Origin: a virus
DNA length: 34,126 nucleotides
Virus record (IMG/VR): IMGVR_UViG_3300030118_002659
Location: 1 to 34,126 of that record
Strand: one strand, 5' to 3'
In this document: positions 1 to 34,126 of the stretch, one piece after another
How the letters are laid out: the number at the start of each line of letters is the position of its first letter
Numbering within the stretch: the first letter of the stretch is position 1
The notes under the pieces: model-generated
What the model was told of the DNA's origin: nothing
Database searches by the model: none
Seen by the model: the letters and a program-made list of their open reading frames with translations, nothing else
Program-made: the position numbers and the translations under genes

Positions 1-12
1 ACAAAGAATACA

Positions 13-411
13 ATGCAGAGTTTAATCAGAAATAGAAAAAAGGTTAGACAAGTCATTGACTTTACAGGTGTGCAAAATGGTAACATGCACCCTAGCGATA
101 TTGATGCAGTTTTAGAATTTGATAATGAAGTATTAATTCTAATAGAGGTTAAGTATAAATTCAAAAAGATACCAACAGGTCAAAGATTATTATTAGAAAG
201 ATTATGTAATTCTTGGCATACGAAAAAATCTATTGTCCTAAAAGTTGAGCATGATTACGAAAGTGATGAGCAAAACATACCTTTAGAAAATTGTAAAGTA
301 ACTGCAATTTATTATGATAAAAAATGGATTTATTACTCTGAGCATTACGACTTTAAACACTACATAAACAAGCTCGGTGAGAAATGGGAATGTAAAAAGT
401 GTGTTTTTTAA
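13..411 (+). CDS. PD-(D/E)XK-fold nuclease-like protein
   Basis: A 132-residue protein with the layout of a small restriction-endonuclease-fold domain: D31 in SDIDAVLEF, then E45 and K47 in the strand LILIEVKYK, then Q57 (TGQR). The D-x13-E-x-K spacing fits the PD-(D/E)XK active site. The substrate is unknown. It is one of three PD-(D/E)XK-like proteins here, with those at 934 and 33312. If the window closes into a circle, its start overlaps the end of the sigma-like gene by 23 nt, so it would belong to the replication operon. Its cysteines (KWECKKCVF) are at the extreme C-terminus and may be incidental. Fold assignment is by motif only. Confidence 0.6.
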   Translation: MQSLIRNRKKVRQVIDFTGVQNGNMHPSDIDAVLEFDNEVLILIEVKYKFKKIPTGQRLLLERLCNSWHTKKSIVLKVEHDYESDEQNIPLENCKVTAIYYDKKWIYYSEHYDFKHYINKLGEKWECKKCVF

Positions 412-440
412 ACAATTTAATAGTTATTTATTATTTATAT

Positions 441-587
441 ATGCCACTACTAAAACCAAAACGATACGAACAAAGAGAAAGTTTCTTGGGCAGATTTATG
501 AATAATGCCAAGATGATTATAGAATATCCTGACCCCAAGCAAAGATATGCAGTTGCTATGGATATTTGGAAAAAGAAATTTAATTAA
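441..587 (+). CDS. Small phage protein with an EYPDPKQRYAV motif
   Basis: A 48-residue protein starting MPLLKPKRYEQRES. An upstream ATG at 399 is possible, but its extension is a hydrophobic AT-rich translation that overlaps the previous gene, so 441 is preferred. The core, FLGRFMNNAKMIIEYPDPKQ followed by RYAVAMDIWKK, resembles a short motif (F..R.M.....E.P...QR.AV....W) I know from phage head-maturation and structural proteins, where it is usually part of a longer chain. Here it stands alone, followed by a terminator. Function is unknown. The 15 nt ending at the ATG also occur before the gene at 21866. Confidence 0.6.
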   Translation: MPLLKPKRYEQRESFLGRFMNNAKMIIEYPDPKQRYAVAMDIWKKKFN

Positions 588-616
588 CCCTGCACCCTGC
601 ACACATTCCAAAATCA

Positions 617-640
617 ACACCATTGGGTGTGGGGTTTTTT
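617..640 (+). terminator. Intrinsic terminator after the 441 gene
   Basis: ACACC (617-621), a 4-nt loop and GGTGT (626-630), then GGGG and a six-T run (635-640). A longer alternative pairing with the CCCTGCACAC segment upstream (595-604) is also possible. Confidence 0.55.
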
Positions 641-648
641 AAATAAAA

Positions 649-680
649 CTTGCATAATTAATTAATTATTATTTAATTTG
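649..680 (+). promoter_or_regulatory. Bacteroidota-type promoter before the lipoprotein gene
   Basis: CTTG (649-652), 20 nt, then TTAATTTG (673-680), 7 of 8 positions against TAnnTTTG counting the free positions. It lies between the 617 terminator and the ATG at 698, so the lipoprotein, exonuclease and terminase block probably starts here. Inferred from consensus only. Confidence 0.5.
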
Positions 681-697
681 TTTCAAACAATGAAGCA

Positions 698-937
698 ATG
701 AGAATAATTTTACTACTATTAATTATGTTCGTACAAAGTTGCACAAAGGAAAATTGTGATTTAAATTACTATCCTTCAGCACCTAGACTAGAACCCTACC
801 ATGTAGAATACGGAGACAACTATGTAAAGTATGTTTTTGTTTGTATTAATGGTTATAATGAAGTGTATAATTATTATATCTCAGGCGATTGTTGGGAATT
901 AGATTACTCACAAAATTATAATTATAACTGCAAATGA
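698..937 (+). CDS. Small predicted lipoprotein
   Basis: A 79-residue protein. The N-terminus MRIILLLLIMFVQSC is a short lipoprotein signal peptide with a lipobox-like VQSC, putting the lipidated cysteine at position 15. The mature part is about 65 residues, rich in Tyr and Asn, with three further Cys and no recognisable domain. It is the first gene after its own promoter, and its stop overlaps the exonuclease start (ATGA). Phage lipoproteins of this size can act in superinfection exclusion or envelope modification; that role here is only inference. The signal peptide is clear, the function is not known. Confidence 0.6.
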   Translation: MRIILLLLIMFVQSCTKENCDLNYYPSAPRLEPYHVEYGDNYVKYVFVCINGYNEVYNYYISGDCWELDYSQNYNYNCK

Positions 938-1707
938 AAGATTTATTTACAACATTAGATGGCGAAGTTTGGGACAGAAACGAACTTGTCGAAAAAGCAA
1001 TAGAAGATAAATTCTATTATGGTTATTTGTCTAAGGCATGTTTGTCTAGTAGTGCGATAAGCCAATTATTAAAATCTCCAAGAGAGTATAAGAAACAAGA
1101 TGATTTACCTACTGAATCTGATGCACTTGCACAAGGATATTTATTCCATGCAAGTATATTAGAAGAGGATAAATTTAATGAGTGTTTGTTTTTAGATGTG
1201 GCAACTAAAGCAAACAAGCAATATAAACTTGCCAAAGCTGAAAGGTGGGATGTATTTACAATGCGAGATAGAGATAAAGCATTGAAGATGAGAGATAGAT
1301 TTTATAATTGTCCTGATGCCAGAGATTTAATATCTGATTGTAAGTTTGAAGTACCAGAAATAAATTACTTGAATGATTATCCATTTAGAGCAAAAGCTGA
1401 TGCTTTAGGAAGTTTACTAATAGATTTAAAGAGTACAAGTGATTTAAATAAATTCAAGTATAGTGCAAAGATGTATAATTATGATAGTCAATGTTTTATA
1501 TATTGTAATTTATTTGGCAAATCATATAAAGACTTTAGATATATAACCATTGATAAAACACCTACAAATGAAATTGGTATATTTGATGTAAGTGAGGATT
1601 TTTATTATAGTGGAGAGCAAAAAGTAGAAATGGCTATAAATGTTTATGAGAGATATATTAAAAATGATTTTGACTTAAATGATTACTTAGTTATAGAAAC
1701 TTTATGA
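934..1707 (+). CDS. RecE-like PD-(D/E)XK exonuclease
   Basis: A 257-residue protein resembling the exodeoxyribonuclease VIII / PDDEXK-like phage exonucleases. The N-terminal helix LSSSAISQLLKSPREYK and the following GYLFHASILEEDKF (H72) are typical of this family. The core strand FRAKADAL carries D156, and LLIDLKSTSD carries D164 and K166. The YDSQCFIYC helix (residues 183-191) follows the active site. It would resect double-stranded ends for single-strand annealing. Its likely partner, the ERF annealase at 30318, is about 4.2 kb away if the genome is circular. It overlaps the lipoprotein stop by 4 nt. Confidence 0.8.
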   Translation: MKDLFTTLDGEVWDRNELVEKAIEDKFYYGYLSKACLSSSAISQLLKSPREYKKQDDLPTESDALAQGYLFHASILEEDKFNECLFLDVATKANKQYKLAKAERWDVFTMRDRDKALKMRDRFYNCPDARDLISDCKFEVPEINYLNDYPFRAKADALGSLLIDLKSTSDLNKFKYSAKMYNYDSQCFIYCNLFGKSYKDFRYITIDKTPTNEIGIFDVSEDFYYSGEQKVEMAINVYERYIKNDFDLNDYLVIETL

Positions 1708-1710
1708 GAG

Positions 1711-1905
1711 ATGGTATATTTAGACAAGGATGCGTGTTATGAGGACACTTTATTATGTTTACAAACACACACAACGACACTAACCGATGTGGTTATAATT
1801 TTACAACACTATGAAGAGCAAGAAGAGTATGAGTGTTGTAGTGGCATATTAAGAGCAATTAATGAATACAAGTCATCGCTTCGAGTTCTTGAATATAGAG
1901 GTTGA
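1711..1905 (+). CDS. Hypothetical small protein
   Basis: A 64-residue protein starting three bases after the exonuclease stop. It is predicted mostly helical and acidic in the middle (HYEEQEEYECC). No family recognised. Its position in a tightly packed, co-directional run supports it as a real gene. Confidence 0.5.
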   Translation: MVYLDKDACYEDTLLCLQTHTTTLTDVVIILQHYEEQEEYECCSGILRAINEYKSSLRVLEYRG

Positions 1906-2095
1906 AAACATTGAGTATTATACTAATTATAAAAACTCTTTATGTCAATTTATAATAAGGAATGGTTCTTATAAGAAAAACTCTAATCTACATAATAGAG
2001 AAAGGATTGTTCCAGAAGATATGGCTAAGCTATTAAAAGAAATTCAAGACATCGAAATATTAATATATAAATTAAAGCATGAAAAATACATATAG
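1862..2095 (+). CDS. Hypothetical small protein
   Basis: A 77-residue protein with a C-terminal helical stretch (PEDMAKLLKEIQDIEILIYK). It overlaps the previous gene by 44 nt, long for this genome, but there is no later ATG before residue 54, so either the overlap is real or a non-ATG start is used. Its end overlaps the next start by 17 nt. No family recognised. Confidence 0.45.
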   Translation: MNTSHRFEFLNIEVENIEYYTNYKNSLCQFIIRNGSYKKNSNLHNRERIVPEDMAKLLKEIQDIEILIYKLKHEKYI

Positions 2096-2417
2096 AAAAC
2101 TATTACAAAAAGAATCTCCTAATTTATACAAGAGTTATGAATCTATTATGTTAGAACAATTTGAGTTGTTCTGTAAAAAACAATTAGATTATGGCATCAG
2201 TAATATAAGTACAGGAGCTGACTTAAATACAGATGAGGGCAAAAAGTTTGCATTATCTGGATTATGGTTTAGAATGAACGACAAGATAAGCCGTTGGAAA
2301 AACCTAATCATTAAGAATCGAAAAGCTAATAATGAATCGTTAGTTGATACGTTTCAGGACTTAGGTAATTATTCAATTATATCACAATTAATAAGTAAAG
2401 GACAATGGAAGAATTAA
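2079..2417 (+). CDS. Nucleotide-modification-associated domain (Nmad1-like) protein
   Basis: A 112-residue protein matching my memory of the Nmad1/DUF1599 pattern: FCKKQLDYG near residues 31-39, then LWFRMNDKISRWKNL, an ES..DTFQDLGNYS segment and a C-terminal ISQLISKGQW. This family is found in phages with other nucleotide-metabolism genes and is thought to act on modified nucleotides, but its chemistry is not settled. It sits between the exonuclease block and the terminase, overlapping the small terminase start by 13 nt. No partner hypermodification enzyme is seen in the window. Confidence 0.75.
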   Translation: MKNTYRKLLQKESPNLYKSYESIMLEQFELFCKKQLDYGISNISTGADLNTDEGKKFALSGLWFRMNDKISRWKNLIIKNRKANNESLVDTFQDLGNYSIISQLISKGQWKN

Positions 2418-2767
2418 ATAAAAAGAAACCTGATGGTCGTAAAAACAATGGTGCAGTAAAAGGCATCTCAAGAGGTCAAGGAAGGAAACCTAAAGCGACT
2501 GAAAAGAAGTTAAGTAGTTTTGCGTTACAGAGTATGAAAAAAGTATTTGGAAGTGAAGAGAAAGCATGGTTAGAATTGGCAAAGATGTCAAAGGAGAGCT
2601 TTCCTCATATGAGATTACTTTGGGAGTATAAGTATGGCAAACCAAAAGAAAGAAAAGAAATGGATATTAAAACAGAAGTGAATATTCCTGTTATTAATTT
2701 CTTAGATAAAAAAGAAGACACTATTGATATTGAAGCAGAGATAGATGAAAAATCTGAATCTAAATAA
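2405..2767 (+). CDS. Terminase small subunit (putative)
   Basis: A 120-residue protein directly upstream of, and overlapping by 23 nt, the large terminase. The N-terminus is very basic and Gly-rich (KKPDGRKNNGAVKGISRGQG, then RKPKATEKK), followed by a helical segment (residues 40-80) and an acidic C-terminal tail. This fits a DNA-recognition subunit with a tail contacting the large subunit. Assignment rests mainly on position and charge pattern. Confidence 0.65.
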   Translation: MEELNKKKPDGRKNNGAVKGISRGQGRKPKATEKKLSSFALQSMKKVFGSEEKAWLELAKMSKESFPHMRLLWEYKYGKPKERKEMDIKTEVNIPVINFLDKKEDTIDIEAEIDEKSESK

Positions 2768-3959
2768 AAAGTATCAAGCTCTATTCAACTCAAAGAATAG
2801 ATACTTTGTTGTCACAGGTGGTAGGGGAAGTGGAAAGTCCTTTGCAGTCAATACCTTTTTAGTATTACTAACATTTGAAAAAGGACATAGAATACTCTTT
2901 ACTCGTTTTACAATGACTTCAGCAGGTATGTCTATTATACCTGAATTTATTGAGAAGTTAGAATTAATGGGTATTGCTGAACAATTCACAATAACTAAAA
3001 CAGAAATAATAAACAATTTAACAGGCAGTTCAATATACTTTTCTGGTATTAGAACCTCAAGTGGAGACCAAACTGCAAAGCTAAAATCAATTCAAGGAGT
3101 ATCTACATTTGTATTAGATGAAGCAGAGGAATTAACCGATGAGGAAAGTTTTGATAAAATAGATTTTAGTATTAGAGCAAGGGAAGTGCCAAATAGATGT
3201 ATATTAATTCTAAACCCTACAACAAAAGAGAATTGGATATATCAACGATTCTTTCAGAATAGAGGTATTCCTGATGGATTTAATGGCAATAAGAATGATA
3301 TAACTTATATCCATACTACATATTTAGATAACTTAGAACATTTATCAAAGTCATTTGTGTCACAAATAGAAGATATGAAAGTTAGAAGACCTGAGAAATA
3401 TAAGCATCAAATTTTGGGTGGATGGTTGCAAAGAGCAGAGGGTGTTATATTTACTCATTGGAATATAGGTAAATTCAATGGGGAAATAGATTCAATATTT
3501 GGTTTGGACTTTGGGTTTTCTGTGGATGAAAATTGCTTATCGGAAGTTGCGATTGATAAAAGTAGAAAAATTATTTGGTTAAAAGAACACTTTTATAAAA
3601 AAGGTTTAACGACAAGTCAAATGTATGACTTATGTATTAGACATGCTGGTAAGAATTTAATCGTAGCTGATAATAGTGAGCCACGACTTTTGACTGAATT
3701 AAAGATGAAAGGATTGAATATTGTGCCGACAATAAAAAGAAAAGGAAGTATTCTAACAGGAATTAGTTTAATGCAAGATTATCAAATCGTGATTGACAAT
3801 TCAAGTATAAATTTAATTCGTGAATTTAATAACTATGCTTGGAAGCTAACAGGTGCTATTCCTATTGATAAATTTAATCATGGCATTGATGCTACAAGGT
3901 ATGCAGTTCAATACTTATTAACTCGTTCAGTACCTCATGGTAGCTATTTTGTAAAATAA
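2745..3959 (+). CDS. terL: Terminase large subunit
   Basis: A 404-residue packaging motor and headful or site-specific nuclease. The ATPase domain has Walker A GGRGSGKS (residues 25-32) and Walker B TFVLDEAEE with D125/E126. ILILNPTTKENW (152-163) is a typical coupling region. The C-terminal RNase H-like nuclease has D255 in FGLDFG, D309 in VADNSEP and D382 in HGIDATRYA. It resembles the PBSX/Terminase_3 group. Length is normal. It ends the rightward block that begins at 698. No portal gene follows; the portal is about 18 kb downstream. Confidence 0.93.
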   Translation: MKNLNLNKKYQALFNSKNRYFVVTGGRGSGKSFAVNTFLVLLTFEKGHRILFTRFTMTSAGMSIIPEFIEKLELMGIAEQFTITKTEIINNLTGSSIYFSGIRTSSGDQTAKLKSIQGVSTFVLDEAEELTDEESFDKIDFSIRAREVPNRCILILNPTTKENWIYQRFFQNRGIPDGFNGNKNDITYIHTTYLDNLEHLSKSFVSQIEDMKVRRPEKYKHQILGGWLQRAEGVIFTHWNIGKFNGEIDSIFGLDFGFSVDENCLSEVAIDKSRKIIWLKEHFYKKGLTTSQMYDLCIRHAGKNLIVADNSEPRLLTELKMKGLNIVPTIKRKGSILTGISLMQDYQIVIDNSSINLIREFNNYAWKLTGAIPIDKFNHGIDATRYAVQYLLTRSVPHGSYFVK

Positions 3960-4013
3960 CAGAATGTTACATTTATAACAAAAACTATTCATTTTGTTAA
4001 ATTACCAACATTA

Positions 4014-4045
4014 TTTGTCAGTTGGAATATTTATTACTATATTGA
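4014..4045 (+). promoter_or_regulatory. Promoter P1 with shared spacer element
   Basis: TTTG (4014-4017), 20 nt, then TATATTGA (4038-4045). The spacer begins TCAGTTGGAA, repeated in P2 and P5 and, less exactly, P3. CCAAC (4005-4009) and GTTGG (4021-4025) form an inverted repeat around the -33 box, a possible operator. It drives the monocistronic gene at 4087. Confidence 0.6.
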
Positions 4046-4086
4046 ATAAAGTTCATTGAAATATTGTTTAATTAAAAACCAAAAAC

Positions 4087-4506
4087 ATGGAAACAATTAA
4101 GTTTAGAAAATCATTTGGTGGTAGAGAAAAACTATTCGCCAAGAAAAGTCAAACCAAAAAGAATATGTATGTTGGAGATTGTGTGGTTAGGGCAGTTGCT
4201 CATGCTACACAAAAACCCTACATTGAGGTTTGGAATGACTTAATGGAGTTGTCTAAAAAGACACTTCAGATGCCAAATACTGAAGCTAATTATGGTTCTT
4301 ATTTAGAAAGCATAGGTTGGAAAAAACAGAAACCTGTAAGAAATTCAAATAATAAAACCATAAGAGTTGCTGAGTTTCCTGCGAAACCAAGAGGTAAATA
4401 CATAATTAGTACAAGAAGTCATTTAACTTCTATTGTTAATCGTGTTCATTTAGATTCATGGGATTGTGGAAGATACAGAGCAAACACTTATTGGATAAAG
4501 GCATAA
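4087..4506 (+). CDS. Papain-like cysteine-protease-fold protein (putative)
   Basis: A 139-residue protein. GDCVVRAVAHATQK (from residue 31) puts a Cys at the start of a helix. The C-terminal half has GKYIISTRSHLTSIVNRVHL followed by DSWDCGRYR and YW. This Cys / SxHLT / D-W-D-C pattern matches a phage family I remember as having a papain-like cysteine protease fold. The candidate dyad is the Cys of DCVVRA and the His of RSHLT; catalysis is not shown. It is alone between promoter P1 and a strong terminator. Its 5' coding end (ATGGAAACAATTAAG) nearly matches that of the gene at 4597. Confidence 0.6.
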   Translation: METIKFRKSFGGREKLFAKKSQTKKNMYVGDCVVRAVAHATQKPYIEVWNDLMELSKKTLQMPNTEANYGSYLESIGWKKQKPVRNSNNKTIRVAEFPAKPRGKYIISTRSHLTSIVNRVHLDSWDCGRYRANTYWIKA

Positions 4507-4514
4507 GTAATACA

Positions 4515-4535
4515 GGGGAGGAAACTCCCCTTTTT
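4515..4535 (+). terminator. Strong intrinsic terminator
   Basis: Perfect 6-bp stem GGGGAG / CTCCCC (4515-4520, 4525-4530) with a GAAA tetraloop, followed by five T. It ends the papain-like gene's unit. Confidence 0.85.
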
Positions 4536-4545
4536 AATTGACTGA

Positions 4546-4577
4546 TTTGGTCAGTTGGAAAAAAATTATTAATATTA
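4546..4577 (+). promoter_or_regulatory. Promoter P2 with shared spacer element
   Basis: TTTG (4546-4549), 20 nt, then a weak TAATATTA. The spacer begins GTCAGTTGGAAA. ACTGA (4541-4545) and TCAGT (4551-4555) form a perfect inverted repeat with a 5-nt centre covering the -33 box. The weak -7 box makes this the least certain of the set, but it sits between a terminator and a gene start. Confidence 0.5.
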
Positions 4578-4596
4578 TAAAACAAAATACAATACA

Positions 4597-4839
4597 ATGG
4601 AAACAATAAAAATAAATGCTTATCAATTTGATGAGCTATCAAACGATTCAAAATTTAATGTAAAATGTTGGTTGGATGAATTTCCAATTGAATACGAACA
4701 TGAATTGCCAAGTGGCAAACTTGTTATGAGATATGAATATTTTACGGAACAAGATGATGAACTTTCATCTGAAACTTGTAGGATAAATGAATATTTATTT
4801 ACCAAAGAGGGAAAACCAATACACCATTTAAAAATATGA
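4597..4839 (+). CDS. Hypothetical protein, first gene of the P2 unit
   Basis: An 80-residue acidic protein (METIKINAYQFDELSNDSKF...). The F-x-E-L-s-x-x-x-K-x-x-x-x-x-W arrangement near residues 11-26 is common in small phage accessory proteins of unknown function. It shares its METIK start with the 4087 gene and overlaps the next start by 4 nt (ATGA). Confidence 0.6.
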   Translation: METIKINAYQFDELSNDSKFNVKCWLDEFPIEYEHELPSGKLVMRYEYFTEQDDELSSETCRINEYLFTKEGKPIHHLKI

Positions 4840-4970
4840 AAAAAGCAAACATTAAAGCAACCTTAAAAAAATACGATGAGAACAGATATTTTCATCGTGC
4901 AGACTTTGATTGGATAGCAAAGAAAAACATCCAATTGATTGATGAAACATTTAAAAAGAAAAAGAAATGA
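4836..4970 (+). CDS. Hypothetical 44-residue basic protein
   Basis: MKKANIKATLKKYDENRYFH, then a DFDWIAKKNIQLIDETF helix and a KKKKK end. It overlaps both neighbours by 4 nt (ATGA), the main evidence that it is real. No family recognised. Confidence 0.55.
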   Translation: MKKANIKATLKKYDENRYFHRADFDWIAKKNIQLIDETFKKKKK

Positions 4971-5194
4971 AACAAAGAGAAAAAATAATAGAACTTGCTG
5001 AAAGTATTATAGATTGTATACCGAAAGAAATGATTATGCCAAGAGTAATTGAAGATTTTGCTGATGATTCAGACATGGAACATTTAAAACAAAACCTTAG
5101 TAATTCAGATAGTTTTGACAAGAATCTTAAAATACTTGACAAGTATACAGACATAGCAAACAAAGTATATAATCAAATTAAATTAAGAATGTAA
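4967..5194 (+). CDS. Hypothetical protein
   Basis: A 75-residue, mostly helical protein (MKQREKIIELAESIIDCIPK...). Its last stop base is the first base of the next ATG (TAATG). No family recognised. Third gene of the P2 unit. Confidence 0.55.
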   Translation: MKQREKIIELAESIIDCIPKEMIMPRVIEDFADDSDMEHLKQNLSNSDSFDKNLKILDKYTDIANKVYNQIKLRM

Positions 5195-5355
5195 TGAAAA
5201 CAAGAGACGAATTAAAAGAAATGGAATTGGGTGATTTAATGGACCACCTGATTGAAGCTGAGGATACAATTAAGTATTGTAGTTACTCAAGAAGAGACTT
5301 AGATTATTTAAGAGCTCTCCGATATGAATTTGAACGAAGACAACAAATAATATGA
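5194..5355 (+). CDS. Hypothetical 53-residue protein
   Basis: MKTRDELKEMELGDLMDHLI followed by EAEDTIKYCSYSRRDLDYLR: two predicted amphipathic helices, likely a small dimerising or coiled-coil protein. It overlaps the stop before it by 1 nt and the start after it by 4 nt. No family recognised. Confidence 0.55.
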   Translation: MKTRDELKEMELGDLMDHLIEAEDTIKYCSYSRRDLDYLRALRYEFERRQQII

Positions 5356-5519
5356 GAACACTTGGCAAAATATTAAAGTCGTTTTTCACGACAGACAAAA
5401 CTCAGTATTGGTTAAGAATACCAACAAGTTTTGAAAGTAAAGAAGCTAAAGAAGATTTTATCTTTGGCACAATAGAATTTTTAAATAGTAAAACACAAAT
5501 AGATGACACGAACTCCTGA
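5352..5519 (+). CDS. Hypothetical 55-residue protein
   Basis: Starts MRTLGKILKSFFTTDKTQYW with a mixed beta/helix pattern after it (FESKEAKEDFIFGTIEFLNS). The segment looks like a short ferredoxin-like half-domain, but nothing is recognised. Overlaps the previous stop by 4 nt and the next start by 17 nt. Confidence 0.5.
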   Translation: MRTLGKILKSFFTTDKTQYWLRIPTSFESKEAKEDFIFGTIEFLNSKTQIDDTNS

Positions 5520-5673
5520 TATTGTAAGAGTGGAAATAAACCACCTTAGACAATTGCTTCATAATGCCACTGAAAAGAATGTGGAATATGAAAACAGAAT
5601 AAAAGAATTAGAAGCTAAACTTGAGGTTTATCATACTAATTTAGAGCATGAATACAGAAAGCAAAATGCATAA
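5503..5673 (+). CDS. Hypothetical coiled-coil protein
   Basis: A 56-residue protein that is nearly all helix; residues 8-50 (VRVEINHLRQLLHNATEKN... then IKELEAKLEVYHTNLE) show heptad-like spacing, so a coiled coil is likely. Translationally coupled to both neighbours. Confidence 0.5.
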   Translation: MTRTPDIVRVEINHLRQLLHNATEKNVEYENRIKELEAKLEVYHTNLEHEYRKQNA

Positions 5674-5815
5674 ATATACTTTTCATATTAAAGAATTTAA
5701 TAGTGATGAGTATACTAAAGAATTCAATACTGATAGAAGTGTTGAGTGGACTATAAAACAATATAGAAGAAATCGAAACATCGAATATATGAATTTAATA
5801 ATAAATGAAAAGTAA
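5666..5815 (+). CDS. Hypothetical 49-residue protein
   Basis: MHKYTFHIKEFNSDEYTKEF... with a basic helix (QYRRNRNIEYMN). The start at 5666 gives an 8-nt overlap with the previous gene; an in-frame ATG at 5648 would add MNTESK. No family recognised. Confidence 0.45.
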   Translation: MHKYTFHIKEFNSDEYTKEFNTDRSVEWTIKQYRRNRNIEYMNLIINEK

Positions 5816-5936
5816 AAAAGTTAGGTATATTCCATGCTCTGAATTTCAACAAGTATATAGTTGGAATGGCAGAACAAATAAAAAATCAAGTTATATTCCT
5901 CAACATATATTAGAGAAATATAGAAAGAATAAATAA
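5805..5936 (+). CDS. Hypothetical 43-residue basic protein
   Basis: MKSKKVRYIPCSEFQQVYSW, then NGRTNKKSSYIPQHILEKYR. Small, basic, overlapping the previous gene by 11 nt. The fixed-looking IP(C/Q) repeats are curious but no family is recognised. Confidence 0.45.
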   Translation: MKSKKVRYIPCSEFQQVYSWNGRTNKKSSYIPQHILEKYRKNK

Positions 5937-5949
5937 TAAATTTAATACA

Positions 5950-6183
5950 ATGAAAACAAAAGAAAACAAAAATGTCATTGATGAAATAAGATTTAATGGC
6001 AAAACAAGAACCGAAGCTCTTTGTGAATTATATAGCACCTTGTCAAACGATGACTTAATAAATTTAATGAGTATGGCTCATGCAAGAATGTTTGTTTATC
6101 ACTCTGAATCAAAAACTACTTATGATATTGAATCTATTTGTAGAAATGGCAATTCAATACAAATAAATTTAATAGAGGACTAA
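5950..6183 (+). CDS. Hypothetical protein, last gene of the P2 unit
   Basis: A 77-residue protein (MKTKENKNVIDEIRFNGKTR...) preceded by an A/T-rich leader and followed by a terminator. The LSNDDLINLMSMAHARMF segment looks like a small helical domain. No family recognised. Confidence 0.6.
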   Translation: MKTKENKNVIDEIRFNGKTRTEALCELYSTLSNDDLINLMSMAHARMFVYHSESKTTYDIESICRNGNSIQINLIED

Positions 6184-6230
6184 ATTCAATATATATAAAT
6201 TCAATAGTATTTTTTCTGTGTTTGGTTTTT

Positions 6231-6258
6231 ACCCCTTGCAATTTTTGTGAGGGGTTTT
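6231..6258 (+). terminator. Intrinsic terminator
   Basis: ACCCCTTGCA (6231-6240) pairs with TGTGAGGGGT (6246-6255), ten pairs with two wobbles, followed by T residues. It closes the 4597-6183 unit. Confidence 0.8.
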
Positions 6259-6295
6259 AACTTTTAAATATAAATAAATCTTTTTACTAATGACA

Positions 6296-6327
6296 TTTGG
6301 TCATGTGGAAATAATTACTTAACTTCC
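6296..6327 (+). promoter_or_regulatory. Promoter P3 with shared spacer element
   Basis: TTTG (6296-6299), 20 nt, then TAACTTCC (6320-6327, two mismatches in the fixed positions). The spacer starts GTCATGTGGAAA, a variant of the P1/P2/P5 element. TGAC (6291-6294) and GTCA (6300-6303) are inverted around the -33 box, as in P2. Confidence 0.5.
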
Positions 6328-6353
6328 CAATGTTTAACAAAAAAAATTATAAC

Positions 6354-6926
6354 ATGAAAACAAAAGAAAAAACATTTACAGAATTCACTCCGATTGGCAA
6401 AACTTATTGGAATGATGAGGGATTTTATCAAAAAGAATATACTGAGCATTATGATTGGTATGTTCCAAATTCAGGCGATGCACCTACAATTCATGGGGAA
6501 TTATTAAGAGCAGTATCAAGATTGCATTATGATTATTTTAATAATGGTAATTGTAATATTCAGGAAGTAATTGAAGATGATTGTCCTGATTGTTATGGCA
6601 CAGGTTGGCAAGAAAGCGATTATGATGATGAGGATGAGATTGATTGCTCAAGTTGTGGTGGCGATTGTACATGGGAGACAGGAATTGAAATTAATGAGTA
6701 TTATCAAAGAATGATTGATTTTCTTATAGATTATTCTAATGCCCAAAAAGAGATTGATGAATTAGTTAAATTTTTGACCGACTATTATCATTATAGAAAC
6801 CCTAATTTGTTTGCTGAAAAGAATGAGCAACTTTACACAAGATTGGTTGATAAAATCATGCAACAGATTTTAACTGAGGGTAAAAATGGAAACAGACCAA
6901 ATCCTAAATTTAGAGAAGATGCATAG
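6354..6926 (+). CDS. Zinc-binding CxxCxGxG protein, function unknown
   Basis: A 190-residue protein from ATG 6354; an in-frame ATG at 6330 would add eight residues. 6354 is preferred because of its A-rich leader and the MKTKE start shared with the 5950 gene. It has paired motifs CPDCYGTGW and CSSCGGDC around a Asp/Glu-rich loop, a DnaJ-like zinc knuckle. Before it lies PTIHGELLRAVSRLHYDYFN, a segment I associate with small accessory proteins of phages and plasmids. The rest is helical. First gene of the P3 unit. Confidence 0.6.
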   Translation: MKTKEKTFTEFTPIGKTYWNDEGFYQKEYTEHYDWYVPNSGDAPTIHGELLRAVSRLHYDYFNNGNCNIQEVIEDDCPDCYGTGWQESDYDDEDEIDCSSCGGDCTWETGIEINEYYQRMIDFLIDYSNAQKEIDELVKFLTDYYHYRNPNLFAEKNEQLYTRLVDKIMQQILTEGKNGNRPNPKFREDA

Positions 6927-7095
6927 ATTAGAAAGAAACATTTTGCACCATGCAAAGCAAAGAAAACAATTAAGAAAATATAAACTTAACAATAATACTT
7001 GGCAACAAATTAATGAAGTGCCAAAACAATTTAATCATACTATAAAATTGTATGAAGATGATTGTAAAAAAATAAAAGGAATTGGATATTATTAA
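6886..7095 (+). CDS. Hypothetical basic protein
   Basis: A 69-residue Lys/Gln/Asn-rich protein. Starting at 6886 overlaps the previous gene by 41 nt; the internal ATG at 6919 would reduce this to 8 nt and give 58 residues. The start is not settled. No family recognised. Confidence 0.45.
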   Translation: METDQILNLEKMHRLERNILHHAKQRKQLRKYKLNNNTWQQINEVPKQFNHTIKLYEDDCKKIKGIGYY

Positions 7096-7110
7096 TTAAA
7101 AAATAAAATT

Positions 7111-7245
7111 ATGAATGAATATATATTAGTTGAATTTCCTGAATCTCAAAAATACATGGATTGTGATTGGTTTGATGAAGAAGCTCATTTGTGTATTGAC
7201 ATAGCTTCTGCTTATTTCATACCAAAACACAGAATAGATAATTAA
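7111..7245 (+). CDS. Small PESQ-motif phage protein
   Basis: A 44-residue protein: MNEYILVEFPESQKYMDCDW, then FDEEAHLCIDIASAYFIPKH. The FPESQ..M ... SAYFIP arrangement matches a tiny phage protein family I remember in Bacteroidota phages (often WPESQ ... SSAYFVPE). Function unknown. Last gene before the 7270 terminator. Confidence 0.6.
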   Translation: MNEYILVEFPESQKYMDCDWFDEEAHLCIDIASAYFIPKHRIDN

Positions 7246-7269
7246 AAAATTATATGTTCATGTTTTTTA

Positions 7270-7298
7270 AGGGGGTCAATTTAGACCCTCTTTTTTTT
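7270..7298 (+). terminator. Intrinsic terminator
   Basis: AGGGGGTC (7270-7277) pairs with GACCCTCT (7284-7291) across a 6-nt loop, eight pairs with one wobble, then a run of T to 7298. Ends the P3 unit. Confidence 0.85.
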
Positions 7299-7525
7299 GT
7301 CTTGATTTTAATTAATTTAACATAATGTAAATTATAGTTCATTTTATAAATACTAAAAGTTGGATATTGTATTGAATCTCCATATGCCAAATAAGGCACT
7401 TTTTAAGCGATTTAACGAATCATCTATGTTCTGTAATATATTACCCTTCAAAAAAAAAGTTATGCCAATAGCGACAATTTTCCAGAGGTAGAAAAATGAG
7501 CATAAAAAAAATATTTAATAAAACA
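7299..7525. other. Non-coding spacer between P3 and P4 units
   Basis: No credible gene. It holds one copy of a 34-nt direct repeat (7311-7344), a small TGCC/GGCA hairpin followed by T residues (about 7384-7403), and an A9 run near 7450-7458. An 18-codon reading frame beginning at 7497 has a GAGG upstream, but it is too short to call. Confidence 0.5.
7311..7344 (+). repeat. 34-nt direct repeat, copy A
   Basis: Matches 9443-9476 with two mismatches; starts ATTAATTTAACATAAT and ends TTATAGTTCATTT. Both copies sit 12 to 13 nt after a terminator T-run. Confidence 0.75.
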
Positions 7526-7557
7526 CTTGCATATGTCAGTTGCGTTTCGTAGTATTG
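7526..7557 (+). promoter_or_regulatory. Promoter P4
   Basis: CTTG (7526-7529), 20 nt, then TAGTATTG (7550-7557; one mismatch in the fixed positions). TGTCAGTTG occurs inside the spacer, shifted five bases from its place in P1 and P5. It drives 7586-8503. Confidence 0.55.
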
Positions 7558-7585
7558 AAAATGTTAATTTTAAAACTATAAAACA

Positions 7586-8026
7586 ATGAATACAAAAACA
7601 GAAACAAAAAACAAAACAGAAATAATAATTTCAACAATTCAACACAAGCCTTATAAGAGTGAGGGCGTCGGAAGTTGGGGAAATGGATATTTAGAAATTC
7701 CGAAAGAACATTTTTCATACGATTATGTAATGGATTATATTGATGATTGGGGTTTTTGTGGAAGTTTGTGTGGTGAAGACATAACTTATGACACGCAAAC
7801 AGACATAGGAGTAAAAATTGGTTTTGACACCCTACATAGTTACAACAATGAAAGCCACGATGAAAAATGGGTTTTAGCTAAATGTAAAGAAATAAAGGAT
7901 TATTTAAATAGTCCTGAGAGGTTAAACGAAGTTATAGGTATGATGGAATATCGCATAAGTCGTTATGAGGCTTCAATAAAAGAAACTAAGGAAAAAATAA
8001 AACAATTAAAAACAATAAAACAATGA
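7586..8026 (+). CDS. Conserved phage protein of unknown function (GFDTLH motif)
   Basis: A 146-residue protein. The sequence GNGYLEIPKEHF, a Trp/Gly-rich centre (DDWGFCGSLCGEDI) and IGFDTLHSYN match a widespread phage family I remember with NGY.A.P..H ... GGLTF ... IGFDTAH, whose function is unknown. The C-terminus is a helical, Lys-rich coiled-coil-like tail. First gene of the P4 unit; overlaps the next start by 4 nt. Confidence 0.6.
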   Translation: MNTKTETKNKTEIIISTIQHKPYKSEGVGSWGNGYLEIPKEHFSYDYVMDYIDDWGFCGSLCGEDITYDTQTDIGVKIGFDTLHSYNNESHDEKWVLAKCKEIKDYLNSPERLNEVIGMMEYRISRYEASIKETKEKIKQLKTIKQ

Positions 8027-8283
8027 AAGAAGAAATTAAATTTCGAACAAGACAAACTGAAAAGGGAATAATAGTACCTGAAAAAGTTTGGATAACATTT
8101 TTAAATAATGGTTTTCAAAAAGAATGGATACCATTAACAGATTGGGACAATAATCAATTATTTTGGAGTGATGAATTGATAGACCAAATTAAAAAAATAG
8201 CTTCAGAAAAATTTGGATGTAGTTTTGGTTTATCTCCATGCTCACAAAAAGAGTTAGGCAATGCTTGTGTAGATAACTTTTAA
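8023..8283 (+). CDS. Hypothetical protein
   Basis: An 86-residue protein (MKEEIKFRTRQTEKGIIVPE...) translationally coupled to the 7586 gene through ATGA. It has two aromatic-rich strands and an internal SPCSQKELGNAC segment. No family recognised. Confidence 0.55.
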   Translation: MKEEIKFRTRQTEKGIIVPEKVWITFLNNGFQKEWIPLTDWDNNQLFWSDELIDQIKKIASEKFGCSFGLSPCSQKELGNACVDNF

Positions 8284-8314
8284 ACAATAAAACAATTAAA
8301 AAAAGAATTCTATA

Positions 8315-8503
8315 ATGAAACACTTAAAAAATAACATTCAAAATATTCAATTAGCGGGTGCATTGATTGGTGTAAATTGGTACGAGATACATGACTTAGT
8401 TGATAGAAAAACACTTCACAATATACCCGCTCAAAAATGGTTATACAAACATATTAAAGACCATTTTAAAATAGATATTTTAGATAAAAAAATATTTATG
8501 TAA
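8315..8503 (+). CDS. Hypothetical protein
   Basis: A 62-residue protein, last of the P4 unit. LAGALIGVNWYEIHDLVDRK could be a short helix-turn-helix-like pair, but the evidence is thin. Terminator follows. Confidence 0.5.
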   Translation: MKHLKNNIQNIQLAGALIGVNWYEIHDLVDRKTLHNIPAQKWLYKHIKDHFKIDILDKKIFM

Positions 8504-8529
8504 ATAAATTCAATACTTAAAAATTCAAT

Positions 8530-8570
8530 ACCCCCTATGAATTCAATAGCAATTCAATGGGGGTTTTTTT
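8530..8570 (+). terminator. Intrinsic terminator with an extended stem
   Basis: ACCCCC (8530-8535) pairs with GGGGGT (8559-8564). Above it are a 2x2 internal loop and six more pairs (TGAATT with AATTCA), then seven T. Ends the P4 unit. Confidence 0.85.
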
Positions 8571-8639
8571 GTGCTTAATTTTGGCAAGATATAACATGCC
8601 CAATTTATAAAGCTAATAAAAAAATAATTATAAAAATAT

Positions 8640-8671
8640 TTTGTCAGTTGGAAAATTTATTTATATATTTG
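8640..8671 (+). promoter_or_regulatory. Promoter P5, best match of the set
   Basis: TTTG (8640-8643), 20 nt, then TATATTTG (8664-8671), a perfect TAnnTTTG. The spacer starts TCAGTTGGAA, as in P1. It lies about 50 nt upstream of the ATG at 8723 and drives the unit that ends at the 9404 terminator. Confidence 0.75.
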
Positions 8672-8722
8672 TTCTAACGTTCTTTGACATACCGAAAACA
8701 AAAAAAATCTAAAATTAAAAAC

Positions 8723-8911
8723 ATGAGTACAATTACAGAAAATTATCTTGAAATGTTAAGAAATGGTGGTCCAATTTGGTGGACCATGAATTTTAAAACA
8801 GAAAAAGAAGCCAGAGAATTTATAAACAAAATTCAAGACAAATATTCAACAGAATTAATTTTTGTTGAAAATGGTTTCAAAGTGGAATATAAAAGAAAAA
8901 AACAATTATGA
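8723..8911 (+). CDS. Hypothetical protein
   Basis: A 62-residue protein starting MSTITENYLEMLRNGGPIWW. ATG 8723 is chosen over a TTG at 8684, which lies next to the predicted transcription start. The rest resembles a small alpha/beta domain (FKTEKEAREFINKIQDKYST). Overlaps the next start by 4 nt. Confidence 0.6.
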   Translation: MSTITENYLEMLRNGGPIWWTMNFKTEKEAREFINKIQDKYSTELIFVENGFKVEYKRKKQL

Positions 8912-9102
8912 AAACAAGTAGAATTAAAGAACTTAACGAAATGTTCACAAAAGGCAAAGAATATAAAACTTATAAAATTGCCACACCTTTACAAAGGTTT
9001 GTAAATAAACTAAAATACGTTGTTTTAAATGACACTTTTATAAAGCTATTTATTTATTTAAGTGCATTTGTATTTACAATTTTATTTAGTATCGAACTCT
9101 AA
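8908..9102 (+). CDS. Small membrane protein
   Basis: A 64-residue protein with a basic N-terminal half and one predicted transmembrane helix at the C-terminus (residues about 44-62, IKLFIYLSAFVFTILFSI). This fits a tail-anchored inner membrane protein. Role unknown; it is not next to the lysis genes. Confidence 0.6.
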   Translation: MKTSRIKELNEMFTKGKEYKTYKIATPLQRFVNKLKYVVLNDTFIKLFIYLSAFVFTILFSIEL

Positions 9103-9112
9103 AAATTAAATT

Positions 9113-9400
9113 ATGAAAACAATAGAAGTAACACAAATGAACTCAACAAGGACAGGAAATCCTGTCGCAAATCAATTTAAGATATACACCAATAAGTATA
9201 TATATTTTCAAAGCTATTCAACAATTATAGCAAGAAAACAAAGGGGATTTTTAGGAAAAACAACCCTTGACAAAAATTACTGGGATTATTCAAGAACCAC
9301 TTTAAAATATTTAAAATCATTCTTAGGCACAAACAAAAGCAAAAAAGAAATTGAGAAAGATATCAAAACAGGGGTTTACAAATTAGCAAAGCTAAATTAA
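9113..9400 (+). CDS. Conserved phage protein of unknown function (FQSY / WDYS motif)
   Basis: A 95-residue protein. RTGNPVANQFKIYT, IYFQSYSTIIA, LDKNYWDYSRTTLKYLKSFL and a C-terminal basic helix match a family I remember as common in phages and plasmids and without a known function. Length agrees with that family. Last gene of the P5 unit. Confidence 0.65.
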   Translation: MKTIEVTQMNSTRTGNPVANQFKIYTNKYIYFQSYSTIIARKQRGFLGKTTLDKNYWDYSRTTLKYLKSFLGTNKSKKEIEKDIKTGVYKLAKLN

Positions 9401-9403
9401 AAG

Positions 9404-9431
9404 AGGGGGGCACTGAGCCCCCTTTTTTTTT
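9404..9431 (+). terminator. Strong intrinsic terminator
   Basis: GGGGGC (9406-9411), 5-nt loop ACTGA, GCCCCC (9417-9422), then nine T. It marks the right end of the five-unit accessory region. Confidence 0.9.
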
Positions 9432-9442
9432 GCTTCAAAGCT

Positions 9443-9476
9443 ATTAATTTAACATAATATTAATTATAGTTCATTT
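9443..9476 (+). repeat. 34-nt direct repeat, copy B
   Basis: Second copy of the 7311-7344 repeat, with two mismatches; identical over its first 16 nt. Confidence 0.75.
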
Positions 9477-9798
9477 AATATTAATTAAATTTTATTAATC
9501 ATTTAACCCAGTTTTTTAAATCTTATTTCATAGCTGTAAAAATCTAAGTCATTGAGAATCAAGAAAAAAAGATTAATTAAACTAAATTTTTTTTATTATT
9601 CACTTAAAACTCATCCATAAGACACCCACAGAAGCAATTTAAACGCTATTTAAGAGCATATTAATTCAATTCTATATATATGCCCCACTTTTGTAGTATA
9701 GTGGCTTAAAAACGCTTATATTCATTGAGTATGCGTGTTTACAATCGCGTATCCTTTATTACTCCACTCTCTCTACAAACTACAAGTTCCATCTGACA
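9477..9798. other. Non-coding region, possible origin or control region
   Basis: No gene found on either strand. AT-rich at first, then a stretch with more G+C (about 9690-9785) holding short inverted repeats: CCACT / AGTGG near 9685-9704, and TATGCG / CGCGTA near 9729-9752. No tRNA-like cloverleaf was found. With the repeat array at 10113 it is the largest non-coding area of the genome. Confidence 0.45.
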
Positions 9799-9830
9799 GT
9801 TGTCAATTCAATGTGAATTTAATACCTTTA
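9799..9830 (+). promoter_or_regulatory. Promoter P6
   Basis: GTTG (9799-9802), 20 nt, then TACCTTTA (9823-9830; one mismatch in the fixed positions). A perfect palindrome, TGACAGTTGTCA (9795-9806), covers the -33 box and could be an operator. The predicted transcription start falls at about 9835-9839, at the second ATG of the gene. Confidence 0.6.
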
Positions 9831-9838
9831 TGAATCTA

Positions 9839-10087
9839 ATGGGTAAAAAGATTTCTACTTTATACTATACTAATCTGGCACATTCACTTAATGCGATTGC
9901 ATTTTGTGTAGATAAAGGAATTAAGGTTTATGCTGTGCCAAAGACTGATAAAGAATACTGGGTTGAAGTAAACAATAATGGTAATATAACTAGAAGTCCT
10001 GTTACTTATGGCAAAAAGGAATGGAGTGAGAAAATATATGAATTATATGTGCACTACTACAAGAAATATAACGCAAATGACAATTAG
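9839..10087 (+). CDS. Hypothetical protein
   Basis: An 82-residue protein from ATG 9839 (MGKKISTLYYTNLAHSLNAI...). An ATG at 9830 is in frame, but it overlaps the -7 box of P6, so 9839 is preferred and would give a nearly leaderless mRNA. The middle (KVYAVPKTDKEYWVEVNNNG) is beta-rich. No family recognised. It stands alone between non-coding regions and upstream of the repeat array. Confidence 0.55.
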   Translation: MGKKISTLYYTNLAHSLNAIAFCVDKGIKVYAVPKTDKEYWVEVNNNGNITRSPVTYGKKEWSEKIYELYVHYYKKYNANDN

Positions 10088-10112
10088 TCAGAACATATAT
10101 ATTATATATATA

Positions 10113-10192
10113 TACATAGTGTTATATATACATAGTGTATAATATACATCGTGTATTACATGCATAGTGTATAACATATATGTTACATGCAT
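10113..10192 (+). repeat. 16-bp direct-repeat (iteron-like) array
   Basis: Four copies with an exact 16-bp period starting at 10113, 10129, 10145 and 10161; the common core is TACATAGTGTA (third copy C for A, fourth copy TG for TA). A fifth 16-bp slot at 10177 is degenerate. The fourth copy overlaps a perfect palindrome, TAACATATATGTTA (10172-10185). A related TACATAGTG motif is at 31577, before the primase-helicase. Likely protein-binding sites for replication or transcription control. Confidence 0.75.
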
Positions 10193-10273
10193 AATTAATA
10201 ACATATTCTACCTGACATATATTCAGTTGAGTATGTTGAGATACAAAAAATTAGATAATTATTAATTTATTAT

Positions 10274-10984
10274 ATGGCAAGAAAGACAATAGAATTAGAA
10301 GTGCCAACAACTCTTGCAGACATTAAGTTGTGGCAATATCAAAAGTATATGAAAGTTGTGGATTCTCACAAAGACGCAGAAGAAACAGATGAGCTTGTAA
10401 ACTTTTTAAATATGAAGCTCGTTGAAATATTTTGTAACGTAAGTTTGAAAGATGTTTCTAAAATATCTGTAAGAGGATATAAAAGAATATTAGATATACT
10501 TAACAAAGCGTTTGAAGAGAAGCCTAAGCTAGTACAAAGATTTGAGCTAGAAGGAGTAGATATGGGATTTATACCAAAGTTAGATGATATTAGTTTAGGA
10601 GAATACATTGACATAGAAACTAACATTTCTGATTGGCAAAAAATGCATAAAGCAATGGCTGTATTATACAGACCAGTTAATTTTAAGTTAGGTAATAAAT
10701 ACGGAATCGCACCTTATGAAGTCAAAGAAGAAGTACAGGAAGCAATGAAAGAAATGCCAATGAATGTAGTAATAAGTTCAATGGTTTTTTTTTACGATTT
10801 AGGGAAAGCGTTACTGGGAGCTATACCGAAATATATGGAGAAGAATCTCACGAGTTCACAGATTTATCAGCTAGAGCAACATTTGCAAAAAAGTGGGGGT
10901 GGTATCAATCAATCTATGCACTTGCTAAAGGAAATGTCCTCGAGTTCGATAGGGTTACCAAATTACCACTTTTCCAATGTTTAA
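10274..10984 (+). CDS. Tail assembly chaperone, short (unshifted) form
   Basis: A 236-residue protein, the G-like product of the tail chaperone pair. It starts MARKTIELEVPTTLADIKLW and is helical and charged, with FFYDLGKALLGAIPKYMEKN and a KSGGGINQ segment near the C-terminus, as in Bacteroidota phage chaperones by memory. It opens the tail module, in the expected place ahead of the tape measure. A T9 run at 10785-10793 inside the gene allows a -1 shift into the T-like frame (see the next two entries). Chaperones of this kind coat the tape measure during tail assembly and are absent from the mature virion. Confidence 0.75.
   Translation: MARKTIELEVPTTLADIKLWQYQKYMKVVDSHKDAEETDELVNFLNMKLVEIFCNVSLKDVSKISVRGYKRILDILNKAFEEKPKLVQRFELEGVDMGFIPKLDDISLGEYIDIETNISDWQKMHKAMAVLYRPVNFKLGNKYGIAPYEVKEEVQEAMKEMPMNVVISSMVFFYDLGKALLGAIPKYMEKNLTSSQIYQLEQHLQKSGGGINQSMHLLKEMSSSSIGLPNYHFSNV
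10785..10793 (+). promoter_or_regulatory. Programmed -1 ribosomal frameshift site
   Basis: Nine T in a row. Read in frame as GTT TTT TTT TAC, it contains the canonical slippery heptamer T TTT TTT at 10786-10792. After a -1 slip the next codon is TTA (10792-10794). The -1 frame then stays open to 11055. Confidence 0.8.
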
Positions 10985-11055
10985 ATTATTTGGCATTTGA
11001 GAAAGAAAAAGTAGAAATAGAACAACAAGAAATAAAAAAGGCATATAAGATATGA
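10792..11055 (+). CDS. T-like extension of the tail chaperone (made by -1 frameshift)
   Basis: Eighty-seven codons in the -1 frame, open from 10720 to the TGA at 11053-11055, with no ATG or GTG anywhere and the first TTG far inside it. It can therefore be made only as a fusion: 173 residues of the 10274 gene plus 87, giving 260. The peptide FAKKWGWYQSIYALAKGNVL is a hallmark of such T extensions as I remember them, followed by VTKLPLFQCLNYLAFEKEK. Its stop overlaps the next start as ATGA, so the next gene is coupled to the shifted product. Confidence 0.8.
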   Translation, partial: LRFRESVTGSYTEIYGEESHEFTDLSARATFAKKWGWYQSIYALAKGNVLEFDRVTKLPLFQCLNYLAFEKEKVEIEQQEIKKAYKI

Positions 11056-11543
11056 CAACATTTTACGATATACTAGACACATTGAAAACATATCTTCAAG
11101 GTAATTCTAATATTAACACAGTTACATACGGAGATATATTTGAAGTAGATTTAGCAAAGCAAAGTATTTTTCCTTTGGCACATATTATAGTAAACAACTG
11201 TACATTTCAAGACCATGTAGTTGTATTTAATCTACAAATAATATGTATGGATGTAGTGCATGACACTAACGAAGATGTAAAAGACCAAGATAATTACTTT
11301 CATGGTATAAATAACAAACAGGATATATTAAACACAATGTTTTTTGTAGTTAATGGATTACAAAGTTCATTAAGAAGAGGAGAATTGTTTACAGATTTAT
11401 TTCAAGTAGAAAGTGATTTTACAGCAAATATGTTTGAAGATAGATTTGAGAATTTACTTGCTGGATGGTCAATGGACTTTGATGTAATAGTACCAAATAA
11501 TCAAATATCAGATATTAACGCTAACGGACAATCACCCTGCTAA
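11052..11543 (+). CDS. Tail protein, possibly tail terminator
   Basis: A 163-residue acidic protein (MTTFYDILDTLKTYLQGNSN...) with a strand-rich centre (FPLAHIIVNNCTFQDHVVVF) and a C-terminal GWSMDFDVIV strand. The size, fold pattern and place between the chaperone and a gp10-like protein fit a tail terminator or head-tail joining protein, but no diagnostic motif is visible. Confidence 0.5.
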   Translation: MTTFYDILDTLKTYLQGNSNINTVTYGDIFEVDLAKQSIFPLAHIIVNNCTFQDHVVVFNLQIICMDVVHDTNEDVKDQDNYFHGINNKQDILNTMFFVVNGLQSSLRRGELFTDLFQVESDFTANMFEDRFENLLAGWSMDFDVIVPNNQISDINANGQSPC

Positions 11544-12121
11544 TGAGTTTGAAACTAAGAAATACTGAGGTTTTTTTAACTAATTATGTAAAAAGGTTAA
11601 TTGTATTGACTAGGCAAGAAATACTAAGACCACAAACAAGAACATATAGAAGTAAATTATTTGGAAATAGAACCATAAACTCTCCTTTAGATTCAAGTGG
11701 AGATTTAAGAAATAGCCTAAGACTTGTAAAGAAATTAAAAAATGTAGTTAATGAAAAAGGATTTAGAGCTACACAATCATATAGGGTTGTTGGTAATTCT
11801 TATGGTGAAATACTTGATGAAGGTGTTGGACCAGAAAAGGTAAAAGTTACAGTTGAAGGACTAGAGAAGTGGATTAATAAAAAACCTGTTAAGCTAGACA
11901 AGATAAAGAATAAAACAAAAGTTGCTGAATACATGAAAAGAAAAATAGATAGATATGGTATTCAAGGAACTGGATTCCTAAGAAAATTATTAGATAAACA
12001 ATCTGATAAAGTGTTTGGAATAATACCAAGCATAACAAAAGATATATCTCTTAATTTAGATGATATATTAATAATGCTAGGTTGGGATAAATCAGGAGAA
12101 ACATTTACAAGAAAAATATAA
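11543..12121 (+). CDS. HK97-gp10-like head-tail joining or tail completion protein
   Basis: A 192-residue basic protein. SGDLRNSLRLVKK near residue 51 and GNSYGEILDEGVGPEKV near 87 are typical of the gp10-like family (SG.L..S ... YA...E.G). IDRYGIQGTGFLRKLLDK follows. It overlaps both neighbours by one base (TAATG arrangements), consistent with a single tail operon. Confidence 0.55.
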   Translation: MSLKLRNTEVFLTNYVKRLIVLTRQEILRPQTRTYRSKLFGNRTINSPLDSSGDLRNSLRLVKKLKNVVNEKGFRATQSYRVVGNSYGEILDEGVGPEKVKVTVEGLEKWINKKPVKLDKIKNKTKVAEYMKRKIDRYGIQGTGFLRKLLDKQSDKVFGIIPSITKDISLNLDDILIMLGWDKSGETFTRKI

Positions 12122-13485
12122 TGAGTACAATCATAAACGCAAGAAGTCCATATTATTTTAAAGTATCTAATGCAGATTTAGATTCTGTAAAACTTCAATT
12201 ATATATTTGGACTGGAACACACGCACAAAGAACAAGTGCTTATTTGAGATATACAATAAGCAAAGACCAAAGATTAGATGAATTAGATAGAGGAACAACA
12301 ACATCAACTACTGCAAATAAATTAGTGGATAGTACACAAAACTTTAATACTACAGCACAAGTTGGTAGTTTTGTAAAGAACACTACAGATAATACTACAG
12401 CTAGTGTAACTGCTATTGATAGTGACACTACTTTGTCTTTAGATACAGATATTATGGCTTCTGGTGAAGAATATATATTATTTGCCAAACCTTATGTAGT
12501 ATTTGAATTAAGTGAGTTAATTAGAGATTATCTTGAAACAGAATATAATGATTATGCTACAGATGCAGTTTGGGTAGATGCAGATGTTACAATATATAAT
12601 TCTGCAGGTTCTATTGTTCAAGTAAATAGTCAAAACACAAATACAACTACTTTTCTTGGCATAGATGGATATGGATATTTTGAAGATGGTGTAAATCCAA
12701 GAGATACTTCAACACCTATGGTTTTACAAGACAATACTAATGTTTATTACTATGATGGGCAAGATATAAAAATACCTGTATTTGCAGAAGCAGCAACAAT
12801 AACTGTTTCTTTACAGTCTCAAGCTGCTGCTAATATTAATTGGGAAGCTGCTGATGACTTTTGGGAAACAAATGATAATACTTGGGGCTCAGGTAATGTT
12901 AATATATCTATAACAGATAATGGAAATACTGACCAAAAAATTCAATATGTAATTATTGAAGACACAGAAGATTTAGATGATGGAGATACGGTTACATTTT
13001 CTAGTAATAGCAGTGACTATCCAGATGATGTTGTTATTACATTAAAGAAAGTAAATGAATGTAAGTTCTCTCCTTTAAACACAATATTTTATAATAAATA
13101 TGGTGCTTTACAAAATATGTGGTTCTTTAAGAAATCAACAACTAACATTAATGTAAAATCTGAACAATTCAAGAATAATATATTGGATTTAGAAAACTCA
13201 GGAGGTACACCTTCTTATGCCTTAAGTAAACATCAAGAAAAGAAGTTTATGGTAAATGCCAAAGAATCTATAACAATGAATACAGGTTTTTATCCAGAAT
13301 CACATAATGAAGTTGTAAGACAGATGTTATTATCAGAACAAGTTTGGTCTGACGATACAAGCACTGTATTGCCAATAAACTTAAAATCTAATTCATTACA
13401 GTTTAAGAAATCTGTAAATGATAAATTAATTACATATACAGTTCAATTTGACTATGCGTTTGATAAGATAAATAATATTCTATAA
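12121..13485 (+). CDS. Virion tail protein with an inserted beta module
   Basis: A 454-residue beta-rich protein. The N-terminus NARSPYYFKV and the FELSELIRDYLET segment (128-140) match a tail protein family of flavobacterial phages as I remember it. Residues 58-121, rich in Thr and Asp (KLVDSTQNF ... VGSFVKNTTD ... LSLDTDIMASGEEYILF), look like a separate small beta domain inserted between them. ECKFSPLNTIFYNKYGALQN near residue 317 is another conserved-looking block. Probably part of the tail tip or baseplate. Confidence 0.55.
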   Translation: MSTIINARSPYYFKVSNADLDSVKLQLYIWTGTHAQRTSAYLRYTISKDQRLDELDRGTTTSTTANKLVDSTQNFNTTAQVGSFVKNTTDNTTASVTAIDSDTTLSLDTDIMASGEEYILFAKPYVVFELSELIRDYLETEYNDYATDAVWVDADVTIYNSAGSIVQVNSQNTNTTTFLGIDGYGYFEDGVNPRDTSTPMVLQDNTNVYYYDGQDIKIPVFAEAATITVSLQSQAAANINWEAADDFWETNDNTWGSGNVNISITDNGNTDQKIQYVIIEDTEDLDDGDTVTFSSNSSDYPDDVVITLKKVNECKFSPLNTIFYNKYGALQNMWFFKKSTTNINVKSEQFKNNILDLENSGGTPSYALSKHQEKKFMVNAKESITMNTGFYPESHNEVVRQMLLSEQVWSDDTSTVLPINLKSNSLQFKKSVNDKLITYTVQFDYAFDKINNIL

Positions 13486-15710
13486 TGCAAAAGATAGTTT
13501 TATACATAAAAGATGGCGATGATGTTTATCGAAGAGTTGATATGTTTGATGATGAAACAATAACTTTGACATCAAAGATTCAAGACGTAAGAGATATAGG
13601 AAAAGTATTTACTGATTTTAGTGAAACATTTACAGTTCCAGCTTCAAGAGAAAACAATAAAATATTTCAACATTGGTATAAACATGAAATAGATAATGGA
13701 TTTGATGCCAGAACTAGAAAAGATGCTATAATGGAAATGGACTTCTCTCCATTTAAAAGAGGTAAAATATCACTAGAGAATGTAAAGTTAAGAGACAATA
13801 AACCATTTTCATATACTGTTGTTTTTTATGGCAATCTAATAAATCTAAAAGATTTACTTGGTGATGATGAACTTAGTGACTTGCCTGAACTAGATGATTA
13901 TACACATGATTATAATAGTTCTAATGTTAAAACAGGATTACAAAGTGGATTATCTTCAGGCAAAATAGTATATCCTTTAATATCACATACTAAAAGATTT
14001 TACTATGATTCTGCAACATCAAGCCCACAATATAGTGGAAACTTGTATTATAATACAACAGCAAACAATATTGGACTTGCATTTGATGATTTAAAACCTG
14101 CAATAAAATGTTTGAGTATTATAGAAGCTATAGAAGATAAATATACAGTTGCAAACGGTTATGCATCTAATATTGTATTTACTAGAGATTTTTTTAATAA
14201 TACAGAGTTTTCTAATTTATATTTATGGTTAAGTAGAAACAAAGGACCTATAGGTGGCGATGAAAACCAAGAAGAAACATTAAGTAGAATATGTGGTGAT
14301 TGGGGTTTTTCTTCTGGTGATTTAGGATTTGCTGTTGATGGAGACACTTGGTCTTTTACAGTAGAAAATCTTAATGCAAGTTTCGAAGCTACATTGACTG
14401 TGACAACTACTGGAGGAAATACAAGTATTCCATTTAAAATGAAAGCCATTGATTATGTAAGTGGTACAACATTAAAAGAATCAACTATGGCTGCAGGTTC
14501 TAGTAGAACATTAACTTTTGAAGTAGCACAGAGTTTTAATCCTGTAAACTATCAGGTCAAATGGATTATTGAATCGAATACAGCAATTTCATTTACACCA
14601 CAAATAGAACTTACAAAGTTTATTATTACTAACGGAACAATATCAGGTCAAGATGATGCAGTTTATAATATTAACGGTACTGGTAATTCAATATCTACAG
14701 TTAGTGAAATTATTATTACTCAGAATGTGCCAAAGTTAAAAGTAATAGATTTTTTAACTGGCATATTTAAAATGTTTAATCTAACTGCATATTATGTAGA
14801 AGATGTTGGAGATGCAGATTTTGATAAAATTAAAGTAGATACTTTAGATGAGTTCTATGCTGATAGAGTTAATAATCCATCAGAAGGAGAATGGGATATA
14901 ACTAAGTTTGTAGATACATCAAGACTGCAAGTAAATAGAGCTTTCGAGTATAATGAAATAGATTTTAGCTATCAAGAGCCGAGCACTTTGTTATCTATAA
15001 ATCATCAAGAACAATTTAATGATATTTTTGGCGATGAAGAGGTTAGACCACAAAATATAGATAGAGGAACTTCGTATGAAGTTGAAGTGCCTTTTGAACA
15101 CATGAAGTTTGAAAGATTGTTTGATGAGAATGAAACATCAAGTAGCCCTTATGATTTAGCAGACACAGCATATTTAACTGACATATTGTGGGGGTATTCT
15201 GCTGCAGGAGAGTTTACATCTGATACAGACGTAACTCCTAATACTGGTAACTATGAACCTGTACTTACAAAACCATTAGTATTTTATGCAATTCAAGAAA
15301 CAGGATTAACTTCTGCAAAAGGAATTAAATGGATTTCTGATGGCACACCTATTTCTTTAACACAATATTATAGACCATCAAATACAAATGAAGATGGAAC
15401 AAGCTCAACAGCACCATCTTTTACTATAAACTTTGATGATGAGATTGATGAATGGAATTTACAAAACTACGGAGGAACAACTAACTCATTATTTAAGAAG
15501 TTTTATGCTACTTATATAAATGGAATATTTAATGAGAAAAAAAGAATATATAAATTAAAAGCATATTTATCTACTGATATTTTAGCAAACTATAGATTGA
15601 ATGATGAGCTTGTGATACAAAACAAGGTATATCGTATTAATTCTATAGAAACAAACTTTAATACAGAGGTAAGTAGTTTAGAACTTTTAAATAAATTAAG
15701 TGATGATTAG
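13485..15710 (+). CDS. Large tail tip / baseplate-type structural protein
   Basis: A 741-residue protein. The N-terminal stretch IQDVRDIGKVFTDFSETF, then TVPASRENNKIF and a GFDARTRKDA block, is characteristic of a large structural protein in flavobacterial phages. It is usually near the tape measure and often annotated as tail or baseplate. The middle (about 280-400) is beta-rich. The C-terminus (LIQNKVYRINSIETNF-like) resembles hub proteins. Overlaps the next small gene by 8 nt. Confidence 0.6.
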   Translation: MQKIVLYIKDGDDVYRRVDMFDDETITLTSKIQDVRDIGKVFTDFSETFTVPASRENNKIFQHWYKHEIDNGFDARTRKDAIMEMDFSPFKRGKISLENVKLRDNKPFSYTVVFYGNLINLKDLLGDDELSDLPELDDYTHDYNSSNVKTGLQSGLSSGKIVYPLISHTKRFYYDSATSSPQYSGNLYYNTTANNIGLAFDDLKPAIKCLSIIEAIEDKYTVANGYASNIVFTRDFFNNTEFSNLYLWLSRNKGPIGGDENQEETLSRICGDWGFSSGDLGFAVDGDTWSFTVENLNASFEATLTVTTTGGNTSIPFKMKAIDYVSGTTLKESTMAAGSSRTLTFEVAQSFNPVNYQVKWIIESNTAISFTPQIELTKFIITNGTISGQDDAVYNINGTGNSISTVSEIIITQNVPKLKVIDFLTGIFKMFNLTAYYVEDVGDADFDKIKVDTLDEFYADRVNNPSEGEWDITKFVDTSRLQVNRAFEYNEIDFSYQEPSTLLSINHQEQFNDIFGDEEVRPQNIDRGTSYEVEVPFEHMKFERLFDENETSSSPYDLADTAYLTDILWGYSAAGEFTSDTDVTPNTGNYEPVLTKPLVFYAIQETGLTSAKGIKWISDGTPISLTQYYRPSNTNEDGTSSTAPSFTINFDDEIDEWNLQNYGGTTNSLFKKFYATYINGIFNEKKRIYKLKAYLSTDILANYRLNDELVIQNKVYRINSIETNFNTEVSSLELLNKLSDD

Positions 15711-15849
15711 AAACATAATAGATTTACTTAACGCTTCTGATTGGTATGGAGAAGATGAATTAATTGAGATTGCCAAAGGTAAATACGCAGGAGTGCGTAA
15801 TTATAAAGAAATGAAACAACAACTAAAAAGATTGAAGCATGGCAAGTAA
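15703..15849 (+). CDS. Small basic protein upstream of the tape measure
   Basis: A 48-residue protein: MIRNIIDLLNASDWYGEDEL, IEIAKGKYAGVRNYKEMKQQ, LKRLKHGK. It overlaps the tail protein before it by 8 nt and the tape measure by 11 nt. It fills the only gap in the tail operon, supporting a real gene. The LLNASDWYGEDELIEIAKGKY pattern seems familiar as a short phage protein, but no function is known. Confidence 0.6.
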   Translation: MIRNIIDLLNASDWYGEDELIEIAKGKYAGVRNYKEMKQQLKRLKHGK

Positions 15850-17440
15850 GAAAATATTAATTAGTGTAGATATAACAACTAAATCTGCTGAAGTAAATGT
15901 AGATAAGGTAGTAGATAAACTAAAACAATTAGAAGGAGCACAAACAAAAGTCACAAAAGCTACAGAAAAAGGTAGAGCACAATCTGGTCTTAATAATGCA
16001 ATATTATTAGAAACTGGTCGTTTAGCTTCAGATGCTTCTTATGGTTTTACAGCTATTGCCAACAACTTGTCACAAGTAGTAACATTGTTTGCTAGTTTTA
16101 TAGAAACAAATAAAAGTGTAACAAAATCATTTAAAGAACTAGGAAAATCATTAATTGGTACTGGTGGATTTTTAATTGTTGTACAGCTTTTAATTTCATT
16201 TGGACCTAAATTAATGGAAATGTTGAAAGGAGTTACTCAAGAAATGAAGGACCTTAAAGACATTCAAAAAGAAGCTGCAGGTGCAGCAGGAGAGCAAATT
16301 GGTCAATTGCAAACACTTGTAAGAATATTAGATGATAGCACACAATCTTCTTTTGAGAAACAAGCAGCTTTAGATAAGTTAAGAAAAGAACACAAAAAAT
16401 TAAATATAGAGTTAAATGAAGAAGGAACATTAACTGAAGAATCTAAAAAAGCTATAGAAGAATATATACCTGTATTAAAACAAAAAGCATTGGCAAATGC
16501 TATTATGACTAAGATACAAGCTAAATATGTAGAGATGCTTGAAGTTGAACAATCTTCAATTGCAGATAACATAAAATGGTATGAAGCAGCTTTAGCATTT
16601 CTTAAATCAGGAGGTCAAGCAACTTCAGAAGAATTAGCAAAACTTACTTTAAAGGGTAAAGAAAGAAGAGAAGAAACAATTGCAGAGATTCAAGAAGACA
16701 TAAATGCACTTATAGAATCGTTTGCAGAACTTGACACTATTGGAACTGACCCTGAGGAAACAGCTCCAGTCAAAACAGTTAAAGCAATACAAAGCGTATT
16801 GAAAACTACGAATAAAGAAGCATTTAAAGACGCAGATGATTTCTTAAAGAATTTAGCTAAAAATTCAGATACTCAATTAAAAATTAGAGCTAAAGAATTA
16901 AAAGATGCAGATACAATGCAAAGAAAAGCAAGTAAAGATTCTATAAAATTAGCTGAAATAGAAAGAGATTCTAAATTACAAGCGTATCAAGATGTAGGTA
17001 ATGGCTTGATGGCTTTAAGTCAATTAGCTGGTAAAGAAACTGGAGTTGGTAAAACTTTAGCCATAGCTTCAACTTTAATATCAACTTATGCTGCAGCACA
17101 AAGAGCTTATGAAAGTCAATTTAATTTACCAACATTAGATGCTCCTGCAAGAGCAGCTATTGCGGCAGCAGCAGCTATTGCTCAAGGTTTAGCCAATATT
17201 GCAGCTATAAGGAAAGTACAAACACCTGCAGGAGCTGGTGGAGGTGGAGGTGGAGCAGTTACGCCAACAACAGTAGAAGCTCCTGACTTTAATGTAGTAG
17301 GAGCAGGAGGTGTTTCACAATTAGCTACAGGATTAGCTGGAATTACTGGCAAACCAATTCAAGCATTTGTAGTTAGTAAAGAAATATCATCAGCACAAGA
17401 ACTAGACAGAAACATTACAGGAAACGCATCTTTAGGTTAA
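15839..17440 (+). CDS. Tail tape measure protein
   Basis: A 533-residue protein, mostly alpha-helical. It has a hydrophobic segment near residues 105-122 (LIGTGGFLIVVQLLISFG), long charged coiled-coil regions (130-340), then an Ala-rich region LASTLISTYAAAQRAYESQF and AAIAQGLANIAAIRKVQTP followed by a Gly-rich linker. These are typical of tape measures. At about 0.15 nm per residue (the usual ruler relation) the tail would be near 80 nm. No contractile sheath gene is visible, so a siphovirus-like tail is inferred. Confidence 0.8.
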   Translation: MASKKILISVDITTKSAEVNVDKVVDKLKQLEGAQTKVTKATEKGRAQSGLNNAILLETGRLASDASYGFTAIANNLSQVVTLFASFIETNKSVTKSFKELGKSLIGTGGFLIVVQLLISFGPKLMEMLKGVTQEMKDLKDIQKEAAGAAGEQIGQLQTLVRILDDSTQSSFEKQAALDKLRKEHKKLNIELNEEGTLTEESKKAIEEYIPVLKQKALANAIMTKIQAKYVEMLEVEQSSIADNIKWYEAALAFLKSGGQATSEELAKLTLKGKERREETIAEIQEDINALIESFAELDTIGTDPEETAPVKTVKAIQSVLKTTNKEAFKDADDFLKNLAKNSDTQLKIRAKELKDADTMQRKASKDSIKLAEIERDSKLQAYQDVGNGLMALSQLAGKETGVGKTLAIASTLISTYAAAQRAYESQFNLPTLDAPARAAIAAAAAIAQGLANIAAIRKVQTPAGAGGGGGGAVTPTTVEAPDFNVVGAGGVSQLATGLAGITGKPIQAFVVSKEISSAQELDRNITGNASLG

Positions 17441-17459
17441 TTATATAAATAAATTTAAT

Positions 17460-18956
17460 ATGAGAATAGTAGAATTATTAATAGACGAAGAACAATTATT
17501 ATCTGGCATAGAAGCCATATCTATTGTGGACCAACCTGCAATAGAAGAGAACTTTATTGCTCTTTCTAAACAACACGAAATAAAACTTGCACAAGTAGAT
17601 GAAGAGAAAAGAATACTTATGGGTGCTGCATTAGTGCCAGACAAGAATATATATAGAAAAGATGGTGAAGAAGAATATTATATATATTTCTCAAAGGATA
17701 CTGTAAGACAAGCATCACAATTATTCTTAATGAGAGGTAATCAAAACAAATCTACATTAGAGCATCAAGCTGAATTACATGGATTATCTGTAGTTGAATC
17801 TTGGATTATAGAAGATGAAGTGCATGATAAATCAAGAAAGTATGGAATGGATTTACCTATTGGTACTTGGATGGTTTCAATGAAAGTAAATAATGATGAA
17901 GTATGGAATGATTATGTAAAAACAGGATTAGTAAAAGGATTTAGTATTGAAGGATATTTTAAAGATAAATTAGAAATGTCTGCAATAGATTATGTAGAAA
18001 ATGAGGAGGAAGCTACAGAAATATTGTTAGAGATTGCCAATTCAATACTAGACAATAAATATGAATTAAAAACTTATGGTGATTACGGAAGTGGTGTTAG
18101 AAATAATGCTAAAAGAGGTATTGAACTTAATAAGAAAGTAAACAATAAATGTGCTACTTCTGTAGGTAAAGTAAGAGCTCAACAGTTAGCAAGAGGTGAA
18201 AAATTATCTGTTGGTACTATAAAAAGAATGTATTCGTATTTAAGTCGAGCAGAAACATATTATGACGCAGGGGACAGTAAAGCGTGTGGAACTATATCAT
18301 ATTTACTATGGGGTGGTAAAGCAGGATTAAACTGGTCAAGAGGTAAATTAAGAGAACTTGGTGAGTTAAAAATGGCATCAATGGTTGTAGATGATGACCA
18401 TGCAATTATAAACGATAGATTAGCATATTCATCTGAAGAGATGGCTAAAAAGATGGCAAAAGATTTAGATTGTGATGGAATACACAAACACGAGCTTGAA
18501 GGTAAAACTTGGTACATGCCTTGTGCAGAACATTTCTTAGCAGAAGTTGGACCAAGAGGAGGAGTAAGAAAAAGCCCTAAAGCACCTAAATCTGATACAC
18601 CTAATCCTAACCCTAAAGGAAAAGGAACAGCCAAAGGAGATGCTTCTGGCAAAAAAGGAGCTAAGGTTTCTGCAAAAGACAAAGCATCACTACAAAAAAA
18701 AGCAGATGACTTTAACAAAAGATATAAAGAAAAATTAGGTTATGGTATAACTGTTGGTATGTTGGCATCGGTATTTCAAAGAGGTCTTGGTGCTTTCAAT
18801 ACAAGTCATTCACCTAACGTAAAATCACCCTCACAGTGGGCACATGCGAGAGTTAATGCTTTTATGTACTTGGTAAGAAACGGAAGACCACAAAATGCCA
18901 AGTATACTACAGATTATGATTTACTACCAGCTAAACATCCAAAAAGCAAGAAATAA
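17460..18956 (+). CDS. Prohead serine protease with two extra domains
   Basis: A 498-residue protein. Residues 50-170 match the XkdF-like prohead protease: GAALVPDKNIYR, FSKDTVRQASQLFLM, LEHQ with H102, and VKGFSIEGYF with S162 as the likely catalytic His and Ser. A second domain (about 205-300) has YLSRAETYYD and CGTISYLLWGGKAGLNWSRG, a block I know from other phage head proteins. After a Pro/Lys/Gly-rich linker (365-400), a third block (424-480) reads LGYGITVGMLASVFQRGLGA, then FNTSHSPNVKSPSQWAHARVNA. It probably matures the scaffold and capsid at 19633 and 20181. Confidence 0.75.
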   Translation: MRIVELLIDEEQLLSGIEAISIVDQPAIEENFIALSKQHEIKLAQVDEEKRILMGAALVPDKNIYRKDGEEEYYIYFSKDTVRQASQLFLMRGNQNKSTLEHQAELHGLSVVESWIIEDEVHDKSRKYGMDLPIGTWMVSMKVNNDEVWNDYVKTGLVKGFSIEGYFKDKLEMSAIDYVENEEEATEILLEIANSILDNKYELKTYGDYGSGVRNNAKRGIELNKKVNNKCATSVGKVRAQQLARGEKLSVGTIKRMYSYLSRAETYYDAGDSKACGTISYLLWGGKAGLNWSRGKLRELGELKMASMVVDDDHAIINDRLAYSSEEMAKKMAKDLDCDGIHKHELEGKTWYMPCAEHFLAEVGPRGGVRKSPKAPKSDTPNPNPKGKGTAKGDASGKKGAKVSAKDKASLQKKADDFNKRYKEKLGYGITVGMLASVFQRGLGAFNTSHSPNVKSPSQWAHARVNAFMYLVRNGRPQNAKYTTDYDLLPAKHPKSKK

Positions 18957-18958
18957 TT

Positions 18959-19435
18959 ATGGCGTTAATACATAATACATCTTGGCAAATTAAAATAGAT
19001 AACATGACAGATGCTCAAAGAACATCTTGTAAAATAGAAGATGGAGCGTTAGTTAGAACTTCAACAGGTATATATGGAATACATGGAGGAGAGCATGTTA
19101 AAATATATCCACAATTAGGAAGTACAGGTGCTGTTTATCAAAATGTAGAAACTTTAACTACAGGCAGAACATTAACAACAAGCGACCACGTTATATTTAC
19201 TAACTTCTCTACAGAACAAAACTTAGTTTTGCCTACTGCTTCTGGCAATAAAGGAAAGGAATATATTATTAGAGCCAGACACAATAGCGAAAAATGTGTA
19301 CTACAAAGAAGTGGAAGTGATAATATAGATGACGGAGGTTTAGAAACATCAATAGACATTAACGCAGACAAATCAAGAACATTAATTAGTGATGGTTCAT
19401 CTACTTGGTATGTCGTAACATCAATAGGAGCATAA
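18959..19435 (+). CDS. Virion-associated beta protein
   Basis: A 158-residue protein with an N-terminal SWQIKIDNMTDAQRTSCKIE and a C-terminal beta domain (KGKEYIIRARHNSEKCVLQR, then SRTLISDGSSTWYVVTS) that resembles fibre-tip or capsid decoration domains in layout. Lies within the head module, 2 nt after the protease stop. Specific role uncertain. Confidence 0.5.
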   Translation: MALIHNTSWQIKIDNMTDAQRTSCKIEDGALVRTSTGIYGIHGGEHVKIYPQLGSTGAVYQNVETLTTGRTLTTSDHVIFTNFSTEQNLVLPTASGNKGKEYIIRARHNSEKCVLQRSGSDNIDDGGLETSIDINADKSRTLISDGSSTWYVVTSIGA

Positions 19436-19436
19436 T

Positions 19437-19574
19437 ATGAAAAAAACAAATGAAACATTAGGCAGGAATGTGCCAAAGAACGGAAGAAGAGGTTGTCTGT
19501 GTAAAGATGGAAAGACATATTCCAGAAAGTGTTGTGATGGTACTTTACGTTCACAAGGAATAGGCAAAATCTAA
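19437..19574 (+). CDS. Small Cys-rich conserved phage protein
   Basis: A 45-residue basic protein. RRGCLCKDGKTYSRKCCDGT, then LRSQGIG, matches a short protein I remember as frequent in Bacteroidota phages, near capsid genes. Four cysteines (20, 22, 32, 33) could bind a metal or form disulfides. Function unknown. Confidence 0.65.
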   Translation: MKKTNETLGRNVPKNGRRGCLCKDGKTYSRKCCDGTLRSQGIGKI

Positions 19575-19632
19575 CAACTTTTTTATAGATTATTACTTTT
19601 ATAAATAAAATTAATTTTATAATATATATTTT

Positions 19633-20166
19633 ATGGAAAAACAAAAAGCTACATCAATTCTAAACGACATCATGGAGAAATTATCTCTAATTAAAAAAGA
19701 TGACGTTAAAGAAGTTGAGCTTAAAGAAGAAGAAGTTCAGCTTTCTGAACAGCTTACTGAAGAAGAAGAAATGTCACAACAACTAACTGAACTTGCTTGT
19801 CAAGAAGAAGTAGTTGCTGAAGAGCTTTCAACTGATGAGGTAGAAGCTGAAGAACTACAAGAGGAAGTTTCTGCAGAAGAAGTTTCTGAAGAGATTGAAA
19901 TGGAAGAAAAAAAATACGTTTCAAGAGAAGAGTTTGATATGAAAATCAAATCAATTATGGACAAGATTGATGAGATGAAGTTAGGTTATGATAAAGAAAA
20001 AGTTTCTATGAGCAAACAAATAGAAGAGCTTTCTAAAGAACCTGCTGCAGAACCAATCAATCAAGGTACTGAGGAACAACCTAGAAAAAAAGTTCTTTAC
20101 GCACAAAACAGACAATTCAATACAAAAGATAGAGTATTGAATACAATTTTTAACATTAATAGATAA
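19633..20166 (+). CDS. Head scaffolding protein (putative)
   Basis: A 177-residue, strongly acidic protein with a Glu/Ala/Val-rich first 95 residues, a coiled-coil region (SREEFDMKIKSIMDKIDEMK, 97-116) and a basic C-terminus (QPRKKVLYAQNRQFNTKDRV). This charge layout with a basic capsid-binding end, immediately upstream of the major capsid gene, fits a scaffold. A 58-nt AT-rich gap precedes it, with a possible -7 box TACTTTTA at 19594 but no clear -33 box. Confidence 0.65.
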   Translation: MEKQKATSILNDIMEKLSLIKKDDVKEVELKEEEVQLSEQLTEEEEMSQQLTELACQEEVVAEELSTDEVEAEELQEEVSAEEVSEEIEMEEKKYVSREEFDMKIKSIMDKIDEMKLGYDKEKVSMSKQIEELSKEPAAEPINQGTEEQPRKKVLYAQNRQFNTKDRVLNTIFNINR

Positions 20167-20180
20167 ATAAATAGACAAAA

Positions 20181-21128
20181 ATGGCTACTACTACATCAAT
20201 TACTACTACTTATGCAGGGGAATTTGCTGGTGATTATATTTCGGCTGCATTATTATCTGGTAATACTTTAAATAGAGGTAATATCGAGATTAAACCAAAC
20301 ATTAAGTTCAAAGAAGTAATCAAGAAAGTCGCAACTGATTCTAACGTAATAAAAGATGCAACTTGTGATTTTACTGATACTGCTACTGTAACTTTAACAG
20401 AAAGAGTTCTTCAACCAGAAGAGTTTCAAGTAAACCTTGAACTTTGTAAGAAAGACTTTAGAAGCGACTGGGAAGCAATCCAAATGGGATACTCAGCGTA
20501 TGACAACTTACCTCCAAAATTCTCTGATTTCTTAATCGGACACGTTGCAGGTTTAGTTGCAGAAAAAACTGAGCAAAATATCTGGGGAGGTGTAAACGGA
20601 AACGCAGGAGAATTTGACGGATTCACAGTTTTAATGGCTGCTGATTCTGACGTAAATGACGCTGCTAATGGTTCTGAAACTTCATTTACTTCATCTAACA
20701 TCGTTACTTTATTAAGTAATGTTGTAGATTCAATTCCTAACGCAGTTTATGGACAAGAAGATTTAAAAATATATGTTCCACCTGTAGCATACCAAGCATA
20801 CATCAGACACTTAGGAGGATATGGTGCTAATGGATTAGGTGCTCAAGGTTACGATAACAAAGGAAACCAATGGTATAACAACAATGCTTCATTATCATTT
20901 GAAGGAATTGAAGTTGTTTATACTTCTGGTATGCCTTCTGACCATATCGTTGCTGGACAAAAATCAAACTTATACTTTGGTACTGGTCTTTTATCTGACC
21001 ACAACGAAGTAAAAGTTCTTGATATGGCTGACTTAGATGGTTCTCAAAACGTAAGAGTTGTTATGAGATTTACATCTGGTATCCAGTACGGAATCGGTTC
21101 AGATTTAGTATTATTAACATTAGCTTAA
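20181..21128 (+). CDS. Major capsid protein
   Basis: A 315-residue protein (HK97-fold expected). It follows the scaffold and protease and has a Thr-rich N-terminus, LELCKKDFRSDWEAIQMGYS, a DGFTVLMAAD block and a beta-rich C-terminus ending VMRFTSGIQYGIGSDLVLL. The codon choice differs from its neighbours: AAC, GAC and TAC are used far more than in the surrounding genes, as expected for a highly expressed gene. A strong terminator follows. Confidence 0.8.
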   Translation: MATTTSITTTYAGEFAGDYISAALLSGNTLNRGNIEIKPNIKFKEVIKKVATDSNVIKDATCDFTDTATVTLTERVLQPEEFQVNLELCKKDFRSDWEAIQMGYSAYDNLPPKFSDFLIGHVAGLVAEKTEQNIWGGVNGNAGEFDGFTVLMAADSDVNDAANGSETSFTSSNIVTLLSNVVDSIPNAVYGQEDLKIYVPPVAYQAYIRHLGGYGANGLGAQGYDNKGNQWYNNNASLSFEGIEVVYTSGMPSDHIVAGQKSNLYFGTGLLSDHNEVKVLDMADLDGSQNVRVVMRFTSGIQYGIGSDLVLLTLA

Positions 21129-21153
21129 TAATTAAATAATTGTATAACATAAG

Positions 21154-21187
21154 AAGGGTAGGTGGTATGGACTACCTGCCCTTTTTT
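21154..21187 (+). terminator. Strong intrinsic terminator after the capsid gene
   Basis: Thirteen paired bases (21154-21166 with 21171-21183), two of them wobbles, closed by a 4-nt loop ATGG and followed by T residues. The longest terminator stem in the window. Confidence 0.9.
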
Positions 21188-21205
21188 AATAAAAAATAAA
21201 ATATT

Positions 21206-21778
21206 ATGGCTTGTGGATTAACTTTAGGAAGAAAAGAACCATGTAAAGACGTAGTGGGTGGTATTAAAAATGTTTACTTTGTAGATTTCGGTGACTTAGG
21301 AACAATTACTGAAACAAATGACGAAATTACAAACATGACAGGCGATTCAAGTAATGACTTAACCGCATTTAAATATGAAGTTAAAGGTAACTCATCGTTT
21401 GAAACAAATATCACTTCTTCAAGAGAAAATGGTACGACATTCTTCGAACAAACATTAAATTTAACCTTACATAAATTGTCTAAAGAAGACAATAAAGAAT
21501 TAAAATTATTAGCTTTTGGAAGACCTCATGTAGTTGTAGAAGACTACAACGGAAACTGTATGTTAATGGGATTAGAGCATGGTGCTGATGTATCTGGAGG
21601 TACAATAGTAACTGGTGCTGCTATGGGAGATTTAAGTGGTTATACACTTACTTTATCTGCTATGGAAACTAAACCAGCTAACTTTATGGAAGTAGATTCA
21701 ACACAAACTGGTTATCCGTTTAGTGAATTTGCTGGACTTTCTGGAACTATAACAATTACAGAAGGAACTAATTCTTAA
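21206..21778 (+). CDS. Major tail (tube) protein, putative
   Basis: A 190-residue protein, MACGLTLGRKEPCKDVVGGI followed by KNVYFVDFGDLGTITE. It is beta-rich throughout, with an N-terminal strand pair, a central FEQTLNLTLHKLSKED and a late TLTLSAMETKPA. The size, the layout and its isolation between two terminators right after the capsid gene fit an abundant tail tube protein. A structural protein with this N-terminus is common in flavobacterial phages by memory. Confidence 0.6.
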   Translation: MACGLTLGRKEPCKDVVGGIKNVYFVDFGDLGTITETNDEITNMTGDSSNDLTAFKYEVKGNSSFETNITSSRENGTTFFEQTLNLTLHKLSKEDNKELKLLAFGRPHVVVEDYNGNCMLMGLEHGADVSGGTIVTGAAMGDLSGYTLTLSAMETKPANFMEVDSTQTGYPFSEFAGLSGTITITEGTNS

Positions 21779-21800
21779 TAATTAAATTTACTTTGTAGAA

Positions 21801-21830
21801 AAGAGGGATGCTTTATGTGTCCCTTTTTTT
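21801..21830 (+). terminator. Intrinsic terminator after the major tail protein gene
   Basis: AAGAGGGA (21801-21808) pairs with TCCCTTTT (21820-21827) with one wobble, plus three inner pairs, followed by T residues. Confidence 0.8.
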
Positions 21831-21865
21831 ATGCAAACAATTTTAATTAACTTTATTATTTATAT

Positions 21866-22201
21866 ATGATAATATTAACAACATCTACAGATGCTCAAAC
21901 TTTTAAGATAATACCTAGAAGTGCACCGAGCTCTGTTACATTTGAACTTACTGATAAATCTAAACGTACTACAAGTACAGTTTCTGTTACAGTAAGCAAT
22001 TCAAACGGGTACATGTCTATTAATGGTACATTTGGATTAGTTGCCAATAGATTTTATTCGTTTATAGTAAAAGATGGTAATACAATTATATATAGAGGAA
22101 GTATATTTTGTACTGACCAAACGGATTATAACGTATTTGATGTTCATTCTGGAGATTATACAACAGAGAACTCTTACGATAACGACTTTGTAATAATATG
22201 A
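21866..22201 (+). CDS. Hypothetical protein before the portal gene
   Basis: A 111-residue beta-rich protein with an Ig-like pattern (TFELTDKSKRTTSTVSVTVS, RFYSFIVKDGNTIIYRGSIF). It overlaps the portal start by 4 nt (ATGA), so it is probably a virion or head assembly protein. Its 15-nt leader, ending in the ATG, is identical to that before the 441 gene. Confidence 0.55.
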   Translation: MIILTTSTDAQTFKIIPRSAPSSVTFELTDKSKRTTSTVSVTVSNSNGYMSINGTFGLVANRFYSFIVKDGNTIIYRGSIFCTDQTDYNVFDVHSGDYTTENSYDNDFVII

Positions 22202-23460
22202 CAAAAAAAAGCAATAGAGCAACAAGAAGAAGATTGAGTGCTCCAAAACCGAAATTAGAAGTACAGCAAGGTAAAATCCATGTTGTAAATCTTTCCTCCT
22301 ATACAAGACCTGAGATTACCGAAAGATATAATCAAGAATGGATTGAATACGGAGATGATAACAATTATTTTCAATACTTAATAGATAGATATAATGGAAG
22401 CCCTACAAACAATGCTGCAATCAATGGAATAGCAGAAATGGTGTATGGTAAAGGATTAGATGCTGTTGATAGTATTGATAAACCTGAAGAATATAAAGAA
22501 CTCAAAGAATTATTCTCAAAAGATTGTATGAAGAAAACTTGTTATGACTATAAAATGATGGGTCAAGCAGCACTTCAAATAATCTATTCTAAGGACCGTT
22601 CTAAGATTGTTCAGGTAGAACATATACCTGTAGAGAAGTTAAGGGCAGAGAAGGCAGATAAAAAGGGTATAATTAACGCTTATTACTTTGCTAATGACTG
22701 GACTGAAATCAAAGGTAGCAAAGTGCCAAAAAGAATACCTGCATTTGGTACAAGTAATTCAGGATTAGAAATACTTTATATTAAACCTTATAGAGCAGGA
22801 TTTTATTATTATTCTCCTGTAGATTATCAAGGAGGTTTACAATATGCAGAACTTGAAGAAGAGATAGCAAATTATCATATCAATAATATTCAGAATGGTC
22901 TTGCTCCAAGTATGCTTATTAACTTCAATAACGGAGTACCTACGGAGGAACAAAGAGAGCTTATTGAAAGAAGCATACAAGAAAAGTTTAGTGGTTCGTC
23001 TAATGCTGGTAGATTTATATTGGCATTTAATGATAGCAAAGACCTTGCAGCTTCTATAGAACCTGTCATACTTTCTGATGCTCATGAGCAGTATAAGTTT
23101 TTATCTGATGAATCTATGAGAAAAGTAATGGTATCTCACAGAATTGTATCGCCTATGTTAGTAGGTATAAAGGATACTACAGGTCTTGGCAATAATGCAG
23201 AAGAGTTACAAACTGCTTCAATACTTATGGATAATACTGTGATTAGACCAATGCAAGTAACAATACTTGATGAGCTAGAAAAGATATTAGATTATAATGG
23301 TATTGAATTAGATATATACTTTAAAACTCTACAACCTCTTGAATTTACTGATTTGACTAATGCAATTACAGATGCTGAGATAGAGAAAGAAACAGGTATA
23401 AAGAAAGAGGACCAAGAACCAGAACAAGAAGTTGAACAACCAGAAAATATTGAAGAATAA
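22198..23460 (+). CDS. Portal protein
   Basis: A 420-residue protein. Recognised from the GSPTNNAAINGIAEMVYGKG block, MMGQAALQIIYSKDRSKIVQ, the central YYYSPVDYQGGLQYAELEEE helix, FNDSKDLAASIEPV and the long C-terminal helices followed by an acidic tail (KKEDQEPEQEVEQPENIEE). This matches phage portals of the HK97/SPP1 superfamily in order and length. It is followed by a connector, as expected, but lies far from the terminase. Confidence 0.85.
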   Translation: MTKKSNRATRRRLSAPKPKLEVQQGKIHVVNLSSYTRPEITERYNQEWIEYGDDNNYFQYLIDRYNGSPTNNAAINGIAEMVYGKGLDAVDSIDKPEEYKELKELFSKDCMKKTCYDYKMMGQAALQIIYSKDRSKIVQVEHIPVEKLRAEKADKKGIINAYYFANDWTEIKGSKVPKRIPAFGTSNSGLEILYIKPYRAGFYYYSPVDYQGGLQYAELEEEIANYHINNIQNGLAPSMLINFNNGVPTEEQRELIERSIQEKFSGSSNAGRFILAFNDSKDLAASIEPVILSDAHEQYKFLSDESMRKVMVSHRIVSPMLVGIKDTTGLGNNAEELQTASILMDNTVIRPMQVTILDELEKILDYNGIELDIYFKTLQPLEFTDLTNAITDAEIEKETGIKKEDQEPEQEVEQPENIEE

Positions 23461-23963
23461 TGGCAACAGCACTATTTATAAAAAGGTCAGACATTGTTAA
23501 GAATACAGCTTTAAATTCAAATGTAGATACTGATAAATTTATTCAGTTTATTGCATTAGCACAAGAGATTCATGTTCAGAATTATTTAGGCACAGACTTA
23601 TATGATAAAATAAGTGCTGATATAATTGCAGGAACATTATCTGGCGACTATTTAAGTTTAGTAAATGATTATATACAACCTATGTTAATTCATTTTGCTA
23701 TGATTGAATATTTGCCATTTGCAGCTTATTCTATATCAAATGGAGGTGTATTTAAACATAATTCAGAAAACAGCTCACAAGCAAGTAAAGAAGAGATTGA
23801 TTTCTTAATTCAAAAGGAGAGAGATTATGCAGAGTATTATGCACAGAGGTTTATAGATTACATGACGTTTCATGCACCAAGTAAATTTAGCGAGTATTAT
23901 AGTAATAATAATGAAGATATATACCCTGATAAAGATACAGGGTTTCATGGATGGCAACTATAA
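23460..23963 (+). CDS. Head-tail connector / adaptor-like protein
   Basis: A 167-residue protein directly after the portal with a one-base overlap. LFIKRSDIVKNTALNSNVDT, then IALAQEIHVQNYLGTDLYDKIS, resembles the helical adaptor family placed after portals in Bacteroidota phages. The C-terminal half is helical with SKEEIDFLIQKERDYAEYYAQR. Confidence 0.65.
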   Translation: MATALFIKRSDIVKNTALNSNVDTDKFIQFIALAQEIHVQNYLGTDLYDKISADIIAGTLSGDYLSLVNDYIQPMLIHFAMIEYLPFAAYSISNGGVFKHNSENSSQASKEEIDFLIQKERDYAEYYAQRFIDYMTFHAPSKFSEYYSNNNEDIYPDKDTGFHGWQL

Positions 23964-24049
23964 AAAAGACATACAAACCTAAAGAGGTAAATAAAAAGAA
24001 ACTATTAACTTATCTTAAAAAGATAAATGATAAAAAGGTTAAAAAATAA
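23951..24049 (+). CDS. Tiny basic protein
   Basis: A 32-residue protein, MATIKKTYKPKEVNKKKLLT, YLKKINDKKVKK, about 40% Lys. It overlaps the connector by 13 nt and the fibre start by 1 nt (TAATG), so it links the two in one operon. The shared MATxK start suggests translation, but it may be only a coupling sequence. Confidence 0.5.
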   Translation: MATIKKTYKPKEVNKKKLLTYLKKINDKKVKK

Positions 24050-27000
24050 TGGCTACACTCACAGGTAAGAAAATAAAAAACACTTATGACGCTTTACTTA
24101 AATTAAGCGACAACGACAACTTAACAACAACAGCTAAACAAGTAACGGATGGATTTGGAAATAATGCACCTTTATATATTAGCACAACTCAAATAGGTAT
24201 AGGGGTTACTCCAGAAGTAGGATATGACTTACATGTTTACTCAGATGCCAAAGTAGGAGGTAACTTAACTATAACAGGAGATTTAACAGTAAACGGAACA
24301 ACAACTACTGTAGATACAGATACGTTAAGAGTAGAAGACCCATTAATTGAATTAGCTAGATTAAATACAAGTGCTGATTCTGTTGATATAGGTTTTTATG
24401 GAAAATATCATCCATCTGGAACTACATTATATTCTGGTTTATTTAGAGATGCAGGAGATGATAAATATAAATTATTTAAGGATTTACAAACAGAACCAAC
24501 GACTACAGTTAATACAAGTGGAACAGGATATGCTAGAGCAGATTTAGTTGTTAGCACTCTTGAGTTTGATTCATTAAAGGATTTAGGAGAATCAATTACA
24601 ATAACAAAGTTTGTAGATGAAGCTGACGGTATTTCAAATAACGATAATGATACAACAATACCTACAAGTGCTGCAGTAAAAGATTATGTAGATAATAATT
24701 CTAGTAATACTTTGTCTGAAGTTTTAGCTGCAGGAAACACTACAGGAGGAACGGATATATCAGTAAGTGCTAATGACGATATTGTTTTAGCAGCAGGAAG
24801 TAAGGTTAAGTATAGTACCAATTCTTTTATGACACCTGAAAACAATACGAGTGGTGCAGAAATAAGTACAGCAGGAACTTTTATTGTTAAAACAGGAACA
24901 ACTCCAACTTTAGGTTTTACACTTGACGCATCACAAAATTCAACTTTTGCAGGAAACTTAACGGTATCTGGTACAGGACAAAGCAGTTTTGCAGGACAGG
25001 TTACAGTACCACAAACACCAAGTGCCGATACAGATGCTGCAAGTAAAAAATATGTAGATGACCAAGTAGGTGGTGCAGATACACTTGCAGAAGTATTGTC
25101 TAACGGAAACACTACAGGAGGAACGGATATTGACGTTAGTGCAGGAGACGATATAAATTTAACCGACACAAGTGAGATACATCTAGGAGATAGTGCAGAT
25201 TTAGTTATCAAACATAATGGAACGCAAGGTGTAATAACAAACAATACAGGAACTTTACAGTTTGTGCAAAACACAGATGACGGAGATATAAAATTCTTTT
25301 GTGATGATGGTGCTGGTGGCACAGAAAATTATTTACAAATAGACGGAGGAGAACAAAGAATTAAAGTTTTTAATGAAATGCGATTTAACGACAATGTTGA
25401 ATTGCGTTTAGGTACAGCAAACGATTTAAAAATATATCACGATGCTAGTAATAGTTATATAAAAGATGATGGTACAGGAGATTTAAGAATATGGGGAGAT
25501 AATGTAAATATAGGAACTGCATCAGGAAATAAAGTATTTTTTAATAATAGTGGCGTAGCAGAATTATATTTTACAGGTGGTGCTAAAAAGCTTGAAACAA
25601 CAAGTTCAGGAGTTAGTGTTACAGGAAGTGGAACTTTTTCAGGCGATGTTGCATTAACAGGAAGTGGTGATAAAATTATTTCAGCAATTTCAAGTGATGA
25701 TGATGCAACTTTATTTTTAAGTGGTGCTGGAAGTGGTAAAGATACTCATATTGTATTTGGTGGAGATAGAGATTTATTCATATCTAAATCCTCAAGTGCA
25801 ACAGCAACAAGTGAAGGAACACCAGTTTTAACATTAGGCTCAAACTCTAATGCAAGTTTTGCAGGAAACGTAGGAATTGGAACAACTTCGCCTAATCAAG
25901 ATGGTTGGTCATCTGGTAACAAGGTTGTAACTATAAAATCACAAACCTCTGGCGCAAGAGGAGTTTTAGAATTAATAGGCTTAGGAAATTCTGATAACAA
26001 CGAGGTTGGTGTTATTAATTTTATGAGCCAAGCTGAAACATCGCCTTTAGCAGCAATTAATGGTTTAAGACATACAAGCGACACCTCAGGTAAATTGTCA
26101 TTTGACACCGCAGGAAGTGAAAGAATGCGTATAAATGAAACTGGAAATGTAGGTGTAGGAACAACTAACCCAGACCAAAAGCTTGTTGTAAATCAAACAT
26201 CAACTGGTAAATATGCTATCAAAGCAGAATATAATGGCACTAACTTGGGTGGCTTTTTTGTAGATGGCTCAGGAAATAATGAGTTATTCTTAAAAGCATC
26301 TGGTAATGTAGAGAAAGTAAAAATTGATACAGCAGGAGATTCACATTTTTCTGGAGGAGATGTTGGATTCGGAACTTCATCTCCCGGTGATGCTATTGAA
26401 ATTTATGGTGCTACAAAAGGAATTATAATACAAAATACTGCTGAAACAGATTCTGGTATAATGATAAGAGATAGTGCTGACCCCGGGCAACAAGCATCAA
26501 TGAAATATGGAAGTGGTGATAATAGTTTAAAATTTTTCAATGGTGATGGTACAACAATTAGATTTAGAATTGACAATACAGGTGATGCACACTTGGCTAG
26601 GTATTTAAGACATCAAGGCGATACTAATTCATACATTGGTTGGGGTGCATCAGATGATTTTAGAATACTTGTTGGTGGTGTTCAGATGTTAAGATATGAT
26701 GAGGGTATAAGTGGTACTGATTATGCTCAATTTATGGCAGATGAATTTAGAATGTATGCCAATGGTGATTTTCACGCAGACGGAGACTTAGTTGCATACT
26801 CAACAACAGTTAGTTCCGACAAGAGATTAAAGAAAGATATTAAGCCAATTGATAATGCTTTAGATATAGTTGATAAACTACAAGGAGTTCATTTTAATTG
26901 GAAAGAAAATGATGAGAAATCAATAGGATATATTGCACAAGATGTAGAAAAAGTATTGCCAGAAATGGTTACAGAAAAAAATCATTTTGATAAAGGTGAA

Positions 27001-27099
27001 TTTAAAACAGTAAACTATGCAGCAATGGTATCTATTATGGGTCAAGCAATAAAAGAATTAAGAGCAGAAGTTGAACAATTAAAAAAACAAATTAAATAA
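24049..27099 (+). CDS. Tail fibre with C-terminal S74 self-cleaving chaperone
   Basis: A 1016-residue fibre. The N-terminal 100 residues (LTITGDLTVNGTTTTVDTDT) are typical of marine phage fibres. Beta-solenoid-like repeats follow (GNVGIGTTSPNQ, GNVGVGTTNPDQ). Two copies of a GNTTGGTDI block lie near residues 229 and 353. Residues 923-1016 are a Peptidase_S74 intramolecular chaperone: SDKRLKKDI carries the expected Ser923/Lys928 pair and is followed by GYIAQDVEKVLPEMV and NYAAMVSIMGQAIKEL. Cleavage before Ser923 would leave a 922-residue trimeric fibre. Likely receptor binding. Confidence 0.85.
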   Translation: MATLTGKKIKNTYDALLKLSDNDNLTTTAKQVTDGFGNNAPLYISTTQIGIGVTPEVGYDLHVYSDAKVGGNLTITGDLTVNGTTTTVDTDTLRVEDPLIELARLNTSADSVDIGFYGKYHPSGTTLYSGLFRDAGDDKYKLFKDLQTEPTTTVNTSGTGYARADLVVSTLEFDSLKDLGESITITKFVDEADGISNNDNDTTIPTSAAVKDYVDNNSSNTLSEVLAAGNTTGGTDISVSANDDIVLAAGSKVKYSTNSFMTPENNTSGAEISTAGTFIVKTGTTPTLGFTLDASQNSTFAGNLTVSGTGQSSFAGQVTVPQTPSADTDAASKKYVDDQVGGADTLAEVLSNGNTTGGTDIDVSAGDDINLTDTSEIHLGDSADLVIKHNGTQGVITNNTGTLQFVQNTDDGDIKFFCDDGAGGTENYLQIDGGEQRIKVFNEMRFNDNVELRLGTANDLKIYHDASNSYIKDDGTGDLRIWGDNVNIGTASGNKVFFNNSGVAELYFTGGAKKLETTSSGVSVTGSGTFSGDVALTGSGDKIISAISSDDDATLFLSGAGSGKDTHIVFGGDRDLFISKSSSATATSEGTPVLTLGSNSNASFAGNVGIGTTSPNQDGWSSGNKVVTIKSQTSGARGVLELIGLGNSDNNEVGVINFMSQAETSPLAAINGLRHTSDTSGKLSFDTAGSERMRINETGNVGVGTTNPDQKLVVNQTSTGKYAIKAEYNGTNLGGFFVDGSGNNELFLKASGNVEKVKIDTAGDSHFSGGDVGFGTSSPGDAIEIYGATKGIIIQNTAETDSGIMIRDSADPGQQASMKYGSGDNSLKFFNGDGTTIRFRIDNTGDAHLARYLRHQGDTNSYIGWGASDDFRILVGGVQMLRYDEGISGTDYAQFMADEFRMYANGDFHADGDLVAYSTTVSSDKRLKKDIKPIDNALDIVDKLQGVHFNWKENDEKSIGYIAQDVEKVLPEMVTEKNHFDKGEFKTVNYAAMVSIMGQAIKELRAEVEQLKKQIK
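24733..25130 (+). repeat. In-frame 26-nt direct repeat in the fibre gene
   Basis: Identical 26-nt segments at 24733-24758 and 25105-25130, 372 nt (124 codons) apart and in the same frame. Both encode GNTTGGTDI. They probably mark a duplicated fibre repeat unit, and could recombine. Confidence 0.75.
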
Positions 27100-27626
27100 T
27101 GGGAGTACCAGAATCGCCAAACGAACTTAGTATGAATAAAATAGCAAGAGAAAGAAAAGGATATGGCTACGATTCTGCAACTAATGTTACATCACCTATA
27201 TATATGTCAGATATATCAAGACTAACTGGTGGCAACTCAAGTGGTTCTGGGACAAGCTATCCTGCTGTAAATACATTAAATCCAGCGTTAGAAAGACCTG
27301 ATGGAGCTGACCCTTTACAGATGTCAGAGTTTTATAGTTATGAGCAAAATGTTACATTGACTGCATTTGACTATATATACTCATCATCAAGCTCTTCAGA
27401 TTCTTGTGCTGCAGGATTTCCTGAACCTTCACCTTATTATCATAATGATACAAACAATCAATATCCTGACGCATTAGATGGTAGATACACAGCTTATCAG
27501 AACACTTCAGGTAGTTTAGTTGCTGCTTCTGGGTTTTATCAGGTATTTACAAGTGGTGGTTCATCAACAGGAAAATATATACAAGTAGGAAGTAATGGTT
27601 CAATAATAGGAGGAGGAACGTGTTAA
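27099..27626 (+). CDS. Tail fibre accessory protein, putative
   Basis: A 175-residue protein just after the fibre (one-base overlap). NELSMNKIARERKGYGYDSA and RPDGADPLQMSEFYSYEQNV are N-terminal segments I know from marine phage virion proteins; the C-terminal part is Ser/Gly/Tyr-rich and might be the receptor-contact region. Role inferred from position. Confidence 0.5.
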   Translation: MGVPESPNELSMNKIARERKGYGYDSATNVTSPIYMSDISRLTGGNSSGSGTSYPAVNTLNPALERPDGADPLQMSEFYSYEQNVTLTAFDYIYSSSSSSDSCAAGFPEPSPYYHNDTNNQYPDALDGRYTAYQNTSGSLVAASGFYQVFTSGGSSTGKYIQVGSNGSIIGGGTC

Positions 27627-27651
27627 ATAAAATAAATAAATAAATATAAAA

Positions 27652-27972
27652 ATGGCAAACACTTATAATTGGAAAATTAATGCGTTAGACGCAAAAATAC
27701 AAGAAGGCGATAACAGCGATGTTATCTACACAGTACATTGGAGTTATATTGCACAAGACGAATCAGGAGAACATACGGCAAGTTCAATAGGTACGTTAGG
27801 TGTGACCTATGACCCAGACAACTTTATTCCTTATGCTGACCTAGAAAAAGACGATGTAGTTAGTTGGTTAGAAGCAGGACTAGATGTAGCATCAATGCAA
27901 GAAAATTTAGATAAACAAATTGAATTAGAAATAAATCCAGTAGACGAAACATTAAAACCTGACTGGGATTAA
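27652..27972 (+). CDS. Small conserved marine-phage protein
   Basis: A 106-residue protein. MANTYNWKINALDAKIQEGD, the strand VIYTVHWSYIA, SIGTLGVTYDPDNFIPYADL and VVSWLEAGLD match a family I remember in marine cyanophages and related viruses (DUF-type, unnamed). Probably a fibre-associated or virion protein; function unknown. Confidence 0.65.
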   Translation: MANTYNWKINALDAKIQEGDNSDVIYTVHWSYIAQDESGEHTASSIGTLGVTYDPDNFIPYADLEKDDVVSWLEAGLDVASMQENLDKQIELEINPVDETLKPDWD

Positions 27973-28008
27973 TTTATTATATTTGGATATAACTTTAAAT
28001 TTAATAGG

Positions 28009-28251
28009 ATGTCAAAAATTAGTAAAGAGCAATTAGAAAAACTACAAGAATCGCAAAAGAAGTATGCTGCTATAAAGCACGACTTAGGACAACTTGAAGT
28101 ACAGAAACATGGACTATTACATATGTGGGCTGTTATCCAAGAAGAAGATAATAAATTCAAACAAGAGCTAGAAGAAGAGTATGGTAAAATAAATATTAAC
28201 TTGGAAGATGGTTCTTATGAAGAAATAAAAGAAGATGGAGAAGATAAATAA
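28009..28251 (+). CDS. Coiled-coil phage protein
   Basis: An 80-residue protein, helical for residues 1-60 (LEKLQESQKKYAAIKHDLGQ, LEVQKHGLLHM), ending KININLEDGSYEEI. The coiled coil followed by YG..NI.LEDG.Y matches a small phage family of unknown function. A perfect TATATTTG -7 box at 27978-27985 lies upstream, but no -33 box was found at 20 nt. Overlaps the next gene by 17 nt. Confidence 0.6.
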   Translation: MSKISKEQLEKLQESQKKYAAIKHDLGQLEVQKHGLLHMWAVIQEEDNKFKQELEEEYGKININLEDGSYEEIKEDGEDK

Positions 28252-28495
28252 AAAAATAGTTGCATTATCTGGCACTTTATTACTTGGAGTAGCAGGGTGG
28301 CTTGTTACTAGCGTTTATGCTATACAAGTAGATACTGCAATTATAAAGGACAAGATTGAGCAGGTATATGCTGATAACTGTCCTTATTGTGTTCACGCAG
28401 CTCATTCTAGTATTGCTGAACATCCTTTACTATCTCCTACAATTAAACATAGTCACCGACATATCGGAGACGAAATAGTAAAAACAAATGATTAA
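28235..28495 (+). CDS. Single-pass membrane protein with a Cys/His cluster
   Basis: An 86-residue protein. One transmembrane helix at about 9-30 (VALSGTLLLGVAGWLVTSVY), then a segment NCPYCVHAAHSSIAEHPLLS, then PTIKHSHRHIGDEIV. C49, C52, H54, H57, H63, H72, H74 and H76 could bind metal. By memory a similar C-terminus exists in other marine phage lysis regions. Possibly a spanin-like or holin-like protein; uncertain. Confidence 0.5.
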   Translation: MEKINKKIVALSGTLLLGVAGWLVTSVYAIQVDTAIIKDKIEQVYADNCPYCVHAAHSSIAEHPLLSPTIKHSHRHIGDEIVKTND

Positions 28496-28506
28496 ATAAT
28501 AATAAA

Positions 28507-28794
28507 ATGAGCAAACCAACTGAAATCGGTGAGGACACTAAATTAACTTTAGACCTTAAAACCATAGGAATTGTAATTGCAGGAGCAGTTTCATTAGTTT
28601 TAATGTACACAGACTTAAATGCAGGTATAGAAGAAGCAAAACTTTTACCTGAACCTGCTGTGTCAAGAACAGAATATGATTTAAAAGACCAGTTAATTAG
28701 GGAAACCATCGAGAACACTGCCGAGCAGGTACAAGAAAATAGCGAGAAGTTAGATAAAATAGATGAAAAATTATATGAAATTATACAGAAATGA
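28507..28794 (+). CDS. Membrane protein, possible holin or spanin component
   Basis: A 95-residue protein with TM helix 19-37 (IGIVIAGAVSLVLMYTDLN) and a C-terminal coiled coil (TAEQVQENSEKLDKIDEKLY). This N-in layout with a periplasmic coiled coil resembles an inner-membrane spanin. Overlaps the next start by 4 nt. Confidence 0.5.
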   Translation: MSKPTEIGEDTKLTLDLKTIGIVIAGAVSLVLMYTDLNAGIEEAKLLPEPAVSRTEYDLKDQLIRETIENTAEQVQENSEKLDKIDEKLYEIIQK

Positions 28795-29126
28795 AACAGA
28801 TATTTGTCCTAATTGCATTGTTTGTATATGCAATTGCTAGTTCACAAGAATATACTGTCTTACATATAAACAGTTCTTGGAACTATAGAAATGATTACAA
28901 GCAACTTAATCAAATTAAGGGTGCTAAGATAGTTAAGGTTTTATTAGAAGACCAAAACGCTAATGTTAAAAGACAGATTAAATCTGTGCCAGTTATATTT
29001 ATATATAAAGGAAACAGTTTAATAGGTAGATGGGATGCAGATATATCATTAAAAATAAAAGCACCTGTAGAGGAAATGCAAGAAGCAATAGAAAGTTCTA
29101 AATTTAGAAGAATACCAACTGAATAA
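28791..29126 (+). CDS. Exported thioredoxin-fold-like protein
   Basis: A 111-residue protein with a Sec signal peptide (MKQIFVLIALFVYAIASSQ). Mature part: EYTVLHINSSWNYRNDY, AKIVKVLLEDQNANVKRQIK, then SVPVIFIYKGNSLIGRWDAD, whose strand after a cis-Pro-like SVP resembles the end of a thioredoxin fold. The CxxC is replaced by SSWN, so it is not a redox enzyme of the usual kind. Placed among lysis genes; function unknown. Confidence 0.55.
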   Translation: MKQIFVLIALFVYAIASSQEYTVLHINSSWNYRNDYKQLNQIKGAKIVKVLLEDQNANVKRQIKSVPVIFIYKGNSLIGRWDADISLKIKAPVEEMQEAIESSKFRRIPTE

Positions 29127-29563
29127 TGAGAGATATAAAAAAACTTATAGTACATTGTTCTGCTACACCAGAGTTTAAGGATTTTGATGTAGAAGATATA
29201 AGAGAATGGCATGTTAAAGGAAATGGTTGGTCAGATGTTGGTTATCACTATATTATTACTTTAGATGGTATAGTTCAGGAAGGAAGACCTGTAGACAAAA
29301 AAGGAGCTCATTGTTTTGGGCACAATAAAGATTCTATTGGCGTTTGTTATATAGGTGGCATGGATAAAGATATGGTAGAGTGGAAAGACACTAGAACACA
29401 AAATCAAATAGATTCATTATATAATTTATTACAAGAATTAAAGATGGAATATCCTGATGCTAAAGTATTTGGTCATAGAGATTTTACAGACAAGAAACCC
29501 TGTCCATCATTTGATGCCCATAAAGAATATTTATCAATATCTAATTATAACGAAAGTCAATGA
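29126..29563 (+). CDS. Endolysin: N-acetylmuramoyl-L-alanine amidase (T7-lysozyme type)
   Basis: A 145-residue Amidase_2 enzyme that cleaves the amide bond between MurNAc and L-alanine. Zn ligands by alignment with T7 lysozyme are H10 (IVHCSAT), H117 (GHRDF) and C126 (KPCPSFD). Y40 in VGYHYIITLDG and K124 match the catalytic Tyr and Lys. It has no signal peptide, so it should need the holin (29560). Overlaps the previous stop by 1 nt (TAATG) and the next start by 4 nt. Confidence 0.93.
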   Translation: MRDIKKLIVHCSATPEFKDFDVEDIREWHVKGNGWSDVGYHYIITLDGIVQEGRPVDKKGAHCFGHNKDSIGVCYIGGMDKDMVEWKDTRTQNQIDSLYNLLQELKMEYPDAKVFGHRDFTDKKPCPSFDAHKEYLSISNYNESQ

Positions 29564-30018
29564 GCAAAAAGAAATTTAAAGATACTACTGTAGGTAAATT
29601 ATTATTTGGAGCTGCAAGTGTTGTATCTCCACAACTAGGTGCTGTACTAAATGGTGTTACATCTCCTAAAGATGCTATAGCTGAAATTACAAAAGCTAAA
29701 ATACCTACAGAGGACAAGATAAAATTACAAACACTTATTTATGAACAACAAAACAAAGAAATGGAAGAAATTAGTACAAGATGGAAAGCTGATGCAGCTA
29801 GTGATAGTTGGCTTAGCAAAAATGTTCGTCCTCTTGTTCTTGTTTGGTGCATTGTGGTATTTAGCTTTGCAGGTATATTGGATTCTGTTGATTCAATCCC
29901 TTTTAACATAGGTACTACATGGAACGATACATTTGAAAAAGTTATGATGGCAGTTGTTTTAGCATACTTTGGTGGTCGTACTACAGAAAAAGCAAGTAGT
30001 ATTATAAAAGGAAAGTAA
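29560..30018 (+). CDS. Holin of the three-TM type
   Basis: A 152-residue protein. A first hydrophobic stretch lies at about 12-32, then a charged helix with RWKADAASDSWLSKNVRPLV, followed by TM segments LVLVWCIVVFSFAGILDSVD and KVMMAVVLAYFGGRTTEKAS. The RW.AD..SDSWLSKNVRPL and AYFGGRT.EK pieces match a phage holin family I remember as 3TM. It follows the endolysin with a 4-nt overlap. Confidence 0.75.
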   Translation: MSKKKFKDTTVGKLLFGAASVVSPQLGAVLNGVTSPKDAIAEITKAKIPTEDKIKLQTLIYEQQNKEMEEISTRWKADAASDSWLSKNVRPLVLVWCIVVFSFAGILDSVDSIPFNIGTTWNDTFEKVMMAVVLAYFGGRTTEKASSIIKGK

Positions 30019-30152
30019 TGCCAAGAAAAGTTGCTGTAAATATATATAAATCTAAAAGTCGTAAAAGAAAAGGCATACACGCCAAAAGCAAATCAAGTAA
30101 AGTAAAATCTAGTAAAAACTACCTAAAGAGATACAGAGGACAAGGAAAATAA
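30018..30152 (+). CDS. Tiny basic conserved phage protein
   Basis: A 44-residue protein very rich in Lys/Arg/Ser, with KRKGIHAKSKSSKVKSSKNY, LKRYRGQGK. The HAK(S/T)KxSK...SKxYxKxYRGQG pattern is one I remember in many phage genomes near lysis and packaging genes. Possible nucleic-acid-binding role. It overlaps the holin stop by one base. Confidence 0.65.
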   Translation: MPRKVAVNIYKSKSRKRKGIHAKSKSSKVKSSKNYLKRYRGQGK

Positions 30153-30157
30153 TGTCC

Positions 30158-30192
30158 TTTGTGAATTTAATAGGTATTTTTTTATATATTTG
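30158..30192 (+). promoter_or_regulatory. Promoter-like element after the lysis operon
   Basis: A perfect -7 box TATATTTG (30185-30192) with TTTG at 30158-30161, 23 nt upstream, wider than the 20 nt elsewhere. The only thing downstream before the 30250 terminator is about 55 nt of non-coding DNA. Confidence 0.35.
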
Positions 30193-30249
30193 TCAATTCA
30201 ATAGGGTGTTTTATTACATTCGTTGATTTTCTTTGTTTTCATTGTTTAT

Positions 30250-30282
30250 AAAAAGAGTAGCAGAAATGTTGCTCTTTTTTTT
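30250..30282 (+). terminator. Intrinsic terminator of the late region
   Basis: Thirteen-pair stem (30250-30262 with 30267-30279, two wobbles) with a GAAA tetraloop and eight T in total. Confidence 0.85.
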
Positions 30283-30312
30283 GTTGCATCTGACAAAAAA
30301 TGTATATATTAG
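30280..30312 (+). promoter_or_regulatory. Promoter before the ERF gene
   Basis: TTTG (30280-30283), 21 nt, then TATATTAG (30305-30312; one mismatch in the fixed positions). CATCTGACA (30287-30295) also occurs just before P6 (9790-9798). The predicted start is next to the ATG at 30318. Confidence 0.5.
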
Positions 30313-30317
30313 CAGTC

Positions 30318-30881
30318 ATGAAAAATCTACAAAGTAAATTGGTGAATGTTCAAGCGACCTTGAAAGCACCTAAAAATCAAAGAAACAATTTTGGTAATTA
30401 TAATTATAGAAGTTGTGAAGACATTTTAGAAGCAGTTAAGCCTATACTTAAAAAAGAAGGTTTAACTCTTATGTTATCCGACACTATAAATAATGAACCA
30501 TTATATGTTGTAGCTACTGCGACTATTTCAGATGGTACAGATAGCTTAAGTGTATCTGCACAGGCAGGTATAGACCCTAATAAAAAAGGGATGGATGTTG
30601 CACAAAGTTTTGGTGCATCTAGTAGTTATGCAAGAAAATACGCTTTAAACGGCTTATTTTTAATAGATGATACTAAAGATGCCGATGCAACTAATACGCA
30701 TGGAAAAGTGTCTAAAAAGGCTTCTACGGGCACTTTAACCGATTCTAAACAATGGTTACAAAAAGATTCTGTTCAATTTAAGAATGTTTTAAAAGCAATT
30801 AAAGAGAAAGGGTTTACTATGACTGATGTTAGGCAAAAATACAAAGTAAGTAAGGAAGTCGAACAATTATTAACAAATTAA
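30318..30881 (+). CDS. erf: ERF-family single-strand annealing protein
   Basis: A 187-residue protein. MKNLQSKLVNVQATLKAPKN, YNYRSCEDILEAVKPILKKE, LYVVATATISDGTDSLSVSA, then GMDVAQSFGASSSYARKYAL and LFLIDDTKDAD are ERF hallmarks. ERF proteins anneal complementary single strands in phage recombination. ATG 30318 is chosen, since ATG 30300 lies between the -33 and -7 promoter boxes. Probable partner of the exonuclease at 934. Confidence 0.9.
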   Translation: MKNLQSKLVNVQATLKAPKNQRNNFGNYNYRSCEDILEAVKPILKKEGLTLMLSDTINNEPLYVVATATISDGTDSLSVSAQAGIDPNKKGMDVAQSFGASSSYARKYALNGLFLIDDTKDADATNTHGKVSKKASTGTLTDSKQWLQKDSVQFKNVLKAIKEKGFTMTDVRQKYKVSKEVEQLLTN

Positions 30882-30892
30882 ATTTTATTATT

Positions 30893-31147
30893 ATGAGTGA
30901 AAAAAATTATGTAGGTAGTGGAAAAAAAGTTGGAAACTACGATTTAGTAAACTTTTCTATACAATTAGATAAGTTAAATGATTTTGCATTTGAAATGAAT
31001 GGCAAAAAATACGTTAAATTATCTATGGGTAAGAAAAAAGAAGTGGACCAATATGGTAAAACACATTCTATTTGGATTGATGAGTGGAAACCTGATGCAC
31101 CTGCACAGGCACAACCACAAAAAGCAGAAACTGATTTACCATTTTAG
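30893..31147 (+). CDS. SSB-like protein with acidic C-terminal tip
   Basis: An 84-residue protein (MSEKNYVGSGKKVGNYDLVN...) that follows ERF by 11 nt. Its end, Pro/Gln/Ala-rich and then ETDLPF, is like the acidic tip of SSB (typically DDIPF) that recruits partner enzymes. The DLVNFSIQLDKLNDF and KKYVKLSMGKKKEVDQYGKT segments match a family common in Bacteroidota phages. It is shorter than a standard SSB, so single-strand binding is inferred. Confidence 0.6.
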   Translation: MSEKNYVGSGKKVGNYDLVNFSIQLDKLNDFAFEMNGKKYVKLSMGKKKEVDQYGKTHSIWIDEWKPDAPAQAQPQKAETDLPF

Positions 31148-31154
31148 TTTAACA

Positions 31155-31228
31155 TAATCTTAGAGTGCCTAGCACCTTTTTCATTTTATTTTTTGTTAGT
31201 TTTATTCTAGCTAGGCACTTTGAGATTA
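31155..31228 (+). promoter_or_regulatory. Long stem-loop with a competing short hairpin
   Basis: Arms 31155-31173 and 31210-31228 pair over all 19 bases, with two G-T wobbles, around a 36-nt U-rich loop. The left arm also contains GTGC-CTA-GCAC (31165-31175), followed by CCTTTTT, which would form a short terminator-like hairpin that excludes the long stem. The wobbles mean that only the + strand RNA pairs completely. It lies between the SSB-like and HTH genes. Confidence 0.7.
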
Positions 31229-31240
31229 ATTTTATATACA

Positions 31241-31531
31241 ATGAAAAATTATATTAACATTAACTTAGCATTTATGAGCACAAATTTATCTATACAAGAA
31301 GCAGTTGTTTTATCACATATACAATCTTTAGCAGTAAAAAAAGATTATTGCTATGCTTCTAATGAATCAATATGTAATACGTTGAAGCTCAACGACAGAA
31401 CTTTATATAGGATACTTAAAAAATTAGAAGATAAAGATTATATTAGAAGAGAAACAAAGAGCATAGGGAACTATGGAAAACAAAGAAAGATATTTATTAG
31501 CCCAACTGCCAGATTAGTCAGTTCTATGTAA
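31241..31531 (+). CDS. Helix-turn-helix DNA-binding protein
   Basis: A 96-residue protein with a winged-helix layout: LSIQEAVVLSHIQSLAVKKD, then YASNESICNTLKLNDRTLYR as turn and recognition helix, ILKKLEDKDYIRRE and a wing (NYGKQRKIFISP). This matches the HTH domain found in replication initiators and plasmid/phage regulators. ATG 31241 is used; a TTG at 31220 is less likely since it lies inside the stem-loop. It is placed between the stem-loop and a repeat-containing region, so it could bind those repeats. Confidence 0.65.
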   Translation: MKNYININLAFMSTNLSIQEAVVLSHIQSLAVKKDYCYASNESICNTLKLNDRTLYRILKKLEDKDYIRRETKSIGNYGKQRKIFISPTARLVSSM

Positions 31532-31602
31532 TATAACATGTTATATATAAATTAAATATATAACATAGTATATATATATACATAGTGTAATACATAACAA
31601 CA
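31531..31602 (+). promoter_or_regulatory. Palindrome and repeat region before the primase-helicase
   Basis: A perfect 16-bp palindrome, ATATAACATGTTATAT (31531-31546). Two copies of the ACATAGTR motif follow: AACATAGTA (from 31562) and TACATAGTG (from 31577), 15 nt apart. The second is identical in its core to the array at 10113. AT-rich, plausible binding site or origin component. Confidence 0.6.
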
Positions 31603-33333
31603 ATGAAAACAGAATTTGAGAAAATAGGTATTATACCAAAAAACAATAATACACAACAAAAAGTAAAGTGTCCGAATTGTTACAAGATTGGCAAAGAAAA
31701 CTACAAAGACCCATGTTTAAGCATTAACTTAGATACAGGTCAGTTTCTTTGTCATAAATGTACATGGAAGGGCACTGTTAAAAGAAATTATTTTATGCCA
31801 GAGGTAAAAGTTTATGAAAAACCTGTAAAGAATAACTTAAAAAAGTTAAATCAAAGGGCTAGAAAGTTTTTAAATAAAAGAGGTATAACTGATGAAGTTA
31901 TTGAAACAAACAAAATAGTAAGTTCAAAGGATGGCAAAAGTATAGTGTTTCCATATTTCAGAAACAATGAATTGATAAATTATAAAACTAGAGGTGTAAA
32001 TGATAAATTCTTTACACAAAGTAGAAATGGTTTGCCAATTATATACAACTATGATAGGGTTGCCAATGAAAAATTAATAATTATTTGTGAGGGTGAACTT
32101 GATTCGTTAAGTTGGGAGGTTGCAGGTATTACTTGGCATACTTCTGTAAATATGGGTGCACCAAACGTGCATGACAAAAACTTAGATAAAAAGTTAGAAT
32201 GTATATCTAATTGCTATGAAGTATTTGAACAAGCTGAACGAATTTATGTAGCAACTGATGATGATGATAATGGCAGATATTTATCTGAAGAGTTAGTTAG
32301 AAGATTTGGTGCTGAAAAATGTAAAATAGTTTGTTTTAAACCCTATAAAGATGCCAATGAATTATTATTAGCTGAGGGTGTAGAAGCATTAAAAGATAGG
32401 GTAAGACAAGCATCTGACCCTAAGATTGAAGGTATTTTTGGCATTGATGACATATATGATTCAATGTTAGATAATTATAGAAATGGACAGGAAAGAGGTA
32501 CTACAACCTATATTCCTGCAGTAGATTCAGCATGGACTTGGAGAAATGGTGAACTAAATATTTGGACAGGTTATCAAAACGAGGGAAAGAGTATGTTTTT
32601 AAATCAACTGGCATTATTAAAAGCTATTTACGATGGTTGGAAGTTCGGAGTGTTTTCACCTGAAAATATGCCAATAAATGATTTTTATAATGACTTAATT
32701 GAAACTTATATTGGCAAATCTGCAGACCCATATTTTGAGAATAATTACATGAGTGAAGATGAATTTAAAGAGGGTATGGAATTTATGAAGCGACATTTTT
32801 TTATAATATATCCAAAAAAAAGTTATAAATTAGAAGACATATTTGAAAGGGCTAAGTTTTTAGTCAAGTCAAAAGGCATACGTTCTTTGATAATAGACCC
32901 CTATAATACAATTCAACATAGGATGCAACATGGAGAGAGAGAAGATTTATATATAAGTAGATTTATGAGTGAGTTGAAAAGGTTTGCTATTGAGAATAAA
33001 ATATCAATTCATTTAGTAGCACACCAAGTAACACCACAAAAAGATGACAACAACAAATATTATAAACCTGATTTAAATAGAATAAAAGGTGGGGGAACAT
33101 TTTCAGATAAAGCCGACAATGTATTATTTGTATGGCGACCCAATAGAGCAATAGATTTTTCTGATACATCTGTAATCTTTGGCAGTCAAAAAATAAAAAA
33201 GCAAAAACTCGTAGGTTATCCACAGGAGATACATGGCATAACTTTCGACAGAAAATCATCGAGATATTTTTTTCATAATGAAACACCATTTGAAGAAATT
33301 GATAAATTTCGATGCGAAGAAGAGCAAGAGTAG
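31603..33333 (+). CDS. Primase-helicase (T7 gp4-like)
   Basis: A 576-residue bifunctional replication enzyme. The N-terminal zinc ribbon has C23, C26, C50 and C53. TOPRIM follows, with IICEGELDSLSW (E164) and IYVATDDDDNG (219-224). The helicase half has a Walker A-like GYQNEGKS (323-330), Walker B-like IRSLIIDPYN and HLVAHQ near residue 470. KGGGTFSDKADNVLFVWRPN is the arginine-finger region. Domain order and length match T7 gp4 and its relatives. Overlaps the next gene by 22 nt. Confidence 0.88.
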   Translation: MKTEFEKIGIIPKNNNTQQKVKCPNCYKIGKENYKDPCLSINLDTGQFLCHKCTWKGTVKRNYFMPEVKVYEKPVKNNLKKLNQRARKFLNKRGITDEVIETNKIVSSKDGKSIVFPYFRNNELINYKTRGVNDKFFTQSRNGLPIIYNYDRVANEKLIIICEGELDSLSWEVAGITWHTSVNMGAPNVHDKNLDKKLECISNCYEVFEQAERIYVATDDDDNGRYLSEELVRRFGAEKCKIVCFKPYKDANELLLAEGVEALKDRVRQASDPKIEGIFGIDDIYDSMLDNYRNGQERGTTTYIPAVDSAWTWRNGELNIWTGYQNEGKSMFLNQLALLKAIYDGWKFGVFSPENMPINDFYNDLIETYIGKSADPYFENNYMSEDEFKEGMEFMKRHFFIIYPKKSYKLEDIFERAKFLVKSKGIRSLIIDPYNTIQHRMQHGEREDLYISRFMSELKRFAIENKISIHLVAHQVTPQKDDNNKYYKPDLNRIKGGGTFSDKADNVLFVWRPNRAIDFSDTSVIFGSQKIKKQKLVGYPQEIHGITFDRKSSRYFFHNETPFEEIDKFRCEEEQE

Positions 33334-33599
33334 ATGCTAACCAAAAAGAAATAGTTGCCAAGCTAAGGGAGTTTGGTTGCTCAATTCTACACACACATCA
33401 ACTCGGCAAAGGAGCACCAGATATAATAATAGGATATAATAATCTAAATTATCTAATCGAAATTAAAGATGGAAGTAAAACTAAATCTCAACAGAAACTT
33501 ACACCAGATGAATTGGAATTTCAATCTAATTGGAAAGGTGCATACTTTGTGTGTAATTCTTATGAGCAAATTATATCTATTCTTGATGAGGGTAATTGA
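33312..33599 (+). CDS. VRR-NUC nuclease
   Basis: A 95-residue stand-alone VRR-NUC domain. Catalytic residues expected are D37 (GAPDIIIG), E50 and K52 (YLIEIKDG), then the SQQKLTPDELEFQ helix, and E13 in the N-terminal helix. Such phage proteins are predicted to cut branched DNA such as Holliday junctions. Placed between the primase-helicase and a sigma-like gene. Confidence 0.85.
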   Translation: MRRRARVDANQKEIVAKLREFGCSILHTHQLGKGAPDIIIGYNNLNYLIEIKDGSKTKSQQKLTPDELEFQSNWKGAYFVCNSYEQIISILDEGN

Positions 33600-34126
33600 T
33601 TTATTAGCACAAAAGAATGATGATTGGATTCGTATGGCAAAGAGCTTTAAGATTACTGATGACCAAGCAAACGAGATTGTACAAGAAATGTATTTAAGAA
33701 TTAATGATTATGTAAAGGATGTAAAGAAAATTATGTACGATGATAAACAGATAAATACTTTTTATGTTTATATAACACTTAGAAATATTTATTATTCTAA
33801 TTTTTATAATACAGGCAAAAACATTAAGAATCGTAAAGTGATATATTTTAGTGATATTGTAGATAAAGATGATTCAAGAAAGTTAGCAAAGTATATGATT
33901 GAAGACCCAGAAGACATACAAAACAATATACACAAGAAAATAAAATTAGATAATTTAATAGATAAAATAGAAAACGAAATAAACTCATGGTATTGGTATG
34001 ATAAAAAAATGACTAAATTGTACATGAATACTAAAATGAGTATGCGAGATATAAGTAAAGAAACCAAAATAAGTTTAAGTTCAATATTTAATACATTAAC
34101 AAATGCCAAAGAAAAAATTAGAAAAG
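33586..34126 (+). CDS. Sigma-factor-like protein, runs off the window
   Basis: A 180-codon open frame (MRVIDLLAQKNDDWIRMAKS...) cut by the window edge. DDQANEIVQEMYLRINDY resembles sigma-70 region 2, and SMRDISKETKISLSSIFNTL resembles the region 4 helix-turn-helix; the middle is less typical. Overlaps the nuclease by 14 nt. If the right edge is joined to the left, the frame continues GACAAAGAATACAATGCAGA and stops at TAG 33-35, giving 191 residues. It could direct phage transcription, but that is inference. Confidence 0.6.
   Translation, partial: MRVIDLLAQKNDDWIRMAKSFKITDDQANEIVQEMYLRINDYVKDVKKIMYDDKQINTFYVYITLRNIYYSNFYNTGKNIKNRKVIYFSDIVDKDDSRKLAKYMIEDPEDIQNNIHKKIKLDNLIDKIENEINSWYWYDKKMTKLYMNTKMSMRDISKETKISLSSIFNTLTNAKEKIRK

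Follow-up and report, generated by a model that had tools for sequence, protein, structure and literature searches.

What does the gene that begins at position 10274 of this viral DNA encode, one protein or two? The stretch that we analyzed, called here the window, comprises 34,126 nucleotides (positions 1 to 34,126 of IMG/VR virus record IMGVR_UViG_3300030118_002659). A -1 frameshift in the tail chaperone gene is a known device of tailed phages for tail building, and an earlier reading of the window, made from the letters alone, proposed a shift of this type on a T9 run within the 10274 frame. The comparisons described below indicate that two proteins are very probably made from one message by a -1 slip on this run. 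We consider it probable, by a comfortable measure, that the gene is a G/GT-type tail assembly chaperone of a long-tailed Bacteroidetes phage, in which the ribosomal slip would produce a G-T fusion.

Results

Slip site and reading frames in the window

The anatomy of the locus (Table 1) confirmed the earlier description to the base, including the 236-residue unshifted product. The slippery heptamer stands in register with the 10274 frame, where the codons GTT TTT TTT specify V171, F172 and F173, and the next zero-frame codon is TAC. The -1 frame is stop-free from 10720 to its TGA at 11053-11055 and, as had been read, contains neither ATG nor GTG; of the usual starts it has only a TTG, at 10990, from which a product of 21 aa would result. 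The TGA overlaps the ATG of the next gene (11052-11054) as ATGA. A slip would join 171 residues to the 89 of the extension, giving the predicted fusion of 260 aa with the junction VFFLRFR.

Table 1. Features of the frameshift locus and its surroundings (positions in the window)
Feature	Positions	Strand	Basis
Zero-frame ORF, putative G-like tail assembly chaperone, 236 aa	10274..10984	+	ORF, PHROG 32199, IMG/VR relatives, AF2
T9 run	10785..10793	+	read directly
Slippery heptamer T_TTT_TTT, in register with the 10274 frame	10786..10792	+	relatives
-1 frame T-like extension, 89 residues from the slip, reached only by frameshift	10786..11055	+	
Dual-coded stretch, predicted folded G end (zero frame) and flexible T linker (-1 frame)	10793..10891	+	synonymous suppression in both frames
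Zero-frame G tail, stop-free, little constrained, overlapping the predicted folded WGWYQSIY helices of T	10892..10984	+	
Next gene, 163 aa, PHROG 30964	11052..11543	+	
Putative tape measure protein gene	15839..17440	+	match to the tail tape measure protein annotated in Olleya phage Harreka_1 (30% identity, E 4e-9)

Heptamers of the form X_XXY_YYZ occur 76 times in the 9698 codon positions of the window, and four of these are T_TTT_TTT. Since such a heptamer is by itself not rare in an AT-rich phage, relatives had to decide. The three further in-register copies of T_TTT_TTT lie at 14189, 32796 and 33267, within the genes at 13485-15710 and 31603-33333. T9 runs number fewer than expected (3 seen, about 10 expected in shuffles), and the run studied here is the window's only run of nine bases within a gene.

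A slip at the A6 run just before the WGW had been offered as a weaker alternative, and we rejected it. This run is out of register in the window, where the zero frame reads CAA AAA AGT, and in many relatives, and the -1 frame is already constrained from the T run on, which precedes the A6 run by about 90-100 nt. Elsewhere in the window, at 6330-6926, a 198-aa ORF carries two C-x-x-C pairs (CPDCYGTGW ... CSSCGGDC) that resemble a DnaJ-type zinc-binding motif.

Conservation among relatives

A scan with the zero-frame protein yielded 80 IMG/VR loci and a separate scan with an alignment of the -1 peptide another 80, some contigs being common to both sets; the 154 pooled loci reduced to 91 non-redundant ones. 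The second scan confirmed coding relatives of the -1 part in at least 590 IMG/VR stretches, and a scan of GTDB genomes gave two loci, one in a Bacteroidetes genome bin and one in a Flavobacteriaceae genome bin.

T_TTT_TTT is in register at 90 of the 91 non-redundant loci, whereas upstream Phe codons are TTT in only about 74% of cases. While an in-register heptamer proves little alone, this conservation is the evidence that the site is not due to chance. The length of the T run, a point on which the sequence-only reading had depended, is exactly nine in 89 of the 91, and the homologues have kept the open -1 frame together with the heptamer. Within the -1 peptide set plus the two genome loci, the heptamer lies no more than 3 nt from the start of the -1 match in all 78 loci examined, each of which (78/78) also has a long zero-frame ORF upstream. 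In several relatives a -1 stop lies only 3 nt upstream of the -1 match and thereby fixes how far 5' the shift can be placed, and the conserved -1 sequence starts at the slip as FFLxFR. These comparisons indicate that a large family of marine Bacteroidetes-type phages has conserved the frameshift, which had previously escaped annotation.

The one non-redundant locus without T_TTT_TTT has A_AAT_TTT. This heptamer, found in loci L076 and L077, contains only four T and no homopolymer and permits tandem -1 slippage; both loci keep the two frames.

The -1 segment might instead be a separate gene with its own start, as the annotation of phage P12024L with two genes, gp40 and gp41, would have it, or a broken remnant. 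We judge this very improbable. Against it stand the lack of ATG and GTG in the open -1 frame, the start of its conservation at the slip, and the persistence of frames and site over the 91 loci.

Selection on the two frames

The zero frame runs on without a stop for 172-274 nt past the slip in all 91 non-redundant loci except that of P12024L (85 nt), and for 199 nt in the window. At eight loci (L107, L109, L133, L134, L137, L151, L154 and L155) it is open for 262-274 nt and its ORF reaches near or beyond the -1 stop, so that the T-coding sequence is nearly all nested within it. When the -1 protein was recoded with local codon usage, the zero frame stayed open at P 0.0015-0.14 per representative. 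These values, which count the -1 frame only, also bear on the possibility that an indel introduced into the T9 run by sequencing or assembly has split what is truly a single frame. Homopolymers are indeed prone to error. Such an indel is nevertheless scarcely credible and already contradicted by the relatives: the same T9 recurs in independent assemblies and in the isolate genome of P12024L, and L076 and L077, which lack the T9 run, maintain both frames.

Synonymous change was analyzed in 34 minimum-spanning-tree pairs from 35 close relatives. Relative to expectation, zero-frame synonymous change was 1.06 just before the slip (codons 155-169) and, after it, 0.38 (codons 175-189) and then 0.08 (codons 205-219), a collapse at the slip that implies translation of the -1 frame. 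In the -1 frame itself, synonymous change was 0.20-0.46 of expected over about the first 35 codons and 0.70-1.05 at codons 30-60; windows past the zero-frame stop gave about 0.7, the suppression in the first part being clear and the baseline variable. The distribution of variation over codon positions in four clades was flat for about 30 codons and then mostly resembled that of a -1 frame, single comparisons often being non-significant. Protein constraint thus acts on both frames over about the first 95-105 nt after the slip, and farther on that of the -1 frame prevails. In the zero-frame G tail that follows, the -1 synonymous rate is closer to normal and zero-frame stops are avoided. The sequence evolves in either frame as that of a translated protein does, the two frames meeting at the slip. 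The proposal of a programmed -1 frameshift with a T-like extension is in this way supported by the conserved heptamer, the T9 run, the open -1 frame and the synonymous collapse.

RNA structure is another possible cause of suppressed synonymous change. The nucleotides of the dual-coded stretch do vary, and no stable or covarying RNA structure was detected within 140 nt downstream of the slip; a stimulatory hairpin in this region is unsupported (z of +1.07 and -0.13, no compensatory pairs). Stimulatory structures are common in -1 frameshifting and are not required for it. In Escherichia coli, U_UUU_UUU shifts less readily than A_AAA_AAG (PMC5009743). Given this, and as no structure was detected just downstream, the efficiency of the slip may be low.

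Predicted structures

Since the fusion is encoded in two frames, separate AF2 models were made for G and the T part. The G model (mean pLDDT 80) is confident to about residue 200 and falls below 50 for residues 207-236. The T part is predicted to form helices at 26-46, 51-58 and 62-87, with residues 13-24 poorly predicted and confidence beginning at about 26-30. In these models, fold and selection patterns match, the folded G end lying opposite the T linker and the folded T domain opposite the flexible G tail.

The long, conserved and partly dual-coded C terminus of G is absent from the earlier reading. We lean, by a small margin of confidence, toward the view that the unshifted product is more than a truncated form of the fusion. 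In this scenario, about 30-35 codons are constrained in both frames, G and G-T have distinct, selected C termini, and constraint passes from the folded G end to the folded T domain, each of which faces a flexible segment encoded in the other frame.

Discussion

Our data suggest that G and G-T share their N terminus through a frameshift, a relation that we draw from comparative sequence data. We propose that most ribosomes would read on to 10984, generating the 236-residue G protein, while a minority, with tRNA-Phe on both codons of the heptamer, would slip back one base and generate the 260-residue G-T.

The slip could also take place during transcription. RNA polymerase might slip on the T9 run and add one U, after which normal translation would make the same 260-residue fusion with the identical junction sequence. 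In many bacteria, selection against polymerase slippage becomes evident once a run reaches nine A or T, and 9A/9T runs are documented to be selected against within coding regions (PMC1088944). The nearly invariant nine T among the relatives, and the standing of this run as the only one of its length within a gene of the window, would be in keeping with such an origin. We nevertheless think it unlikely and favor, from the sequence comparisons, slippage by the ribosome. First, L076 and L077 retain both frames with four T only. Second, T9 needs no selection of its own, as amino acid constraints in the two frames can account for it: a V, L or I codon supplies the 5' T, and a -1 Leu codon of TTA or TTG forces the 3' T and limits the zero-frame residue after the heptamer to Tyr, Trp or Cys. 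This residue is one of these three in 88 of the 91 loci and otherwise Leu (two loci) or Ile (one). The natural T9 site and its A_AAT_TTT variant offer material for separating ribosomal from polymerase slippage.

With respect to function, the gene is likely a tail chaperone. Part of what had been claimed here stands: the putative tape measure gene lies 4.9 kb downstream on the same strand and in the same gene block, and the G model shows a weak fold match to a known chaperone. Among 213 re-aligned PDB chains, the top-ranked was the HK97 tail assembly chaperone (2ob9), at a weak Z of 4.2, with 65 residues aligned over residues 7-84 of the G model at an rmsd of 3.0 Å. What the searches did not supply is a sequence family that confirms the name. 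The zero-frame protein matches PHROG 32199 (E 1.6e-20, residues 8-180), and sequence searches of Pfam, NCBIfam and PDB gave no meaningful match. A Foldseek search of PDB with the G model gave none at E <= 0.001. Matches in BFVD were mostly unnamed phage proteins, including those of P12024S and Flavobacterium phage 6H, and a match named tail assembly chaperone reached only E 0.22. The T model, when re-aligned, retrieved only Fis-like chains (Z 2.0-2.2).

These results leave a small chance, a little lower than that given to polymerase slippage, that the frameshift is real and the protein is a different morphogenesis factor. The lack of a named family or strong fold match would accord with this, as would the 4.9 kb that separate the gene from the tape measure gene. 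Against it stand the shared strand and gene block, the first rank, though weak, of the HK97 chaperone, and the fact that a -1 fusion of such anatomy is characteristic of G/GT genes (PMC5009743). Together, tape measure synteny and frameshift anatomy make a G/GT chaperone the best reading. In lambda, G and GT bind the tape measure protein and T recruits the tail subunit (PMC5009743). By analogy, the G and G-T proteins of the window may bind the putative tape measure protein, and the T part may recruit tail tube subunits.

With this analysis, a large and unannotated family of marine Bacteroidetes-type phages gains a defined G/GT-type frameshift, and gene calls within the family are corrected. The closest case in a named phage is that of Nonlabens phage P12024L, in which gp40 and gp41 are annotated as two hypothetical proteins. 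Both frames are homologous to those of the window at about 30-36% identity (about 30% for the -1 part), the T9 site is the same, and gene order is shared, with the same 741-residue gene downstream. These two genes (L081, 9001-9695) look like one frameshifted gene, differing from that of the window in the early zero-frame stop. In Flavobacterium phage 6H, gp10 (L165, 10352-10927, minus strand) appears to be a fold match of the window G protein. This candidate gene lies upstream of a gene annotated as tape measure, and past the gp10 stop the -1 frame remains open over a T-like segment (GLGMKGVLLSMAESGVYG...); no clean canonical slip site was identified there.

Among the classical systems, the HK97 chaperone resembles the window's gene in its annotated -1 fusion and its weak fold match, and differs in that no sequence similarity was found. 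The T part showed no profile similarity to the T parts of HK97 and P2 (hhalign). The E/E+E' gene of P2 shares a slip on a T run (T_TTT_TTG) and a short -1 part, which counts 59 residues after the slip. In lambda, similarly, a T part is added by -1 slippage that occurs at a low level close to the end of G, and the tape measure gene lies downstream (PMC5009743). Unlike in the window, lambda slips on G_GGA_AAG and has the tape measure gene next door, and no sequence relation was detected.

A further difference concerns the length of zero frame that follows the slip. By the same measure as in the window, it is 25 nt in lambda, 28 nt in P2 and 34 nt in TP901-1, the three phages on which this comparison rests, HK97 being omitted since the region around the gp13 end yielded no canonical heptamer. 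The corresponding length in the window and its family (see above) makes the dual-coded overlap, as measured against these three, several times longer. Thus, while the type of frameshift is known, its unusually long and partly dual-coded overlap is the part that is notable for specialists.
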